Below are positions 1 through 64,000 of a stretch of DNA of 64,000 nt, in pieces. The stretch comes from Terriglobales bacterium (GTDB lineage: Bacteria > Acidobacteriota > Terriglobia > Terriglobales > Acidobacteriaceae): the NCBI GenBank assembly GCA_035573675.1, contig DATMAB010000015.1, positions 1 to 64,000 on the forward strand, written 5' to 3'. The first letter of the stretch is position 1. Every line of letters starts with the position of its first letter. The translations under genes and the position numbers were made by a program. Below the pieces are notes generated by a model, which saw only the letters and a program-made list of their open reading frames with translations, was not told where the DNA came from and did no database searches.

Positions 1-1
1 C

Positions 2-325
2 ACGTCTGTGGCCCGGTTCGAGTACGACGCGCTGAACCGGCTGACGGTGGTGGTGACGCCGGAGGGCCAGCGTCTGACGTACAGCTACGGTGCGGGGGAG
101 CGCTCGCTGGTGGCGCGGTACGACCACGGGGCGAGCCTGTCGGCGGCAGAGCGACGGGATAGCGGGCTGACGTTTGCGAGCTACTGGGAGGTGGCGGCGA
201 CCCGCAGCCTGGCGTCCGACTTTGGAGCGGTGCGGTATTCGGAGTCCTTGGGCCGGTTCCAGCTTTCGGGTACAGAAGGGAAAGAGGTCGTGACCGCGGG
301 GCAAGGAGAACCTCCTAAATACTAG
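2..325 (+). CDS. RHS/YD-repeat protein, C-terminal fragment (5' end outside window)
   Basis: The reading frame is open to the left edge, so this is the 3' end of a longer gene. The first visible residues read FEYDALNRLTVVVTPEGQ and then YSYG, which matches the YD (RHS) repeat pattern Y-D-x-x-N-R-L...G...Y-x-Y. RHS proteins are large, secreted or surface-associated, often polymorphic toxins or wall-associated proteins. After one repeat the last ~70 residues look unlike repeat sequence and end without a recognisable toxin domain, so this could be a plain or truncated RHS tail. Function beyond the repeat cannot be judged from this fragment. Confidence 0.6.
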   Translation, partial: TSVARFEYDALNRLTVVVTPEGQRLTYSYGAGERSLVARYDHGASLSAAERRDSGLTFASYWEVAATRSLASDFGAVRYSESLGRFQLSGTEGKEVVTAGQGEPPKY

Positions 326-713
326 AATCGCGAAGTTCGACGCTCAGCCTGCGACTGTTCAGGAACTCAGCAACCTCTTGCGTATGGAGCTCGAGGTGGC
401 TATTAATCCGAAGATAGGCGGTTTCGCAGGCAGCTTCGCGACCGGGAGCAAGCAGGAAAAGGTCGGACCTCTGCGCGCTCAAGGGAAAACAGTGCGTCAG
501 CTCTTGAACCTCATAGTCTCTAAGGCTGGCCGTGCCGCATGGGTTGTGCAGGCCCCAGCAGATCATATGCACACAGTTCCGCTACAGGGTTTGTGGGGAA
601 TCGTTTCGTACGAGACACCTGCCAAATCTTTGGTGGAGTTGTGCTGCGTTCGACTAGATGCCTTCCAGGGAGGGCCAAAGCTCGGAGCTGAAAACAAGTC
701 AACCAAACATTGA
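318..713 (+). pseudogene. Possible remnant of a small hypothetical gene downstream of the RHS gene
   Basis: A frame open from just after an in-frame stop at 291 runs to a stop at 711-713. It has no convincing start (TTG 378 or ATG 384 are the first candidates) and no Shine-Dalgarno sequence. The translation nevertheless looks protein-like: a segment TVRQLLNLIVSKAGRAAWVV is followed by PLQGLWGIVSYE. I read this as the C-terminal part of a gene that lost its 5' end, possibly by recombination next to the RHS gene. I recognise no family with certainty. GC is lower than in neighbouring genes. The rest of the gap (714-861) shows only the leader of the next gene. Confidence 0.3.
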
Positions 714-861
714 ACTGGGTTTCCAAGTACGTACTCCCGCTTGTAAGACGCCCACAGCCGCGCAGATATTTCGTCTTCGTCCTGAAGTCGACGATTGCCA
801 GGTATCCGACTGCACCGTCGATTCCTTTACAATGTGCCTTCCTCAGGAGGCCTTTGCTCCC

Positions 862-2004
862 ATGCGTCGTGTTATCGTCGTGCTGCTGCTGGCAACTTCC
901 GTGCTCGCGCAATCCAAGCCCCGCGCCCGCGACCTTGGCGTTCCGTTCGACGGCACACCCGGCCCGCTGAACGCCATCACCGACGTGGCCGGCGTCGAGG
1001 TCGGGCACAGCACCATCATCCGCGGAGAAGGGAAGCTCGAAACGGGGAAGGGCCCGGTGCGCACCGGCGTCACCGCCATCCTGCCGCGCGGACGCGCCAA
1101 CTCCGATCCGGTTTTCGGCGCCTGGTTCTCGCTCAACGGCAACGGCGAGATGACCGGCACGACGTGGCTGGAGGAATCAGGCTTTCTGGAAGGCCCGGTG
1201 ATGATCACCAACACCCACAGCGTGGGCGTGGTGCGTGACGCCGTGGTCGCCTACCGCGTAAAGCTCGGCCGCAAGGACACCGAGGGCTTCTGGTGGTCGT
1301 TGCCGGTTGTGGCCGAAACCTGGGACGGCTATCTCAATGACATCAATGGCTTCCACGTGAAAGCTGCAAATGCTTTTGAAGCTTTGGACGGGGCGCGTCC
1401 CGGACCGGTAGCCGAGGGCAATGTGGGCGGCGGCACGGGCATGATTTGCCACGAGTTCAAGGGTGGCATCGGCACCTCCTCGCGCAAGCTGAGCGAAAAA
1501 GCCGGCGGATACACGGTGGGTGTGCTAGTGCAGTGCAACTACGGGCTGCGCGACCAACTGAGGATCGCCGGTGTGCCTGTGGGCCGCGAGATCCGCGAGC
1601 AACTGGTGTACCCGCAGGAAACCGGCTCGATCATCGTGGTGGTGGCCACGGACGCGCCGCTGCTGCCGCACCAGTTGAAGCGCCTGGCTCGCCGCGTCTC
1701 GCTCGCCCTGGGGCGCATGGGCTCGGTCAGCGGTAACGGCTCCGGCGATATCTTCATCGCCTTCTCGACCGCCAACCCCGGAGCCGCGGAAGCCAAGGGT
1801 ACGCGCGCCCTCACCATGCTTCCCAACGACAGCATGGGCGGGCTGTTTGCGGCTACGGTCGAAGCTACCGAGGAAGCCATCGTCAACGCCATGGTGGCTG
1901 CGGAGACCATGACCGGCGTGGATGGCCGCACCGTGATCGCCCTGCCTCACGACCGCCTGCGCGAAATCCTGAAGAGATACAACCGGTTGGTCGAGCCCAA
2001 GTAG
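862..2004 (+). CDS. Secreted P1 family (S58, DmpA-like) aminopeptidase
   Basis: 380 aa. The ATG at 862 is chosen because AGGAGG lies at 845-850 and the first 16 residues form a signal peptide (hydrophobic VIVVLLLATSVLA, then Q), although the frame stays open further upstream. The DmpA fold is clear: NAITDVAGVEVGHST near residue 37, a Gly-rich GNVGGGTGM segment at ~187, and ETGSIIVVVATDAPL at ~252. In the DmpA family the proenzyme cleaves itself at a Gly-Ser bond and the new N-terminal Ser is the nucleophile. Here that would be Gly254-Ser255. Substrates are N-terminal D- or L-amino acids of short peptides or amides; the actual substrate is unknown. It stands alone, with the convergent secretin gene downstream. 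Confidence 0.88.
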   Translation: MRRVIVVLLLATSVLAQSKPRARDLGVPFDGTPGPLNAITDVAGVEVGHSTIIRGEGKLETGKGPVRTGVTAILPRGRANSDPVFGAWFSLNGNGEMTGTTWLEESGFLEGPVMITNTHSVGVVRDAVVAYRVKLGRKDTEGFWWSLPVVAETWDGYLNDINGFHVKAANAFEALDGARPGPVAEGNVGGGTGMICHEFKGGIGTSSRKLSEKAGGYTVGVLVQCNYGLRDQLRIAGVPVGREIREQLVYPQETGSIIVVVATDAPLLPHQLKRLARRVSLALGRMGSVSGNGSGDIFIAFSTANPGAAEAKGTRALTMLPNDSMGGLFAATVEATEEAIVNAMVAAETMTGVDGRTVIALPHDRLREILKRYNRLVEPK

Positions 2005-2105
2005 CCTGGACTCGGTGGCGCCGCGATGGGAGTGGCATGCCCTTCTGACCGCCACGTTTGCGCACTACAACGCGCAGACATGGAACGCCGCAACTTCGCG
2101 TTTCC

Positions 2106-2125
2106 CGAGACCTGAGACCTGATAC
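2106..2125. repeat. Short degenerate tandem word (GAGACCT unit)
   Basis: Between the stop codons of the P1 peptidase and the convergent secretin gene there is a duplicated heptamer-like word (GAGACCT-GAGACCT-GATAC). It is one of several such short repeated words found in this window's spacers. No terminator hairpin with a T-run was seen in this 127-bp gap. Confidence 0.4.
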
Positions 2126-2131
2126 CCGCTC

Positions 2132-3949
2132 TTACGGTGCCGCTACCATCTCCGCCTGCGGCAACCGGACGATGTAAGGGGTCACCAGTACGAGGAACTG
2201 GTTATCCGTCTTCTCCAGGTTCTCGTTGACGAACGGGCGCCCGATGAATGGCAAGTGGCCCAGCCCGGGCAGGCGGCTGAACGCTTTCTGCTCCGATTGG
2301 CTCACGATGCCCGATACGACGGCCGTCTCGCCCCGCCGCACGGTGACGCTGCCGGTGTACAGCCGGTTGCTCAGGATGGGGACGCTGTTCAGCGACTGGC
2401 CGCTCAGTGCTTTGAGTTCCACCTCCAGCTTCAGGGTCACGTCCTCCTTGCCCAGCACGAAGGGCGTGGCCTTGATGTTGAGTCCAAGGTCTTCGTAGTT
2501 GAACGAGGGGAAGGCCGGCTGGAAGCTCTGGTTCTGGATGACCCGGGCGAGCGCCGGACTGTTGAGGATGGGGCTGAAGCTGGCGGTCAGGATGGGGAAG
2601 CGCTGGCCGATGCGCAGCACCGTCTCCTTGCCGTGGGCGGTGCGCAGGCTGGCGTGCTCCAGCATGCGCACGTTGGATTCGTTGAACAGCACGTTGAGGG
2701 TCGCCTGTGGAAAGGTGATGCCGGTGAGCGTGATGCCGCCGCCGAAGGCCGCGAAACTCTGGGTCAGCACCGTGCCTCCCCGCAACTGGGCCAGTACCGC
2801 CGCCACCGCCGCCGGGTCCACCTGGTTCAGGCCGCCGGAGGCGATGAGCTGATCGATCAGGCTCTGCCCGCCCGCCGCTTGCAGCAGTTGCCGGGCTTCA
2901 GTGGGCACGTTGAAGATGCGGAACTGCAGCGGCAGGTCCAGGCCCAGCTCGCGGGTCACCCTGCGGTCGATTTCGAAGACTTTCACATCCAGCATGACCT
3001 GCGCCGGTCCGGCGAGCAGATCTTCGAGAAAGCGCGTAGCCGCCTCCACCTGCGACTGCGGCGCGCGCACCGTGATCAGGCCGGCGGACGCGTTCACCGA
3101 GACGGCGCGGATCTCCAGCACCGAGCGCAGCACGGTGACCAGCTCGTTCAATTCCCCCGGGGTCGTCGCATCGGGCAGCTCGAAGGTGCGCAGCACCACG
3201 GGCTGGAACTGCCGCCGGTTCTCCGGCGTGTCGCGCGCCATCAGGATCTGGCCGGCGGCCAGCGGCACCCAGAACGTCCGGGTCACGCGGCAGGCCAGGT
3301 CGATGGCGGCGGCGAAATCCGCCTGCTCCAGGTCGAAGCGCACCACGGTGGAGGGCACGGAGTCATCCAGCGCCACGGTGAGGCCGAATTCGGCGCCCAC
3401 CCGGTTCAGCAGGTTGCGCGCCGTCCCGCGGAAGTGGAAGTCGCGCCGTCCCGGGCGCGGCTGCAGGGTGACGGCCCGCGAGTCGGAAACGATCTTGAGC
3501 GCCGAATACTTGCGCAGCAGAGCGGCGGTGGGATCGCCGGCTTCGGCGCCGGCTCCCGCAAGCTCCGCCTGGCGCAGCCGGGCGCGCGCCACCTCGTTGC
3601 CGGGGTCGAGTTCGAGAGCGGTGCGGAATTCCGTGATGGCCTCCTGCAACTCGCCCGCCTCCAGCCGTTCCTGGCCGCGCGCGATGTGCTCCTGCGCCAG
3701 CGCCAGCCGCACCACCTCACGCGCCGTGACGTAGGCGGCGTTGGAAGGCTGAAGCCGTGCTGCTTCATCCAACGCCGCAAGCGCTTGCCTGGTCTGGCCC
3801 TTTTCCGCCAGTCCTTGCCCTTTGCGAAAACTCTTTTCCGCCTGGCGAGCGTCTTTCTTCGCCTGTTTGCAGGCTGCGTCGCAGGGCTCTCCCGCCTGCG
3901 CGCCAAGCGTCGCGGCCAAGAACGAGATGATGAGCAGTGCTGCCCGCAT
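2132..3949 (-). CDS. TPR-containing secretin (type II/IV secretion GspD/PilQ-like)
   Basis: 605 aa from the ATG at 3949, which opens a signal peptide (ALLIISFLAATLGAQA); the upstream extension of the frame lacks coding character. Residues ~35-125 carry TPR-like helices and a Lys/Glu-rich coil. An STN/N0-like domain follows (~150-235), then a ring-building N domain (~250-335), then the secretin beta-domain to the end. The diagnostic secretin stretch is present: VPILSNR, a Gly-rich TAVVSGIVSQ, and LPGLGHLPFIGRPF. Such proteins form outer-membrane multimeric channels, normally with type II secretion or type IV pilus machinery. No pilus or secretion genes are in the window, so the partner system is unknown. 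It lies 32 bp downstream of the phosphodiesterase gene on the same strand. Confidence 0.85.
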   Translation of the reverse strand: MRAALLIISFLAATLGAQAGEPCDAACKQAKKDARQAEKSFRKGQGLAEKGQTRQALAALDEAARLQPSNAAYVTAREVVRLALAQEHIARGQERLEAGELQEAITEFRTALELDPGNEVARARLRQAELAGAGAEAGDPTAALLRKYSALKIVSDSRAVTLQPRPGRRDFHFRGTARNLLNRVGAEFGLTVALDDSVPSTVVRFDLEQADFAAAIDLACRVTRTFWVPLAAGQILMARDTPENRRQFQPVVLRTFELPDATTPGELNELVTVLRSVLEIRAVSVNASAGLITVRAPQSQVEAATRFLEDLLAGPAQVMLDVKVFEIDRRVTRELGLDLPLQFRIFNVPTEARQLLQAAGGQSLIDQLIASGGLNQVDPAAVAAVLAQLRGGTVLTQSFAAFGGGITLTGITFPQATLNVLFNESNVRMLEHASLRTAHGKETVLRIGQRFPILTASFSPILNSPALARVIQNQSFQPAFPSFNYEDLGLNIKATPFVLGKEDVTLKLEVELKALSGQSLNSVPILSNRLYTGSVTVRRGETAVVSGIVSQSEQKAFSRLPGLGHLPFIGRPFVNENLEKTDNQFLVLVTPYIVRLPQAEMVAAP

Positions 3950-3958
3950 TTCTGGAAA

Positions 3959-3978
3959 GTGGAAACTTGAAACTTTGC
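3959..3978. repeat. GAAACTT word repeat
   Basis: The 32-bp spacer between the phosphodiesterase stop and the secretin start contains the duplicated word GAAACTTGAAACTTT. A related, longer copy lies at 4886-4914 (GGAAACTTGAACCTGGAAGCTCGAAACTG) at the 3' end of the peptide-binding lipoprotein gene. Confidence 0.4.
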
Positions 3979-3981
3979 TTT

Positions 3982-4785
3982 TTACTTCTCCCCTCTCAAG
4001 ACCACTCGTTCGATCGCGCTCGCCCGTCCGCTCGCCGGGTCGCACTCGATGAGCGCAGCGCACAGGCGCACGTCGCCGCGCGCCGGCTCAAAGCGCGCCG
4101 GCATGCTGGTGAGGAAGCGCTGCAGCACCTGCTGTTTCTCCACGCCGATCACGCTGTCGTAAGGGCCGGTCATCCCCACGTCGGTCAGGTAGGCGGTGCC
4201 GCGCGGGAGCACGCGCTCATCCGCTGTGGGCACGTGGGTGTGTGTACCGATGACCGCGGTCACGCGCCCGTCCAGGTACCAGCCCATGGCGATTTTTTCC
4301 GACGTGGCTTCCGCGTGCATGTCCACCACCACCACCTTGGCCCGGACGCTCTTCAGCAACTGGTCGGCGACGCGGAATGGGTCGTCGTTGTCCACCATGA
4401 ACACCCGGCCCTGCAGGTTCAGGACGGCGTAGGCGACGCCGCCCTTGGTCGCGCCCTCGTAGATGCCGAATCCGGGCGTGCCGGCGGGATAGTTCGCCGG
4501 ACGCAGCACGCGGCGGGCCGCGCTGGTGGCGTTGCCATCGGCCGACTGCAGGTATTCCACGATCTCGCGCTTGTCCCAGACGTGGTTGCCGGTGGTGAGC
4601 ACGTCGATGCCCAGCGCCAGCAGCTCTTCGGCGATCGAAGGGGTCACGCCGAAGCCCGCGGCCGCGTTTTCCGCGTTGGCGATCACCAGGTCGACCTTGC
4701 GCTGCGCCACCTGGTCGGCCAGGTGGTCGCGCACGATGCCCCGCCCCGGCCGCCCGAAGATGTCGCCGATGAACAGAATGCGCAT
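3982..4785 (-). CDS. TIGR00282/YmdB-type metallophosphoesterase (2',3'-cyclic nucleotide phosphodiesterase family)
   Basis: 267 aa from the ATG at 4785; a GTG nine bases upstream (4794) is possible. The family's metal ligands are visible in order: Asp8 in GDIFGRPGR, Glu39 in NAEN, Asn67-His68 in TTGNHVWD, His157 in DMHAE, and His182/His184 in GTHTHVPTADE. YmdB-family enzymes are dinuclear-metal phosphodiesterases hydrolysing cyclic nucleotides; in Bacillus, YmdB influences biofilm and RNA turnover. The length is typical for the family. It precedes the secretin gene on the same strand with a short gap, which suggests co-transcription. Confidence 0.9.
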   Translation of the reverse strand: MRILFIGDIFGRPGRGIVRDHLADQVAQRKVDLVIANAENAAAGFGVTPSIAEELLALGIDVLTTGNHVWDKREIVEYLQSADGNATSAARRVLRPANYPAGTPGFGIYEGATKGGVAYAVLNLQGRVFMVDNDDPFRVADQLLKSVRAKVVVVDMHAEATSEKIAMGWYLDGRVTAVIGTHTHVPTADERVLPRGTAYLTDVGMTGPYDSVIGVEKQQVLQRFLTSMPARFEPARGDVRLCAALIECDPASGRASAIERVVLRGEK

Positions 4786-4916
4786 GCGCCGCACGATGGT
4801 ACCACGCCCTCAGCGCCCGCCTTCCGCCCGCCGCTTCACCCTGCGCAGCATCTCTCTGCGGATGAGCCCGAGCTTCGCTTTCACCGGAAACTTGAACCTG
4901 GAAGCTCGAAACTGTG

Positions 4917-6449
4917 TTACTGCAGCTCTACCGTCTTCAAAAAGTCGTAGTTCCCCGAAGACGCCACCTGTGCCCCCTTCACCCTCGCGGAGTGCACCAG
5001 CACGTTGTCGAGGTACCAGAGATGGATATAGGGCAGGTCCTCGGCCAGGAGGCGCTGCAGCTCGGCGTAGAGCCGCCGGCGCTCTTCCGTATCCGTGGTG
5101 CGGCGGGCTGCGTCGATGAGCGCATCCACCTGCGGGTTGGCGTAGTGCCCGCGGTTCGCCCGCTTGGGAGGGAAGCTCGCCGAGTGGAAAACGTGCTCGA
5201 AGATGTCCGGGTCTTCATTGCCTCCGATCCAGCGCAGCGAGATCATCTGAAAAGCGCCGCGGGTCACGTCGCTGAAAAAAGTCGCGAACTCGAAACTGCG
5301 GATCTCCAGCTCGATCCCCACCGCGCGCAACTGCTGCTGCAGCACCGCCGCCAGCAGCCGCGTGGATTCTTCCGTCGAGGTCTTCATGGTCAGGCGCAGC
5401 CGCAACCCGTTGCTGCGTGCCGGATAGCCGGCTTCGTCGAGCAGCCGGCGGGCGCGTTCCGGGTCGTAGTCGTAGCGCGCGCCCTCGCTGGAAAACGCCC
5501 AGTGCTCCGGCGGCAGCAGGCTCTCCGCCGGACGCGCCAGGTCCCGCCACAGGTAGTGGAGGATGGGACGCCGGTCGATGGCATGCGCCAGCGCCCGTCG
5601 CACCCGCACGTCTTTGAGGACCGGATCTTCCAGGTTCAGTGCGATGTAGGCGTAGATCGTTCCCGGCCCCTCGGTGATGGACAGGCGTCCTTTGCGGCGC
5701 AACGCTTCCACCATGTCCGCGGTGAGCGCGTTGATGGCCACGTCGGCCGAGCCTTTTTCCAGCTCCAGCACACGGGTAGTCGTGTCCGGGACTACGGCAA
5801 AGCGCACCCGTTCGATCTTCGGCTTCTCGCCCCAGTAGGCATCGTTGCGTTCGATCACCACTTCCTTGTCCTGCGCCAGCCTCACGAAGCGGAACGGCCC
5901 GCTGCCCACCGGATGGCTCTTCAGCTCCGCTCCGCTGCCATACGGGACAATGCCAATGGCGCCGCCGGAAAGGTTCCACAAAAGCGGCGCATAGGGTTCT
6001 CGCAGATGGAAGATGACGGTGGCCTCATCCGGTGTCTCAATGCGCTCGATCAGCCGGTAGGTCGAGGCTTTGGGCGTGCGCAGCGTACCGTCGCGCACCG
6101 AGTCGAAGGTCCACTTGACGTCGCGCGAGGTCAGGGGGCGCCCGTCGTGAAAGCGTACGCCGCGCCGCAGATGGAAAACGTAGGTCAGCGGATCGGCCAC
6201 CTCCCAGCGCTCGGCCAGGTGCGGCTGCACGCGGAAGTGTTCGTCGCGCTCCAGCAGCGCGTCGAAGATCAACGCCCCGATGCGCTCCGACTGCGCGTCC
6301 GTCCCCACCCGCGGATCCAGGTTCTGCGGCGCGCTCTCGATGATCATCACCAGCGTGTTGGCGGCGGGCTTGTGAGAACAGGACAACGCCGGCAGGAGCG
6401 CAAAAACGACGAGCAGCGTGGATGACGCTTGCAGCCACCACCTTCTCAA
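4917..6449 (-). CDS. ABC transporter substrate-binding lipoprotein, family 5 (oligopeptide/dipeptide type)
   Basis: About 511 aa. I place the start at TTG 6449, preceded by AGGA about 10 bases upstream. It gives a basic n-region (RRWW), a hydrophobic stretch and the lipobox LPALSC. The frame is open to 6542, but that extension falls in a dispersed repeat (6456-6525) and is probably not translated. The body is a DppA/OppA-like SBP_bac_5 domain: NLDPRVGTDAQSERI, LAERWEVADPLTYVFHLR, GVRFHDGRPLTSRDV, and RRALAHAIDR in the second half. It should bind peptides (or murein peptides, given the adjacent anmK and nagZ) outside the membrane. No permease or ATPase genes are beside it. Confidence 0.85.
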   Translation of the reverse strand: MRRWWLQASSTLLVVFALLPALSCSHKPAANTLVMIIESAPQNLDPRVGTDAQSERIGALIFDALLERDEHFRVQPHLAERWEVADPLTYVFHLRRGVRFHDGRPLTSRDVKWTFDSVRDGTLRTPKASTYRLIERIETPDEATVIFHLREPYAPLLWNLSGGAIGIVPYGSGAELKSHPVGSGPFRFVRLAQDKEVVIERNDAYWGEKPKIERVRFAVVPDTTTRVLELEKGSADVAINALTADMVEALRRKGRLSITEGPGTIYAYIALNLEDPVLKDVRVRRALAHAIDRRPILHYLWRDLARPAESLLPPEHWAFSSEGARYDYDPERARRLLDEAGYPARSNGLRLRLTMKTSTEESTRLLAAVLQQQLRAVGIELEIRSFEFATFFSDVTRGAFQMISLRWIGGNEDPDIFEHVFHSASFPPKRANRGHYANPQVDALIDAARRTTDTEERRRLYAELQRLLAEDLPYIHLWYLDNVLVHSARVKGAQVASSGNYDFLKTVELQ

Positions 6450-6455
6450 GCTGCC

Positions 6456-6525
6456 GTCATCCTGAGCGCAGGAGGGCTCCCATGCGGTTTTTTCGGCATG
6501 GGAAACCGGAGCGAAGGATCTCGGT
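6456..6525. repeat. Dispersed repeat family G (GTCATCCTGAGCG type), copy 1
   Basis: It begins with GTCATCCTGAGCGCAGGAGG and ends with GCGAAGGATCTCGG. The interior holds an imperfect inverted repeat (CCCATGC ... GCATGGG). The same opening occurs at 13903-13937, and a GTCATCCCGAGCG variant at 40350 and 41240. It lies in the spacer upstream of the peptide-binding lipoprotein and overlaps the apparent N-terminal extension of that frame. The rest of the spacer to 6588 holds only an AAGCCA/AGCCAG-type word. Confidence 0.6.
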
Positions 6526-6588
6526 TCTGGTTTGCGGTCCATCTGAGTTAGCCAAAGCCAAAAGACCAGAAGCCAGCGGCCCCTCCTG

Positions 6589-7806
6589 CTAGTAGCTCAC
6601 TTTCCCCAGCACCGCCGCCTGCCTCGCTCCCGTCGCCGCCGGCAGATTGCCCGGCTGGCTCATGCAGGTCTGGTAAGCGAGTACTGCGAAGGCGATGGCT
6701 TCCTTCGCCTCGGCCGGCACGCCGAATTCATCGGAACGTCGCAGGCGCAGGCCCAGGGGCTCTAACTCCTGTGCCAACATCTGCATCAGCGTCCGATTCT
6801 TTGTGCCCCCGCCGGATGCCACAAGTTCACGGAACGCGCCGCGGTGAGGTATTGGTGTCTGTCTCTGAGAATTTAGAACCGAGAACTGAGAACTTCCTCC
6901 AGGCCTCCGTGTCTCAGCGGTCAGCACAAATCGTCGCAGCGCTTGAGCTACGGAGCGCGCCGTCAGCGCCGTCGCCGTGGCCACGATATCATCCTTTTTC
7001 GCGCCGCGGCACAGGCGCAGGAAGTCGCTCACAAACTCGCGCCCGAACTGCTCCCGCCCCGCCGTTTTCGGAGGCCGCTGGCGAAAGAACCGACGCGCCA
7101 GCACCGTCTGGAGCGCGTCCTCGCGGACGCGGCCGCGGGCTGCGACACCGCCACGATGGTCGTACGCCCGGCCGTAGAGCCGCTGCATCACGCCATCGAT
7201 CACCATGCTTCCCGGGCCGGTGTCGAAGGCCACCACGTGCTCAGGTGCTGCCCCGGCCGGAATCGCCGTCAGGTTGGCGATACCGCCGAGATTCTGCACA
7301 ATCCGCCCCACGCGTTGGTCGCGGTACACCAGGTAGTCGAGGAAGGGAACCAGCGGCGCGCCCTGGCCTCCTGCCGCCATGTCTGCCGGGCGGAAGTCTG
7401 AGACCACCGGCGCGCCGACCCGCGCGGCGATCACCGCGCCCTCGCCGGTTTGCCAGGTCGCTGCGATGTCGTGGCCGAGGAAAGGCCTCGGCACGCCCTG
7501 GTGGTAGAGGGTTTGCCCGTGGCATCCCACCAGCTCGACGCGCTGCAATCCGGCGCGCCGCGCAGTTTTCAGCACGGCCTCGGCATAGAGCTCACCCAGC
7601 AGGAAGTTCAGCTGCGCCAGATCGGCTACGGCGGCGGCGCGTGCATTCATGGCTGCAAGCACCGCCCCCCGCACCGCCTGGGGATAGGGATAGCGGGCGT
7701 GCTTCACCAGCGAGAAACGCGTTTTCCACCCGCGTCCGGTCAGGCGCACCAGCGCCACGTCGATCCCGTCCGCCGACGTCCCGCTCATCACGCCCGCAAC
7801 GATCAT
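6589..7806 (-). CDS. anmK: Anhydro-N-acetylmuramic acid kinase
   Basis: 405 aa. It phosphorylates 1,6-anhydro-MurNAc to MurNAc-6-phosphate in the cytoplasm during cell-wall recycling. The N-terminal ATP-binding loop GVMSGTSADGIDVAL (5-19) is diagnostic. SDFRPADMAAGGQGAPLVP (136-154) carries the likely catalytic Asp, NLGGIANLTAIP follows at ~172, and FDTGPGSMVIDG at ~194. It is about 35 residues longer than typical AnmK. The excess lies at ~300-325, where the DNA is a dispersed-repeat word (GAGAACTGAGAAC type, 6866-6893) with a GAGACACGGAGG word beside it. This is an in-frame insertion in a loop. nagZ, which makes its substrate, lies just upstream on the same strand. Confidence 0.93.
   Translation of the reverse strand: MIVAGVMSGTSADGIDVALVRLTGRGWKTRFSLVKHARYPYPQAVRGAVLAAMNARAAAVADLAQLNFLLGELYAEAVLKTARRAGLQRVELVGCHGQTLYHQGVPRPFLGHDIAATWQTGEGAVIAARVGAPVVSDFRPADMAAGGQGAPLVPFLDYLVYRDQRVGRIVQNLGGIANLTAIPAGAAPEHVVAFDTGPGSMVIDGVMQRLYGRAYDHRGGVAARGRVREDALQTVLARRFFRQRPPKTAGREQFGREFVSDFLRLCRGAKKDDIVATATALTARSVAQALRRFVLTAETRRPGGSSQFSVLNSQRQTPIPHRGAFRELVASGGGTKNRTLMQMLAQELEPLGLRLRRSDEFGVPAEAKEAIAFAVLAYQTCMSQPGNLPAATGARQAAVLGKVSY
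6866..6914. repeat. Dispersed words inserted in frame inside anmK
   Basis: The plus strand reads GAGAATTTAGAACCGAGAACTGAGAAC followed by CCTCCGTGTCTC. Both words recur in intergenic spacers elsewhere in the window (19820-19865 and 10558-10593 for the first; 13067, 16818 and 41194 for the second). Here they encode about 15 residues (SSQFSVLNSQ and flanks) absent from the conserved AnmK fold. Confidence 0.6.
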
Positions 7807-7836
7807 GGTGCTGCTTCTCCCGCTCTCCTTCGGAGG

Positions 7837-7897
7837 GGCACGACTTCAGTCGTGCCGAGAGATTGCCCGGATGAGTGCGGCTTTAGCCGCTGAGGTA
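7837..7897 (+). repeat. Two-hairpin dispersed element (family F), copy 1
   Basis: A perfect 8-bp stem with a 4-base loop (GGCACGAC-ttca-GTCGTGCC, 7837-7856) is followed after exactly 20 bases by GCGGCT-tt-AGCCGC (7877-7890) and then TGAGGTA. It sits in the nagZ-anmK spacer. Equivalent composites are at 24580-24639 (opposite orientation) and 39538-39597, with a half copy at 13133-13152. Confidence 0.7.
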
Positions 7898-7906
7898 AGG
7901 CTTCAT

Positions 7907-9001
7907 TCACAGAGCCAGCTCCTTATGAACCTGCGCCCGTAACCCTGCCACCGCCCTCCGCAGTCTTTCCACTTTCTTCCCGTCTGGAGCAGACCCGCCC
8001 AGCTCCGGTGCCCGCCGCTTTCGCGCCTGCACCCGCGCTGCCGCCTGCTCGATCCGTCGCGCGAAGCGCGAATCGCGCTCCGCCTCTTTCACCACCGCCT
8101 CCCACGCCCGCCGCACCAGTTCCTCTTTGCGGCAGACGAGGAACATGTCGGCGCCCGCGCGTAAGGTGGCCACGGCTACCTCCTCGAGCGACCCAGCCGT
8201 CTGCGCTCCGCCCATCTCCAAATCGTCGGAAACAACCAAGCCGCGATACCCAACCTTCTTCCGCAGGACGCCCTCGATCCACTTCCGCGAGAGCGAGGCC
8301 GGCGCCCGATCCCCTGTGACCGCGGGAAACGCCGCATGCGCGACCATTACGAACGGCAGCACGCTCTTGAGTTGGCGGTACGGCACCAGGTCTTCCGCCC
8401 ACAGCTTGCGCCACGATTTTTCGATCACCGGCAACTCAAAGTGCGAATCAAGACTGCCTGCGCCCAAACCGGGAAAGTGCTTGCCGCAGCCCAGCACTCT
8501 CGCCTCGTCCAATCCGCGCAGGAACTCGCGCGCATAGGCGACGACCTTGGCGGGCTCCGCCGATGCCGTTCGTGTTCCCAAGACCGCCTGCGACGGGGAA
8601 AGCCGCAGGTCCAGAACCGGCGCAAAGTCCACATTGAATCCCAGCGCGCGCGCTTCTTCTCCCAGTAGCTGGCCATGGCGGCGGAACAGTTCCCGGTCGC
8701 CCGTCGCCGCCACTTCCGCCGCCGGGGGCGCGGGCGCAATCACCTCTCGCAGCCGGTCCACGGTTCCGCCTTCCAGATCGACGCAGCGGAACAGCGGGCT
8801 GCCGACCGTTGCCTCGCAATCCTTGAGCAGCCGATGCGTCTGTCTCGCATCCGCGATGTTGCGGGTGAACAGGATGATCCCGCCCGGCCGCAAGTCCGTC
8901 AGCAGCCGGCGCACTCGCGCATCGCACTCCGTGCCCTCAAAACCGCAAATGAGCAACTGCCCGACTTGTTCGCGGAGGTCGTGGGCGCTTTGGGTGGGCA
9001 C
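7907..9001 (-). CDS. nagZ: Beta-N-acetylhexosaminidase, glycoside hydrolase family 3 (NagZ)
   Basis: 364 aa from GTG 9001 (MPTQSAHDLREQVGQLLICG). Two further in-frame GTGs at 9016 and 9037 fall in a repeat word and are less likely. Conserved GH3 features: GGIILFTRN near residue 40, DLEGGTVDRL near 75, KHFPGLGAGSLDSH near 175 (the loop with the acid/base His/Asp dyad of NagZ enzymes), and the nucleophile Asp in LVVSDDLEMGG near 260. NagZ removes GlcNAc from GlcNAc-anhydroMurNAc(-peptides) in the cytoplasm, supplying the substrate for AnmK, whose gene follows on the same strand after a 100-bp spacer with a two-hairpin element. Confidence 0.9.
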   Translation of the reverse strand: MPTQSAHDLREQVGQLLICGFEGTECDARVRRLLTDLRPGGIILFTRNIADARQTHRLLKDCEATVGSPLFRCVDLEGGTVDRLREVIAPAPPAAEVAATGDRELFRRHGQLLGEEARALGFNVDFAPVLDLRLSPSQAVLGTRTASAEPAKVVAYAREFLRGLDEARVLGCGKHFPGLGAGSLDSHFELPVIEKSWRKLWAEDLVPYRQLKSVLPFVMVAHAAFPAVTGDRAPASLSRKWIEGVLRKKVGYRGLVVSDDLEMGGAQTAGSLEEVAVATLRAGADMFLVCRKEELVRRAWEAVVKEAERDSRFARRIEQAAARVQARKRRAPELGGSAPDGKKVERLRRAVAGLRAQVHKELAL

Positions 9002-9013
9002 GATGAGAATCGG

Positions 9014-9098
9014 CACTTGGCAATTAGCCGTCAGCACTTAGCCGTGCGACGATTGGGAGGCACAGGGGCTAAATGCTACCTGCTAATTGCTAATTGCG
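9014..9098. repeat. GCTAATTGC / AGCACTTAGC word repeats in nagZ-mutS spacer
   Basis: Two clusters, 9014-9045 (CACTTGGCAATTAGCCGTCAGCACTTAGCC) and 9067-9098 (GGCTAAATGCTACCTGCTAATTGCTAATTGC), fill most of the gap between the mutS stop and the nagZ start. Related words occur at 11265-11296 and 44654-44704. Confidence 0.5.
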
Positions 9099-9101
9099 GG
9101 T

Positions 9102-11864
9102 TTACTCAATCTCCTTCTTTAGCTCGTACAGCAACTTCAGCGCTTCGATAGGCGTAAGCCGGTCGAGTTCCGCCTGCCGCAACCGCTCCACCACTTTGTC
9201 CGAAAGCGGCGTGAAGATAGTGAGCTGCCGCGCCGCCGCGTTCTCGCCTTCGCCGGCGGCGGTCAGGTGGTCGCTCACACGCTGCTCGGCATCCTCATGC
9301 TCAGCGAGGACTTCGCGCGCCCGCGCCACCACCTCTTGCGGCAGCCCGGCCAGCTTGGCGACCTCGATCCCGTAGCTGCGGTCGGCCGCGCCCGCTTCCA
9401 CTTTTCTCAGGAAGACGATCCCGCCCGCGCTCTCTTTCACCGAGACGTGATAGTTCTTCACGCCCGAAAGATGCTCTGCCAGCTCCGTGAGCTCGAAATA
9501 GTGGGTGGCGAACAGCGTCTTGGCGCGGGTGCGGGCGTGCAGGTACTCGACCGCCGCCCAGGCGATGGCCAGCCCGTCGTAGGTCGCCGTCCCGCGCCCG
9601 ATCTCATCCAGCAGCACCAGCGAGCGCGGCGTGGCCGTGTTCAGGATGGCCGCGGTCTCGGTCATTTCGACCATGAAGGTCGAGCGCCCGCGCGCCAGGT
9701 TGTCGCTCGCCCCGATGCGCGTGAAGATGCGGTCCACCACGCTCAGCCGCGCCGACTGCGCCGGCACGAACGACCCCATCTGCGCCAGGATGACGATCAG
9801 CGCCGCCTGCCGCAGGTAGGTGGACTTGCCCCCCATGTTGGGCCCGGTGACGATCACGATCGTCTGCGTCGTCGAGTTGAGGTAAAGATCGTTGGGCACG
9901 AAGCGGTCGGCTGCATCCAGCCGCTCGATCACCGCATGCCGCCCGGCGACGATCTCGATATCGCCGGAGTCATCGAAACGCGGCCGCGTGTAGCCGCGTG
10001 TGGCGGCCACGTGTGCGAAGTTCGCCAGCACGTCCGCCTCGGCCACCGCCAGCGCCGTCTGCCGGATCCGCCGCGCCTCGCCCGCGATGGCCGCGCGCAG
10101 CTCCGCGAAGATGCGCCGCTCGATCTCCACCATCTTCTCCTGCGCGTCCAGGATCCTGGCCTCGTATTCCTTCAGTTCCGGCGTGGTGAAGCGTTCGGCG
10201 TTCACCAGCGTCTGCTTGCGCTCGTATTCGGCGGGCACCAGGTGCAGGTTCGGCTTCGACACCTCGATGTAATAGCCGAAGATGGAATTGAACTTGACCT
10301 TGAGCGAGCCGATGCCCGTCCGCTGCCGCTCGCGCTCCTCGATGCGGGCTACGTGCTGCTTGCTGTTGCGGCTCAGGTCGCGCAGCCCGTCGAGCGCTGC
10401 GTCCACGCCCGCCGCGATCACCCCGCCCTCGGCGAAGGTCAGCGGAGGCTCCGGGACGATGGTCTTCTCGATCCGCTCGCGCACGTCGGCCAGTTCGTCC
10501 ATCTGCTCCCGAAGCGCAGTCAACCGGCCCGGCTCCGCCGTCTCTGCTTTTGACTTTTCGGAGAACTGAGAACCGGGAACCGGGAACTTCTCCAGTGCCC
10601 GCCGCACTCCCGGCAGCTTCCCCAGCGACACGCCCAGCGCCAGCACGTCGCGTGGGTTCGCCGCCTCGAGCGTCACTCGGCTCAGCAATCGCTCAAGATC
10701 GAGGATGCCCTCCATCGCCCTCCGCAGCTCGGCGCGGGCCACCGTCGCTTGCGCCAGCGCTTCCACCGCGTCCAGCCGCCGCGTAATCTCGGTGACATCG
10801 ACCGACGGTCGCAGCATCCACGCCCGCAGCAGCCGCTTGCCCATGGCCGTCACGGTCTCATCGAGGGTCTTCAGCAGGGTGACCTCGTCGCCCGTGCCGG
10901 CGAAGAGTGGCTCCACCAGTTCCAGGTTCCTGACCGTCACCGCGTCCAGCACCAGGTACTCGCGGCGCTCGTAAAACCCGATGCGATCCACGTGCTCGAG
11001 CGTGCCGCGCTGCGTCTGCCGCACGTAGTGCAGCACCGCGCCCGCCGCGGCCGCAGCCGCCGGCCGCCCGGCCAACCCATAGCCTTCGAGCGACAGCACT
11101 CCGAAATGGTTCTCCACCAGCGGAATGGCGTAGTCTGGCGCGAACACCCAGTCGTCCAACGGCGTTTCCGTGAACCGACTTCCCTCCAGACTGTCAGCGA
11201 TTGCGGCGCCGCTTGGTAGCGCCGGCGACTCGCCGCGGGCATCTTGCCCGCGCGCTCCATCTTCCTGATTGCTGATTGCTGAGCGCTGACTGCTTCTTTC
11301 AAACAAGGGCAGGGAAGAAGCGTAGAGCACCTCCCGCGGCCTGAGTTGCGCCAGCTCTTCCGCCACGCGACGCACGGCGTCCGCGCCGCGGAACTCAGTG
11401 GCGCGGAACTCCCCGGTCGAAAGGTCGAGCGCGGCAAAGCCGGCGGCCTCGCCCGTCTGGGCCACCGCCGCCAGGAAATTGTTCTCTCCCGAATCCAGCG
11501 ACGCATCCGCCGCCGTCCCCGGCGTGATCACCCGCGTCACTTCCCGGCGCACCAGCTTCCTGGCCAGCCGCGGGTCTTCCACTTGGTCGCACACCGCGAC
11601 CTTGTATCCCTTGCGGATCAGCCGCGCAATGTACCCCTCCGCGCTGTGATACGGCACGCCGCACATGGGCACCGGCGTGCCGCGCTCCTTGTGCCGGGCG
11701 GTGAGCGTGATCTGCAGCTCGCGCGCGGCGGTGACCGCGTCGTCGTAGAAAAGTTCGTAGAAGTCGCCCAGGCGGAAGAACAACAGCGCCGTCGGATGCT
11801 CCTTCTTGATGGCGGCGTACTGCCGCATCAGCGGAGTCAGCGACGCGCTGCGTGCTTCAGACAT
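9102..11864 (-). CDS. mutS: DNA mismatch repair protein MutS
   Basis: 920 aa. It recognises mismatches as a dimeric clamp and recruits MutL. The mismatch-reading Phe-x-Glu is present (FYELF after RLGDFYE, ~31-37). The lever and clamp regions are normal. The ABC-type ATPase has Walker [10 protein letters not shown] at ~673 and Walker [12 protein letters not shown] at ~750. Two stretches are foreign to the family and coincide with dispersed DNA repeats: ~residues 189-212 (11234-11296) and ~424-436 (10558-10593). They account for much of the excess over the usual ~850-880 aa. The frame is uninterrupted, so the protein is probably functional. Confidence 0.96.
10558..10593. repeat. GAGAACTGAGAACCGGGAACC word inside mutS
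   Basis: The unit GARAACYGRGAAC is repeated about three times. It encodes about 12 residues ([11 protein letters not shown] region) between conserved MutS core segments. It belongs to the same word family as the insertion in anmK (6866-6893). Confidence 0.6.
11234..11296. repeat. Hairpin plus GCTGATTGCTGA word inside mutS
   Basis: A perfect hairpin (CGCGGGCA-tct-TGCCCGCG, 11234-11252) is followed by CTGATTGCTGATTGCTGAGCGCTGACTGC (11267-11295). The second part matches words in spacers at 16761-16799 and 44654-44704. Together they encode a ~25-residue segment ([12 protein letters not shown]...) that interrupts the MutS connector region in frame. Confidence 0.6.
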
Positions 11865-11878
11865 GCCGCAAATTCTAG

Positions 11879-12064
11879 CACTCAGCTACTGGCCTCTTGC
11901 TCCTAGCTGGTAGCCAGGTGCCCCTCGTTTGCGCCCTGCCTTTCGGCGCTAACGTGGGAGGTTCCTCGCCCTGAGCTGGCAGCCAGAAGTGCGCTCCTCC
12001 CATTGACTTCCCGCCGCGCCTGGTGTTTTCTACTGACCACCGACCCCTGACCACTGGCCACTGC
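11879..12064. repeat. Word-rich spacer between mutS and the GalT-like gene
   Basis: Divergent spacer. 11879-11925 carries CTAGCTGGTAGCCAGG-type words, and 11971-11990 has GAGCTGGCAGCCAGAAG. 12031-12064 reads ACTGACCACCGACCCCTGACC then ACTGGCCACTGCAG. The last copy abuts the start of the next gene. No clear sigma-70 promoter was seen for either gene. Confidence 0.45.
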
Positions 12065-12068
12065 AGTC

Positions 12069-13061
12069 ATGGAACTCCGCAAAGATCCCATCACGCGCTC
12101 CTGGGTGTTGACCGGTGACGACGCCAGCGACTTCCGCTCCAAGTCCGAGGTCTGCCTGCTCTGCCCGGAGACCTCCGCCCACGCTCAGGTGGTCGGCTCC
12201 ATGCCCGGACTCGACGGCGGCCCCTGGTCGGCGCGCGCCGTCGTGCATCCCTGGCCGCTCTACCACATCGAGGGCGACCCCGGCCGTCGCGGCGAGGGCC
12301 TCTACGATCACATGCAGACCGTGGGCGCGCACGAAGTCCTGGTCGAGAATCCGCGCCACGACCGCCATCTCTGGGTGGCGTCGGACGCCGAGATCGGCCA
12401 GTTCCTGCGCCTTTCCGCGCAGCGCATCCTCGACCTCAAGCGCGACCGCCGCTTCAAGTACGTCACCATCTTCAAGAACCACGGCGCGCCCGCCGGCCAG
12501 GAATTCGACCATCCCCACTCCCAGCTCACCGCCACTACGTTCATCCCGCGGCGCGTGCTCTACGAACTGCGCAGCGGCCGCGACTACTTCCAGCAGAAGG
12601 AGCGCTGCGTCTTCTGCGACATCCTCAATCAGGAGCGCCAGCAGGCCACCCGCGTGGTCGAGGTGCGCGGCGACTACATCGCCACCTGCCCCTACGCTCC
12701 CCGCGTCCCCTACGAGACCTGGATCCTGCCGCTGGTGCACGAGTCGTCCTTCAGCCTGGCCACGCTCGACCGCGGCTCCGCCCTGCACGAGCTCGCCGGC
12801 CTCCTGCGCCGCACCCTGGAGCGCATCCGCGCCATCACCGAGGACTTCCACCTCGTGCTGCACACCGCCCCCAACGTCCAGCACAAGGCCGGCATCCTCG
12901 ATTACTGGAAGTCCATCGACGAGGACTACCACTGGCACATCGAGATCCTGCCCATCGTGGGCAAGAAATCCCAGTCCTACACCTTCAAGGAGACCTACTT
13001 CACGCCGGTCACTTCAGAAACCGCCGCCGCCCGCCTGCGCAGCGTCGCATTGCAAGGCTAG
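12069..13061 (+). CDS. Galactose-1-phosphate uridylyltransferase-like protein (HIT superfamily)
   Basis: 330 aa. The GalT signature is clear: an N-terminal ELRKDPITRSWVL, a Zn-type CLLCPE pair near residues 34-38, and the active-site HPHSQ at 148-152, in which the middle His forms the uridylyl-enzyme intermediate. A second Cys pair (CVFC, ~180) and a C-terminal half ending near DYHWHIEILPI are also typical. GalT exchanges UMP between UDP-glucose and galactose-1-phosphate. Homologues with this architecture can also act as ADP-type transferases, so the sugar specificity is not certain. No other Leloir-pathway genes are nearby. Confidence 0.85.
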   Translation: MELRKDPITRSWVLTGDDASDFRSKSEVCLLCPETSAHAQVVGSMPGLDGGPWSARAVVHPWPLYHIEGDPGRRGEGLYDHMQTVGAHEVLVENPRHDRHLWVASDAEIGQFLRLSAQRILDLKRDRRFKYVTIFKNHGAPAGQEFDHPHSQLTATTFIPRRVLYELRSGRDYFQQKERCVFCDILNQERQQATRVVEVRGDYIATCPYAPRVPYETWILPLVHESSFSLATLDRGSALHELAGLLRRTLERIRAITEDFHLVLHTAPNVQHKAGILDYWKSIDEDYHWHIEILPIVGKKSQSYTFKETYFTPVTSETAAARLRSVALQG

Positions 13062-13066
13062 TCTCA

Positions 13067-13091
13067 CCACGGAGACACCGAGCCACGGAGG
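13067..13091. repeat. CCACGGAGACACCGAGCCACGG word
   Basis: It follows the GalT-like gene directly. Related copies are at 16818-16842 (reverse) and 41194-41209. The remainder of the 252-bp spacer holds the hairpin at 13133-13152 and no gene. Confidence 0.5.
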
Positions 13092-13132
13092 CGATTGTAG
13101 TAACTGCTTCCAGCGTCCTTGCGTCGTATCAG

Positions 13133-13152
13133 GGCACGGCTTCAGCCGTGCC
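13133..13152 (+). repeat. Family F hairpin, half copy
   Basis: GGCACGGC-ttca-GCCGTGCC forms a perfect 8-bp stem. It is the same hairpin as at 39538-39557 and (inverted) 24620-24639. The downstream second hairpin is degenerate here (GGGCTTTCATC). Confidence 0.65.
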
Positions 13153-13313
13153 GAAACAGGGCTTTCATCACCTTGTCATCTTCAGCCCGGCCGACCGGGT
13201 AGCACGCAGGGAGGCCGCGGCGCTCCGGGGCTGGTCTCTCTTTCCCGACCCTACCCACCGATGAATCGGTGGCTGGCGTCATGCGGCCTGCGGGGCCCAC
13301 AGCGCAAGGCGCT

Positions 13314-13757
13314 TCATCCATTCCTTTCCTCCCACTCCCTGAGGCCCTCATACTCCCGCAGGTTCTTCTGCATCAGCCGGCAGATGTCGAGCAGCACTTT
13401 GGCATGCTCCGGCGGGAACGTCCCTTGCGCCACCAGCGTGAACAGCCGCGCCAGCATGTCGTGCATCCCGATCGCGTCTCCGGGGAAGGGAAACCCCATG
13501 GCCGCGGCCGCCGTCTGGTACCACTGCCGATGCATCCCGCAGCGCGTGCTGCCTTCCTCCGCCGGCCGCCCGCACTCCCGCCCGTCCGTGCGCTTCTCCA
13601 CGCACCGCGCCACCGGTGCCGGCCTGGTCTCCTCCTCGCGCCGCAGCGGGATGTCCACGACCATCGGCCTCGCCAGCGCCATCGACATCCTCTCCTCCGC
13701 CGCCTTCAGCCGCTTGTAGTTGGCATACGCATTCAACGTCCTGGTTCTCTTCGCCAT
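13314..13757 (-). CDS. Hypothetical protein with a small Cys/His zinc-binding motif
   Basis: 147 aa, not assigned to a named family. A central motif C-x(9)-C-x(9)-C-x(2)-H (ARCVEKRTDGRECGRPAEEG then TRCGMHRQW, residues ~51-79) resembles a short Zn knuckle seen in many small bacterial proteins. The flanks are charged helices. The C-terminal part (MHDMLARLFTLVAQGTFPPEHAKVLLDI...) looks like a helical bundle. No signal peptide is seen, so it is probably cytosolic and may bind DNA. It lies next to the R-M cassette on the opposite strand. Start ATG 13757. Confidence 0.55.
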   Translation of the reverse strand: MAKRTRTLNAYANYKRLKAAEERMSMALARPMVVDIPLRREEETRPAPVARCVEKRTDGRECGRPAEEGSTRCGMHRQWYQTAAAAMGFPFPGDAIGMHDMLARLFTLVAQGTFPPEHAKVLLDICRLMQKNLREYEGLREWEERNG

Positions 13758-13860
13758 CCGGTACCCCGTTTCGTGTATTCGCTATTTGTTCGCCTGTAAT
13801 GAGATTAGCATAGAGATACACTCTCAGCAAGTAAAATCGCTCTGTACTATGGGTGAAGCA

Positions 13861-13872
13861 GGCCTTTAGGCC
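13861..13872. repeat. Small palindrome GGCCT-tt-AGGCC
   Basis: It is related in form to the second hairpin (GGGCT-tt-AGCCC) of family F. It lies between the zinc-knuckle gene and the R-M cassette. Confidence 0.35.
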
Positions 13873-13902
13873 CGCGTTGGGAGGCACTCCCCTACCCACG
13901 CC

Positions 13903-13937
13903 GTCATCCTGAGCGCAGGAGGGCTCCCGCGCGCTAG
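13903..13937. repeat. Dispersed repeat family G, copy 2
   Basis: GTCATCCTGAGCGCAGGAGG followed by GCTCCCGCGCGCTAGG. The first 26 bases are identical to copy 1 at 6456. It marks the left border of the lower-GC restriction-modification cassette. Confidence 0.6.
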
Positions 13938-13956
13938 GTCCACGGCGTTGACCTGC

Positions 13957-15090
13957 ATGGGCCCGAGGCAGCTCGATCTCAGCCGGGATGGTCATCCGAT
14001 CTCGCCTCGTAACGACTTCCTAACCCCCTTGCCCTCGGGGGAAATCGCGGCTCTAATAGAGGCGAACGTGAGGCGAACGACCTTCAAATTCATCGATCTC
14101 TTTGCAGGAATCGGTGGCATGAGACTCGCCTTCGAACGTCTCGGCTGTTGCCGATGTGTTTTCTCCTCCGAGTGGGACAAGTACGCTCAAGAAACGTACC
14201 GCGAGAATTTTGGGGAAACTCCCGCCGGCGATATCACCAAAATTCCTTCGAGCGAGATTCCCACCCACGACATAACCTTGGCAGGATTTCCCTGCCAACC
14301 GTTTTCAATTTCGGGTGTCTCCAAAAAGAAGAGCTTGGGTCGGCCTCATGGATTCGAGGATGTCACACAGGGAACACTTTTTTTTGACGTAGCTCGAATC
14401 ATCCGCGACAAACAGCCCAAGGCATTCGTTCTTGAGAACGTCAAGAACCTCATTGGCCACGATAGAGGTAAGACGTTCAGCGTGATATATCGAACGCTGG
14501 CCGACGAACTCGGCTACGACGTTCATTTCAAAGTCCTAGACGCAAAGTATTTTGTGCCTCAGCATCGGGAGCGCATCTTCATTGTCGGGTTTCGTGAGCC
14601 GAGGCGATTTTCGTGGCCGATCGTCAGGCCGAGACAACAGCAGTTCAGAAGTGTGCTCCAAGAGAAGACCGATCCGAAATACGTGCTGTCCGACCACTTG
14701 TGGTCTTACTTGCAACGGTACGCCGAGAAGCACCGTGCCGCCGGGAATGGCTTCGGTTTCGGTTTAGTCGATTTGGAGGGAATCTGTCGCACGCTCAGTG
14801 CTAGGTACTACAAGGATGGCTCGGAAATTCTGATTCCACGCGGGCCCGGACAGAATCCTCGGCGCCTGACGCCGCGTGAGTGCGCCGCCCTAATGGGTTT
14901 CCCGCGCAAGTTCAGAATTCCAGTGTCTGATACGCAGGCCTACAAACAGTTTGGCAATTCGGTCGTGGTACCGATGGTTCACGCAATTGCGCGTGAAGTA
15001 GTAAGGGCGTTGAGGGGCCGCATATACTCGAAACGCTTGTTTCCCGATCCTGATCCGTATGGACGTATTCACAAGGCGCAAGCGAAGTGA
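13957..15090 (+). CDS. DNA (cytosine-5-)-methyltransferase, Dcm/M.EcoRII type
   Basis: About 377 aa from ATG 13957; TTG 13948 or GTG 14068 are alternatives. The C5-MTase motifs appear in order: I ([10 protein letters not shown], ~46-55), IV with the catalytic Cys (GFPCQPFS, Cys ~113), VI (ENVKN, ~160), VIII ([12 protein letters not shown], ~202) and X ([11 protein letters not shown], near the C-terminus). It methylates C5 of cytosine in a specific site and protects against the partner nuclease. Association with Vsr and an EcoRII-type nuclease suggests a CCWGG-like target, which is an inference. Base composition is lower in GC than the surroundings. Its 3' end overlaps vsr by 32 bp. Confidence 0.93.
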
Positions 15091-15496
15091 AGTTATGTCC
15101 CGGATCAAGGGCCGGGACACCAAGTTGGAGATCCTAGTAAGACGACGGCTGCTCAGAGACGGATATCGCTTCCAAACGAACCGACCAGACCTACCTGGCA
15201 AACCGGACGTCGTTATCCCGAAATATAAGGCCGCAGTTTTCATCAACGGATGCTTTTGGCATTTCCACGGCTGCAAGCTGTCGGTCTATCCGAAGACTCG
15301 GCCTGCCTTCTGGCGCGCAAAACTTCTGGGGAACAGAACCAACGACCGCAGGAAACGCGCAAGTTTGAAGAGAATGGGGTGGAGGACCTTTGTCCTTTGG
15401 GAGTGTCGCCTCGAGAGGGACTTCAACCGCGAGGTTGCGAGGCTTGAGGCTCGGATCGGAAACAGCAGACACTCCTCGCAGAGAGCTGCCATATGA
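15059..15496 (+). CDS. vsr: Very short patch repair endonuclease (Vsr)
   Basis: 145 aa. It nicks next to T:G mismatches that arise by deamination of 5-methylcytosine, preventing C-to-T mutation at methylated sites. Conserved Vsr features: an N-terminal [10 protein letters not shown] (13-22), the catalytic Asp50 in LPGKPDVV, the [12 protein letters not shown] segment with His68 and His70 (also zinc-site Cys), and [11 protein letters not shown] near the end. It starts inside the methyltransferase gene and its stop overlaps the start of the nuclease gene (ATGA), so the three genes form a tight operon. Confidence 0.94.
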
Positions 15497-16689
15497 ACTT
15501 GGGAAGCCTGATCGCCGCTGCAGCCTATAAGGAATTGGTTAACGTGGACCTGCCTCAACGAGGCTCCAATCAGCATGAAATCAATGGTGTACAGGCACTC
15601 AGGGAATTCTTTGACACAGCGGAGACAGTGAAGGGCCCAATTTGGTGGCATTTCTTTTCCGACGATGCCGAACCCTTGAGGGAGAACGGTGATTTCACTT
15701 TTTATGACGCTCGGCAACGGCACCCTACCCGTACAGAGTGGCGCCTCTATTACTCGGGCGACTTTCTGACCGCGGCGGATGAAGGCGACGTTCTTGTACT
15801 AATCCGCACAAAGGCCCCATCCCAGGGCTTACACGCATTGGTCTTCCGGCGTGATTCCGCTTGGTTGCGATCGGCGGAGCGCCTGTTTGGTGTCACGAAT
15901 TTGAACCCTGCAAACTTTGAAGTTTTCTCGCAGGAATCCCTCAACGCGACCGACCTCGGTCTCGTTGGAACCACGATCTTGGAGGAACTAGGCTTTGGCG
16001 ACCTCATCCCGGCAGCTGCTGATGATTCCGAGTTAGTCCTGAAGCGCTTTGATGGGAAGTTTCCTATTACACGCCACATGTCGGAATTTGCCCGAGAACA
16101 GGTGGGCACGGTCAATCCGGCGGATCCCGATGCCACGCTCGTCGCATGGTTACAGCGAGAAGAGCAACTGTTTAGAGCTCTTGAGCGGTCGGTGGTGGAG
16201 ACTAAAGTAAGGCAGGGATTCGAGACAGTTGACGAGTTCATAGCTTTTTCGTTGTCGGTGCAGAATCGGCGTAAGTCTCGGATGGGCTACTCGCTCCAGA
16301 ACAATCTTGCGGCTTTGTTTGATCAACACAAGATCCGATACCAATCGCAGGCGCAGACCGAAGGGAAGAACAAACCAGACTTTCTGTTTCCGGGTTCCAA
16401 GGAGTACCACGACGAGAAGTTTAGTGCAGACCTGCTCGTGATGCTAGGCGCCAAATCGTCCCTTAAGGAACGCTGGCGCCAGATCCTCACCGAGGCGCGA
16501 CGAATCCAGACGAAGCACCTCTGCACTCTTGAACCGGGAATCTCAAGCGATCAAACAACAGAAATGAGAGTCCACTCTGTCCAGTTGGTCATACCTTTGG
16601 CTTTCCACGAAACCTATAGAGAGGCCCAACGCCGTGAGATATGGTCTGTTGCAGCCTTTGTTGAGTTTGTCAAAAGGAAGCAGGCCTAG
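15493..16689 (+). CDS. Type II restriction endonuclease, EcoRII family
   Basis: 398 aa, about the length of EcoRII (404). The N-terminal ~190 residues would be the effector DNA-binding domain. The C-terminal half is an EcoRII-C PD-(D/E)XK-like catalytic domain: KPDFLFPG at ~294-301 with Asp296, a Tyr at ~305, and Lys321 in MLGAKSSLKERWRQILTEA. Lys321 aligns with the catalytic Lys of EcoRII. EcoRII is a type IIE enzyme that needs two copies of CCWGG; the exact site here is inferred, not seen. Start ATG 15493 overlaps the vsr stop. Lower GC than the flanking genes supports acquisition as a module. Confidence 0.85.
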   Translation: MNLGSLIAAAAYKELVNVDLPQRGSNQHEINGVQALREFFDTAETVKGPIWWHFFSDDAEPLRENGDFTFYDARQRHPTRTEWRLYYSGDFLTAADEGDVLVLIRTKAPSQGLHALVFRRDSAWLRSAERLFGVTNLNPANFEVFSQESLNATDLGLVGTTILEELGFGDLIPAAADDSELVLKRFDGKFPITRHMSEFAREQVGTVNPADPDATLVAWLQREEQLFRALERSVVETKVRQGFETVDEFIAFSLSVQNRRKSRMGYSLQNNLAALFDQHKIRYQSQAQTEGKNKPDFLFPGSKEYHDEKFSADLLVMLGAKSSLKERWRQILTEARRIQTKHLCTLEPGISSDQTTEMRVHSVQLVIPLAFHETYREAQRREIWSVAAFVEFVKRKQA

Positions 16690-16760
16690 CCTTGAGTTCT
16701 TGCACCACAGCCGAACAGATCAAGACAAAAAGGCTCCGCATCGCTGCGAGGCCTTGGTTC

Positions 16761-16842
16761 TAGCTGACTGCTGATTACTGACGGGCTGACTGCTAAGCAC
16801 TCGCGCCTTGGGTTCTTCCTCCGCGTCTCCTTGCCTCCGTGG
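16761..16842. repeat. Word repeats downstream of the R-M cassette
   Basis: 16761-16799 reads TAGCTGACTGCTGATTACTG then ACGGGCTGACTGCTAAGCA. 16818-16842 is the reverse of the CCACGGAGG...ACGCGGAGG word found at 13067. They form the right border of the R-M cassette. Confidence 0.5.
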
Positions 16843-16852
16843 TGAAAAGGAA

Positions 16853-16881
16853 CAAAAAAGGCCCCGCATTTCTGCGGGGCC
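16853..16881 (-). terminator. Rho-independent terminator of groESL
   Basis: Read on the minus strand: a perfect stem GGCCCCGCA-GAAA-TGCGGGGCC (16860-16881) followed by TTTTTTG. It lies about 45 bp beyond the groEL stop codon. Confidence 0.9.
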
Positions 16882-16890
16882 CTGGGTCTT

Positions 16891-16923
16891 ACTGGCCACT
16901 GACCACTGGCCACTGGCCACTGG
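16891..16923. repeat. ACTGGCCACTGACCACTGG word array
   Basis: The unit ACTGRCC is repeated four times between the groEL stop and its terminator hairpin, so it lies in the transcribed 3' UTR. Related copies are at 12031-12064 and 23471-23499. Confidence 0.55.
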
Positions 16924-16924
16924 T

Positions 16925-18701
<1,777 letters not shown>

Positions 18702-18703
<2 letters not shown>

Positions 18704-19040
18704 ACTTGCGCGCTCCGGCCAGCTCTTTTTCCTTCTGCTTGCCGGCGCCGTGGAGGATGCCCAGCACTTCCTCCTCGCGCATGATGACGAACTCTTCGCC
18801 GTCGATCTTGATCTCCGTGCCGGCGTACTTGCCGAACAGGACCCGGTCGCCCGGCTTCACGTCCAGCGGGAACACCTTGCCCTCTTCGTTCGACTTGCCC
18901 TTGCCCACGGCGATGACCTCGCCCTCCTGCGGTTTCTCCTTGGCCGTGTCGGGGATGATGATGCCGCCACGCACCGTTTCCTGTTCCTCCACCCGGCGGA
19001 CCAGGATGCGGTCATGCAGGGGAGTCAGCTTGGTTGACAT
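18702..19040 (-). CDS. groES: 10 kDa co-chaperonin GroES
   Basis: 112 aa. The heptameric lid of GroEL. It has the canonical start [12 protein letters not shown], the mobile loop ([20 protein letters not shown], residues 20-39), [16 protein letters not shown] and [13 protein letters not shown] basic C-terminal tail ([12 protein letters not shown]) extends beyond the usual ~97 residues. It is the first gene of the groESL operon, with a ~180-nt leader from the CIRCE-overlapped promoter. Confidence 0.97.
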
Positions 19041-19202
19041 GTGCTTTGCTTCTCCTTTCGATGTGAAGAATTAAACCCGAACCCTCAGCGAGCGCAGATT
19101 GTGGAAACCGCCTCCGCGCCCATCCCGCTTGGAACCCCGGTGCTCTGTTCCGCCGAACCTGTCGGTTTCCGTAACTCTCTGATTACAAGGGGTTGGCGGG
19201 TG

Positions 19203-19229
19203 CTAGCACTCTGTGCCAGCGAGTGCTAA
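19203..19229 (-). promoter_or_regulatory. CIRCE operator (HrcA binding site)
   Basis: CTAGCACTC-N9-GAGTGCTAA matches the CIRCE consensus TTAGCACTC-N9-GAGTGCTAA with one mismatch. It begins directly after the -10 element and covers the expected transcription start of groES, the standard place for HrcA repression. hrcA itself is not in this window. Confidence 0.93.
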
Positions 19230-19258
19230 GTATTACGGATAGACGGCCTATTTGTCAA
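19230..19258 (-). promoter_or_regulatory. Sigma-70 promoter of groESL
   Basis: On the minus strand: -35 TTGACA (19253-19258), 17-bp spacer, -10 TAATAC (19230-19235). The -35 is perfect and the -10 matches five of six. Its position relative to CIRCE and groES leaves little doubt. Confidence 0.9.
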
Positions 19259-19280
19259 GCGGTGCCGGTGGTGGCGGCGG

Positions 19281-19309
19281 CTGACGCCGGGAACTCCGGG
19301 CGCTACAAT
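19281..19309 (+). promoter_or_regulatory. Candidate sigma-70 promoter for the CarboxypepD_reg gene
   Basis: CTGACG (19281-19286), 17-bp spacer, TACAAT (19304-19309). It lies 31 bp before the ATG at 19341 and is followed by AGGAGG. The -35 matches four of six. Confidence 0.45.
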
Positions 19310-19340
19310 GGTCCCCGCGGGCTAGGAGGATCGGAAGGGT

Positions 19341-19760
19341 ATGCTGGGCGGGAAGCGAATCGCAAACCTGGTGATGATCGCACTGGCTGCGGCGCTGGCG
19401 GCGCCCGTGGCGGCAGAAAAGAAATACTCCGACCTCACCTTCCGGGTGGTGAAGAAAGAGAACGGGAAGCCCATTCGCAACGCCAGCGTGATCCTGCATC
19501 TGGTGGACAAGAAGGGCAAGCAGGAACGTGGCGGCTTCCAGGTGAAGACCGACAAGGAGGGGAAGGCCAGCTTCCCCGGAGCGCCCTACGGCAAGCTGAG
19601 GATCCAGGTGCTGGCCAGCGGCTTCCAGACCTACGGGGAAGACTTCGACATCAACCAGCCCCGTCACGAATTCACCTTCGAGATGAATCCTCCGCAGGAA
19701 CAGCACTCCATCTACGCCAAGCCGGAAGAGAAGAAACCGGAAGAGAAGAAGGCGCAGTAA
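19341..19760 (+). CDS. Secreted carboxypeptidase regulatory-like domain protein
   Basis: 139 aa, preceded by AGGAGG at 19326-19331. An N-terminal signal peptide (VMIALAAALAAPVAA, cleavage near residue 25) leads to a single beta-sandwich of the CarboxypepD_reg type: LTFRVVKKENGKPIRNASV, then KTDKEGKASFPGAPYGKLRI, then VLASGFQTYGEDFDI. The tail is Lys/Glu/Pro-rich (two EEKKPEEKK-like units). These domains are common in acidobacterial periplasmic proteins and probably bind protein or carbohydrate; no enzymatic residues are evident. Single-gene unit divergent from groESL. Confidence 0.75.
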   Translation: MLGGKRIANLVMIALAAALAAPVAAEKKYSDLTFRVVKKENGKPIRNASVILHLVDKKGKQERGGFQVKTDKEGKASFPGAPYGKLRIQVLASGFQTYGEDFDINQPRHEFTFEMNPPQEQHSIYAKPEEKKPEEKKAQ

Positions 19761-19819
19761 CGGTCGTCGCGGTTCTGCGGCGCTCCCGTTGACATCCGCG
19801 ATCTAGGGTCGGCGAAGGC

Positions 19820-19924
19820 GAACTAAGAACTACGAACTGCGAACTACGAACTAAGAATTACGAACGGCAACCCGCAAGGCGTAAGTCCAGAGCACACGCC
19901 GCACACCGCACACCGCACACCGCA
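19820..19924. repeat. GAACTACGAACTAAG and ACACCGC word arrays
   Basis: 19820-19865 contains GAACTAAGAACTACGAACTG then CGAACTACGAACTAAGAATTACGAAC (unit GAACTRMG, about six copies). 19893-19924 contains CGCACACCGCACACCGCACACC. They fill the gap between two convergent genes. Confidence 0.6.
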
Positions 19925-19951
19925 AGAGTCCATGGCCGGGAAAATGGAGAG

Positions 19952-21646
19952 CTACGGCAGGTCCGCGAGGCGGCAGACGGCGAGGGTGCGCGGGCCGCGG
20001 ATGGGACGGGTGGAGGTGTTGGGGAAACGGGTGCAGGGCAGGGTGCAGTCGTCGCCGCATTCAGCGATGACGTAGGCGATGCCCGCGGAAGCCAGGCGGT
20101 CACGGATCCCGGTACGCCGCTCCGGGGCGGCGGACCAGTAAGCGCCGAGCTGGTCGGCGGGCATCTCGGCTGCAACCTGCACGCGGGCCAGGCGGGCGGC
20201 GCTGGAATTCCAAAGCGCATCGCCGAAGAGGGCGATGCGGTCGCCGGGTTCCGCCCCCAGCCGCACGAGTTCCTGGGCCACTTCCCAGTACACGCGATCG
20301 GGGCGCTCACGGATGCGGCGAATCTCTTCGGGGAACTCGCGTCCCAGCGAGATGGCGGTGGACAGGGCGAGGGCGATGATGCCGGCCGTCGCCAAGCGAC
20401 GAACGTGGGGGTAGGAAGAGAAGCGCAGGGCGGCGAAGGCGGCGGTCCACAAGAGAACCAGATACACGGCGACATGGCGAGACTCGAAGTGCACCACCGC
20501 GTGCATGGCCATGGCGGCCAGCGCGGGCAGCCACAAGAACCACCCCTGGCGCAATCGCTGCAGCAGGCCGCGACGAATGCCCATCCAGGCCAGCAAGGGC
20601 CACACCACCAGCAGGTCGGCGCGGCTGGCAAATAGCAACAGGTAAAGCCAGGCGTTGAAGGCGAGTGTGCGCAGTTGCTGTCGCAGGTCGAAATGCGGCT
20701 CCACGCCCTGGTTCCAGCGCACGGGATCGAACCAGAGCGGATAGGTGCCGCGTCCGGGATCGGCAAACTCAAAGACGGCCGGCCGGTCAGAGAGGCGGCG
20801 GGAAACGTGCGCGGGCGAGCCGGTACCCGGAGGCTCTCCCTGCCAGTTGGTGTAGGGCACCTGGTTGACGTGGAAGGCGTAGTTCAGCCGGCCGGTCTCG
20901 CTGAAGGTAAGCCGTCCGCTGCGGACGGAAAGAATGACGATCCAGGGGCCGGCGAACAGCAGGAAGGCGGCGAGGGCGAGAGCGAGTCCGCGCCAGGGTT
21001 TGAGTGGAGATTGCGGCACCCACCAGAGCGCAGCCAGGAGGATCAAGGCAACCGGGAAGAGCGCGGCCTTGGCGAGATAGCCGAGCGCGAGCAGCGCACC
21101 AAACGCAACGAACCGCCAGGGTTCGCGACGTCCGCTGTGCATGCGCAGGAGCAGCGCGGCCGCCAGCAGAACGAATCCGTTCATCAACTGGTCGGGATTG
21201 TTGACGGCATTGGCGCGCAGCTCGAGGGCCGACCAGAGGAAAAGGTCGTAACCGAGGAGCAGCCAGGCGAAAGGGGAAAGCCCGGTGTCTCCGTTGGCGC
21301 GCGCGGCGCGCCAGGCGTCGGCGGCGCGCCAGAAGTAGAGGAAGCACAGCAGCCAGAACAGGTAGAGCACGAAAATCCAGGCGGCGTTGAGGGCGTACTC
21401 GGTCTCCGGCCCCGGGCGAACGACCCGCAGGGACGAGGCGAGCAGCCAGGAGTAGAGCGGGCTCCAGAAGGAACTGACGGCAACAGAGAACTCGCCGCGC
21501 GAATACAGGTCGGCGATGTCCAGGTAGGAGAGCGTGTCGCCGCCGCCGATGTCGCGGGAAGCGAGGGCACGCAGAAGGCCGAGGAGGAGGGCGAGGGAGA
21601 ACAGGGCGAGGCGGAGCGAACGGTGCGGCGATGGAGCGGAGGTCAT
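19952..21646 (-). CDS. GT-C type membrane glycosyltransferase (family 39-like), paralogue 2
   Basis: 564 aa, about eleven hydrophobic helices. After TM1, the first loop holds GGGDTLSYLDIADLYSRGEF with the Asp/Tyr-rich pattern of GT-C (PMT/ArnT-like) enzymes, then FWSPLYSWLLA. A large C-terminal extracytoplasmic part contains YWSAAPERRTGIRDRL and two Cys pairs near EC..DCTLPC. GT-C enzymes transfer sugars from polyprenyl phosphates outside the membrane; donor and acceptor are unknown here. It is clearly paralogous to the gene immediately upstream (21747-23453). Confidence 0.75.
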   Translation of the reverse strand: MTSAPSPHRSLRLALFSLALLLGLLRALASRDIGGGDTLSYLDIADLYSRGEFSVAVSSFWSPLYSWLLASSLRVVRPGPETEYALNAAWIFVLYLFWLLCFLYFWRAADAWRAARANGDTGLSPFAWLLLGYDLFLWSALELRANAVNNPDQLMNGFVLLAAALLLRMHSGRREPWRFVAFGALLALGYLAKAALFPVALILLAALWWVPQSPLKPWRGLALALAAFLLFAGPWIVILSVRSGRLTFSETGRLNYAFHVNQVPYTNWQGEPPGTGSPAHVSRRLSDRPAVFEFADPGRGTYPLWFDPVRWNQGVEPHFDLRQQLRTLAFNAWLYLLLFASRADLLVVWPLLAWMGIRRGLLQRLRQGWFLWLPALAAMAMHAVVHFESRHVAVYLVLLWTAAFAALRFSSYPHVRRLATAGIIALALSTAISLGREFPEEIRRIRERPDRVYWEVAQELVRLGAEPGDRIALFGDALWNSSAARLARVQVAAEMPADQLGAYWSAAPERRTGIRDRLASAGIAYVIAECGDDCTLPCTRFPNTSTRPIRGPRTLAVCRLADLP

Positions 21647-21746
21647 GCGGGAGAGTAGTGTACGCGAGAGTTTCTCCCACGTAGGCGCGGAAAAGCGTGG
21701 CGCGAACGTGGGGCACCGCCGGGAGCGCCCAGTACCCAGGTAGCCG

Positions 21747-23453
21747 TCAGCGGCGGAAGGCGTCGAGGTCGCAGACGTAGAAGCTGCGCTGGTCGGCGGA
21801 GGCGAGGCGGGAAGTGTTGGGGATGCGGGTGCACGCCGGGGGCGGGGAGCACTGGCCGCAGTCGGCGACCAAGAGGCGGATGCCGAAAGCGGAGGCGGCG
21901 TCCATGACGGCGGCTTGCGTCGGGGAGCCGGCCGACCAGAAGGCAGGGGCTTCGGTCCAGGGGATCTCGGCGGCGATCTGAACGCGGGCGAGACGCGCCA
22001 GGGGAGCGTTCCAGAGCGCGCCGCCGAGCATCAGGATGCGGTCGCCGGGGCGGGCGCCGCGGCGCTCGAGCTCCTGGGCGACGCGCCAGTGGACGCGCTC
22101 AGGACGCTCGCGGATATCGCGCAGTTCGGCGGGGAGGTTGGCGGCGAGCGGAGCGAGCGTCGCCGCCAGGATGAGCACGGCCAGGGCGGTCGAGGCACGC
22201 GCCAGTTTTTCAGCGGCGGGAAAGCGCAGGCACGAAAAGACAGCAGCCCAGATGAGCACGACGAAGGCGGCGACGTAGCGGCGCTCGAGGTGCACCAGGC
22301 TGTACATGGCCAGGGCGGCAGCGGCGGGGAAGAGGAGAAACCATCCACGCGCAAGTCGCCGGAAGCCGTGGGCACCGCCGGCAAGCAAGAGCACCAGGCA
22401 AGCGAGAAGAAGGTCCGGGCGTGTGCGAAGGACGTTCAGGAGCTGGGGCAGCGTGGTGCGCAACGTGTCCCATTGCTGTGCCCGATCGAAGCGCGCTTTC
22501 AGGCCCTGGTTCCAGTAGGAGGGGTCGAACCAGACAGGAAAGGTGCCGGGGACGGGTTCGGCGAACTCGTACATCGCTGGGCGGGCAAAGACCTGCCGCG
22601 GTGGATGTTCGGGCTTGCCCGAGCCGGGCGGGGAACCCTGCCAATAGAACATAGGGGCGCGGTTGACGTGCCAGGCGTAGTTGATAGGCCCGCTCTCGCC
22701 GATGGTCAGGCGGTACTGATGGAGGGAGATGGCGGCGATCCAGGGGAGCGCAATCACCAGCCAGCAGGCGATGGCCGGGAGGAAGCGGCGCAAGGCGGCA
22801 CGTGAAGTTCCTACCAGCCGAACCGCCACGAGAGGGAACACCGCCGAGAGCGGGAGCAAGGCGGTCTTTGCGAGATAACCGAGGCCGAGCGCCAGTCCGA
22901 GCAGCAGGAAGTTGGGGCGGGCAAGATCGCCGGCGCGCAGGCGAACGAGCACTCCGGCAGCGAGATAGACACAGCCGCTGAGCAACAAGTCGGCGGGATT
23001 GAAGGTCAGGCGGCCGAGGTCGAGCGTAGCCCACAAAAAAAGCGCGGAGCCGAGGAGCCACCAGGCCGTCGGGGGCAACCCGATTGAATCGGAACCATTG
23101 GCCTCGGCGTTCCGCCACGCATCCAGTGCGCGCCAGAAAAACACAAAGCAGGGAATCACCGCCAGATAGATGACGAAGCCGAGGGAGCTGACGGCGGTGA
23201 ACTCCCAGTCCGGCTGGGGCCGGAGGACCGCGAGCCAGCCGGCCAGGAGCCAGGAATAGAGGGGGCTCCAGAAGACGTTGACGGCCTGGGCAAAGTCGCC
23301 GCGGGCGTAGAAAGTGGCGATATCGAGGTAGGAAATGCTGTCGCCGCCCTGCAGGTCACGATAGGCGAGCGTGCGGAGGAGACCCAGGGATAGGGCGAGG
23401 GCGAAAAGGACGGGATGCAACCAGCGGGGAGGGGAAGGCGTGCGGGGTGTCAC
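21747..23453 (-). CDS. GT-C type membrane glycosyltransferase (family 39-like), paralogue 1
   Basis: 568 aa, multi-TM. It aligns along its full length with the downstream gene: FALALSLGLLRTLAYRDLQG, GGDSISYLDIATFYARGDF, FWSPLYSWLLAG, RLTIGESGPINYAWHVN with PMFYWQGSPPGSGKPEH, and a Cys-containing tail (ADCGQCSPPPACTRIPNTS). The shared Asp in GGDS/TxSYLD is a candidate catalytic or metal residue. The two genes are arranged head to tail with a 100-bp gap and probably arose by tandem duplication. The role could be lipid or protein glycosylation at the envelope. Confidence 0.75.
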   Translation of the reverse strand: MTPRTPSPPRWLHPVLFALALSLGLLRTLAYRDLQGGDSISYLDIATFYARGDFAQAVNVFWSPLYSWLLAGWLAVLRPQPDWEFTAVSSLGFVIYLAVIPCFVFFWRALDAWRNAEANGSDSIGLPPTAWWLLGSALFLWATLDLGRLTFNPADLLLSGCVYLAAGVLVRLRAGDLARPNFLLLGLALGLGYLAKTALLPLSAVFPLVAVRLVGTSRAALRRFLPAIACWLVIALPWIAAISLHQYRLTIGESGPINYAWHVNRAPMFYWQGSPPGSGKPEHPPRQVFARPAMYEFAEPVPGTFPVWFDPSYWNQGLKARFDRAQQWDTLRTTLPQLLNVLRTRPDLLLACLVLLLAGGAHGFRRLARGWFLLFPAAAALAMYSLVHLERRYVAAFVVLIWAAVFSCLRFPAAEKLARASTALAVLILAATLAPLAANLPAELRDIRERPERVHWRVAQELERRGARPGDRILMLGGALWNAPLARLARVQIAAEIPWTEAPAFWSAGSPTQAAVMDAASAFGIRLLVADCGQCSPPPACTRIPNTSRLASADQRSFYVCDLDAFRR

Positions 23454-23470
23454 GCGGGAAGAGTGTACCG

Positions 23471-23499
23471 GTGGTGAGTGGTCGGTGGCCAGTGATCAG
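23471..23499. repeat. GTGGTGAGTGGTCGGTGGCC word
   Basis: Reverse-orientation relative of the ACTGGCCACTGACC word at 16891. The divergent 251-bp spacer to the methyltransferase holds this word and the palindrome at 23560. Confidence 0.45.
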
Positions 23500-23559
23500 A
23501 AGGAGGCCCTCTTTTGAGATGCTTGCCAGGCTAAAGCGCGCGGTGGCGGGCGTTGGGGC

Positions 23560-23577
23560 GCCGGGCTGCAGCCCGGC
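23560..23577. repeat. Perfect 18-bp palindrome GCCGGGCTGCAGCCCGGC
   Basis: A fully self-complementary sequence in the spacer between the glycosyltransferase and the methyltransferase. It is preceded by GGCTAAAGC, reminiscent of the second hairpin of family F. Confidence 0.55.
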
Positions 23578-23704
23578 TCTTCCACCGGAAGAACCGTCCG
23601 CGGCACCTGCGCGAAAGCGGGAGTTTTCCCACTTACAAAATTACGCAATCACGGTGGACCGGCAATTCCGCTAGAATCGGTCCGCTTCTCCTTCCAGACA
23701 AGCC

Positions 23705-24538
23705 ATGCCCCACGACGGCTGGGATCCGGCCCAATACGAGCGCTTTCGCGCCGAGCGCAGCCAGCCCTTCTACGACCTGATGGAGATGGTGGTGCCGCGC
23801 GCGGGCATGCGGGTGGTGGACCTGGGTTGCGGCACGGGCGACCTGACGCGGGTGCTGCACGAACGATTGCGGGCAGCGAAGACCATCGGCATCGATCGTT
23901 CGGCGGCCATGCTGGAAAAAGCCACGAAGCTGGCGGGCGGCGGGCTGGCGTTCCGGCAGGGCGAGATCGCCGAGTTCGCGGAAGAGGACGCTTACGACCT
24001 GGTGTTCTCGAATTCCGCGCTGCACTGGGTACCGGACCATCCGGCGCTGTTCAGGCGGCTGGCGCGGGCGCTCGCGCCGGGCGGGCAACTGGCGGTGCAG
24101 ATGCCGGACATGTACCGCCATCCCTCCCACCTGGTGGCGGCGGAAGTGGCGCAGGAATTCCAGCGGGAGCTGGGCGGTTACGTGCATCGCGAATACGTGC
24201 TGGAGCCGCCGGAGTACAAGGCCATCCTGGAGAACGCGGGCTTGCGCGAGCAGCGAATCGAGGTGCGCTTCTACGACCACGAACTGGCTTCACGCGAGGA
24301 CGTGGTGGAGTGGGTGAAGGGCACGCTGCTGGTGCCGTACAAGGAGCGGTTGGGGCTGGAGGCGTACGAGCGGTTCCTGGCGCGCTATCGCGAGAGCCTG
24401 CTGCCGCGGCTGGAGGATGCGCGGCCGTACATCTATTCCTACCGCCGCATCCTGCTCTGGGGGAAGCAGGCGCTGCGGGCGAAGGTAGTGGAGCTGACGC
24501 GCGAGCGGCGGCGCATGTCGCGAAGGAAGCCGGCCTAG
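23705..24538 (+). CDS. Class I SAM-dependent methyltransferase (trans-aconitate methyltransferase-like)
   Basis: 277 aa. SAM-binding motif I is VVDLGCGTGDL (37-47). The acidic residue of motif II is GIDRSAAML (~61), and DLVFSNSALHWVPDHP at ~99 is highly characteristic of the Tam family. The N-terminus WDPAQYERFRAERSQPFYDL is also Tam-like. Tam methylates trans-aconitate; many relatives have other small-acid substrates, so substrate is uncertain. Single gene, divergent from the glycosyltransferases and convergent with the ABC exporter. Confidence 0.8.
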   Translation: MPHDGWDPAQYERFRAERSQPFYDLMEMVVPRAGMRVVDLGCGTGDLTRVLHERLRAAKTIGIDRSAAMLEKATKLAGGGLAFRQGEIAEFAEEDAYDLVFSNSALHWVPDHPALFRRLARALAPGGQLAVQMPDMYRHPSHLVAAEVAQEFQRELGGYVHREYVLEPPEYKAILENAGLREQRIEVRFYDHELASREDVVEWVKGTLLVPYKERLGLEAYERFLARYRESLLPRLEDARPYIYSYRRILLWGKQALRAKVVELTRERRRMSRRKPA

Positions 24539-24579
24539 TCAGCCCAGCCAGTGCTTCGGACTGGACTTGGGGTCCTTGA

Positions 24580-24639
24580 CCTCAGGGGCTAAAGCCCACC
24601 GAGTTTGAGCGGGCTCTTCGGCACGGCTGAAGCCGTGCC
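24580..24639 (-). repeat. Two-hairpin dispersed element (family F), copy 3, inverted
   Basis: On the minus strand: GGCACGGC-ttca-GCCGTGCC (24620-24639), 22 bases, GGGCT-tt-AGCCC (24586-24597), then CCTGAGGT. It lies between convergent genes, where the hairpins could act as a transcription stop for either side. Confidence 0.7.
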
Positions 24640-24680
24640 CCGATACGAATACGAAATCTGCCAAGCGCCCCTCGTGCGTT

Positions 24681-25433
24681 CTATTCGACGGGATTGTTCA
24701 GGGCGCGGGCAGCCATCCAGAACGTCAGCAGGACGAAAGCTGAGAAAGCGGCGGCTTCGAGCTGCAGCAGGCGGGGTGTGCCCGCGCCGTAGGTGTGGTA
24801 GCGCAGCAGGTCCACCTGCCAGGTGATGGGATTCAGCCAGGCCAGCCACTCGACCCAACGGGGCAGGCGGTCGGCGGGATAGAAGAGGTTGCTGATGAAC
24901 ATGAGCAACAGGTACATGGCCGACGTGGTGGTGTGGTAGCCGTTGAAGCTGCGCACCCGCACCGAGATCCAGGAAAAGAGGAAATACCAGCCGGCCATAC
25001 CCACCACGGTCCACAGCAGCAGCCCGGGCAGGGCGCGGGCGTGCAGCGGAATCTCGAGCACGGTGCGGCCGATGGCGATGCACAACAGGGCTCCCAGGAC
25101 GCTGAAGGCTTCGTTGGAAAGCAGCTTGCCGAGCAGCAGGTCGCAGCGGGCGAAGGGATAGGTGAGCATCTCGTGAAAGACGCCGGACTGCATGTCTTCG
25201 AAGAAGGCGTAGGAGGAGTTCATGGCCACGCTGAAGGTGACCATGGCCAGCACGGCGGCCAGGAAGAACGTCGGATAGTCGGTTCCGGTCGAGCCTGAGC
25301 CCAGCCAGCGGTCGAGGCTGGAGCCGAAGATGACCAGGTAGACGGCGGGCACCAGCACATCCCACAGCGGGAGGATGGGATTGGTAAGGCGGATGCGCGA
25401 CTCGCGGTAGGCGTTGGCGAGGACGAACTTCAT
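24681..25433 (-). CDS. ABC-2 type transporter permease
   Basis: 250 aa from ATG 25433, whose first four bases overlap the stop of the ATPase gene. Six hydrophobic segments are visible, beginning MKFVLANAYRESRIRLTNPI, and the typical ABC-2 signature near the end reads WVEWLAWLNPITWQVDLLRYHTYG. It pairs with the upstream ATPase to form an exporter, of drugs, polysaccharide or lipid-linked sugars; the substrate cannot be read from sequence. DrrB/NodJ-like relatives are the nearest in style. Confidence 0.9.
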   Translation of the reverse strand: MKFVLANAYRESRIRLTNPILPLWDVLVPAVYLVIFGSSLDRWLGSGSTGTDYPTFFLAAVLAMVTFSVAMNSSYAFFEDMQSGVFHEMLTYPFARCDLLLGKLLSNEAFSVLGALLCIAIGRTVLEIPLHARALPGLLLWTVVGMAGWYFLFSWISVRVRSFNGYHTTTSAMYLLLMFISNLFYPADRLPRWVEWLAWLNPITWQVDLLRYHTYGAGTPRLLQLEAAAFSAFVLLTFWMAARALNNPVE

Positions 25434-26398
25434 TCCGTCACCTCTTCCTGCGGCGCCGCCGGCCGGGTTCCATAGAGCTCGAAGAAGATCTGCTCCAGGT
25501 TGGCGCCGCGGATCTCCAGGTGGGCGAGCGGCCAGCGCTCGGAGATGCGGGCCATCTTGCGGATCCACTCGTCCTCGCTGCCTTCGACGGTCATGACCAC
25601 GTCGCCGTCGCGCTCTTCCAGGCTGCGGGGCGCGAGCTCCCGGAGAGCGCCGGCGGCGTCGAGCGTGGGCTCGGCAAAGCTCAGGTGGATGCGGAACATC
25701 TTGCGCGAGAGGGCGCGCAGCTCGCGCAGGCGTCCTTCGGCGATGGAGCGGCCGCGGTCGAGCAGCACCATGCGGTCGCAGAGCGATTCGGCTTCGTCGA
25801 GCAGTTGCGTGGTCAGCAGGACGCAGGAGCCGCGGCGGGCGCGCTGGCGGATGGCTTCGACCACGCGCCGCTTGATGAGCGGGTCCATGCCGGTGGTGGC
25901 TTCGTCGAGGAAGAGCACGGGAGTTTCCAGCATCAGGGCCTTGGCCACCTGCAGGCGCCGCTTGTATCCGCCGGAAAGCGTGGCCGCACGCTGGGAAAGC
26001 GTTCCGCCCAGCTCGAGCAGTTCGACCACCTGCTTCATGTGCGATTCGTTCTCGTTTCCGGAGAGGCCGTGCAGACGTCCGTAGATGAGCAGGTTGTCGC
26101 GCACCGAGAGCAGGGTCTCGACGGCGCTCTCCTGCAGGACAGCGGTCAGCCGGCGGCGGGCCTCCAGCGGCTTCGCGACCACGTCGTAGCCCGCGACTGT
26201 CGCCCGGCCGGAAGTGGGTCGCAGGATGGTGGTGAGGATGCGGACGACGGTGGTCTTGCCGGCGCCGTTGGGTCCAAGGAGTCCGAAGATCTCGCCGGGA
26301 AGGACGTGGAAGCTCAGGCCATCCAGAGCCGGACGGGAGCCCGAGCCGCGCCGATAGACATGGCGGAGGTCTTCGACCTGGATGAGGGGCAGGGACAC
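25430..26398 (-). CDS. ABC transporter ATP-binding protein (drug/polysaccharide export, DrrA-like)
   Basis: About 322 aa from GTG 26398 (MSLPLIQVEDLRHVYRR); the longer upstream frame is not convincing. Walker A GPNGAGKTT (42-50), Q-loop at ~89, signature LSGGYKRRL (141-149), Walker B VLFLDEATTGMDP (161-173), and an H-loop-like position occupied by TTQLLDEAE, where the usual His is Gln. A ~90-residue C-terminal regulatory domain follows, as in DrrA-type ATPases. Translationally coupled to the permease (4-bp overlap). Confidence 0.92.
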   Translation of the reverse strand: MSLPLIQVEDLRHVYRRGSGSRPALDGLSFHVLPGEIFGLLGPNGAGKTTVVRILTTILRPTSGRATVAGYDVVAKPLEARRRLTAVLQESAVETLLSVRDNLLIYGRLHGLSGNENESHMKQVVELLELGGTLSQRAATLSGGYKRRLQVAKALMLETPVLFLDEATTGMDPLIKRRVVEAIRQRARRGSCVLLTTQLLDEAESLCDRMVLLDRGRSIAEGRLRELRALSRKMFRIHLSFAEPTLDAAGALRELAPRSLEERDGDVVMTVEGSEDEWIRKMARISERWPLAHLEIRGANLEQIFFELYGTRPAAPQEEVTE

Positions 26399-26454
26399 AA
26401 GAAGCCCATCATAGCCGACCGGCGACGAGGGCAGGGTGCCGCGCCAAACGCTTC

Positions 26455-28023
26455 TTACAGCAGGCTGCGCAGTTCGCGGCGGAGGATCTTGCCCGAAGGG
26501 TTGCGGGGGATGGCGGAGACGAAACGCACCTCGCGCGGCTGCTTGTAGCCGGTAAGGCGCTCGGCCACCCAGCCGCAGAGTTCGGCCTGCATCCTGCCGT
26601 CGGCGGTGTGGCCTTCGCGCAGAATGACGAAGGCGCACGGGATCTCGCCGGCGACGGGGTCGGGCCGGCCGACTACGCCGCAGTCACGCACCGCCGGATG
26701 CTCGAGCAGGACGGCTTCGACCTCGGCGGGAGCCACTGGGAAGCCCTTGTACTTGATGAGTTCCTTGCGGCGGTCGACGATGAAGAAGAAGTCTTCGCGG
26801 TCGCGCAAGGCGACGTCGCCCGACCAGTACCATCCCTCGCGCAGCACCTGCGCAGTGGCCTCCGGCGCGCGCCAGTAACCCAGCATGAACTGTGGCCCGC
26901 GCATCACTAACTCGCCCACTTCGCCGGCGGGGAGATCGGCGCCGCTTTCATCCACCAGGAGGCATTCGGTCCGCGCCAGAGCATGGCCGATGGAGTCCGG
27001 CCGATAGCGGGGCTCTTCGAGGAAACCCATATGGGTGACGGGCGAGGCTTCGGTCATGCCGTATCCCTGGCGCACGCGGATGCCGGTGAGCGAAGTGAAG
27101 CGACGGGGCAGGTCGGCGGCCAGCGGCGCGGCGCCGCACTTGGCAGCCCGCACCCGGTGCTGCTTGGGGAATCGTCCTTGCTCGGCCGTCTGGCAGAGCA
27201 GGTTGAGCACCGGAGGCACGGTGAAGAGGTAGGAGATGTTCTCCTCGGCGATGTAGCGCACGACGGCTTCCGGATCGAAGCGGGGCATCAGCACGAGCCT
27301 GGCGCCGACCATGAGGGCGGGATTGAAAATCACGTTGAGGCCGTAGATGTGGTAGAGGGGGAGGAAGCAGAGCATCACGTCGTCCGAGGTGAAGGTGGCC
27401 GCTTCACCGGGGGCCAGGAACTGGTAGACGTTGGTCACCAGGTTGCCGTGGGAGAGCATCACGCCCTTGGGCAAGCCGGTGGTGCCGCTGGAGTAAGGCA
27501 GCGCGGCCAGCGCCTCTTCCGGCGCAACATTCGGCGAGGGCAGCGTGGCAGTGACGGGCTTCAGGAGATCGGCAAAAGGGCGTGCACCCGGGGCCGCCTG
27601 GCGGGTATAGAAAACGTCGCGCAGGCCGGGCAGGCCGGAGAGATCCATGCCGGCCAGCAGGGCACCGTCGGAGATGAGCAGACCCGCGCCGGAATTTTCC
27701 AACTGGTAGCGGACTTCGCGCTCGCGATAGCTGGGATTGAGCGGTGTGGGCGTCGCGCCGGCGAGCTCGATGGCGTGAAAGGCGGCGCAAAACTCCCAGG
27801 AATTGGGCAAATAGAGGGCGACGGTCTCGCCCGGGCGGAGTCCCGCGGCCGCCAGGCCTCGCGCCAGGCGCTCGACCAGTTCTCCGTACTCGGCGTAGGT
27901 GACGCGGCGGGCGCACGAGGTATCCACCAGAGCGATGCTGCGGGCATGGCGGCGGCACGCCGCGAGGACGGCGTCATGCAGGAAGACCCCGGCGGGATCG
28001 GCATAAAGCTCGCTGCGAGCCAT
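26455..28023 (-). CDS. AMP-dependent acyl-CoA synthetase/ligase (4-coumarate-CoA ligase-like)
   Basis: 522 aa. ANL superfamily: A3 P-loop YSSGTTGLPKG (177-187), PLYHIYGLN (~230), adenine-binding YGMTEASP (~317), YWSGDVALRD with the hinge (~405), and the catalytic Lys in NPSGKILRREL at the C-terminus. It activates a carboxylic acid via acyl-AMP and transfers it to CoA. The closest style is 4CL/long- or medium-chain acyl-CoA ligases; substrate unknown. It lies 28 bp downstream of the glutaredoxin gene and 56 bp upstream of the ABC ATPase, all on the minus strand. Confidence 0.9.
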   Translation of the reverse strand: MARSELYADPAGVFLHDAVLAACRRHARSIALVDTSCARRVTYAEYGELVERLARGLAAAGLRPGETVALYLPNSWEFCAAFHAIELAGATPTPLNPSYREREVRYQLENSGAGLLISDGALLAGMDLSGLPGLRDVFYTRQAAPGARPFADLLKPVTATLPSPNVAPEEALAALPYSSGTTGLPKGVMLSHGNLVTNVYQFLAPGEAATFTSDDVMLCFLPLYHIYGLNVIFNPALMVGARLVLMPRFDPEAVVRYIAEENISYLFTVPPVLNLLCQTAEQGRFPKQHRVRAAKCGAAPLAADLPRRFTSLTGIRVRQGYGMTEASPVTHMGFLEEPRYRPDSIGHALARTECLLVDESGADLPAGEVGELVMRGPQFMLGYWRAPEATAQVLREGWYWSGDVALRDREDFFFIVDRRKELIKYKGFPVAPAEVEAVLLEHPAVRDCGVVGRPDPVAGEIPCAFVILREGHTADGRMQAELCGWVAERLTGYKQPREVRFVSAIPRNPSGKILRRELRSLL

Positions 28024-28051
28024 GGGAAAGAGATTCTACCGGAAGCGCAAC

Positions 28052-28297
28052 TCAGCGCTCGAGGCGGCGCAGGAAGTCGCGCTCGTCCATGCGGTACTTG
28101 AAAGCCTTGCGGCCATTGATGAAGACCACGGGCACTTCGTCGGTGAAGCGGCGGCGAAGGTCGGAGTCGGAATCGACGTCGATCTCGCGCCAGGTGAAGC
28201 TGCCGCGGCGCTGCAGCTTGGCCAGCGATTCCTTCACCACCTCGCAGAGGTGGCATCCCTTGCGGGAATAGAGCACGACTTCGTGCGGCGCGGACAT
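28052..28297 (-). CDS. Small glutaredoxin-like thioredoxin-fold protein
   Basis: 81 aa from ATG 28297 (MSAPHEVVLYSRKGCHLCEV). The redox pair is Cys15-His-Leu-Cys18. The cis-Pro is in DEVPVVFINGRKAF (~58-71). This matches the DUF836/glutaredoxin family of small thiol-disulfide proteins. The frame extends upstream to 28579, but that part is intergenic in character. It probably forms an operon with the acyl-CoA ligase. Confidence 0.85.
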   Translation of the reverse strand: MSAPHEVVLYSRKGCHLCEVVKESLAKLQRRGSFTWREIDVDSDSDLRRRFTDEVPVVFINGRKAFKYRMDERDFLRRLER

Positions 28298-28374
28298 GAG
28301 GGGAGTGTAGCAAAGCAAGGGCCAGAGAGAGGAACCGGGGATTCTCTCCTGCGAAGACGCACATCTGCCGTTGA

Positions 28375-28412
28375 GCTTTTCAACATGCTTGTGCATAAGG
28401 ATGTGGAAAAGC
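28375..28412. promoter_or_regulatory. 16-bp inverted repeat with DnaA-box-like 9-mers upstream of tlyA
   Basis: GCTTTTCAACATGCTT (28375-28390), a six-base loop, AAGGATGTGGAAAAGC (28397-28412): 14 of 16 arm positions pair. It contains TTATGCACA (reverse strand), one mismatch from the DnaA box TTATCCACA, and TTTTCCACA. It sits between two divergent genes, so it is more likely an operator than a terminator. Confidence 0.45.
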
Positions 28413-28481
28413 GACGCGCTAGAATCGCTAAGTGCCGATAGCATCATTCTCTTCTCCGGTTTGCACACATCCGAGTGCTGC

Positions 28482-29237
28482 GTGAAGATCCGCCTGGACA
28501 AGCTGCTGGTGGAACGGGGACTGGCGCCTTCGCGCGAGCGGGCGCAGGCGATGATCCTGGCCGGCAAGGTGCTGGTCAACGAGCAGAAAGCGGAAAAAGC
28601 TGGAGCAAGTGTGGACGCCAGCGCCGCTATCCGGCTGCTGGGCGAGGACCTCCGCTACGTGAGCCGTGGCGGAGTGAAGCTGGAGCATGCGCTCGATCAT
28701 TGGAAGATCGATGTGCGCGGGCGCGAGTGCGTGGACGTGGGCGCCTCCACCGGGGGTTTTACCGATTGTCTGCTGCGGCATGGAGCCGCTGCGGTTACCG
28801 CCATCGATACCGGCTACGGCCAGATGGACTACCGGCTGCGCCGGGATCCGCGAGTGCGATTGCTGGAACGCACCAACGCGCGCTACCTGAAAGCCGAGGA
28901 CCTTCCGAGGACGCCCACGCTGGTGACGGTGGACGTGTCGTTCATCTCTGCTACACTCGTGCTCCCGGCGGTGGTGCGTGCGGCCTTCCGGCAGGCGCGA
29001 GGCGAGGTTCCGCGTGAACTGATCGTGCTGGTGAAGCCCCAGTTCGAGGCCGGGCGCGAAAAAGTAGGCAAGGGCGGCATCGTGCGCGATCCGGAAGCGC
29101 AGGCGGAGGCGGTGGAGAAAGTCCGGCGCAAGGTGTTGGAGGTGGGGGCGAAGCGGACCGACGCCATCGAGTCGCCCATCCGCGGGGCGGAGGGCAATCG
29201 GGAATTCCTGCTGTACGCCGTTTTCGACGAGCCATGA
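28482..29237 (+). CDS. tlyA: TlyA family rRNA (cytidine-2'-O)-methyltransferase / hemolysin-like
   Basis: 251 aa from GTG 28482 (MKIRLDKLLVERGLAPSRER), the family's usual start. An S4 RNA-binding domain occupies residues 1-60. SRGGVKLEHAL (62-71) follows, then the FtsJ-like SAM site VDVGASTGGFTDCLL (84-98), DTGYGQMDYRLR, and VKPQFEAGREKVGKGGIV near 187. TlyA methylates 2'-O-ribose of rRNA cytidines and sets capreomycin sensitivity in mycobacteria. It is followed by nadK with a 4-bp overlap, a pairing common in bacteria. Confidence 0.92.
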   Translation: MKIRLDKLLVERGLAPSRERAQAMILAGKVLVNEQKAEKAGASVDASAAIRLLGEDLRYVSRGGVKLEHALDHWKIDVRGRECVDVGASTGGFTDCLLRHGAAAVTAIDTGYGQMDYRLRRDPRVRLLERTNARYLKAEDLPRTPTLVTVDVSFISATLVLPAVVRAAFRQARGEVPRELIVLVKPQFEAGREKVGKGGIVRDPEAQAEAVEKVRRKVLEVGAKRTDAIESPIRGAEGNREFLLYAVFDEP

Positions 29238-30091
29238 AGACCGTCGGCATCATCTCCAAGCCCTACAAGCACGGCGTGGAACGCGTGGCCTCGCAACTGG
29301 TGGAGTGGTTGCGGGCGCGGGGCTATCGCGTGGTAGTGGACAGGGAAACGGCGGAGTACGCCGCCGCCGACGAGGCGGTGGTACGAGAGGAGCTGGCCGG
29401 CCGCAAGCCGGAGTTCGTGGTGGTTCTGGGCGGGGATGGCACCATGCTGGCAGCGGCCCGGGCCCTGGCCAAAGCGCGCATTCCCATCCTGGGGGTGAAC
29501 CTGGGCGCGCTCGGATTCCTGACCGAGATCCCGCTGCCCGACCTGTATCCCACGCTGGAGGCGGTGCACGAGCAGCGCAGCGCGGTCGAGGCACGGGCCA
29601 TGGTGCACTGCCAGTTGGTGCGCGGCGGCTCCTGCCACGCCGAGTACGACGCCCTGAACGACATCGTGGTGGCCAAGAGCGCGCTCGCCCGGCTGGTGGA
29701 TTTCGAAGTGGAGATCGACGGCGCTTTCGTTTCCACCTACAAGGCCGACGGCATCATCGTTTCGACTCCCACCGGGTCGACGGCGTACTCCCTGGCTGCG
29801 GGCGGGCCCATCCTGCTGCCCAACGTGGACGCGCTGGTCATCACGCCGGTTTCTTCGCACGCGCTGACCAACCGGCCACTCGTCGTGCGCGACACCTCCG
29901 CCATCACCATCGGAGTCAAAAGCACGCAGGAAGAAGCCTTTCTGAGCGTCGATGGGCAGGTGGGCATGCCGGTGCAGGACGGAGACCACATCGTATGCCG
30001 CAAGTCGGACCAGCAGGTGTTGCTGCTGCGACTTTCCAGCCGCACCTTCTTCGACGTGTTGCGGGCGAAGCTGAAGTGGGGAGAAAGATAA
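29234..30091 (+). CDS. nadK: NAD kinase
   Basis: 285 aa. It phosphorylates NAD to NADP with ATP or polyphosphate. The GGDGT motif (66-70) with the catalytic Asp, NDIVVAKS at ~139 and DGIIVSTPTGSTAYSLAAGG at ~172 are all intact. ATG 29234 overlaps the tlyA stop (ATGA), so the two are translationally coupled. The downstream spacer (30092-30181) holds a GAACTGCGAACTTCG word and the leader of the amidohydrolase gene. Confidence 0.96.
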   Translation: MKTVGIISKPYKHGVERVASQLVEWLRARGYRVVVDRETAEYAAADEAVVREELAGRKPEFVVVLGGDGTMLAAARALAKARIPILGVNLGALGFLTEIPLPDLYPTLEAVHEQRSAVEARAMVHCQLVRGGSCHAEYDALNDIVVAKSALARLVDFEVEIDGAFVSTYKADGIIVSTPTGSTAYSLAAGGPILLPNVDALVITPVSSHALTNRPLVVRDTSAITIGVKSTQEEAFLSVDGQVGMPVQDGDHIVCRKSDQQVLLLRLSSRTFFDVLRAKLKWGER

Positions 30092-30093
30092 GA

Positions 30094-30128
30094 ACGGCGA
30101 GCTGTGAACTGCGAACTTCGCACTTCAG
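30094..30128. repeat. GAGCTGTGAACTGCGAACTTCGC word
   Basis: Member of the GAACTRMG word family also found at 19820-19865, placed directly after the nadK stop. Confidence 0.45.
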
Positions 30129-30181
30129 TCTCGGCCTAACTTGGTAGAAAAATAGGTCACTTAAAATCAAGCTGAATACAC

Positions 30182-31891
30182 ATGAACTCTAAAGTGTTGG
30201 TTCACATGTTTGCTTGGTCGATGATGGCGGCCATGAGCTGGGCGCAGGGGCCGCAGGCGGATCTGATCCTTACCAACGCCAAGGTGTGGACGGTAGACAA
30301 GTCGCGCCCGGAAGCGGAGGCGGTGGCGGTGCTGGGCGAGCGCATCGTGGCGGTGGGGTCGCGGGCCGAGGTGGAGGCCTGGCGCGGGCCCAAGACCCGC
30401 GTACTCGATGCCGGCGGGCGTCGCGTCGTCCCCGGCTTCAACGACTCGCACGTGCACTTCCTGAGCGGCGGGCAGCTTCTGGACCAGGTGAACCTGAAGG
30501 ACGCCGCGGACACCAAGGAGTTTGTGCGGCGAATCGCCGGAGCGGTGGCCAAGGCGCGCCCCGGCGAATGGGTGCTGGGCGGCAACTGGGACCACGAGAA
30601 CTGGACGCCGGCCGAGCTGCCCACCCGCGACATGATCGATCCGGTCTCACCCACCACGCCGGTGTTCGTGGACCGCTACGACGGGCACATGGCGCTGGCC
30701 AACTCGGCGGCACTGCGCCTGGCCGGGATCACGGAGAAGACGCCCGATCCTCCGGGCGGAACAATCGTCCGCGATGCCAAGGGAAGGCCGACCGGAGCGC
30801 TGAAGGACGCGGCCATGGACCTGGTGACGCGGGTGATCCCGCCGCCCAGCCGGGAGCAGATGGAGTCGGCTATCCGCCGCGCGCTCGAGCATGCCGCTTC
30901 GCTGGGCGTGACCAGCATCCAGGAGATGACGCCGTCGCTCGGCAGCGCGGAAGGCGAAGGACCCGGCCCCGGATACCAGAACATCGCCATCTACGGAGAA
31001 CTGGCGGAAAAGGGCGAACTCACGTTGCGCGTCTATGCCGCGCCTCCGCTGGAAAGCTGGGAGCGGCTGGCCAAAGTCGGCCTGCGGCACGGTTTCGGTT
31101 CGGCGTATCTGCGCGTGGGTGCGCTCAAGGCTTACGCGGATGGGTCTCTGGGTTCCACGACCGCCTATTTTTTCGAGCCGTACAACGACGCGCCCCAGAC
31201 GAGCGGGTTGCTCTCCGCCGACATGCACCCCATCACCCGCATGCGCGGGAGGATGATGCAGGCGGATGCCGCCGGATTGCAGCTCTGCATCCACGCCATC
31301 GGGGATCGGGCCATCTCCACGGTGCTTGACCTGTTCGGCGATGTGGTAAAAGGCAACGGCGAGCGCGACCGCCGCCTGCGCATCGAGCACGCGCAGCACG
31401 TGGCGCCCAAGGACTTCGTGCGCTTCCGTGACCTGCACGTCATCGCTTCCATGCAGCCCTACCATGCCATCGACGACGGGCGTTGGGCGGAGAAGCGCAT
31501 CGGGCCGGAGCGCATCAAGACCACCTACGCCTTCCGCACCTTCCTGGACGACGGCGTGCGGCTGGCCTTCGGCACGGATTGGCCGGTGGCGCCGCTCGAC
31601 CCCATGCAGGGCATCTACGCCGCCGTCACCCGCGCCACCCTCGACGGCAAGAACCCCCAGGGCTGGGTGCCGGAGCAGAAGATCTCGGTCGCCGAAGCGG
31701 TGGAGGCCTACACCTTGGGCTCCGCCTACGCCGAGTTCCAGGAACAGGAGAAGGGTTCCATCACGCCCGGCAAGCTGGCCGATCTGGTGGTGCTGAGCGA
31801 CGACATCTTTTCCATCGCTCCGGAGAAGATTAAGGACGTAAGAGCGGAAATCACCATCGTGGGCGGCCGCGTCGTGTTCCAGCGCCGTTAG
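30182..31891 (+). CDS. Secreted YtcJ-like metal-dependent amidohydrolase
   Basis: 569 aa. The N-terminus is a probable signal peptide ([16 protein letters not shown]). The amidohydrolase_3 fold follows: [14 protein letters not shown] (27-40), metal-site DSHVHF with His90 and His92, [18 protein letters not shown], and late [13 protein letters not shown] (~460) with the conserved metal Asp. C-terminal [13 protein letters not shown] is typical. Members hydrolyse amide bonds of diverse substrates; none can be assigned here. An alpha/beta hydrolase gene follows 22 bp downstream, so the two probably share a transcript. Confidence 0.88.
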
Positions 31892-31913
31892 ACTCCTCGC
31901 GCAGGGCGGAGGA

Positions 31914-32771
31914 ATGTTCAAGGAACGGATGTTCGATACCGGGCCGGTGAAGTTGAACTATGCGGAAGGTCCGGACTCCGGGCCGCCGCTGGTGCTGCTG
32001 CACGGCATCGGGCACCGATGGCAGGCATTCGTTCCCATGCTCCCGGCCCTGACCGCACGCTGGCACATCTACGCCCCGGACTTCCGTGGGCACGGGCGCT
32101 CCGGCCGCACTCCCGGAGCGTACCGCGGCGCCGGCTATGTGGTGGATGCGGTCGCGTTTCTGCAGAACATCGTCAAGGAACCGGCCGTGATCTTCGGGCA
32201 CTCGCTGGGCGGGATCGTGGGCATGTGGCTGGCTTCCAGCCTGGGCCAGCAGGTGCGGGGGCTCATTTTGGGAGACAACGTGCTCACCGCGCAGAGCCTG
32301 GCGCAAAACGAGCATCTGCTCGCGCTGTATGCAGCCATTCGCGACCTGGCACAGTCCGGCCGGCTGTTGGATGACCTGGCGGAAGCGCTGGCCGACATCC
32401 GGGTGACGCTGCCGGGCAAGAATGAGTCGGTGCGCTGGGGACAGTTCCCCGGGATGGACGCGGCCCTGTTCCGCTTCCTGGCGCAGACCTACAGCCAGAT
32501 GGATCCGGAAGTGTTCACGGCGCTGCTCGAGGGTCGCGCCACCGACGGCTGGGACGCAGAGGCCATGTTCCGCCAGATCAAGTGTCCGGTGCTGCTGCTG
32601 CAGGCGAATCCCGCCTTGGGTGGCAGCATGAGCGATGCCGACGTGCGCGTTGCGATGAGCGTGCTGCCGCGCGTGACCCACGTCCGGCTGCTCGACTTCG
32701 GGCACTTCCTGCACCTGCAGCGCGCAGAGCCGGTGGCGCGCGTGGTGACGAACTTTCTGGAATCGTTGTAA
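31914..32771 (+). CDS. Alpha/beta hydrolase
   Basis: 285 aa. Oxyanion-hole HG at residues 30-31 (LVLLHGIGHRW). The nucleophile elbow GHSLGG carries Ser97. The catalytic His is probably His264 in LDFGHFLHLQ, and a late Asp is available near residue 240. The architecture is that of esterases, lipases or C-C hydrolases of the MhpC type without a recognisable specific substrate. Cytoplasmic (no signal). It lies close behind the amidohydrolase on the same strand. Confidence 0.87.
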   Translation: MFKERMFDTGPVKLNYAEGPDSGPPLVLLHGIGHRWQAFVPMLPALTARWHIYAPDFRGHGRSGRTPGAYRGAGYVVDAVAFLQNIVKEPAVIFGHSLGGIVGMWLASSLGQQVRGLILGDNVLTAQSLAQNEHLLALYAAIRDLAQSGRLLDDLAEALADIRVTLPGKNESVRWGQFPGMDAALFRFLAQTYSQMDPEVFTALLEGRATDGWDAEAMFRQIKCPVLLLQANPALGGSMSDADVRVAMSVLPRVTHVRLLDFGHFLHLQRAEPVARVVTNFLESL

Positions 32772-32807
32772 GGCAGCCGTCAGCGGTCAGCCATCAGCCT
32801 CCAGCCG
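32772..32807. repeat. GTCAGCGGTCAGCCATCAGCC word
   Basis: GTCAGC/ATCAGC units repeated after the hydrolase stop. Related short copies occur at 21745-21753 (CCGTCAGCG) and 9029. The rest of the 152-bp spacer has no recognisable element. Confidence 0.4.
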
Positions 32808-32923
32808 AAGCGCGCACCTTGTAGAGGTCGTCGTTGTTGCTTCGGGCTCTATTCACGATGAATGATGCAGGATAGAATTGCCCTCCGCTTGACGCGTCCA
32901 CGGTGACCCTCGAGGTGGATGTG

Positions 32924-34633
32924 ATGCGACAACCCCGATTCTCCCGGCGCCGGTCGATACCGGCGCTCATCGTCGTTGTGCTCGGTTTTCCAACCGGTTT
33001 CCTCAACGCGCAAACGTCGCGGACTGCCCAGGCGCCGCCCTCGCGGAGGGCGCAGCCGGGGCCGCCGGGTGCCAGCGCGGAAGCTGGGGCAGCCGAGGGT
33101 CTGAAGTATTACCGGGCCAAGGACTACGCCCGTGCGGTCGAAGCCTACAAAAGGGCGCTTGCTCTCCGGCCCAATCCGCAACTCGCAGTCGTGATCTTCA
33201 AGAATACGGGCATGGCCTACATGGACCTGAAGCAGTATGACAACGCGGTCGCGGCGTTCCGGGAAGCAGTCCGTCTCATGCCCAACGACTGGGACACAAG
33301 ATTTGGTCTAGGCTGGGCTCTGCACATGGCCGGACAATACCCGGACGCCCTGACCACTCTGCAGGAAGCGGTCCGTCTGAATCCGAAACATGGGAATTAT
33401 CACTACTGGATCGGCGCGACCTACCTGTACGGACTGAAGGATCCCGAGAAGGCGCTGGCAGCCTATCGCGAATGCCTTCGCCTCACTCCCGGGGACGCAC
33501 GCGCCATCTATGACACCGGGGATGCATACCTGAAGCTGCGGAGATATCCGGACGCGGTGACGGCATTCCAGCAAGCCATCCGTCTGAAACCGGACAATCC
33601 CGATTACCACGGCGCCCTGGGCCTGGCGTACAGCAAGTCCCTGAGTTTCCCCCAGGCAGCCGCGGCTTACCAGGAAGTCGTGCGCCTCAAGCCGGACGAC
33701 AAGTACGCCCTTCGAGAGCTGGGGACTGCTTACGCCATGATGAGCAGGAAGCCTGAGGCGATGCAGGTGTACAACCGGCTCCTCAAGGTGGATAAGAACA
33801 CCGCCAAGTTGCTCCTGGACGACATCCACCGTCCCGGTGGACCGGCGGCCATCCTGGCAACCAATGCGCAGACAGAGAGGCTCGTGTGCGCCATGACGGA
33901 CGACTGCGACGAAGAAGGAGCCATGGAAGGTCTTCGCAACGCTCAGCGCCTGCACCAGCGCTTGAACCCAAGCGACACCGAGGCGCTGCTCCAGATCGGC
34001 GACGCCTATTGGGCGTGGGAGCGTGCGGACGAAGCCGTGGCCGCCTATCGCCGTGTTGTTGCCATGCGACCGAAGCCGGAAGTCCTGGCACGCGCCCACC
34101 AGTCACTCGGTATCGTGTTTCACGAGCGCAAGGAGTATGCCCAGGCCGTGCCGGAACTGCTGGAAGCGCAACGCATCAAGCCGGACTATTACACCTCCCA
34201 GGTGCTGGGAGAGGCTTACATCGGACTCCAGGACTACCCGAAGGCCGTTTCCGCGTTACAGGACGCCGTCCGGCTCAAGCCCGATTACGCCGACGGACAC
34301 ATGAAGCTGGGCAAGGCCTATCTGGCGATGAAACAACCGGACAAGGCGCTGGCCGAGTTTCAGGAAGTCGTCCGGCTGGAACCCCAGAAGGCCGAGGGGT
34401 TTTACGAACTGGGACACACTTACTTTCTCTTGCGTCGTCCTGCCGACGCGGTATCGGCCTTCGACCAGGCACTCAGTCTGGCTCCCAAGCACGCCATGGC
34501 GCACTTCGGGCTGGGACATGCCTACCGCGTCATGGGCAGGAGACGCGAGGCGATGCGCGAGTACGAGACCCTGAAGTCGCTGGACCCAAAGCTGGCGCAG
34601 GACCTTCTGAACGCGCTGAACCGGCCGAACTAG
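32924..34633 (+). CDS. Secreted multi-TPR protein
   Basis: 569 aa from ATG 32924; an in-frame GTG at 32903 adds seven residues. A signal peptide (IPALIVVVLGFPTGFLNAQ) is followed by a short Pro-rich linker. About eleven TPR units then cover residues ~50-300 and ~340-565, each with the W/Y-G-Y-A-P spacing, for example YYRAKDYARAVEAYKRALAL and MDLKQYDNAVAAFREAVRL. A ~45-residue non-TPR segment with two Cys (RLVCAMTDDCDEEGA) separates the two arrays. It is probably a periplasmic scaffold; the partner is unknown. Its stop codon overlaps the lysA stop on the other strand at CTAG 34630-34633. Confidence 0.85.
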   Translation: MRQPRFSRRRSIPALIVVVLGFPTGFLNAQTSRTAQAPPSRRAQPGPPGASAEAGAAEGLKYYRAKDYARAVEAYKRALALRPNPQLAVVIFKNTGMAYMDLKQYDNAVAAFREAVRLMPNDWDTRFGLGWALHMAGQYPDALTTLQEAVRLNPKHGNYHYWIGATYLYGLKDPEKALAAYRECLRLTPGDARAIYDTGDAYLKLRRYPDAVTAFQQAIRLKPDNPDYHGALGLAYSKSLSFPQAAAAYQEVVRLKPDDKYALRELGTAYAMMSRKPEAMQVYNRLLKVDKNTAKLLLDDIHRPGGPAAILATNAQTERLVCAMTDDCDEEGAMEGLRNAQRLHQRLNPSDTEALLQIGDAYWAWERADEAVAAYRRVVAMRPKPEVLARAHQSLGIVFHERKEYAQAVPELLEAQRIKPDYYTSQVLGEAYIGLQDYPKAVSALQDAVRLKPDYADGHMKLGKAYLAMKQPDKALAEFQEVVRLEPQKAEGFYELGHTYFLLRRPADAVSAFDQALSLAPKHAMAHFGLGHAYRVMGRRREAMREYETLKSLDPKLAQDLLNALNRPN

Positions 34634-35898
34634 CGGGCAGAATCTTCCAGGCGCATGAGGTCGGCCGAGGTTTCCCGGCGGCGGATCAGGCGCGCCGTGC
34701 GTCCTTCCACCAGCACCTCTGCCGCGCGCGGGCGGGAATTGTAGTTCGAGGCCAGCGACATGCCGTAGGCGCCGGTGTCGAGGATGGCTACCAGATCGCC
34801 CTCGGCCATCTCCGGCAGCCTGCGATCGTGGGCCAGGAAGTCGCTCGACTCGCAGATCGGGCCGACCACGTCATGCACGCGCAGCCTGCGGCCGGCGGCG
34901 GACGAAACCGGCACGACGGCGTGGTAAGCGTCGTAGAGCGCGGGGCGCAGCAGGTCGTTCATGGCCGCATCGAGGATAAGAAATCGCTTGCGACCGTTGC
35001 GCTTCACATAGAGCACGCGGGCAAGGAGCGCTCCCGCCGGTCCCACGAGTGCGCGCCCGGGCTCGAGCAGCAGATGCGCGTCCAGCCCCTTGAGTGGGGC
35101 CATGACGGCGCGGGCGTAGGCGGCGAAGTCGGTGGCACCGCCGCGTTCGTACGCGATGCCGAGGCCACCGCCGGCATCAAGGTAGTGGATGCGAAATCCT
35201 TCCGACTTGAGCCGGCGCGCCAGGGCTGCCACGCGAGCCATGGCGGAGCGGAACGGCGCCACGCTGGTGATCTGCGATCCGATGTGCACGCTCACGCCCA
35301 CGACCTCGAGCCACTTTTCCCGGCCCGCCCGGCGGTAGAGGCGCTCAGCTTCCCCGATGGGCACACCGAACTTGTGCTGCCGCAAGCCGGTCGAGATGTA
35401 GGGGTGCGTGGCCGCAGGCACATCGGGATTCACGCGCAGCGCCACGGGAGCACGAATGGGGAGGCGTGCCGCGCGTTGGGCGAGCAGCTCCAGTTCGGAC
35501 GCGCTTTCCACGTTGAACAGCAGGATGCCGGCGCGCAGGGCGGCGTCCATCTCTGCCGCCGTTTTGCCCACGCCGGAGAAGACCACACGCCGGGCGGCAC
35601 GGCGATCGGCGCGCAGTACGCGCTCCAGCTCGCCGCCTGAGACTACGTCGAAGCCCGCGCCCATCCCGGCCAGCATCCGAAGCAGGGCCAGGCTGGGGTT
35701 GGCCTTAACCGAATAACAGACGGTGTGCGGCACACTGCCGAAAGCGCGGTCGAAAGCACGGTAGCGTGCGCGCACAGCGTTCGCTGAATACACGTACAGG
35801 GGCGTTCCGAACTTCGCCGCAAGACGCGCGAGCGGGACGCGCTCGCAACAGAGGTCTGAGCGGCGGCGCGGGAAGGCGAGTGGACGCGAAGAAAGCAT
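34630..35898 (-). CDS. lysA: Diaminopimelate decarboxylase
   Basis: 422 aa from ATG 35898; the longer frame upstream is not coding. A PLP-dependent fold-type III decarboxylase making lysine from meso-DAP. The PLP Lys65 is in CYSVKANPSL. SGGELERVL (~82), HIGSQITSVAPF (~205), LDAGGGLGIAYE (~238), the catalytic Cys in ICESSDFLA (~347) and GAYGMSLASNYN (~378) are all present. Typical length. Stand-alone; the spacer before it holds an AATTCGGTAATTGTGTAATTG word at 35904-35933. Confidence 0.94.
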   Translation of the reverse strand: MLSSRPLAFPRRRSDLCCERVPLARLAAKFGTPLYVYSANAVRARYRAFDRAFGSVPHTVCYSVKANPSLALLRMLAGMGAGFDVVSGGELERVLRADRRAARRVVFSGVGKTAAEMDAALRAGILLFNVESASELELLAQRAARLPIRAPVALRVNPDVPAATHPYISTGLRQHKFGVPIGEAERLYRRAGREKWLEVVGVSVHIGSQITSVAPFRSAMARVAALARRLKSEGFRIHYLDAGGGLGIAYERGGATDFAAYARAVMAPLKGLDAHLLLEPGRALVGPAGALLARVLYVKRNGRKRFLILDAAMNDLLRPALYDAYHAVVPVSSAAGRRLRVHDVVGPICESSDFLAHDRRLPEMAEGDLVAILDTGAYGMSLASNYNSRPRAAEVLVEGRTARLIRRRETSADLMRLEDSAR

Positions 35899-35903
35899 TG
35901 AGA

Positions 35904-35933
35904 GATTTGGAAATTCGGTAATTGTGTAATTGA
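35904..35933. repeat. GGTAATTGTGTAATTG word
   Basis: AT-rich short repeat (GGAAATTCGGTAATTGTGTA then ATTG) immediately upstream of the lysA start codon. It could also be part of the lysA promoter. Confidence 0.4.
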
Positions 35934-35977
35934 CGCGGCGCCAAGCGTCAACCAGAACCGCACGAAGCGCAGAGTGG

Positions 35978-37726
35978 CTACCGCACCTTGATGGCCACCA
36001 CGGTCTTGTCGTCGAACTGCGGCATGTCGAGGCACTCTTCGCAGGTGGCGTCGAAGATGGCCTGCACGATGTCTCCCGCTGAGCCGTGGCAGGACGCCGC
36101 CACCACCTTCTCCAGTCGCTCGCGGCCGAACAGCCCGCCGTACTGGTTGCGCGCATCGGTGACGCCGTCGCTGTAGAAGATGATGACGTCGCCGGGCTCG
36201 GTCTGCAGCGTGACCTCCTCGAACTCGGCGTCGTCGAACAGGCCCAGGGGCAGGCCGGTGGCCTGCACCGTCATGGTCTGGCCGTCGCGGCAATGGATGG
36301 GACGCGGCAGGCCGGAGTTGGCCACCTGCAGCACGCGCTCGTGGTCGTCCCAGATGCCGTAGATGAGGGAGACGAACTGGGCGTCGATGCCGCGTTCGCG
36401 CAGCGAGAGGTTGACGGCGGAGAGCATCTCGGCCGCCGCCGGTTCCGAGGCTGCGGTGGAGCGGAGCAGGCCGCTGACCAGCGCGGCGTACAGTGCGGCG
36501 CTGGCCCCCTTGCCGCTGACGTCGCCGATGGCGATGCCGACGCGGTCGAGGGAATAGTCCAGGAAGTCGTACAGGTCGCCGCCGATGGCGTGAGCGGGTT
36601 CGTAGCGGGCGGCGATTTCGGCATTCTTCAGCGCCGGACAGCCGGCCGGGAGCAAGCGGAACTGCAGTTCGCGCGCCGTGGCCAGATCGCGCTCCAGCCG
36701 CTGCTCTTCCTTCTGCACGCGCTCGTACAGGCGCGCGTTCTGGATGGCGATGGCCAGTTGCGCCGCCAGGGTGGTCATGGTGCGGGCGTGGGTCTCGTTG
36801 TAGTAGCCGCGCTTGGTGTGCTCGAGGTCGAGCACGCCGATGACCTTGTCCTGGTGGATAAGCGGCACCACCAGCTCGCTCCGGGTTTCCGGATTGATTT
36901 CGATGTAACGGGGGTCCTTCTTGACGTCGGGCACCACCACCGCCTGCTTGTGCTGGGCGGAGTAGCCCACCAGCCCATCGCCGAACGCGATCTCGGTCTT
37001 GATCTGCACTTTCTCGTTGAAGCGCACCGAAAAACGGTGTCGCAGCTTGGTGCCGGCCTCGTCCGCCAGCAGGATGCTGAACATGTGGTACTCGACCACG
37101 CGCCGGCAGTGGTCGGCGATGCGCTGCATCAGGGTATCCAGATGCAGGATGCCGGTGAGCTCGCGGCTGATCTCATTGAGCAGTTCGAGGGTGCGTGCCT
37201 GCCGGGCCACGCGGGTGTACAGGCGGGCGTTTTCGATGCCGGCGGCGATGCGCGAGGCCAGCAGCACCAGCATCCGCTTGTGTTCCTCGGTGAAGGCGTG
37301 GGGACGGCTGGACTGCAGGTCGACGACGCCGATGACTTTGTCCTTGGCGATGAGCGGGACGGCCAGCTCGGAGCGCACGCCTTCATGCCCCTCCAGGTAG
37401 AAGTCCACCTGGTCGACGTCGTCCACCAGGATGGCTTCGCGGCGTTCCACCGCCTTGCCGGTCACGCCCACGCCCACGCGCAGGCGCAGCTTCTCGATGC
37501 GGCCCACGTCATGGCCGATGTGGAAGCGGAGGCGCAACTCCTGGGTCTTCTCCTGCACCAGCAGGATGCCGAAGTGCTCGAAGTCGATCACCTGGCGCAC
37601 CAGCTCGGCGATGCGCTTGAGCAGCGTATCCAGGTCGAGCGTGGTGTTCATGGCGTCCGAGACGTCGAGCAGGAACGATTCCAGCTTGCGCGGGGCCTCG
37701 GCGGCCGGAGTGGAAACGGGATTCAT
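35978..37726 (-). CDS. GAF-GAF-PP2C (SpoIIE/RsbU-type) serine phosphatase
   Basis: 582 aa from ATG 37726. Two GAF domains (~30-165 and ~205-345), each with the SELVVPLI.KDKVIGVLDLE-type core, precede a short coiled linker (ERDLATARELQFRLLP) and a PP2C-like SpoIIE phosphatase (~385-580). The latter has GGDLYDFLDY with the metal Asp, GDVSGKGASAALYAAL, and FSDGVTDARN near the end. It should dephosphorylate an anti-anti-sigma (SpoIIAA-like) partner in response to a small ligand or redox signal sensed by GAF. No partner genes lie next to it. Confidence 0.92.
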   Translation of the reverse strand: MNPVSTPAAEAPRKLESFLLDVSDAMNTTLDLDTLLKRIAELVRQVIDFEHFGILLVQEKTQELRLRFHIGHDVGRIEKLRLRVGVGVTGKAVERREAILVDDVDQVDFYLEGHEGVRSELAVPLIAKDKVIGVVDLQSSRPHAFTEEHKRMLVLLASRIAAGIENARLYTRVARQARTLELLNEISRELTGILHLDTLMQRIADHCRRVVEYHMFSILLADEAGTKLRHRFSVRFNEKVQIKTEIAFGDGLVGYSAQHKQAVVVPDVKKDPRYIEINPETRSELVVPLIHQDKVIGVLDLEHTKRGYYNETHARTMTTLAAQLAIAIQNARLYERVQKEEQRLERDLATARELQFRLLPAGCPALKNAEIAARYEPAHAIGGDLYDFLDYSLDRVGIAIGDVSGKGASAALYAALVSGLLRSTAASEPAAAEMLSAVNLSLRERGIDAQFVSLIYGIWDDHERVLQVANSGLPRPIHCRDGQTMTVQATGLPLGLFDDAEFEEVTLQTEPGDVIIFYSDGVTDARNQYGGLFGRERLEKVVAASCHGSAGDIVQAIFDATCEECLDMPQFDDKTVVAIKVR

Positions 37727-37802
37727 GGCGAAAGACCAATGATAACAGTAGATGCGCGGCGCCTGGGGAAGGCTCCGGCAGTGCGGGAGGACGACTTTTC
37801 GT

Positions 37803-38534
37803 TCAGGAGGAGGCGTTGCCGCAAAGAAATTCGCGCAGGATGGCCACCGCGGAGCTGGTACCGATGCGGTCCGCGCCCGCCTCCACCATGCGGGCCACGT
37901 CGGCCACCGTGCGGATGCCACCCGAAGCCTTCACGCCCGCGCGCCGGCCCACCACGCGGCGCAGCAGCGCGACGTCCTCCGCGGTCGCTCCGCCGGAGAG
38001 CCCGGTGCAGGTCTTGACGAAGTCGGCCCCCGCGGCGACGGCGCGCTGGGCCGCAGCAATCTTTTCTTCCTCGGTCAGCAGGTTGGTCTCGAGGATCACT
38101 TTCACCAGCGCGTCCGCGCTGTGGCCAAGATCGACCACGGACCGAATGTCGCGCTCCACCAGTGCCAGGTCTCCGCTCTTGAGCGCGCCGATGTTCATCA
38201 CCATGTCCAGTTCGTCGGCGCCGAGACGCAGGGCTTCCGCAGCCTGGAAGCGCTTGACGGTGGTCGCCTCATAGCCGAAGGGGAAGCCGACGGTCGTGCC
38301 CACGCGAACCGGCGTCGCATGCAGAATGGAGACCGCCTCTGCCACGTATGCCGGCGGCACGAAAACGCTTGCGAAGCCGTGCTCGGCCGCTTCCTCGCAT
38401 AACTGCACGATCTGCTCGCGCGTGGCTTCGGCGCGCAGCACGAGCGTGTGGTCGAACAAGCGCGCCAGCTCGCGCGCATCCTTGAAGGGAAGCGGGTTGG
38501 TTTGGGCCGCGGCAGCGCCCCACATGGCGCTCAT
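37803..38534 (-). CDS. deoC: Deoxyribose-phosphate aldolase
   Basis: 243 aa. It cleaves 2-deoxyribose-5-phosphate to acetaldehyde and glyceraldehyde-3-phosphate. The Schiff-base Lys174 lies in DFVKTCTG, the relay Lys202 in GVKASGGIRT, and the Asp near residue 110 in ELDMVMNIGALKSG. GFPFGYEATTVK is standard. The gene starts one base after the hpt stop on the same strand, making a nucleoside/nucleobase salvage pair. Confidence 0.95.
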   Translation of the reverse strand: MSAMWGAAAAQTNPLPFKDARELARLFDHTLVLRAEATREQIVQLCEEAAEHGFASVFVPPAYVAEAVSILHATPVRVGTTVGFPFGYEATTVKRFQAAEALRLGADELDMVMNIGALKSGDLALVERDIRSVVDLGHSADALVKVILETNLLTEEEKIAAAQRAVAAGADFVKTCTGLSGGATAEDVALLRRVVGRRAGVKASGGIRTVADVARMVEAGADRIGTSSAVAILREFLCGNASS

Positions 38535-38535
38535 T

Positions 38536-39060
38536 CTACACGCCGCTCAGGATGCAGATGTCGGGCAGATTGCGATAGCGGCCGCCGAGGTCCATGCCGT
38601 ATCCCACCACGAAGTTGTCGGCGATGGTGAAGCCCACGTAATCAGCCGTAAAAGGACGGCGGCGGCGGGCCGGCTTGTCCAGCAGCGTCACCACCCGCAG
38701 CGAGCGCGGCTGGTGCGCGGCCAGCAGGGCTCGCAGGTAGTGCAGCGTCAGGCCGGTGTCGAGGATGTCGTCGACCAGCAGCACGTTCTTGCCTTCCAGC
38801 GACTGGTCCACGTCCTTGAGCAGGCGGACTTCGCCGCTGTGGTCCGTGGAATCGCCGTAGGCGGCGGCGGCCAGAAAGTCGAACGTGGCGTGGACCGGCA
38901 GCGCCCGCGCCAGGTCGGCCAGGAAGACGCAGGCGCCCTTGAGCACGCCCACCAGCACCACGGGCTCGCCCGCCAGGTCGCGCGTGATCTCGGCGCCGAG
39001 TTCGGCCACGCGGCCGGCAATCTGCTGGCGCGTGAACAGCACCTGCAACTGCGGCTCCAT
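38536..39060 (-). CDS. hpt: Hypoxanthine phosphoribosyltransferase
   Basis: 174 aa from ATG 39060; a TTG three codons upstream is less likely. The PRPP-binding loop VLLVDDILDTGLT (93-105) is diagnostic of type I PRTases, and GVLKGACVFLADL (38-50) and LDKPARRRRPFTADYVGF (~129) specify the HPRT branch. It salvages hypoxanthine and guanine to nucleotides. It is directly followed by deoC. Upstream it is divergent from the rhodanese gene. Confidence 0.95.
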   Translation of the reverse strand: MEPQLQVLFTRQQIAGRVAELGAEITRDLAGEPVVLVGVLKGACVFLADLARALPVHATFDFLAAAAYGDSTDHSGEVRLLKDVDQSLEGKNVLLVDDILDTGLTLHYLRALLAAHQPRSLRVVTLLDKPARRRRPFTADYVGFTIADNFVVGYGMDLGGRYRNLPDICILSGV

Positions 39061-39151
39061 GGTGCGCAATCATCGCACCGGTCTTGCGCTGCCCGCAACG
39101 GTTTGCCGCCCGCGAAAGCCAGCGACTAGAATGTTCGCGCGGGAGGGAATG

Positions 39152-39499
39152 ATGCTGCCGGAATTTCGTGCTTTGTGCGACGAAGCCAAGAAGGAGATCC
39201 GCGAGATCGACTCCGCCGAGCTGCGCCGCATGCTCGCGGCCAAGGAGGACTTCACGCTCATCGACGTGCGCGAGCGCGAGGAACAGGCCAAGGGCATGAT
39301 CCCGGGAGCGGTGGCCTTGCCGCGCGGCATCGTGGAGCGCGACATCGACCAGGTCACCCTGGACCGCGACCGCAAGATCGTGCTCTACTGCGCCGGCGGC
39401 AACCGCTCCGCTCTGGCCGCGCTCAACCTGCAGAAGATGGGCTACCGCAACGTCATCTCGCTCATCGGCGGATGGCGCGCCTGGACCGCCAGCGGCTAG
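39152..39499 (+). CDS. Single-domain rhodanese-like sulfurtransferase
   Basis: 115 aa from ATG 39152 (5-6 bases after GGAGG at 39142-39146); ATGs at 39131 and 39149 are in frame. Rhodanese features: FTLIDVREREEQAKGMIPGAVALP (~34-57), the active Cys80 in YCAGGNRS, and a C-terminal ISLIGGWRAW. A short N-terminal helix precedes the domain. It transfers sulfane sulfur to thiols or cyanide; the physiological acceptor is unknown. Confidence 0.88.
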   Translation: MLPEFRALCDEAKKEIREIDSAELRRMLAAKEDFTLIDVREREEQAKGMIPGAVALPRGIVERDIDQVTLDRDRKIVLYCAGGNRSALAALNLQKMGYRNVISLIGGWRAWTASG

Positions 39500-39537
39500 T
39501 CGTTGCTCGCCGGAGCGGGTGAAGGATTCGTAATCAG

Positions 39538-39597
39538 GGCACGGCTTCAGCCGTGCCGCGGACCATCGCAAGAACCCGGGCTTTAGCCCCCGAGGTA
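39538..39597 (+). repeat. Two-hairpin dispersed element (family F), copy 2
   Basis: GGCACGGC-ttca-GCCGTGCC (39538-39557), 20 bases, GGGCT-tt-AGCCC (39578-39589), then CCGAGGTA. The terminal GAGG lies ten bases before the ATG at 39606 and may serve as the ribosome-binding site of the next gene. Confidence 0.7.
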
Positions 39598-39605
39598 TGA
39601 AGGCA

Positions 39606-40313
39606 ATGAATCTGCGCGGCGTCAAGCTCACCTGGCTGGGCCACTCCACCTTCCGCGTCCAGACGCCGGAGGGAAGAGTCCTGCTCATCGATCCCTGGGT
39701 GATGGGCAATCCCGCCTGCCCGGTCGAGCAGCAGGACGTCGGCAAGGTGGACGCGCTCTTGTGCACGCACGGCCACGGCGACCACATCGGCGATGCGGTG
39801 GAGATCGCCAAACGCTCGGACCCGGTGGTGGTGGGCGTCTATGAGCTCTGTCTCTGGATGCAGTCGAAAGGCGTCAAGCAGATCTCGCCCATGAACAAGG
39901 GCGGCTCGCAGACGGTGGCGGACGTGCGCGTCACCATGGTGCACGCCGACCACTCCTGCGGCATCGAGGACGACGGCAAGGTCATCTACGGCGGTGAGGC
40001 CTGCGGCTACGTGCTCACCTTTTCGAACGGCCTGAAGCTCTATCATGCCGGCGATACCAACGTCTTCGGCGACATGCACATCATCCATGAACTCTACGGG
40101 CCGGAGATCGCCATGCTGCCTATCGGCGACCTGTTCACTATGTCCCCACGCGAGGCAGCCTATGCCGCCAAACTGCTGCGCCCGCAGGTCATCATCCCCA
40201 TGCACTTCGACACTTTTCCGGTGCTCACCGGCAAGCCGCGCGACCTCAAGAAGCTGGTCGCCGACCTGGGCATCGAAGTCATCGAGATGCACCCGGGACA
40301 GACGCTGTCATGA
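39606..40313 (+). CDS. UPF0173-type metal-dependent hydrolase (beta-lactamase fold)
   Basis: 235 aa. I choose ATG 39606 over ATG 39597 because the latter's A is part of the conserved end of the two-hairpin repeat. The metallo-beta-lactamase signature THGHGDH is at 54-60. LTWLGHSTFRVQT (8-20), MVHADHSCGIEDD (~112), YHAGDTNVFGDM (~145) and IPMHFDTFPVL (~195) complete the UPF0173 pattern. Members are Zn-dependent hydrolases of unsettled substrate. Cytosolic. Confidence 0.88.
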   Translation: MNLRGVKLTWLGHSTFRVQTPEGRVLLIDPWVMGNPACPVEQQDVGKVDALLCTHGHGDHIGDAVEIAKRSDPVVVGVYELCLWMQSKGVKQISPMNKGGSQTVADVRVTMVHADHSCGIEDDGKVIYGGEACGYVLTFSNGLKLYHAGDTNVFGDMHIIHELYGPEIAMLPIGDLFTMSPREAAYAAKLLRPQVIIPMHFDTFPVLTGKPRDLKKLVADLGIEVIEMHPGQTLS

Positions 40314-40349
40314 CGTCGCTGCAACATGCCTCGACCCCTGGTTTCTGCT

Positions 40350-40466
40350 GTCATCCCGAGCGAGGGAGGGACCCGCGCGCTCACGCCACGTCCGCGCCAC
40401 GCGAAGCGCGGCGAGGACGGTCGTGCGCGGGAGACCCGAGTCGAGGGACTTTGGGGTTGCTTTTCG
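40350..40466. repeat. Dispersed repeat family G, long copy 3 (~117 bp)
   Basis: It begins GTCATCCCGAGCGAGGGAGG and ends GTCGAGGGACTTTGGGG then TTGCTTTT. The interior can fold on itself (CGCGCC...GAAGCGCGGCG). Homologous end to end with copy 4 at 41240-41356. It lies between the UPF0173 gene and the O-methyltransferase; short frames across it (giving CHPERGRDP) are repeat translations, not genes. Confidence 0.7.
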
Positions 40467-40506
40467 TCAAACAATCATGCGGCCCCGGCCGCTGAGGATC
40501 ACGGCA

Positions 40507-41193
40507 ATGACATCTGAACCGGCACGCGCCTACTGGCGCATGGGCGGCATCACCCAGCCCGAGGTCGAAGACTATCTTTACTCCCTGCTCCCGCAGCGCG
40601 ACGAAGTGCTCGCTGAGATGGAAGCCCAGGCCGCGCGCCGCAATATTCCTATCGTCGGCCCGGCGGTCGGCCGCCTGTTCTACCAACTGGCGCGCATCTC
40701 CGGCGCGAAGACCGTGTTCGAGATGGGCTCGGCCATCGGTTATTCGACCATCTGGTGGGCGCGCGGCGTAGGCGAGGGCGGCCGCGTGACTTATACCGAC
40801 GGCGACCCCAGGAACGCCGAGCAGGCGCGCCGCTACTTCGAGCGCGCCGGCGTCGCCGGGCAGGTCGAGGTCCGCGTCGGCGATGCCCTGGAACTGCTCT
40901 CCGAGCACAAGCCGGAATCCTTCGATGTGATCTTCAACGACGTGGATAAAGTCGACTACCCGCGCGTCTTCCGCCTGGCAGTGCCGCGGCTGAAGAAGGG
41001 CGGCCTGTTCGTGACTGACAATGTGCTGTGGAGCGGCCGGGTGGCCTCAGCGGTTACAGGCCAACCACCCTCGGACAAGGAAGCCGAGACGCGGGCCATC
41101 GTCGAGTTCAACCGCCTGCTCTATGGCGCGCCGGAACTGTTCACCACCATCTTGCCGATACGGGATGGCGTGTCGGTGGCTGTGAAGACTTAG
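40507..41193 (+). CDS. SAM-dependent O-methyltransferase (COMT-like, family 3)
   Basis: 228 aa from ATG 40507. Motif I FEMGSAIGYSTIWWA (71-85), the acidic motif II YTDGDPRNAEQARRYF (~97), and metal-binding Asp in VIFNDVDKVDYP (~143) with GGLFVTDNVLWSG (~168) identify the cation-dependent O-methyltransferase family. N-terminal TQPEVEDYLYSLLP is typical. Likely substrates are catechol-like or other hydroxyl compounds, not determinable here. It lies between two copies of the family G repeat. Confidence 0.88.
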   Translation: MTSEPARAYWRMGGITQPEVEDYLYSLLPQRDEVLAEMEAQAARRNIPIVGPAVGRLFYQLARISGAKTVFEMGSAIGYSTIWWARGVGEGGRVTYTDGDPRNAEQARRYFERAGVAGQVEVRVGDALELLSEHKPESFDVIFNDVDKVDYPRVFRLAVPRLKKGGLFVTDNVLWSGRVASAVTGQPPSDKEAETRAIVEFNRLLYGAPELFTTILPIRDGVSVAVKT

Positions 41194-41239
41194 CCACAGA
41201 GACACAGAGCATCTCCCTTCATGGTTCCCTCTCAAAGCT

Positions 41240-41356
41240 GTCATCCCGAGCGAGGGAGGGATCCCGCGCTGCTTACGCCGCACCCTCACAGCGCTGCGCG
41301 CGGTGAGGGTGATCGTGCGCGGGAAACCCGAGTCGAGGGACCTTGGGTTTGCTTTT
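41240..41356. repeat. Dispersed repeat family G, long copy 4 (~117 bp)
   Basis: Same ends as copy 3 (GTCATCCCGAGCGAGGGAGG ... GTCGAGGGACCTTGGG then TTTGCTTTT). The interior has diverged but keeps self-complementarity (CACCCTCACAGCG / CGCGCGGTGAGGGTG), which suggests the fold, not the exact sequence, is maintained. Confidence 0.7.
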
Positions 41357-41523
41357 CCCTCGCGGATGCTACCGGAAGGCAAGCTCCGAGCGAGCGCCGG
41401 AGGCGCGGAAGAGAGTAGCCCAGGGCGGCGAGCGCGCCGCAGGCGTCGGCATCATGACTTCCGGGTGACAAACGCGGTAGCTTAACACCGCGGCACAGCG
41501 CGCGAAGCGTGCGGTAGAGACTA

Positions 41524-41581
41524 GCCCAGCCCGTAAGGGCTGGGCAACGTTGGATTATCGCAGCCAGCCCGCGGAGCGGGC
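41524..41581 (+). repeat. Two-hairpin element, variant of family F
   Basis: GCCCAGCCC-gtaa-GGGCTGGGC (41524-41545), 21 bases, GCCCGC-gga-GCGGGC (41567-41581). The spacing matches family F, although the stems differ in sequence. It ends five bases before the ATG at 41587. Confidence 0.6.
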
Positions 41582-41601
41582 GGCACATGGCTGCCACACA
41601 A

Positions 41602-42288
41602 ATGATCTTGCGTTCGTGCCACAAGCCGTTTTGGCTGTGCTTGAGCCTGCTCCTGCTGCCCGCGATCGCCTCGGCCCAGCAGACGCCCGCTCCGCAACCG
41701 CCCCCGCTCACCATCCTCACCGAGACGCTCCCCCGCGGAGCCGTGACTGCCACCTACGTCTTTGAATTGAAGGCGCAAGGCGGCACAGAGCCCCGCACTT
41801 GGAAGCTCGAGGAGGGCACGCTGCCGCCAGGCGTTGGGCTGTCGTCATCAGGCATTCTTTCCGGAACACCGGCCGCCGTGGGTGAATTCCGTTTTCGGAT
41901 TTCGGTGACCGACTCTTCCCCCCGGCCCAACACGCTCGCGCGCTGGTTCGTGTTGCGTGTGGTCGCTCCGCTGAAAATAGGCTGGAAGCAGCCGCCGCGA
42001 TTGAGAGGAGACGAGATTTCCGGGACTGTCGAGGTCTCGAACGCCACCGATGACGACTTCGACCTCACGGTGATCGTGGTGGCGGTCAACGAGGTCGGCA
42101 AGGCCTTCGCGCTCGGCTACCAGCACTTCAAGCTGAAGCAGCAGACGGAGAACCTAGCCATCGAGTTCGGCTCGACCCTCCCCCGCGGCGCCTACATCGT
42201 GCACGCCGACGCCGTGGCTGAGATCGAGCCGAAGAATCTGATTCACCGCTCGCGGTTGCAGACGGCGGAAGCAATCAAGGTCCCGTAG
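41602..42288 (+). CDS. Secreted protein with putative Ig (He_PIG-like) domain
   Basis: About 228 aa from ATG 41602; ATG 41587 adds five residues, and I prefer the later one because the first is next to a repeat. Signal peptide (FWLCLSLLLLPAIASAQQ). Residues ~35-120 match a putative-Ig/cadherin-like fold: LPRGAVTATYVFELKAQGG, LPPGVGLSSSGILSGTPAAV, GEFRFRISVTDSS. A second beta-rich part (~125-228) follows. No catalytic residues. Probable periplasmic or surface binding protein; partner unknown. Confidence 0.72.
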   Translation: MILRSCHKPFWLCLSLLLLPAIASAQQTPAPQPPPLTILTETLPRGAVTATYVFELKAQGGTEPRTWKLEEGTLPPGVGLSSSGILSGTPAAVGEFRFRISVTDSSPRPNTLARWFVLRVVAPLKIGWKQPPRLRGDEISGTVEVSNATDDDFDLTVIVVAVNEVGKAFALGYQHFKLKQQTENLAIEFGSTLPRGAYIVHADAVAEIEPKNLIHRSRLQTAEAIKVP

Positions 42289-42306
42289 GTCGGGAGCCAC
42301 GCGTGG

Positions 42307-43029
42307 CTAAATCGACTTCACCGGCAGTGCCAACAAATCATCCACCAATCCTACTTCCTTCTGCAGGAAGGGCTCGGCGTATTTCACGCCCGCGAGCATA
42401 CCGTAGAAGCGCGCCATGCTGGTGACCATCTCGCGGATCTCGGCGGCGGCGGGGAAGATGTCTTTGCCCGCGTGCTGGTCGCTGAACTGCGACTTGTACG
42501 CCAGGATGGACTCCAGGCGCGTCTCGAACTGCTCGGTGATATCCACCACGAAGGTCGGCCGCACCTCGTGGTAGAGCGTGGCGTAGATGATCTTGTAGGG
42601 ACGGTGCCGGGGGAGGGAGCCGACGTCGAGCTTCTCCAGACCCGCCAGGAAGCAGGCCTCGTAGCCGAGCGTGGCCGCGTTGTAGTGATCGGGATGGCGG
42701 CCATACCAGTAGGGAAGGATGACCACGCGCGGGCGCATCTCGCGCAGCACGTAGGCGACCTTCAGCCGGTTCTCCCATGTGTTCTCGACCCGGCCGTCGG
42801 GGATGTCGAGCGCACGCCGCCACGCCACTTTCAGGATGCGGGCGGCTTCGGCGGCTTCCGCGGCGCGATCTTCGGCGGTGCCGCGCGTGCCCAGCTCGCC
42901 CTGGGTCAGGTCGAGGATGCCGGTGCGGCGACCGCGCTGGGCCATCTTCAGCAGCGTGCCGCCGCAGGTCTGCTCCACGTCGTCGCGGTGCGCGGCGATG
43001 GCCAGGATGTCGAGCGCGGCTTCCGCCAT
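42307..43029 (-). CDS. bshB1: Bacillithiol biosynthesis deacetylase BshB1
   Basis: 240 aa. PIG-L/LmbE-fold zinc deacetylase that converts GlcNAc-malate to GlcN-malate in bacillithiol synthesis. The zinc motif is AHRDDVE (13-19), with Arg in place of the usual Pro. GELGTRGTAEDRAAEA (~45) and RHPDHYNAA (~111) carry further ligands. The C-terminal FSDQHAGKDIFPAAAEI segment is characteristic of BshB1. bshA and bshC are not in this window. Divergent from the PLP decarboxylase, 71 bp apart. Confidence 0.88.
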   Translation of the reverse strand: MAEAALDILAIAAHRDDVEQTCGGTLLKMAQRGRRTGILDLTQGELGTRGTAEDRAAEAAEAARILKVAWRRALDIPDGRVENTWENRLKVAYVLREMRPRVVILPYWYGRHPDHYNAATLGYEACFLAGLEKLDVGSLPRHRPYKIIYATLYHEVRPTFVVDITEQFETRLESILAYKSQFSDQHAGKDIFPAAAEIREMVTSMARFYGMLAGVKYAEPFLQKEVGLVDDLLALPVKSI

Positions 43030-43100
43030 CGCGCGAAATTCTACCAGACAAGAAGAATCCCCCGGGCTGCCGTTAGAATCTCAGACTGCGAGGAAACGCC

Positions 43101-44543
43101 ATGGATGCCAACGAATTCCGCCAGTTGGGGCACGAAGTCGTGGACCGGCTCTCCGAGTACTTCGAGCACATCGAGGACCGGCCGCTGTTCCCGGATGTCG
43201 AGCCGTCCGCTGTGAACGCGCTTTTCGCCGAGCCTCTGCCCGAGGATCCCACGCCTTCGCGCGAGGTCCTGCGACAGGTGGAGGAGAAAGTGCTCCCCTA
43301 TTGCACCCACGTCGGCCACCCCGGCTACCTCGGCCTCATCACGCCCTCTCCCAACCTGATGGGCATCCTGGGCGACTTCATCTGCTCGGCGCTTAATCAG
43401 AACATCGGGGCGTACAGCATCGGGCCTTCGGGAGTTGCCATGGAACGCCGCACGGTGCATTGGCTTACCGACCTTGTCGGCTACGGCGAACATGCGGGAG
43501 GCAATCTGACCAGCGGCGGCACCCTGGCCAACTTCATCGGCTTGAAGCTGGCCCGCGACTTCGTCTCGGGCGACCGCGCGCAGCAGGAGGGCGTCGACGG
43601 CCGCTGGGCGGTGTACACCTCCGAGGAGCGGCACGTTTCCGTGGATAAGGCCGTGGACGCCATCGGCCTGGGTCGAAGAGCCCTGCGTGCGCTGCCCACC
43701 GACGATGAGTTCCGGCTGCGCCTCGACGCGCTGGAAGCCGCCATCGCCGAAGACAAGCGCCAGGGCGTGCGCCCTATGTGCATCGTCGGCATCTTCGGCA
43801 CCACCAACACCGGCGCCGTCGATTCGCTCACCGAGCTGCGCCGCATCGCCGACCGCGAAGGCATGTGGCTGCACGCCGATGCCGCCTACGGCGGCGGCAT
43901 GCTGCTGTCGCATCAGTGGCCCATGCGCGACCGCGGGCTCGAACTGGCGGATTCGGTCACCATGGATCCACACAAGTGGTTTTATGCCCCGCTCGATGCC
44001 GGCGCGGTGCTGGTGAAGGATGAGCGCCGCCTCACCGCCTCGTTCGGCATGAAGCCCGCCTACCTCACCGACGAGTTCGACCGCGCCAACGAGCGCTATC
44101 AGTACTACGTGCACGGCTTCGAGCAGTCGCGCCGCTTCCGCAGCCTGAAGGTGTGGATGAGCTTCAAGCGCTACGGCGCGCGCGAGATCGGCAACTGGAT
44201 CGACGCCAATGTGAACCGCGCCCAGGAACTCTACCGGCTGGTCGAGCGCGATCCCGAGTTCGAGCCTGCCAACCGGCCCATCATGTCGGCCATTTGCCTG
44301 CGCTACAAGAACGTCCCGGACTCGGAAGCGAAGCAGCTCCACGCCCAGGTCGCCAGCCGCATCGAGCGCGGCGGAAAGTTCTGGATCTCGACCACCGAGA
44401 TGAAGGGAAGACCGTGGTTCCGCATCAACCCGGTGAACTTCCGCACCCGCCCCGAGCACATGCGGCAACTGTTCGAGCTGCTGCGACAGGAGTGTCGCTC
44501 GGTCGCCGAAGACCTTCGGACCGCCAGCCGCCAGTCCGCCTAA
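43101..44543 (+). CDS. PLP-dependent group II decarboxylase (aromatic-L-amino-acid decarboxylase family)
   Basis: 480 aa, preceded by GAGGAAA. Features: LMGILGDFICSALNQNIGAY, TSGGTLANFIGLKLA (~137) binding phosphate, HADAAYGGG (~259) whose Asp contacts the pyridine N, and DPHKWF with Lys292 as the Schiff base. Family members decarboxylate Tyr, Trp, DOPA, Glu or Asp, or act as phenylacetaldehyde synthases. Specificity is not evident. Single gene. Confidence 0.9.
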   Translation: MDANEFRQLGHEVVDRLSEYFEHIEDRPLFPDVEPSAVNALFAEPLPEDPTPSREVLRQVEEKVLPYCTHVGHPGYLGLITPSPNLMGILGDFICSALNQNIGAYSIGPSGVAMERRTVHWLTDLVGYGEHAGGNLTSGGTLANFIGLKLARDFVSGDRAQQEGVDGRWAVYTSEERHVSVDKAVDAIGLGRRALRALPTDDEFRLRLDALEAAIAEDKRQGVRPMCIVGIFGTTNTGAVDSLTELRRIADREGMWLHADAAYGGGMLLSHQWPMRDRGLELADSVTMDPHKWFYAPLDAGAVLVKDERRLTASFGMKPAYLTDEFDRANERYQYYVHGFEQSRRFRSLKVWMSFKRYGAREIGNWIDANVNRAQELYRLVERDPEFEPANRPIMSAICLRYKNVPDSEAKQLHAQVASRIERGGKFWISTTEMKGRPWFRINPVNFRTRPEHMRQLFELLRQECRSVAEDLRTASRQSA

Positions 44544-44653
44544 CACTCTGGCGGATGACTGGACGGTGCCCATGTCTGCGGCAGGCCTTTCCGCCAGGCG
44601 TGGGGTGGCTATCGCCTGCGACCGGCTCCCGGCCGCTGCTCGCTGGTGCGCTT

Positions 44654-44704
44654 GCCGAGTGCTGACTGCTGATTGCTTATCGCTAATTGCCTATCGCTTA
44701 TCGC
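44654..44704. repeat. GCTGATTGCTTATCGC word array
   Basis: GTGCTGACTGCTGATTGCTT then ATCGCTAATTGCCTATCGCTTATCGCTC: an eight-to-nine-base unit repeated about five times. Same word family as 11265-11296 (in mutS) and 16761-16799. Confidence 0.55.
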
Positions 44705-44716
44705 TCTATTTTCCCC

Positions 44717-44744
44717 TTGACAATCTGCTATGCCATGTTATACT
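44717..44744 (+). promoter_or_regulatory. Strong sigma-70-like promoter without a downstream gene
   Basis: TTGACA (44717-44722), 16-bp spacer, TATACT (44739-44744) preceded by TGT. The -35 is perfect and the -10 matches five of six. On this strand there is no start codon with a plausible gene before the opposing polyprenyl synthase gene ends at 44910. Confidence 0.6.
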
Positions 44745-44772
44745 TAAATCGGCTTGATTGCCAACCGGAAAT

Positions 44773-44867
44773 AACTCCTTTGTTTGGACGAATTTGCCTT
44801 TAAGCTCTTTGAAATCAAGATTTTGCCCGACCCACTTCCGCTAACCCTTTTGCTTGGACGAACTTGC
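44773..44867. repeat. Two 25-bp direct repeats, 70 bp apart
   Basis: 44773-44797 and 44843-44867 agree at 21 of 25 positions; the shared core is TTGG-ACGAA-Y-TTGC. They lie downstream of the orphan promoter. They could be protein-binding iterons or part of an RNA. Confidence 0.55.
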
Positions 44868-44875
44868 AAAAAATA

Positions 44876-44902
44876 GGGGAGGGGGGGGAGGGTGGGGGTG
44901 GG
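44876..44902 (+). other. G-quadruplex-forming tract
   Basis: G4-A-G8-A-G3-T-G5-T-G3 on the plus strand, with one-base loops. It lies a few bases beyond the stop codon of the polyprenyl synthase gene, on the strand complementary to that mRNA. Confidence 0.65.
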
Positions 44903-44909
44903 ACGCCAC

Positions 44910-45791
44910 CTATTTCTTGCGTTCCACCAGGAACCGGGCCAGCGCTTTCAGGGTGGCGGCGCGGTCGCCGAAGGAGTCCAGCGCCCCGCAGGCCTCGTCC
45001 ACCAGGCGCCGGGCCATCTCGACCGACAGCTCCACGCCGTACAGGCCGGGATAGGTGGCCTTCTCGGTGGCGGTGTCCTTGCCCGCGGTCTTGCCCAGTT
45101 GCTCGGACGATTGCGTGACGTCGAGCACGTCGTCGGCGATCTGGAAGGCCAGGCCGATGGAACGCCCGAACTCGCGCAGGCGCGCCACCTGGGCGTCGCT
45201 GGCCCCGGCGAAAAGCCCGCCCGTGACGATGCTGGCGGTGATGAGCGCGCCGGTCTTCGAGCGGTGAATGGTCTCCAGCGTCCGGGCGTCGGGCCGCGTG
45301 CGCTCGGCTTCGAGATCCATCACCTGGCCGCCGATCATGCCGTTCACCGTGCCGGTGGCGACCGCGATTTCTTCGATGATGCGCACCCGCCGGTCCGCCG
45401 GGCACGCCAGGCGCGCCAGCACCTGGTAGGCGGTGGTCTGCAGGGCGTCGCCGGCCAGGATGGCGGTGGCTTCACCGAACGCCTTGTGGCACGTCGGACG
45501 CCCGCGCCGCAGGTCGTCGTTGTCCAGCGCCGGAAGATCGTCGTGCACCAGCGAGTAGGTATGCAGCATCTCCAGCGCCGAGCCCAGGTCTTCGATGCCT
45601 GCGGGCAGGGAACCGCAGATGAGCTGCGCCGCCTCCATCGCCAGGATGGGGCGCAGCCGCTTGCCCCCGGCGAACACGCTGTGCCGCATGGCGCGATGGA
45701 TGGAAGCCGGAGGGGTTTCCGCCGCCGGCAGCAGACGCTCCAGGGCTGCATCGATGCGCTGCCGCCCCTGTTCCAGAGTTTCAGGCAACAT
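44910..45791 (-). CDS. ispA: Polyprenyl (farnesyl/geranylgeranyl) diphosphate synthase
   Basis: 293 aa from ATG 45791. Trans-prenyltransferase with the first Asp-rich motif DDLPALD (84-90), KAFGEATAILAGDALQTTAY (~98), QVMDLEAE, and the second Asp-rich motif DDVLD (~223). The bacterial-type spacing in the first motif (DDxxxxD) fits farnesyl or geranylgeranyl diphosphate synthases; exact chain length is not certain. Divergent from the TMTC-like membrane gene; the start region was placed after discarding 55 upstream residues lacking conservation. Confidence 0.92.
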   Translation of the reverse strand: MLPETLEQGRQRIDAALERLLPAAETPPASIHRAMRHSVFAGGKRLRPILAMEAAQLICGSLPAGIEDLGSALEMLHTYSLVHDDLPALDNDDLRRGRPTCHKAFGEATAILAGDALQTTAYQVLARLACPADRRVRIIEEIAVATGTVNGMIGGQVMDLEAERTRPDARTLETIHRSKTGALITASIVTGGLFAGASDAQVARLREFGRSIGLAFQIADDVLDVTQSSEQLGKTAGKDTATEKATYPGLYGVELSVEMARRLVDEACGALDSFGDRAATLKALARFLVERKK

Positions 45792-45894
45792 GACTGAAAA
45801 GCCGAGTATAACAGTTGCCTTCGAGGGCCTTTTGGAGCTGCCTGTGGATGCACGCGAAGCTGTGCGAACGTCGAATGCAAACGGGAAAGCTTCC

Positions 45895-47580
45895 ATGCCA
45901 TGGCCGGTGAGACGCTTCCACTGGCCGCTTCTGGTCGTGCTTATGGCGACGGCCATCTTGTTCTTGCCGGCGTTGCGCTATCCCTTCGTCTATGACGACA
46001 TCCCCCAGGTTCTTGAAAACCCGGAGCTCCGCACCTGGAATAGCCTGCCGGGCTTCTTCGTGAAATCCCTGTGGTCGGAGGTGGGCGCAAAGGGAGGCTT
46101 TTACCGGCCGCTGTTCAAGACCTGGCTGGTAGTGAACTACCAACTGTGGGGAACGAATGTCGCCGGCTGGCACGCCGCCAACCTGATATGCCATTTGCTG
46201 GCGGTCGCACTGGCCTATGCGCTGGTGCTGCGACTGACCCGCGCGCGCTCGATTGCGGCGCTGGCGGCGCTGATTTTCGGGATCCATCCCAGCCGCATCG
46301 AGAGTGTGGTCTGGATCTCGGGCATCGCCGATCCCCTGATGTCGGTGTTCCTGCTGGGCGGGCTGCTGGCCTATCTGGAATACGTGGAAACGCGCCGCGG
46401 GTCATGGCTGGCCAGCGCCGCGCTGCTGCTGGTTGCGGCCTTGCTCAGCAAGGAGACGGCCATCGTTTTCGCCGCCGTAGTCATGGTCCACTCTCTGGCG
46501 TTCGAGAGAAAGCGTGAGCCTGAACGCCGGCGTGCCGCTACCCGGGCGGTGGCGTTATTCTTCGTCATCACCGTCGCCTATTTGCTGGTCCGGGTGATGG
46601 TGCTCGGAGCGCTCAGCGGGCGCCCGACCGAACTGCCGCTCTCCACCGTGCTGCTGACCGCGCCGTCGCTGCTCGGGTTCTATGCGCGCCAGTTGGCCGC
46701 CCCTTTCCGCGTCAGCCTGTTCTATGACACGCCCTACGTGCGGAGCGCACGCGCAGCCGAATTTGTAGTGCCGCTCGTCTTTCTGGGCATCCTGGTCACC
46801 GCACTGTGGTTGTGGGCACGAAAGGAGAAGTCGCCGGCCATCGCGTTCTTCTCCGCCCTCACGCTGCTCCCGCTGCTGCCCACGCTCGACCTTCGCGTCT
46901 TTCAGTGGAAGGAACTGGCGCACGACCGGTATCTCTACCTGCCGGTTCTGGGGTTCTCGGTGCTGGTTGCGCTCGCCGTGCGCCGGATCGGTTGGCACCG
47001 CGAGAAGCCGGAGGCGTTCTCCCCGCCCGCCCGAATCGCGATTGCCGTGGTGGTCCTCACGCTGATGGCCAGCACCAGCATCCATGTCCGTTTCTGGCGC
47101 AATCCTCTGGTCCTGTATGGCTGGGCCAGTGAGGTCGCTCCGAATAATGCCACCGCGCTGAACCTGTTCGCGCGCGAGCTGCTGGCGGCGAATCGCAAAG
47201 CCGATGCCCTGGCGGTGTACAGCCGCGTGGTTCATCTCGCGCCCAACTGGTGGGAGGTCCATTACAACGCCGGCGTGCTGGCGTATGAGTTGGGGCGCTA
47301 TGCGGAAGCGGAAGTCCTGCTCGGCCGCGCCATCGAGCTCGCTCCCCAAAACGCGGCCCAGTTCTACATCCTGGGGCTGGTGCGACTGGCGGCGAATCGC
47401 CCGCGTGCTGCTGAAGCTGCCCTGCGGCAGGCCTTGGAGCGTTATCCCAGCGGCAAGGATCTGCATGAAGCCCTGGGCAAGGCGCTTCTGGCGCAAGGCA
47501 GGCAGAAAGAGGCCGAAGAGGAGTTCGCAGCCGGGCGAACGCTGGCTGCGGGTGATGGCGGTCCTCAGGCCGCCGAGTGA
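45895..47580 (+). CDS. TMTC-like multi-TM protein with C-terminal TPR (GT-C fold)
   Basis: 561 aa from ATG 45895 (GGGAAAG upstream); an earlier ATG at 45790 would overlap the ispA start on the other strand and is less likely. About ten TM helices. The first extracytoplasmic loop has FVYDDIPQVLENPELRTW, then GFYRPLFKTWLVVNYQLWG; FGIHPSRIESVVWISG and LLSKETAI follow. These are the landmarks of bacterial relatives of TMTC O-mannosyltransferases (DUF1736 neighbourhood). Residues ~430-555 are three TPRs. It probably glycosylates exported proteins or lipids using a polyprenyl-linked sugar. It ends 16 bp inside the convergent pseudo-receiver gene. Confidence 0.8.
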   Translation: MPWPVRRFHWPLLVVLMATAILFLPALRYPFVYDDIPQVLENPELRTWNSLPGFFVKSLWSEVGAKGGFYRPLFKTWLVVNYQLWGTNVAGWHAANLICHLLAVALAYALVLRLTRARSIAALAALIFGIHPSRIESVVWISGIADPLMSVFLLGGLLAYLEYVETRRGSWLASAALLLVAALLSKETAIVFAAVVMVHSLAFERKREPERRRAATRAVALFFVITVAYLLVRVMVLGALSGRPTELPLSTVLLTAPSLLGFYARQLAAPFRVSLFYDTPYVRSARAAEFVVPLVFLGILVTALWLWARKEKSPAIAFFSALTLLPLLPTLDLRVFQWKELAHDRYLYLPVLGFSVLVALAVRRIGWHREKPEAFSPPARIAIAVVVLTLMASTSIHVRFWRNPLVLYGWASEVAPNNATALNLFARELLAANRKADALAVYSRVVHLAPNWWEVHYNAGVLAYELGRYAEAEVLLGRAIELAPQNAAQFYILGLVRLAANRPRAAEAALRQALERYPSGKDLHEALGKALLAQGRQKEAEEEFAAGRTLAAGDGGPQAAE

Positions 47581-47936
47581 GCCGCCTGCGGCGGGCCCTG
47601 CCGCAGGGCGGCCACGATGCCGTCGAGATCGTGGGTCAGGCAGCAATCGCAGGCGCCGGCATCGAGGGCTGCTGTCCACATCTCTTCATCCGCCACGCGA
47701 TGCGTGCAAACGAAGGCGACCGAAGGAAACTCCTGCCGCAACGCGACCAATTCGCCCAGGGTGAGCATCTCCAGATCGACGATGGCGGCCACGGCGCGCC
47801 GCTTGAGGATCAGTTGCCGCAATTCGTCCGCGTTGCGCGCAATCGCGACGGCGTCGAAGCAGGCGTAGAGGCGGATTGCGATCTGCTCGGCGGCCCGGGG
47901 GTCGCATTGTGCCACGACGATGGCGGCGCCATTCAC
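47565..47936 (-). CDS. Receiver-like (pseudo-REC) domain protein
   Basis: 123 aa from GTG 47936. The alternating beta/alpha pattern fits a CheY-like fold: AIVVAQCDPRAAEQIAIRL, AAIVDLEMLTLGEL with an Asp at the end of strand 3, and VAFVCTHR. The acidic pair at the end of strand 1 is reduced to CD, and the conserved Lys of strand 5 is missing (CCLTHDL). Normal phosphorylation is therefore doubtful. A Cys-rich C-terminal segment (GACDCC) is unusual and might bind metal. Eight bases downstream of xseB on the same strand. Confidence 0.6.
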   Translation of the reverse strand: MNGAAIVVAQCDPRAAEQIAIRLYACFDAVAIARNADELRQLILKRRAVAAIVDLEMLTLGELVALRQEFPSVAFVCTHRVADEEMWTAALDAGACDCCLTHDLDGIVAALRQGPPQAAHSAA

Positions 47937-47944
47937 CTGGCCCT

Positions 47945-48217
47945 CTATTTGCGCGAGCCCTTGCCCGCGGGCTTTTCGGATTCGTCCAGAAAAGGCTCGG
48001 CCTGCAGCCTGCCGTTCTGCTTCAGCAGGATCTCGATCCTGCCTTCGGCGGCTTCCAGTTCCTTGCGGCAAGCCCCGGAAAGAGTCACGCCCTCTTCGAA
48101 GAGCGCCAGCGCTTTTTCGAGCGGGACGTCGCCCTTCTCGAGTTCGTCCACGATCTTTTCCAGGCGCGCGAGGCTGTCTTCGAATTTCGGCAAGGGAATC
48201 TCTCCGAATGCGCCCAT
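47945..48217 (-). CDS. xseB: Exodeoxyribonuclease VII small subunit
   Basis: 90 aa from ATG 48217. The short helical XseB pattern is clear: FEDSLARLEKIVDELEKGDV, PLEKALALFEEGVTLSGACR, EAAEGRIEILLK. It associates with XseA to degrade single-stranded DNA. xseA is not in the window. The tail is Lys/Gly-rich. It lies 37 bp downstream of the homocysteine methyltransferase/MTHFR gene. Confidence 0.93.
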   Translation of the reverse strand: MGAFGEIPLPKFEDSLARLEKIVDELEKGDVPLEKALALFEEGVTLSGACRKELEAAEGRIEILLKQNGRLQAEPFLDESEKPAGKGSRK

Positions 48218-48254
48218 TGTAGCGCCAATCTCAGGCGGTGAGACGGGAATCGTC

Positions 48255-50129
48255 TCAGACGGTGGCCGGCCGCGGCCGGCCCAGGACTTCCAGCACGTCC
48301 ACGGCGGCGTGGTAGCGTCCCAGCGGAGCGCTGACTTGCGCACCTTGCACCATGGGTCGCACGGCCTGCAGCATCTCGCGCGCGATCTCGATGCCCTCGG
48401 CGCGAGCCGATTCGGCATTGGACGCGCGCCCCATGCGCTCGAAGATGGCGTCGGGCACGGTGATGCGCAGCTCGATCTTCATGAACTCGGCGTTGCGCAC
48501 GCTCACCAGCGGCCAGATGCCGGCGATGATGGGGATGCGGCAGTGCTCGACGCGTCGCAGGAACTCTTCCAGCAGCGTGACGTCGAACACCGGTTGGGTG
48601 ACGCAGAACTGGGCTCCGGCTTCCACCTTGTACTGGAAGCGGCGGACCTCTTCTTCCAGGTTGGGAGCGCCGGGATTGGCGCCGCAGCCGATTACGAACG
48701 AAGTGGCGCTGCCCACGGGGTTGGCGCCGATATCCAACCCGCAGTTCAGATTGTGCACGATGTTCACCAGGCCAATGGCGTCCACGTCAAAGACCGCGGT
48801 GGCATCCGGGTAATTGCCCAGCTTGGGCGGGTCGCCGGTGATGCAGATCAGGTTGCGGATGCCGATGGCCGAGGCGCCCAGCAGGTCCGACTGGATGCTG
48901 AGCACGTTGCGGTCGCGGCAGGTGTAGTGCAGCACGGCTTCGATTCCGACCTGCTGCTGGATCAGGATGGCCAGCGACTGGGCGCTCATGCGAGCCGAAG
49001 CGCGCGGGCTGTCGGGGATGTTGATGGCGTCCACACCCGCGGCCTTCAGGAGCCGCGCGCCGGCAACCTCCTTTTCCGGATTAGAGCCCTTGGGCGGGAC
49101 GATTTCGACGAAGGTGACGAATTCACCGGTTTCCAGCTTGCGACCCAGGCTGGAACGCTCGGCGAGCGGCGGTGCTTCGACGGTGGCTTCCGTGCGGGCG
49201 GCGCGCGCCACCGGGAACGAAGCCGCCTTGGCTTCGCCCGCGCGCAGCACGGAGCGCATGGCGCGGATGTGGTCGGGCGTGGTCCCGCAGCATCCGCCCA
49301 CCAGTTGCACGCCGGCACGCAGGAACTTGCGGGTGTAGCTGGCCATGTACTCGGGCGAGCACAGGTAGATGTTGCGGCCTTCGACGGCACGCGGCATGCC
49401 GGCGTTGGGTTGCGCGGCCAGCGGCAGGCTGGTGACCTGGCGCACCCGCTCCAGCGCGCCCAGCATGGCGACCGGGCCGACGCTGCAATTGCAACCCGCC
49501 ACGTCCACGCCCCACTCGGTGAGCTTGGCGGCGAAGCTCTCCGGGCTGGCGCCATCCAGGCAGTTGCCCTCTTCGTCGATGGTGACCTGCGCGACCACGG
49601 GAACCGAAGCGTCCACGTCGCGCGCGGCCCGAATGGCCTGATGCAGTTCTTCCAGGTAGCCGAAGGTCTCGAGCATGAGCAGGTCTACGCCGCCTTCCAC
49701 CAGCGCCGCGATCTGCTCGCGAAAGGCGGCGCGGGCCTCGTCGAAGGAGGTGGGACCCAGGGGCTCGATGCGCACGCCCAGCGGTCCGACGGAGCCGGCG
49801 ACGAAGGGCCGCGTGGCCTTGCGGGCCGCGTCGCTGTCGGCGATCTCGCGGGCCAGGCGCGCGCCCGCCAGATTGATTTCGCGCACGCGGTCGCCCAGCC
49901 CGTAGCGCGTCAGGCGAAAGGAGTTCGCCCCGAAGGTGTTGGTTTCGATGATCTCTGCGCCGGAGGCCAGGTAGTCGCGATGGACCTCGCGGATCAGGTC
50001 CGGTTGGGAGAGATTCAGCTCGTCGTAACAGCGGTTGATGAACACACCGCGGGCATAGAGGAGGGTGCCCATGGCGCCGTCGCCGAGGATGGGACCTTTC
50101 TGCAGGCGTTCCAGGAATGCCGCGGCCAT
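48255..50129 (-). CDS. Bifunctional homocysteine S-methyltransferase / methylenetetrahydrofolate reductase
   Basis: 624 aa from ATG 50129. Residues ~1-300 form a homocysteine methyltransferase domain with GDGAMGTLLYARG (~14), ETNTFGANSFRL (~60), the zinc Cys in AGCNCSVGP (~200) and the GGCCGTTPDHIRAM pair (~265). Residues ~325-610 form a MetF-type reductase: VEIVPPKGSNPEKE, NIPDSPRASARMS, LICITGDPPKLGNYPDATAVFD, and TQPVFD. This is the arrangement of Bacillus YitJ. It makes methyl-THF and transfers methyl groups to homocysteine. No riboswitch was seen in the 135-bp divergent leader. Confidence 0.93.
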   Translation of the reverse strand: MAAAFLERLQKGPILGDGAMGTLLYARGVFINRCYDELNLSQPDLIREVHRDYLASGAEIIETNTFGANSFRLTRYGLGDRVREINLAGARLAREIADSDAARKATRPFVAGSVGPLGVRIEPLGPTSFDEARAAFREQIAALVEGGVDLLMLETFGYLEELHQAIRAARDVDASVPVVAQVTIDEEGNCLDGASPESFAAKLTEWGVDVAGCNCSVGPVAMLGALERVRQVTSLPLAAQPNAGMPRAVEGRNIYLCSPEYMASYTRKFLRAGVQLVGGCCGTTPDHIRAMRSVLRAGEAKAASFPVARAARTEATVEAPPLAERSSLGRKLETGEFVTFVEIVPPKGSNPEKEVAGARLLKAAGVDAINIPDSPRASARMSAQSLAILIQQQVGIEAVLHYTCRDRNVLSIQSDLLGASAIGIRNLICITGDPPKLGNYPDATAVFDVDAIGLVNIVHNLNCGLDIGANPVGSATSFVIGCGANPGAPNLEEEVRRFQYKVEAGAQFCVTQPVFDVTLLEEFLRRVEHCRIPIIAGIWPLVSVRNAEFMKIELRITVPDAIFERMGRASNAESARAEGIEIAREMLQAVRPMVQGAQVSAPLGRYHAAVDVLEVLGRPRPATV

Positions 50130-50206
50130 GGTGGGCAGAATACCGGAACGTGGCTGGCTGCGACAAAGGCGGCGCAGCCAACGGCTGCCCTCGGGCGCTG
50201 CTCTGC

Positions 50207-50212
50207 TATAAT
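50207..50212 (+). promoter_or_regulatory. Candidate -10 box (TATAAT) for the beta-propeller lipoprotein gene
   Basis: TATAAT at 50207-50212 lies 52 bp before the TTG start. The sequence 17 bp upstream (GCTGCC) is a weak -35, so this is a partial promoter call. Confidence 0.35.
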
Positions 50213-50264
50213 CGCCGCTTTGACAGCGCAAATCATCTGGCCTTCATCGCACGGAGCCCGACTT

Positions 50265-51449
50265 TTGAAGCGTGCCGTCAGTTTTGTCCCCGTTTTGCTC
50301 CTGAGCATCCTGTTCGCGGCCTGTGGGGCGGGGACTCCGCCTTCGCAGGAGCCGACCACCAGCCAACTCAGCAACCGGGCGTTGGTGGCCAACCAATTTT
50401 CCAGCGTCGTCAACATCATGAACGGCGACAACGACACCGTTTCGACGTTCACGGTCCCGGCGGGCACGAACCCGTCCATGATCGTTGTCTCTCCGGACAA
50501 GCGGTTCTCGGCCATTTTCAACAGCTTCGACAATACCCTGAGCATCATCAACAACGCCGAGGAATTCCGGCTGGGCACCGTGAGTCTGGGGGCCTTCAGC
50601 GAAAGCATGGCCTTCTCGCCGGACGGAAATAAGTTGTATGCGGCAGTGCGGAACGCGGCCGCGGTCGTGATTCTGACCATCGCAGCGGACAACACGGCCA
50701 CCAGCACGTCCGTAACGATTCCAGCCGCCCGACGGCTCGTGGTGAGCGGTAACGGCAACCGCGTGCTGGTGTTCAGCGACGGGCTGGACACGGTCTCCGT
50801 CATCGATGCCACGAACAGCAACGCCATTACGACCGTGGCGGGATTCGACCGGCCGACCTGGGCGGTGTTCTCCAACGACAACGCCACCGCCTGGGTCCTG
50901 AACTGCGGGCCGGAGTGCGGCGGCACGCAAGCCAGCATCGTGGCCCTGGACATGGGTACGTTGACCCTGGGCACGCCGGTTCCGGTGCCGGCGGCGACCA
51001 TCGGGCTGCTGAGCGGAAGTCAGTTGTGGGTGGCGGGAACGGAGCCGGGCGCCCTCTGCAATGCGGGCACGACGTTTTCCGCGTGCGGCAAGCTGACGGC
51101 GCTGAATGTGCCCGCCCTCACTCTGGCAACGCCCGCGGGCGGCGTGGACATCGTCGACGGCTTCCACCACGCCATGGAAATGGGAACCAACAACAAGCTG
51201 TTCATCGCTTCGCGCACCTGCCGCAACCTTTCCGAAGGATGTCTTTCCATCGTCAATACTTCGAACAACTCGGTCGTGGTGAGCGTGGCAGACGGTGATG
51301 TGACCGGCCTGGCGGCCATTCCCGGCCGCGACGTGGTCTACGTGGCGGAAGGCGGCGAACTGCGCATCTACGATACGTCCACCAGCGCCTTGCAGAGCCG
51401 GCAGGTCGACTTCGTAGGCCACATCGCCGACGTCAAGAGCATCGACTAG
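50265..51449 (+). CDS. YncE-like seven-bladed beta-propeller lipoprotein
   Basis: 394 aa. The start is TTG 50265, with GGAG about ten bases upstream. It gives MKRAVSFVPVLLLSILFAAC with lipobox Cys20. The remainder is a repeated propeller pattern (VVSPDKRFSAIFNSFDNTLS, MAFSPDGNKLYAAVRNAAAV, VSGNGNRVLVFSDGLDTVSV), as in YncE/YVTN-family proteins. Two Cys pairs in later blades (CGPECGG; CNAGTTFSACG) may be disulfides. It probably acts as a periplasmic or surface binding scaffold. The apparent open frame far upstream of this start is antisense to the metF-type gene and is not coding. Confidence 0.8.
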   Translation: MKRAVSFVPVLLLSILFAACGAGTPPSQEPTTSQLSNRALVANQFSSVVNIMNGDNDTVSTFTVPAGTNPSMIVVSPDKRFSAIFNSFDNTLSIINNAEEFRLGTVSLGAFSESMAFSPDGNKLYAAVRNAAAVVILTIAADNTATSTSVTIPAARRLVVSGNGNRVLVFSDGLDTVSVIDATNSNAITTVAGFDRPTWAVFSNDNATAWVLNCGPECGGTQASIVALDMGTLTLGTPVPVPAATIGLLSGSQLWVAGTEPGALCNAGTTFSACGKLTALNVPALTLATPAGGVDIVDGFHHAMEMGTNNKLFIASRTCRNLSEGCLSIVNTSNNSVVVSVADGDVTGLAAIPGRDVVYVAEGGELRIYDTSTSALQSRQVDFVGHIADVKSID

Positions 51450-51456
51450 GCTGCAG

Positions 51457-53886
51457 CTACGGCGCCGGCCCCAGGACGAGCCGGTGACGCGCAGCTTCCT
51501 CTACGGCGGAAGCAGTGAAGGGAAGCGTGTAGGTGCGGCCCTCCAGCCAGGCCTCCCACTGATCCAGGTAATAGCGGCTGAAAATCTGTCCTGACTGCCC
51601 GCCGACGATGTTGAGGGTGGAGGCGTCGAGGTCGGACAGGTCGACGGTCAAGCGTTGCGAAGGGCCAAAGGAGCGGCCGACCTGCTTGACCGTCGATCCG
51701 TTACCCGATTGCTCGTGCTCTCCGGTCCCGGTCCAGCGGCGCAGGATCGGCAGCAAGCCGAAGAGCGGATGGCTCACTTCGACCTTCGATTGCGATCCCC
51801 AGCGCCAGGTGGCGGGGTCGCGGGGCGCTTCCGGTTCGCTCAGTGCGGCTTCCAGCGCGGCCACCAGCAGCGCGTCATAGTTGGGGTAGTTCGGCGGGAG
51901 CCAGCGGGCGGGCTGCTCGCGCAGGATGTTCTCCAGAGCAACCGCAGACATGAACCAGCGGTAGTCGTCCTGCACGGGACCGAGCTTGGGACCGTACAGC
52001 CGCCGCGTCAATTGCCGGCGGGCGCGTTCCACCAGGGTGGCGGCCGCACTGTCGCGCGTGACGCGGCCGTCCCAGGCGCGCAGCAGTTCCGCCGCCTGTT
52101 GGGTGCGGGCAGACGGCTTGGGAGAGCGAGCCACGGCTTCGGCGAATCGCTGGGCGCAGAACAGATCCCACTCCGAAAGCACATCGGTCTGCAGCGCCAG
52201 CATGTCGGCACCGGCGAAGCGGCGGCCGGATTCAAGGACGCGATAGATGCGCTCGGTGCGATAGGGCGAAGCCCACTGCAGGGCCAGAAGGTGCGGGTAT
52301 CGGTCCGGGGTCACGCGCCCGTTGGCCGTGGCCAGAATGCCGGTGGGAGGATCGAAGACGCGCGGCAACTCCTCGTAGGGGACGTAGCCGATCCAGTCGT
52401 GGTCGCGGGTCGCACCGGAGACGGGCACGGCGCCGTCGCCCGAGCGCCGGATGGGAATGCGGCCGGTCGCCTGGTAGCCGATGTGGCCGTCCACGTCGGC
52501 ATAGACCACGTTCTGCGCCGGCGCGCCGAAGCGCGAAAAAGCTTTGCGGAATTCCTCCCAGTTGCGCGCGCGGTTAACGCTAAAGAATGGCAACCGGAAG
52601 GTTTCAGGATCGTAAAGCGACCATTGCAGGGCCAGCTTGCGGGTCTCACCCGGCACGAGTTCCGTGACCACCGGGCCGTGCCGCGTGAGCAGCACGTCGA
52701 GCACGACGTCCGGCTTGCCCTTGACGTGGATGACTTCGCGGCGGCGCTCGGGAGCCTTCCATCCTTCCGGCGTCAGGTATTCACCGCGGTCGTTGAAGGT
52801 CTCAATAAAGATGTCTTCCACGTCGGGGCCGAGATTGGTGAAGCCCCAGGCGATGCGGGCGTTATGACCCACGATCACATAAGGCAGCCCCGGCAAGGTG
52901 ACGCCGGCTACGTCGAAGTCGCCGGCTTGCAAGTGCGCTTCATACCAGATGTCCGGGATACGGTGCGGCAGGTGCATGTCATTGGCGAGCAAAGGCAAGC
53001 CGGATACGGTATGGGCTCCGGAGACGGCCCAGTTGTTGGAGCCGGGTGGCGGCGCCGGTTCGGCAAGGGGCCAAGCGTGAGTCACGCGGCGACCGTCTTC
53101 CATGTCATCGGGATCGGCTTCTTCTTCATCTTCGTATTGCTGCACGTCCTTGGGGACGACCCCGGTGGTCGGGGGCAGGACGCCGGGAACACGGTCGCGC
53201 CAGGAGGAGCTGGGATAGAGGTCGGCGGCCAGTTGGGGGCCGGCACGGGCGACTACCCTCTCCCGCGCCAGCTCGGTTTCGAACTGGTAGTGATTGAGCA
53301 GCTTGACCATGTTGGCGCCGACGAGCAGGGAGTCTTCCACCGTCCAGGGGCGCGGCCAATAGCCGAGCAAGCGGAACTCGATGGGCAGCCGGTCCTGCTG
53401 TGATGCGATGAGCGCGTTCACGCCGCGGGCATAGGCTTCGAGGTGAGCACGTTCTTCCGGGCCCAGGCGGGCCGCGGCCAGAGCGGCCGCATGGCGGATC
53501 TGGAGGATACGTTGCTCGCGGTCCTGGGGTAGCGCCCGCTCGCCCAGTATCTCCGCCAGCTCGCCGGCAGCGAAGCGCCGAGCCAGGTCCAATTGCCAGA
53601 GCCGGTCCTGGGCCGTGACGTAGCCCTGCGCGAAAAACAGGTCTTCAAGGTTCGAGGCGCGGATGTGGGGGACACCCTGCGCGTCGCGCAGCACGGTAAC
53701 CGGCGCGCCGAGGCCGGGCACGCGGATGGCGCCTTCGAGTTGGGGCAGGGAAGAGATGGCGGCGTAGCAGAACCATGCGGCCGCCCCGCCCACAACCACG
53801 ACCATCGCCAAGAGCAGATAACCGGCGGCGCGGAAAAAGCGGCGAACGGGGCGGGGAGGAGAAGGTGGGGCGGCGAGCGCGGGCAT
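51457..53886 (-). CDS. Penicillin acylase family (Ntn hydrolase) protein, membrane-anchored
   Basis: 809 aa. After one N-terminal TM/signal anchor (YLLLAMVVVVGGAAAWFCYA), the alpha region (~60-250) and linker precede GSNNWAVSG, where Ser283 would become the N-terminal nucleophile after self-cleavage at Gly282-Ser283. The beta chain has NDMHLPHRIPDIWYEAHL, PGLPYVIVGHNARIAWGFTN, and the late NGSTVKQVGRSFGPSQR. Family members hydrolyse beta-lactams, acyl-homoserine lactones, or (PvdQ) siderophore acyl chains. Divergent from the PepSY operon across a 218-bp region with two Fur-like palindromes, so it may be iron-regulated. Confidence 0.88.
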   Translation of the reverse strand: MPALAAPPSPPRPVRRFFRAAGYLLLAMVVVVGGAAAWFCYAAISSLPQLEGAIRVPGLGAPVTVLRDAQGVPHIRASNLEDLFFAQGYVTAQDRLWQLDLARRFAAGELAEILGERALPQDREQRILQIRHAAALAAARLGPEERAHLEAYARGVNALIASQQDRLPIEFRLLGYWPRPWTVEDSLLVGANMVKLLNHYQFETELARERVVARAGPQLAADLYPSSSWRDRVPGVLPPTTGVVPKDVQQYEDEEEADPDDMEDGRRVTHAWPLAEPAPPPGSNNWAVSGAHTVSGLPLLANDMHLPHRIPDIWYEAHLQAGDFDVAGVTLPGLPYVIVGHNARIAWGFTNLGPDVEDIFIETFNDRGEYLTPEGWKAPERRREVIHVKGKPDVVLDVLLTRHGPVVTELVPGETRKLALQWSLYDPETFRLPFFSVNRARNWEEFRKAFSRFGAPAQNVVYADVDGHIGYQATGRIPIRRSGDGAVPVSGATRDHDWIGYVPYEELPRVFDPPTGILATANGRVTPDRYPHLLALQWASPYRTERIYRVLESGRRFAGADMLALQTDVLSEWDLFCAQRFAEAVARSPKPSARTQQAAELLRAWDGRVTRDSAAATLVERARRQLTRRLYGPKLGPVQDDYRWFMSAVALENILREQPARWLPPNYPNYDALLVAALEAALSEPEAPRDPATWRWGSQSKVEVSHPLFGLLPILRRWTGTGEHEQSGNGSTVKQVGRSFGPSQRLTVDLSDLDASTLNIVGGQSGQIFSRYYLDQWEAWLEGRTYTLPFTASAVEEAARHRLVLGPAP

Positions 53887-53940
53887 GCGAACACGATTCT
53901 AGCGGAGGGGATGGGGAAGGAGCGGGCGCCCGCGAGGAGA

Positions 53941-53971
53941 AATGAAAATGAAATTGCATTTCATTTTCATT
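53941..53971. promoter_or_regulatory. Fur-box-like palindrome 1 (31 bp, perfect)
   Basis: Two perfect 14-bp arms (AATGAAAATGAAAT / ATTTCATTTTCATT) around TGC. It lies 55 bp upstream of the acylase start and touches the -35 box of the rightward promoter. The TGAAAATGA core resembles the TGATAATNATTATCA Fur pattern. Confidence 0.7.
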
Positions 53972-53999
53972 GACAGCTTGCGGGGTCGAGCCGTAGCAT
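53970..53999 (+). promoter_or_regulatory. Sigma-70 promoter of the PepSY-porin-FMN-ApbE-Fur operon
   Basis: TTGACA (53970-53975), 18-bp spacer, TAGCAT (53994-53999). The expected start near 54006 lies between the two palindromes, so a repressor bound to both would block it. Confidence 0.65.
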
Positions 54000-54013
54000 G
54001 GTGGGGACCTAAA

Positions 54014-54034
54014 TGAAAATGAATTTCATTTTCA
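54014..54034. promoter_or_regulatory. Fur-box-like palindrome 2 (21 bp, perfect)
   Basis: TGAAAATGAA-T-TTCATTTTCA (54014-54034). It matches a 21-bp Fur-type consensus (TGATAATGATTATCATTATC then A) at 17 of 21 positions. It lies just downstream of the predicted start site and 70 bp before the first gene. Confidence 0.7.
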
Positions 54035-54104
54035 GTTGCGGCTTCGTGGCCAGAGGTCGGGTACGGTCGCGGTTTTCTCCTCAGGCACGGGAGAGGAGGG
54101 AAGC

Positions 54105-54566
54105 ATGAGCGCGCGACCCACGCCGGTAGGGGAAGCCGCGAAGGCAAAGAAGGGAACGGCGCTGGTGACCCTGCGGCCCGCTGAACGAGGTGAGCGCGAA
54201 CCTCACGCGGGGCGGCGGCGCTGGGTGCGCCGGTTGCATGCGGTGGGCGGGCTGGTGCTTACGCTCAACCTGACCTTGCTGCTGGTGACCGGCTTCCTGA
54301 TGCAGCACACGGAAGGGTTCGGGCTGGACGGCAAGATGGTGAGCCGCGCCTGGTTGCCCGCCGACTATCGCCCGCAGGACGGAAGCGAAGTGCGGGCCGA
54401 CATCGTCGTAACCGATCTGCATTCGGGCCGCCTCCTGGGCGGGCCGGGCCGCATGGTGGTGGATGCGGTCTCGATCGGGTGGCTGATCATGCTGGTCAGC
54501 GGGCTGGTGCTTTATGGCCAGGGACGCTGGCGCAATGGAGCCAGGAACGGAAACGGGGAGGGATGA
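54105..54566 (+). CDS. Small PepSY-type membrane protein (two TM helices)
   Basis: 153 aa from ATG 54105 (GGGAGGAGGGAAGC upstream). Cytosolic basic N-terminus (RRRWVRRLH, then AVGG), TM1 GLVLTLNLTLLLVTGFLMQH (~64-83), a ~50-residue external loop with ADIVVTDLHSGRLLGGPGR, TM2 SIGWLIMLVSGLVLYG (~124-139). The His-x-x-x-Gly at the start of TM1 and the hydrophilic loop before TM2 fit PepSY-associated TM proteins, a group that includes predicted ferric-reductase or cytochrome-type electron carriers. It is shorter than usual, so the call is tentative. First gene of the operon. Confidence 0.55.
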   Translation: MSARPTPVGEAAKAKKGTALVTLRPAERGEREPHAGRRRWVRRLHAVGGLVLTLNLTLLLVTGFLMQHTEGFGLDGKMVSRAWLPADYRPQDGSEVRADIVVTDLHSGRLLGGPGRMVVDAVSIGWLIMLVSGLVLYGQGRWRNGARNGNGEG

Positions 54567-54581
54567 CGACGGAACACTAGA

Positions 54582-54609
54582 GGCCCCGCCTACGGCTATA
54601 GGCGGGGCC
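54582..54609 (+). terminator. Intra-operon hairpin (attenuator or processing site)
   Basis: A perfect 11-bp stem GGCCCCGCCTA / TAGGCGGGGCC with a six-base loop, 16 bp after the stop of the PepSY gene. No T-run follows (CGATGGG), so it is unlikely to be a complete rho-independent terminator. It could stabilise or reduce read-through into the porin gene. Confidence 0.5.
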
Positions 54610-54742
54610 CGATGGGATCACGGAGTGGGACACCCCGCGTCATTTCCCGCGGCCATCCTACCAAATCCCGCCGCTTCGGTCATCGAAAACCTCCGAGGGG
54701 ATTCGTCTCGGCAGTAGCACATTCCAGGTTAAGGAGCGCGTA

Positions 54743-56431
54743 ATGAAAAAGGGTACGTCCTGTCTGCTTTTGCTGTTGCTTTCGATAACAGTAGGCGGTT
54801 TCTCCCAAGCCCAGGAACAACCGACGGCTGACCGATTGGATGGACTCCAGAAACTATTGGAGGAACAACAGCAGCAAATCGAAAGCCTGAAGAAAGCGCA
54901 GGCAACACTGCTCGAAGAACTGCAGGCCCTGCGAGCGCAGAGTGCACAGCCTGCGACCTCAGTTGCAACGGAAGTGGAGCGGCCGGCGACGGAGCCTGCC
55001 ATGGCCACGCAAGCGGGCGGCGAGCAGGCGGCGCCCTCCGCGACCGGAGTCCAGGCGTCGCGTTATGTGGATTGGCGCGGCCAGGGCATCGCGCTGGGCG
55101 ATCGTGTGCGCATCGGAGGCTATGGGTCAGTTCGCTTCGAGACCAATGATGTGCCGGGCGGCAACAACATTCCGGGAGGCTCCGCCGGCGGCTTCACCTT
55201 CCGGCGCTTTGTTGTCACGACTGACGCCCGGGTGGCGCCGCGGCTACGGGTGTACAGCGAGATCGAATTCGAGCGGCTGTTCGGGATCGAGGTGGAGAAG
55301 AGCGGCACGTTCGAACCGGGGAAGCTGGAACTCGAGCAGGAGACGGAAGGCCGCGGCGAACTCGCCATCGAACAGGCGTGGGGCCAGTACAACTTTGCCG
55401 AGAACCACGGGCTGCGCGCCGGGGTGGTGCTGCCGCCGGTGGGCCGCTTCAACCTGCTGCATGACGACGACTACTGGGATGTGCCGCGGCGCACGCTGAC
55501 CGATCGCGACGCGCCGGTACTGCCGGTGAAATCGGCCTGGCGGGACCTGGGCGCGGGGCTGGTGGGAAGCTTCAATGCGGGCGCAACCGGGAAGCTCGAT
55601 TACCAAGTCTACGTTCTGAACGGGGCCGCACTGGATTTCAACTTCGAACAGGAGATTGAAACCGAAGCCGGCATTCCCGGCGAGGCGGTGCTGGCACTGA
55701 AGGGAGAGCTCGGCCTGACCTCCGGTTTCTTCGACGGCACACGGTCTGCCACCGCGGTAGCGTGGCGAGCCGCCTACAGTCCGTCGCTGCACGGCGAGTT
55801 CGCGCTCTCTGGGTATCACGGCAAGTATGCGCCCAGCTTCCTCAGCTTCCGCGAGCCGGTGACCTCGCTGGCCTACGATCACAAGTGGCGCTGGAAGGGA
55901 TTTGAGACGGAAGCCGAGTTTGTCTACACCAGCATGGGGCGGCTGGACCGGGTGCTGGACGGGTTCGCGGTGGCGGCGTTCAACTCAGCCAACGAGAGCC
56001 TGGCCACCTCGGGAGGCGGAGGCCTGACCAAGACGGAGGTGGAACTCGAGCTGGCCAACCTGTCTCGCACGCGGCTGGGCTTCTGGACCGACTTCAAGTA
56101 CCACGCCCGGCCCAAGTGGCTGAAGAAGACGTTCCTGGGGCGGTCGTTCGAGGATCCGCAGATCATTCCCATCTTTCGGTACGAGCGCGTGTGGCTGAAC
56201 CGGGCCACCAGCGACATCGAAGTAGTGGGGGGCGTGGTGACCTCCAAGTCCCAGCAGGACCTGGAACAGGACCGCTTCACGTTAGGAGTGAGCTACAGGC
56301 CGAACCTGCAGTTCGCCTTGCAGGCGGCGTTCGAACACAATCGCCGCCTCAACGGAGACCGGCTGATCTTTCCGGCGGTGGATGAAGATTCCACCAACGG
56401 CCTGATTCTGGGGATGTCGTTCGCGTTTTGA
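54743..56431 (+). CDS. Phosphate-selective porin-like outer-membrane protein
   Basis: 562 aa. Signal peptide (CLLLLLLSITVGGFSQA), then a coiled coil (LQKLLEEQQQQIESLKKAQA, residues ~35-70), a short Ala/Thr/Pro linker, and a beta-barrel from ~115 to the C-terminal Phe (GLILGMSFAF). The barrel begins VRIGGYGSVRFETN and has FTFRRFVVTTDARVAPRLRV near 150, as in OprP/OprO-like porins. The coiled-coil N-terminus probably tethers it to the cell wall or trimerises. Placed within the Fur-boxed operon, it may pass iron complexes or another metal ligand. Confidence 0.8.
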   Translation: MKKGTSCLLLLLLSITVGGFSQAQEQPTADRLDGLQKLLEEQQQQIESLKKAQATLLEELQALRAQSAQPATSVATEVERPATEPAMATQAGGEQAAPSATGVQASRYVDWRGQGIALGDRVRIGGYGSVRFETNDVPGGNNIPGGSAGGFTFRRFVVTTDARVAPRLRVYSEIEFERLFGIEVEKSGTFEPGKLELEQETEGRGELAIEQAWGQYNFAENHGLRAGVVLPPVGRFNLLHDDDYWDVPRRTLTDRDAPVLPVKSAWRDLGAGLVGSFNAGATGKLDYQVYVLNGAALDFNFEQEIETEAGIPGEAVLALKGELGLTSGFFDGTRSATAVAWRAAYSPSLHGEFALSGYHGKYAPSFLSFREPVTSLAYDHKWRWKGFETEAEFVYTSMGRLDRVLDGFAVAAFNSANESLATSGGGGLTKTEVELELANLSRTRLGFWTDFKYHARPKWLKKTFLGRSFEDPQIIPIFRYERVWLNRATSDIEVVGGVVTSKSQQDLEQDRFTLGVSYRPNLQFALQAAFEHNRRLNGDRLIFPAVDEDSTNGLILGMSFAF

Positions 56432-56487
56432 GAGCGGGGGGCGCCGGGCCGGTGCGTACCGGCGCCGCTTCGTCTAAGCTGAGACGG

Positions 56488-57036
56488 ATGCGCAGGGTCG
56501 TAGCATGCGTGGTTTTCCTTAATCTGCTGCTGGCGTCCGCGCCGGCGGGCGCCGAGGTGTATTTGACCGAGCCGCAGGCGCTGAAGATCGTCCTGCCGAA
56601 GTCTGAGAGCATCGAGAGAGAAACACGCATGCTCAGTGAAGCGCAGCGCATCCAGCTCCAGGAGAAGAGCGGCCTGCGGTTCCCGGAGAAGCAATTCCTT
56701 TTCTTCATCGGGAAGACGAAGGGCAAAGTGGACGGCTATGCCCTGATCATGAACGAGATCGGGAAGCACGAGTTCATCACGTTCATGGTGGGCGTAAGCG
56801 CCAAGGGCGAGATCACAGACTGCGCGGTGATGGAGTTCCGCGAATCGCGGGGCTGGGAGGTGCGCGAGCAGCGTTTCCTGCGGCAGTTCCGGGGGAAGAA
56901 GAGCGGCGACCCCATCCAGGTGAATCGCGACATCGTCAATTACACCGGGGCGACGCTTTCCTCCCACGCCATCGCGCGCGGCGTGAAGCGGACGCTGCTG
57001 CTGACCGAGCTCTTCTATCCGCGGGAAAAGGAGTGA
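56488..57036 (+). CDS. Periplasmic FMN-binding domain protein (flavinylation target)
   Basis: 182 aa from ATG 56488. Signal peptide (VVACVVFLNLLLASAPAGA). The body (~90-180) is an FMN_bind domain of the RnfG/NqrC type: GYALIMNEIGKHEFITFMVG, VSAKGEITDCAVMEFRES, and the flavinylation motif YTGATLSS with Thr156, the last residue of TGAT, as the FMN attachment site. ApbE, the enzyme that attaches FMN through a phosphoester, is encoded eight bases downstream. It should carry electrons outside the inner membrane. Confidence 0.83.
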   Translation: MRRVVACVVFLNLLLASAPAGAEVYLTEPQALKIVLPKSESIERETRMLSEAQRIQLQEKSGLRFPEKQFLFFIGKTKGKVDGYALIMNEIGKHEFITFMVGVSAKGEITDCAVMEFRESRGWEVREQRFLRQFRGKKSGDPIQVNRDIVNYTGATLSSHAIARGVKRTLLLTELFYPREKE

Positions 57037-57043
57037 GGCAACG

Positions 57044-58144
57044 GTGAGTTCGAGGGTCATGGCCGCAGCCGGACTGCTGGCGCTGACGCTGCATGCGATG
57101 GCGGCGGAGAAAGCGTCGCCGGTCAAGCAGATCCGCTATCGCATGGGCACGCTGTGCGAGATCACGGCCTATCCCGTGGACGGAGATGGCCGGCGCACGG
57201 ATGCGGCCATCGAAGCGGCGTTCGCCGAAGTGACGCGCCTCGACCATGCCCTTTCGAACTGGAAGCCTGATTCGGAGCTGATGCGCCTGAACACGGCGGC
57301 GGCCGCAGAGGGCAGGGATCGTCCGTGGGCGCCGGCGGGAGAGGAGCTGTTCGAGCGCCTGTTGGTCGCCTTGCGGATCGCGGAGGCAACCGACGGAAGA
57401 TTCGACCCCACCGTGGGACCGCTGGTACGCGCTTATGGATTCCTTCCGCGGGGGAACGGAGGCGACACGCACGTTCGAGAGGCGAGCCGCCGGGTCGGTT
57501 GGCGGAAGGTGCGGCTCGATGTCCAGGGGCGGAGAGTGCAATTCGCCGAGTCCGGCATGGAGGTGGACCTGGGTGGCATTGCCAAAGGATATGCCGCGCA
57601 GCGCGCCGCTGAGGTCTTGCGGCAACACGGCATACGGGCCGCTCTCGTGAATCTGGGCGGCAGCTCCATCGTGGCGGTGGGAAGCCCGGCGCGCGGGACC
57701 GGCGAGTGTGACGATGATTGCCGCGACGGCTGGCCGGTTTTGGTACGGGATCCGCGGGACGGCCGCACTCCGGTGGCGTTCATCGAGCTGAGGGACGGCG
57801 AAGCGCTGGGGACTTCCGGGACGTATGAGAAGCTGCAAGGGCGGCGCTCCCATATCCTCGATCCCCGGACGGGGCGAGCGCTGGAAGGGAAGCGCAGCGC
57901 CACCGTGCTGCTGCGGAATGCCGAGGTCGCGGACGCGCTGGCCAAACCGTTCCTGCTGCTGGGCGCGCTGGAGGGCTCCGGGCCGGTACAATTGTGCCAA
58001 AGCTATCCCGCGGCCAGTGTTATGCTCTTGGCCGCGCGGGGAGGAGCCTTGACGCGCTGGTCCGCGGGGCCAGAGGCGGAGCGCTTCCTCCTCATTTCGG
58101 TGAGCCATGAGAAGCCGGACCAGCGAACTGCCCAAGCGCGTTGA
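57044..58144 (+). CDS. apbE: FAD:protein FMN transferase
   Basis: 366 aa from GTG 57044. An N-terminal signal/anchor (VMAAAGLLALTLHAMA) indicates export. ApbE landmarks: RYRMGTLCEIT (~31), LSNWKPDSELMRLN (~70), TDGRFDPTVGPLVRAYGF (~115), the FAD/Mg site MEVDLGGIAKGYA (~172), VNLGGSSIVAVG (~202), and SGTYEK...SHILDPRTG (~260). It transfers FMN from FAD to Thr of the neighbouring FMN-binding protein. Overlaps the fur start by 38 bp. Confidence 0.93.
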   Translation: MSSRVMAAAGLLALTLHAMAAEKASPVKQIRYRMGTLCEITAYPVDGDGRRTDAAIEAAFAEVTRLDHALSNWKPDSELMRLNTAAAAEGRDRPWAPAGEELFERLLVALRIAEATDGRFDPTVGPLVRAYGFLPRGNGGDTHVREASRRVGWRKVRLDVQGRRVQFAESGMEVDLGGIAKGYAAQRAAEVLRQHGIRAALVNLGGSSIVAVGSPARGTGECDDDCRDGWPVLVRDPRDGRTPVAFIELRDGEALGTSGTYEKLQGRRSHILDPRTGRALEGKRSATVLLRNAEVADALAKPFLLLGALEGSGPVQLCQSYPAASVMLLAARGGALTRWSAGPEAERFLLISVSHEKPDQRTAQAR

Positions 58145-58622
58145 CGACCAGCCGAGCATCTCGCGCGACGCTCTGCGCGAGGCCACGGACATCTTCCATC
58201 GCCACTTGAAGAAGGTGGGGCACAAGCACACCGAGCAGCGCGACACCATCCTGCATACCTTCCTGGAAAGCCGGGAACATCTCTCCACCGACGAGCTGCA
58301 CCGCATGGTGCGGAAGAAGGACCCGGGCATCGGGTTCACCACCGTCTACCGTACGCTCAAGCTGCTGATGGAATGCGGGCTGGCCAGCGAAGTGGCGTTC
58401 CACGACGGCATCGCGCGCTACGAGCACCAGTTCAATCGCCGCAGCCATCACCACATGATCTGCACCGAGTGCGGCAGCTCGGTGGAGTTCTTCTTTCCCG
58501 AGGTGGAGCGGCTGGAGCAGGAGATCGGCCGCAAGTACCACTACGAGACCACGCGGCACACGTTCCAGATCTATGGCATCTGCGAGGACTGCCGGAAGCG
58601 GTCCGAGCGCCGGCCGTTTTAG
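58107..58622 (+). CDS. fur: Ferric uptake regulator family transcription factor
   Basis: 171 aa from ATG 58107, starting inside apbE. Winged helix (~23-100: TEQRDTILHTFLESREHLST, FTTVYRTLKLLMECGL), then the metal-binding dimerisation domain with HHHMICTECGSSVEFFF (His114-116, Cys119, Cys122) and CEDC (Cys159, Cys162), the four-Cys structural zinc site. HHHMICTECG favours Fur over Zur or PerR, but the exact metal is not proven. A natural candidate to bind the palindromes at 53941 and 54014. Confidence 0.9.
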   Translation: MRSRTSELPKRVDDQPSISRDALREATDIFHRHLKKVGHKHTEQRDTILHTFLESREHLSTDELHRMVRKKDPGIGFTTVYRTLKLLMECGLASEVAFHDGIARYEHQFNRRSHHHMICTECGSSVEFFFPEVERLEQEIGRKYHYETTRHTFQIYGICEDCRKRSERRPF

Positions 58623-58754
58623 CGCGCAAATTTTCTTTGCTTTGTCGGCGGGATTCTGATAGTTTCCGCGCGCAGCTCGTATCGGTTCCTGCGCTCGAGG
58701 GGGGAGCGGCAGGAACGCGTTTCAGGCTTCCGTTTCAATCCGGGGGAGGATTCC

Positions 58755-59204
58755 ATGGCTCGTTACTGCGCGTCGTGTGGTGCAATGATGACCGAGCAGC
58801 AGACCACGTGCCCGTCCTGCGGCAAGGCGGCCGGCGCTCCGCCGGCCGGGGGCGGGGCAGCCACGGCCGGCGGCGGTCTTTCCGACAACGTGGCGGCGTT
58901 GCTGGGCTATTTGTTCGGCGTGATCGCCATCGTGTGGCTGCTCATCGAACCGTACAACAAGAACAAGTTCATCCGCTTCCATGCCTTTCAATGTCTGTTC
59001 TTCCTGGCGGCCTGGATCGGGATCAACATCGTGCTGGGCATTCTGGGGGCGATTCCGGGCGTCGGCCTGGTGACGATCCTGCTGTGGCCGCTGGCCGGAC
59101 TCGGGGTGTTCGTCCTGTGGATCGTGCTCATGATCAAGGCCTACCAGGGCCAGAAGTGGAAACTGCCGTTCATCGGCGACCTGGCAGAGAAGCAGGCGGG
59201 CTAG
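58755..59204 (+). CDS. Zinc-ribbon plus DUF4870-like membrane protein
   Basis: 149 aa. An N-terminal zinc ribbon (CASCG...CPSCG, Cys5/8/19/22), a Gly/Ala-rich linker, then three to four TM helices: NVAALLGYLFGVIAIVWLLI, FIRFHAFQCLFFLAAWIGIN, VTILLWPLAGLGVFVLWIVL. This is the Tic20/DUF4870 pattern with NKFIRFHAFQ as its best-known signature. Function unknown. Preceded by GGGGGAGG; followed by a terminator. Confidence 0.8.
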   Translation: MARYCASCGAMMTEQQTTCPSCGKAAGAPPAGGGAATAGGGLSDNVAALLGYLFGVIAIVWLLIEPYNKNKFIRFHAFQCLFFLAAWIGINIVLGILGAIPGVGLVTILLWPLAGLGVFVLWIVLMIKAYQGQKWKLPFIGDLAEKQAG

Positions 59205-59226
59205 CGGTTTTCTGCGCGGGATGGGA

Positions 59227-59256
59227 GGCGGGAACAGCGGCGGTTCCCGCCTTTTT
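59227..59256 (+). terminator. Rho-independent terminator
   Basis: GGCGGGAAC-N7-GTTCCCGCC (59227-59251) followed by TTTTT. Directly after the zinc-ribbon membrane gene. Confidence 0.88.
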
Positions 59257-59391
59257 GCTTTGAGGGAAGGCGGCGGTCGGGATGGGAGCGCTTGACAGAA
59301 GTCCCGGAAGCTGGCCATCCTATCTGCTTTTTGCCCGACGCCTGGATGCGTGGTGAGTTGGGGCGCGGGGCCTGTAGGGTGAGACAGGAGC

Positions 59392-60357
59392 TTGCGAGTC
59401 CGCGTTTTTTTCCACGACAAGTGTTTCGACGGCGCCGCCTCAGCGGCGCTGTTCTCGCGCTTCTATCGCGAGCGCCAGCACGCGGAGGCCGAGTTCCAGT
59501 ACACCGGCCTGGTGCATCGCGCCGGCTCCCTGTTTGATGAAACGCTCTTTACCGGCGACGAAAACGCGATCGTCGATTTCAAGTACTCCACGTCGCCGCG
59601 CATCACCTGGTGGTTCGATCATCATCAGAGCGCGTTCCTGACCAAGGAGGACGCAGAGCATTTCCGCCAGCATCAGGATGGCCGGCGCTTCTTCGATCCC
59701 GAATACAAGTCGTGCACCAAGTTCATCGCCGACATCACCCAGAAGCACTACGGGTTCGATCCGCGGCCGGTGGCGGAGCTGATCCGGTGGGCCGACATCA
59801 TCGACGGCGCGCAGTACCCCGACGCGCGCAGCGCAGTGGAGATGCGCGAGCCCGCCACGCGGCTTACCATGGTCATCGAGGCCACGCAGGATCCGACGCT
59901 TTTGCCGCGACTGATCCCCCTGCTGGCCGAAAAACCGCTGAGCGAAATCCTGGAGCAGCCCTTCGTGGCCTCGCTGCTGCCGCCGCTGCTGGAGCGCCAC
60001 CAGCGGTCGATTGAGATCATCCGGCAGCGTTCTGAGAGCAAGAACGGCACCGTGTTCTTCGACGTGACCGACCACGACCTGGAGGGTTACAGCAAGTTTA
60101 TCCCCTACTATCTCCACCCGGAGAGCACGTACAGCGTGGGGTTGAGCAAGAGCAGTTTTCGCACCAAGATATCCGTGGGTTCGAACCCCTGGGCGCCGGA
60201 GGCAGTAGCGGTCAACCTGGCGGCCATTTGCGAACGCTACGGAGGCGGAGGCCACGCGCGGGTCGGCGCCATTTCCTTCGAGCCCAACCAACTGGAGCGC
60301 GCCCGACAAGCCGCAGAGGAGATCGTGGCGGAACTCCGGGCCCGCCGGGGGAACTGA
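59392..60357 (+). CDS. DHH family phosphoesterase
   Basis: 321 aa. TTG 59392 is chosen, with CAGGAGC just upstream; no ATG fits. Metal-site motifs: FHDKCFDGAASAALF with Asp13, DENAIVDFKYS, and FDHHQSAF (Asp76-His77-His78). C-terminal GGGGHARVGA is the DHHA1 substrate-binding loop (~285). Family members hydrolyse oligoribonucleotides (NrnA), cyclic dinucleotide products or pAp. It is somewhat unusual that the first Asp sits in HDKCFDG rather than HxxPDGD, the pattern of the 'exopolyphosphatase-like' subset. Single gene. Confidence 0.83.
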   Translation: MRVRVFFHDKCFDGAASAALFSRFYRERQHAEAEFQYTGLVHRAGSLFDETLFTGDENAIVDFKYSTSPRITWWFDHHQSAFLTKEDAEHFRQHQDGRRFFDPEYKSCTKFIADITQKHYGFDPRPVAELIRWADIIDGAQYPDARSAVEMREPATRLTMVIEATQDPTLLPRLIPLLAEKPLSEILEQPFVASLLPPLLERHQRSIEIIRQRSESKNGTVFFDVTDHDLEGYSKFIPYYLHPESTYSVGLSKSSFRTKISVGSNPWAPEAVAVNLAAICERYGGGGHARVGAISFEPNQLERARQAAEEIVAELRARRGN

Positions 60358-60461
60358 CTGCCGCCCACCCGCGTATTCCTGTATGATTGCCTTTTGCCAC
60401 CCAGCGCGTCCAACTGGCTGAATCCTTGTCCCCAGCCCCTCACTCCAGAAGGAGATTTCCC

Positions 60462-63311
60462 ATGCTCTACAGGATTGGCTTTCCTGCCCTCGCCATGGTG
60501 TTTGTCCTGACCGCCACGCTGGCATCCGCCCAGGCCGCGAAGAACGCGGCTGGCGGCGCCGCACCTACTTCCGCGACCATAGCCTTCGAAAAGTACAAGT
60601 TGAAGAATGGCCTGGAAGTGATTCTTTCCGAGGATCATCGCCTGCCCATGGTGGCAGTGAATCTGTGGTATCACGTGGGTCCCTCGCATGAGAAGCCGGG
60701 CCGCACCGGTTTCGCCCACCTGTTCGAGCACATGATGTTCCAGGGCTCGCGCCACATCGGCGACGACCAGCACTTCAAGTTCCTGGAGGGCGCCGGCGCC
60801 AGCGACATCAACGGCACCACCGACTTCGACCGCACCAACTACTTCGAAACCCTGCCCTCGAACCAGCTCGAGCTGGCGCTGTGGCTGGAAAGCGACCGCA
60901 TGGGATATCTGCTGGACACGCTCGACCAGGCCAAGCTGACCAACCAGATCGACGTGGTCCGCAACGAGCGGCGCCAGGGTGTGGAGAACCCGCCGTACGG
61001 GCTGGTGGAAGAGGCGGTGTACCAGCAACTGTTTCCCAAGGGCCATCCTTATTACGCGTACGTGATCGGCTCGCACGCCGACCTGGAAGCGGCCCATCTG
61101 GACGACGTGCGCGACTTCTTCAAGCAGTACTACGCGCCTAACAATGCCAGCCTGGCCATCGTAGGCGATTTCGACAAGGCGCAGGCCAAGGCGCTGGTGG
61201 AGAAATATTTCGGCAGCATCCCAGCCGGGCCACCGGTCGAGCCGCTAAACGTGAAGACGCCGCCCATCACCTCCGAGCGCCGCAAGGTCGTGACCGACCG
61301 GGTGGAGTTGCCCAAGGTGTACCTGGCGTGGATCACTTCGCCCGTCTACAAGCCGGGCGACGCCGAGTTCGATCTGGCCGCCCGCATCCTGGGCCAGGGG
61401 AAGTCGAGCCGCCTGTACAAGCGGCTGGTCTATGAAGACCAGATCGCGCAGAGCGTGAACGTCACACAGAACTCGCTGATCCTGGGCTCGGTATTCGCGA
61501 TCGAGGCTACGGCGAAACCGGGCGTCAAGCCGGAGCAGCTGGAGGCGGCAATCACCGAGGAAGTCGAGAAGTTGCGGGAGCAGGGACCGACTGCGGCCGA
61601 AATCGAAGCGGCGCGCAACGTGATTCAGTCCACCATCATCCGCGGGCTGGAGACGCTGGGAGGTTTCGGCGGCGTAGCCGACCGCCTGAACCAGTACAAC
61701 CACTATCTCGGCGATCCCGGCTACCTGCCCAAAGATCTGGCCCGCTACGACCAGGCGACGCCGGAGTCCGTGCGCAAGTACGTGCGGGAGCAATTGACGA
61801 GAAACGCCCGCGTGGTGGTGTACGGAGTGCCGGGCGAGAAGGTCATCGACGATGTACCGCGCAAGACGGCATCCGAAGCCGAGCAGAAGAAGCAGGAGAT
61901 GGCGGGCACCATGCCAGACGAGACCTGGCGCGCGCAACCGCCGAAACCCGGCCCGGTTTCCAAACTGAGCCTGCCGGCCCCGGTGAAGTTCCAGTTGCCC
62001 AACGGCCTGAACGTGTACCTGCTCGAGCGGCACAACCTGCCCGTTATCTCGGTCAACCTGGCGGTGCTGGCGGGCAGCGAGGCGAATCCGAAGGGCCGTC
62101 CGGGAACGGCCTCGTTCACCGCCGACATGCTGGACGAAGGCACCGAAAAGCGCGCGACTTTGCAGCTGGCGCAGGACGTGGACAAGATCGGCGCCACGCT
62201 GGCCGCCACCTCGACCGCCGACTACGCCTCAGTGACCATGCGGAGTCTCACGCGCAATGCCGAGGCGTTGTTCGAGATCCTTTCCGATGTGGCCCTGCAT
62301 CCGGCGTTCACACCGGCGGAGATCGAGCGGGTCCGCAAGGAACGTCTGACCACGCTGCTGCAGCAGCGGGACAATCCGACCCAGCTCGGCATCCGCACGT
62401 TCTACCGCGAGCTGTACGGCTCCGGACATCCCTACGGCACGATCGACCTGGGCACGGAGACGTCCAATAAGGCCATCACCCGCGAGGATCTGGCCGGTTT
62501 CTGGAAACAACGATATGTGCCGGGCAACAGCGCGCTGGTGGTAGCAGGAGCTTTGAGCGAGGCGGAACTGCGCAGCCTGGCGACAAAGTACTTCGGGGAC
62601 TGGAGCGGGCAGGGAGAGAAGGCGACACCTCCGGAAGCGCCCATCGCGGGCGCACGACGGGTGGTGATCGTGGACAAGCCCGGCGCGCCGCAGACCTATG
62701 TGCGCGTCGGGCAGGTCGGTGTTCCGCGTTCCTCGCCGGACTACGTGCCACTGGAGGTCATGAACACCACGCTGGGAGGCCTGTTCTCCAGCCGCATCAA
62801 CCTGAACCTTAGGGAGCAGCATGGTTACACGTACGGCGCCTTTTCGGCTTTTGTCTATCGCCGCGGGCCTGGTCCGTTCTTTGCCGGCAGCAGCATCCGG
62901 ACCGACGTGACGGCTCCGGCGATAGGAGAGATCTTCAAGGAGATCGAGCGCATGCGGAACACCGACCTCACGGCGGAGGAGCTGCGCATCGCGAAGGACT
63001 TCATCTCCCGTTCGCTGCCCGGCCTGTTCGAAACCACGCTGCAGGCGGTGAATACGGTGCGCGACATGTACGTGTATGACCTGCCGCTCACCTACTACAG
63101 CGAGCTGCCCAAGGCGGTGGATGAGGTCACTGCGGCGGACGTTCGCCGCGTGGCGCAGAAGTATCTGACTCCGGAACACATGATCGTGGTGAGCGTGGGC
63201 GACCGCTCGAAGATCCAGCCGGAGATCGAGAAGCTGGGGCTGGGCACGGTGGAAGTGCGCGACCTCGACGGCAATCCGGTGCAGACCGCCCAGGCCACAC
63301 CCGGCAATTAG
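60462..63311 (+). CDS. M16 family zinc metalloprotease, fused double-domain
   Basis: 949 aa from ATG 60462 (AAGGAG at 60449). Signal peptide (FPALAMVFVLTATLASAQA). First M16 half is active: HLFEH (His86, Glu89, His90) after GRTGFA, and the distal Glu in GLVEEAVYQQLFPKGHPY (~185). Second half (from ~505, PVKFQLPNGLNVYLLERHNL) has lost the motif (ASFTADMLDEGT), the usual inactive partner. It degrades peptides in the periplasm as a clam-shell. Repeats of WITSPVYKPGDAEFDLAARILG type are family-standard. Followed by a terminator. Confidence 0.93.
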   Translation: MLYRIGFPALAMVFVLTATLASAQAAKNAAGGAAPTSATIAFEKYKLKNGLEVILSEDHRLPMVAVNLWYHVGPSHEKPGRTGFAHLFEHMMFQGSRHIGDDQHFKFLEGAGASDINGTTDFDRTNYFETLPSNQLELALWLESDRMGYLLDTLDQAKLTNQIDVVRNERRQGVENPPYGLVEEAVYQQLFPKGHPYYAYVIGSHADLEAAHLDDVRDFFKQYYAPNNASLAIVGDFDKAQAKALVEKYFGSIPAGPPVEPLNVKTPPITSERRKVVTDRVELPKVYLAWITSPVYKPGDAEFDLAARILGQGKSSRLYKRLVYEDQIAQSVNVTQNSLILGSVFAIEATAKPGVKPEQLEAAITEEVEKLREQGPTAAEIEAARNVIQSTIIRGLETLGGFGGVADRLNQYNHYLGDPGYLPKDLARYDQATPESVRKYVREQLTRNARVVVYGVPGEKVIDDVPRKTASEAEQKKQEMAGTMPDETWRAQPPKPGPVSKLSLPAPVKFQLPNGLNVYLLERHNLPVISVNLAVLAGSEANPKGRPGTASFTADMLDEGTEKRATLQLAQDVDKIGATLAATSTADYASVTMRSLTRNAEALFEILSDVALHPAFTPAEIERVRKERLTTLLQQRDNPTQLGIRTFYRELYGSGHPYGTIDLGTETSNKAITREDLAGFWKQRYVPGNSALVVAGALSEAELRSLATKYFGDWSGQGEKATPPEAPIAGARRVVIVDKPGAPQTYVRVGQVGVPRSSPDYVPLEVMNTTLGGLFSSRINLNLREQHGYTYGAFSAFVYRRGPGPFFAGSSIRTDVTAPAIGEIFKEIERMRNTDLTAEELRIAKDFISRSLPGLFETTLQAVNTVRDMYVYDLPLTYYSELPKAVDEVTAADVRRVAQKYLTPEHMIVVSVGDRSKIQPEIEKLGLGTVEVRDLDGNPVQTAQATPGN

Positions 63312-63332
63312 GAAGCGGAATCTCCACTTCAG

Positions 63333-63359
63333 GGCCGCCGAGGCTTCGGCGGCCTTTTT
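63333..63359 (+). terminator. Rho-independent terminator of the M16 gene
   Basis: GGCCGCCGA-ggct-TCGGCGGCC (63333-63354) followed by TTTTT. Confidence 0.92.
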
Positions 63360-63448
63360 GCTGGCGGGAGGTTTGAAAAAGTGCTTTGCAAACCGCCGGG
63401 CGCGGTTTATGTTTGCGGGCCAATTCTCCGGATCTCGAGGCGAAGAAG

Positions 63449-63835
63449 ATGGCCGTCATCTACTGCCAGCAGTGCGGCACCCAGAACGACACTCTGGCCA
63501 CTGTCTGCGGCCAGTGCGGAACTCCTCTGCGGGCCACCGCGACGCCCACTACGCCGGCAGCGCCACCCGCGGCGGCGGGGACAACGGCGGCGAAAGTGGA
63601 AAACTATCTGGTCCCGGCGATTCTGGTCACCGTGTGCTGCTGCCTGCCGCTGGGCATACCGGCCATCATCTACGCGGCGCAGGTCAACACGAAGTTGCAG
63701 GCCGGAGATTTGGCCGGCGCACAGGCCAGTTCGCGCAGCGCCCGTACCTGGTGCCTGGTCGCGGGGATCGCAGGAGCTGCGGGAGTCGTGGTGTACGCGA
63801 TGCTGGCGGTCGTGGGGGCGATGATGGAGCGCTAG
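63449..63835 (+). CDS. Zinc-ribbon plus CD225/dispanin-like membrane protein
   Basis: 128 aa from ATG 63449. Zinc ribbon CQQCG...CGQCG (Cys6/9/20/23), a Pro/Ala/Thr linker, then two TM helices: YLVPAILVTVCCCLPLGIPA and WCLVAGIAGAAGVVVYAMLA. The intermediate CCCLPLGIPAIIYAAQVNTK with GDLAGAQASSRSARTW is the CD225 pattern. The role in bacteria is unknown. A second zinc-ribbon membrane gene lies 4.3 kb upstream. Confidence 0.82.
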   Translation: MAVIYCQQCGTQNDTLATVCGQCGTPLRATATPTTPAAPPAAAGTTAAKVENYLVPAILVTVCCCLPLGIPAIIYAAQVNTKLQAGDLAGAQASSRSARTWCLVAGIAGAAGVVVYAMLAVVGAMMER

Positions 63836-63885
63836 CCGGCCCGTGCGACCTGCGGCAAATCCCAGCGCTTAGGATGCGGTGCTTC

Positions 63886-64000
63886 CTATCGTTCTTTCAC
63901 CAGGCGCTCGAACTCCGGGTCGCCATGCAGGCAGTTGAAGTCGGGGTCGCGCGCGATCCAGTCGAGATTGCTGTAGCCGGCCTCCTTGGCGCGCCTGAGG
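63886..64000 (-). CDS. C-terminus of a TPR / protein-kinase-type gene (5' part outside window)
   Basis: On the minus strand the frame entering from the right edge reads RRAKEAGYSNLDWIARDPDF then NCLHGDPEFERLVKER and stops at 63886-63888. The pattern 'A..GY...DW...DPD...L..DPEF..L' is the usual ending of TPR-bearing adenylate-cyclase, Ser/Thr kinase or TolB-like proteins. Only 38 codons are visible, so nothing more can be said. Confidence 0.6.
   Translation of the reverse strand, partial: LRRAKEAGYSNLDWIARDPDFNCLHGDPEFERLVKER

Follow-up and report, generated by a model that had tools for sequence, protein, structure and literature searches.

Several kinds of repeated DNA are known inside protein-coding genes. 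Rickettsia palindromic elements (RPE), of about 150 bp, are reported to lie in frame inside unrelated metabolic genes (PMC10969869). Intragenic REPs are described as possibly neutral where they fall in linkers or loops, and their hosts include DNA synthesis and repair genes (Di Nocera 2013, PMC3733652; for REPINs, see PMC3116915). The tandem repeats of Borgs, when located in ORFs, keep the reading frame and give disordered segments, their unit length being a multiple of three (PMC9879509). Heptameric repeats have been described as TAACTGA in marine Beggiatoaceae, Cyanobacteria and Bacteroidetes (MacGregor 2015, PMC4679880) and as GGGGACT in Nostoc (PMC4692102). Solibacter is reported to carry many short repeats, and the available part of that paper names no element of the kind described below (Challacombe 2011, PMC3174227).

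The window analysed here is a stretch of 64,000 nucleotides (contig DATMAB010000015.1) from the draft assembly of a Terriglobales bacterium, designated G000 (3.16 Mb, 28 contigs). It contains the following gene.

Positions 6589 to 7806, minus strand: anmK, encoding an anhydro-N-acetylmuramic acid kinase of 405 aa (ORF; Pfam PF03702, E 1.2e-92; NCBIfam NF007148).

The product belongs to the AnmK family, with 311 bits for PF03702 (cut-off 24) and 483 bits for NF007148 (cut-off 387). The original prediction, made from the sequence alone, stated that it exceeds the usual length by about 35 residues, which fits the three solved AnmK chains of 368-371 residues (constructs). Among 109 loci, our own included and with the start taken just before the MSGTS motif, AnmK length ranged from 376 to 416 aa, with a median of 389. 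The AnmK-bearing relatives named are metagenome-assembled Acidobacteriota, from Terriglobales and their kin. AnmK matches were found in 88 of 100 genomes (our own included), mostly as two pieces breaking at about residues 296-322, and in an alignment of 30 AnmK the excess residues were present in our protein and in none of the other 29. Both results indicate that the insert is not conserved in AnmK, conservation being the finding that would have spoken against the prediction. The excess is specific to the lineage and is located between a long helix and the strand that follows it. The sister genome of the same genus (G001) encodes an AnmK that is 81% identical. The stretch from ATALTA to GGG measures 57 aa in our protein; the sister genome has 40, and most other loci 32-38. 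L056, with 58 aa, is the sole locus longer than 57 among those measured, six loci having been left out. No closer relative with an empty site at the insert was found.

The excess is composed of the following parts, in which E30, a name coined in this analysis, designates the 30-bp element CTGAGAACTGAGAACCGAGAACTGAGAACT, made of four heptamers plus CT.

Positions 6865 to 6894, plus strand: E30 copy, 28 of 30 bases, giving SSQFSVLNSQ (residues 305-314) in the minus-strand frame of the gene.
Positions 6897 to 6920, minus strand: decayed octamer word, (CACRGAGR)x3, with 4 mismatches to the degenerate genome pattern.
Positions about 6840 to 6864, minus strand: remainder of the excess, delimited by alignment with the sister genome and matching none of the recognised repeat families.

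On the plus strand, the E30 copy reads CTGAGAA, TTTAGAA, CCGAGAA and CTGAGAA, followed by CT, and is oriented opposite to the gene. The minus-strand units of the octamer word are CCGCTGAG, ACACGGAG and GCCTGGAG. That the excess is encoded by repeat words inside the anmK ORF, as had been proposed, was borne out by GAACCGAGAACTGAGAAC at 6876-6893 and CCTCCGTGTCTC at 6904-6915. In the window, GAACCGAGAACTGAGAAC had 3 matches at up to three mismatches against 0.03 expected, namely itself and two mutually overlapping ones inside mutS. The signal of CCTCCGTGTCTC in the window was weak (3 matches at up to one mismatch against 0.58 expected, equalled in 4 of 100 shuffles); across the genome, (CACRGAGR)3 at up to three mismatches had 43 matches against 16 for the reversed pattern. 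Both words had also been considered typical of the window's spacers. Heptamer arrays of the same class do occur in these spacers, but the exact heptamer word is absent from them, and the heptamer part of the insert is a near copy of a defined 30-bp element found genome-wide, not of window spacers. With such corrections, the earlier reading of the insert and of its nature is supported: the insert is, at least in part, dispersed repeat sequence translated in frame.

In the sister AnmK, the octamer word stands at the equivalent place, with 0 mismatches to the pattern, and the loop contains neither E30 nor heptamers. The loop region of G000 is a net 51 bp (17 codons) longer. Since the sister carries the octamer word at the same site without heptamers, this word seems to predate the heptamer part. 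As the copy in AnmK departs from E30 at two bases, the 30-bp event is not itself observed. When AlphaFold2 was run on 50 aligned AnmK sequences, the mean pLDDT was 88.4, and the sole segment of at least 3 residues below 50 was 304-316, between helix 271-299 and strand 325-331. Modelling, by which the position of the insert was to be judged, thus places it in a predicted disordered linker.

To follow the heptamer part, CTGAGAACTGAGAACCGAGAACTGAGAACT was searched at up to 3 mismatches in nine genomes, with the reversed pattern as control. Exact E30 copies numbered 11 in G000, 9 in G007, which belongs to another genus, and 1 in the sister genome. There were none in G045, G047 and G051, and G004, G026 and G044 gave zero matches at up to 3 mismatches, as did the reversed control in all nine genomes. 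The AnmK site is among the matches, with 2 mismatches. Most places of E30 in the genome lie between genes, and the occasional copy inside an enzyme gene leaves that gene unbroken. The 41 E30 places in G000 include 8 (6 sites) that are perfect heptamer arrays without the odd unit, CCGAGAA. None of the 41 is an otherwise perfect array with this unit in position 1, 2 or 4, though such arrays lie within the mismatch limit, and each of the four (CYGAGAA)4 arrays in the quarter of the genome that was sampled has its odd unit third. Thirty-two copies read with their flanks had sharp limits and no flank common to the set; these had been selected for being exact or for carrying the odd third unit, and the test proper is the list of all 41 places. 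In at least six copies (L246, L247, L255, L256, L264 and L275), a TACTGGG-type heptamer array lay just upstream. Neither target duplication nor terminal inverted repeat was seen at E30, the flanks being judged by eye. Viral contigs contained no exact E30, and no match was obtained in plasmids, where the BLAST low-complexity filter may hide one. Literature on heptamer, REP, RPE and Borg repeats included no paper on E30 among the matches listed, and searches with E30 stretches and peptides returned none related by title among the matches listed.

As no four-unit array has the odd unit elsewhere with the rest perfect, E30 appears to have spread as one unit, and the shared position of the odd unit suggests that the arrays were not grown independently. 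The perfect same-unit arrays at 6 sites and the upstream TACTGGG arrays indicate that copying and local growth are mixed in the class.

The length of E30 is a multiple of three, and all three frames of its reverse strand are free of stops. In a perfect heptamer array of 30 bp, each forward frame contains a stop; with CCGAGAA replacing CTGAGAA as third unit, E30 has exactly one open forward frame (LRTENRELRT), and an odd second unit would open a different one. AnmK uses the reverse strand, while NrdJ, RecN and GatB use the forward frame. The in-frame copy is exact in NrdJ (G000:C10:205619) and in GatB of G007, where it lies inside the catalytic domain; RecN of G000 has a CCGGGAA variant. The RecN loop with the E30 copy has 29 residues; the sister genome has 31 at this place, and the remaining eight RecN of the alignment, which took in 10 of 14 loci, have 22-29. 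Since the sister and one further relative have RecN loops at least as long, the copy there is not a clean 30-bp addition.

Heptamer arrays are also translated in a second gene of the window.

Positions 9102 to 11864, minus strand: mutS, second window gene with in-frame heptamer arrays (Pfam MutS domains I-V).
Positions 10561 to 10587, minus strand: heptamer array in mutS, translated into 10 residues; the sister genome has an array there too, built of another unit.
Positions 11265 to 11289, minus strand: heptamer array in mutS (SQRSAISNQ), compared with the sister genome.

At 11265-11289, TCAG is kept in 3 of 4 units and one free base per unit differs from the sister (by eye); at 10561-10587, every unit has changed. 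The MutS arrays are shared with the sister genome but absent, by eye, from ten other aligned relatives. In NrdJ, the C-terminal linker has different arrays in G000, G007 and G006 and a decayed one in G012 (by eye), and no period-7 array in G011 or in six sister-family members; NrdJ of G008 (L225) was excluded as frameshifted. To judge from these differences among genomes in MutS and NrdJ, arrays appear and turn over in coding linkers.

The class as a whole was sampled in 818,058 bp of G000 (the window plus 40 stretches), using our own simple gene caller. This sample contained 98 approximate period-7 arrays, against 3 in second-order Markov sequence; at equal threshold, other periods gave 2-25 arrays and period 14 gave 68. 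Sixty-nine arrays were intergenic, 12 lay at gene edges and 17 wholly in called genes, although called genes make up 86.5% of the sample. As in repeats of the STRR and TAACTGA kind, a tandem 7-bp period is thus present above chance and is mostly intergenic. Verification retained 5 of the 17 internal arrays (one in AnmK, two in MutS and two in NrdJ). Two arrays in PheT were rejected as an in-frame case, the upstream part aligning separately in relatives, often with stops, and the caller having fused the spacer. Five others were set aside as lying upstream of the likely real start (window:3953, Fpg, PanE, L10 and the L130 protein), and L117:6111 and L147:8141 as GC-rich coding coincidences; the count leaves out three (L117:19179, an AsmA-like protein and ferrochelatase). 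At L117:6688-9285 (G000:C7), the pheT frame is stop-free through a heptamer spacer into the upstream ORF, which is a separate piece in relatives; this may be a fusion or spacer read-through.

The intergenic arrays of the window include the following.

Positions 16891 to 16923, no strand assigned: intergenic heptamer array, a CTGGCCA/CTGACCA mosaic whose 21-mer recurs at three other sampled sites.
Positions 19820 to 19864, no strand assigned: intergenic heptamer array of the GAACTAA type.
Positions 44653 to 44705, no strand assigned: intergenic heptamer array in a stretch of about 350 bp absent from the sister genome.

Another stretch with a heptamer array, of about 160 bp (L113:2526-2591), is also missing in the sister genome. 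Further dispersed words of the sampled intergenic sequence of G000 include AGCGTGGCGCAGACATGGGGCACCGTCG, the commonest 11-mers of which occur in 16 of 500 intergenic pieces, and TCGCTCAGGATGACGGC (13 of 500).

When aligned in phase, the units of G000 share NRCTGRN, with an information content of 4.66 bits where 20 column-permuted nulls reach 3.22 at most; other settings gave 4.51 against 3.15 in 30 nulls, and the sister genome 4.48 against 3.10. Four units of RCTGR at period 7 were found 19 times in G000, against 0-1 at seven other spacings tested, and the loci of relatives gave 6 at period 7 and 7 at period 9. Loci L152-L163 were picked for having the pattern, which biases their consensus scores, while the samples of G000 and G001 were not so picked. 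Four tandem RCTGRNN were present in 70 relatives out of 120; among genomes drawn from the phylum, the figure was 89 of 247, with an uneven spread even within genera. The reversed control of these searches was not clean and exceeded the pattern in some genomes, since ACTGACY arrays match it on the other strand. By inspection, TAACTGA and the Nostoc GGGGACT fit the NRCTGRN core. In G081, G082, G089 and G096, arrays are often paired as the arms of a long hairpin, the RCTGANN arms lying about 40-430 nt apart at L155, L157, L158, L160, L161 and L162 (G089, G081, G082).

Y1 transposases were considered as the driver of the arrays. Array and Y1 transposase counts were correlated over 100 genomes (rho 0.49, uncorrected for kinship and genome size), yet two clear exceptions speak against this candidate, G044 and G060, which have 78 and 88 array matches and no Y1 transposase match; moreover, 12 of the 52 genomes with at least 3 Y1 have no array match. 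Two nearly identical tandem Y1_Tnp genes are located at G000:C7:25481-26669 (L243); between them lies the palindrome GGCACGGCTGAAGCCGTGCC as an inverted pair, and further palindromic repeats surround them.

Taken together, these features make it very probable that short dispersed DNA entered a permissive loop in frame and gave AnmK its extra residues, in what were probably two steps. The first would have brought a 24-bp octamer word (3 x 8 bp), common to both genomes of the genus, into the loop. In the second, restricted to G000, a reverse-oriented near copy of E30 and about 25 other bases would have been added beside it. Copies of E30 would arise at many genome places; those keeping the frame in flexible loops or linkers would survive as near-neutral, and the remaining ones would be removed unless they lie between genes. 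The approximately 25 bp of the excess that match no recognised repeat source were counted against this explanation.

Alternatively, the heptamer array could have grown within anmK by polymerase slippage from a chance near-repeat, no copy having come in. Such growth has been proposed in print for heptamer repeats (PMC4679880, PMC4692102), and whole-unit changes are seen between the two genomes: the intergenic array at L117:10862 differs by exactly one 7-bp unit, and the E30 copy L251 is one unit shorter in the sister. The second MutS array, which changed its unit throughout, and the perfect same-unit arrays at 6 sites of G000 also agree with slippage. The AnmK copy, however, shares its CCGAGAA unit and both of its ends with the dispersed 30-mer, and the single odd unit was not found at another position with the rest perfect. 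The occurrence of that 30-mer, exact and with its odd unit, at 11 other sites of G000 and at 9 in another genus speaks strongly against independent growth. Slippage alone was therefore dropped for the AnmK array, and we consider it very unlikely.

The position of E30 relative to genes bears on whether the insert was selected for a function, be it antisense, an intragenic translation effect or altered AnmK binding. In a crude test on sites with up to 1 mismatch, an open start codon was present within 12 nt in 12 of 27 cases in the sense direction, against 2 in antisense. Four ATP synthase genes are preceded by E30 or a near variant, at 17 nt from the start codon for alpha, 29 for gamma, 4 for beta and 5 for epsilon.

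G000:C17, positions 64113, 65699, 66982 and 68465: ATP synthase E30 copies (loci L252, L258, L261 and L253).

In the sister genome, a variant E30 copy lies 4 nt before the ATP synthase alpha gene (L264). Although both the start codons and the four ATP synthase copies favour a selected function, the AnmK copy faces against its gene, is located mid-gene, carries two changes and falls in a predicted disordered segment, and selection of the insert seems even less probable than slippage. Heptamer arrays in co-directional spacers lay within 10 nt of the start in 11 of 59 cases (9.9 expected) and began within 10 nt of the upstream stop in 20 of 59 (9.8 expected); for the 48 longer spacers, the values were 9 near the start (5.6 expected) and 14 near the stop (5.5 expected). 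Overall, the arrays are hardly nearer starts than expected, but they are nearer stops. A link of E30 to translation is possible. E30 might even be a mobile translation-initiation module, a 30-bp heptamer array of core NRCTGRN copied before starts, those of the four ATP synthase genes among them, where it replaces the ordinary ribosome-binding sequence, with stray stop-free 30-bp copies rebuilding enzyme loops; this idea is speculative and rather unlikely. If it were true, the loops of AnmK, NrdJ, RecN and GatB would have been rebuilt from copies of a regulatory element.

The permissive loop assumed in the acquisition of dispersed DNA was also compared among relatives. Dispersed words were searched in 93 of 98 distinct AnmK genes, 5 being skipped because their loop limits were unrecognised, and the dispersal of these words was counted in eight whole genomes (matches in 6, 2 and 7 of the eight). 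Four of the 93 genes contained such words in the loop: L001 (this gene), L002 (G001), L003 (G004) and L056. None was found in the remaining 95% of AnmK gene length, and the reversed-pattern control gave 4 matches (3 for the 15-base word, the other for the octamer word). As the L056 loop served to define the 34-base word, the match there is by construction; the other copies of this word, in 2 of the 8 genomes, are not. A perfect 12-bp hairpin occupies the loop of L035 and lies outside the genome-wide dispersal counts. Across genomes, the same loop thus contains the octamer word, the heptamer array, the palindrome GGCACGGCTAAAGCCGTGCC and two other inverted-repeat sequences. Hairpins with arms of at least 9 bp were not clustered in the loop, with 2 inside and 13 elsewhere (the loop is 5% of the length); a stricter test, for 10-bp arms or tandem arrays, found over 94 genes a single hairpin and a single array, each of them located in the loop.

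The L056 loop, similar in length, would suit a long ancestral loop that was lost in relatives, but none of the aligned relatives, nor the other loci measured, has this sequence, and the long loops of L003, L035 and L056 are built from other sequence, which leaves such a history hardly credible. As to an assembly or binning error that put repeat sequence in the gene, assemblers fail at repeats and the basis here is a draft assembly, but the insert leaves the frame open, the contig measures 384,426 bp and a repeat word is present independently at that residue in the sister genome, so that we give such an error almost no credence.

The acquisition of dispersed DNA in the AnmK loop would represent a traceable birth of protein sequence from non-coding dispersed DNA, in which the source element, its copies and the receiving loop are all readable. 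As one enzyme loop contains different dispersed words per genus, it becomes testable which loops accept random sequence. E30 also provides a small exact handle for seeking the machinery that spreads bacterial heptamer arrays.

Short dispersed DNA in frame is already known from RPE and intragenic REPs; what is new here is a non-palindromic 30-bp heptamer element. As with RPE, E30 or near copies lie in frame in unrelated proteins, namely AnmK, NrdJ and RecN of G000 and GatB of G007. In contrast to RPE, which are palindromic and about 150 bp long, E30 is a 30-bp sequence of direct heptamers, not palindromic by inspection and with no common flank. It resembles intragenic REPs in being a short dispersed sequence inside genes. 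REPs are described as tagged palindromes, the GTAG kind being tied to RAYT transposases (PMC3733652), whereas E30 is by inspection no tagged palindrome and two array-rich genomes have no Y1 transposase match. Like Borg repeats, the sequence is in frame and gives a disordered segment, here a predicted one; unlike them, it has a 7-bp unit and the frame is kept by the total length. The closest likeness in unit is to the TAACTGA repeats, which are reported as heptamer direct repeats, mostly intergenic with some in ORFs and with one stop-free strand, as are the arrays described here (PMC4679880). Those repeats often lie just upstream of start codons, and consist of one exact heptamer whose copies in ORFs are mostly near protein ends (PMC4679880). 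The present system differs in having many related heptamers, together with a fixed 30-bp array that occurs as a unit in internal loops.
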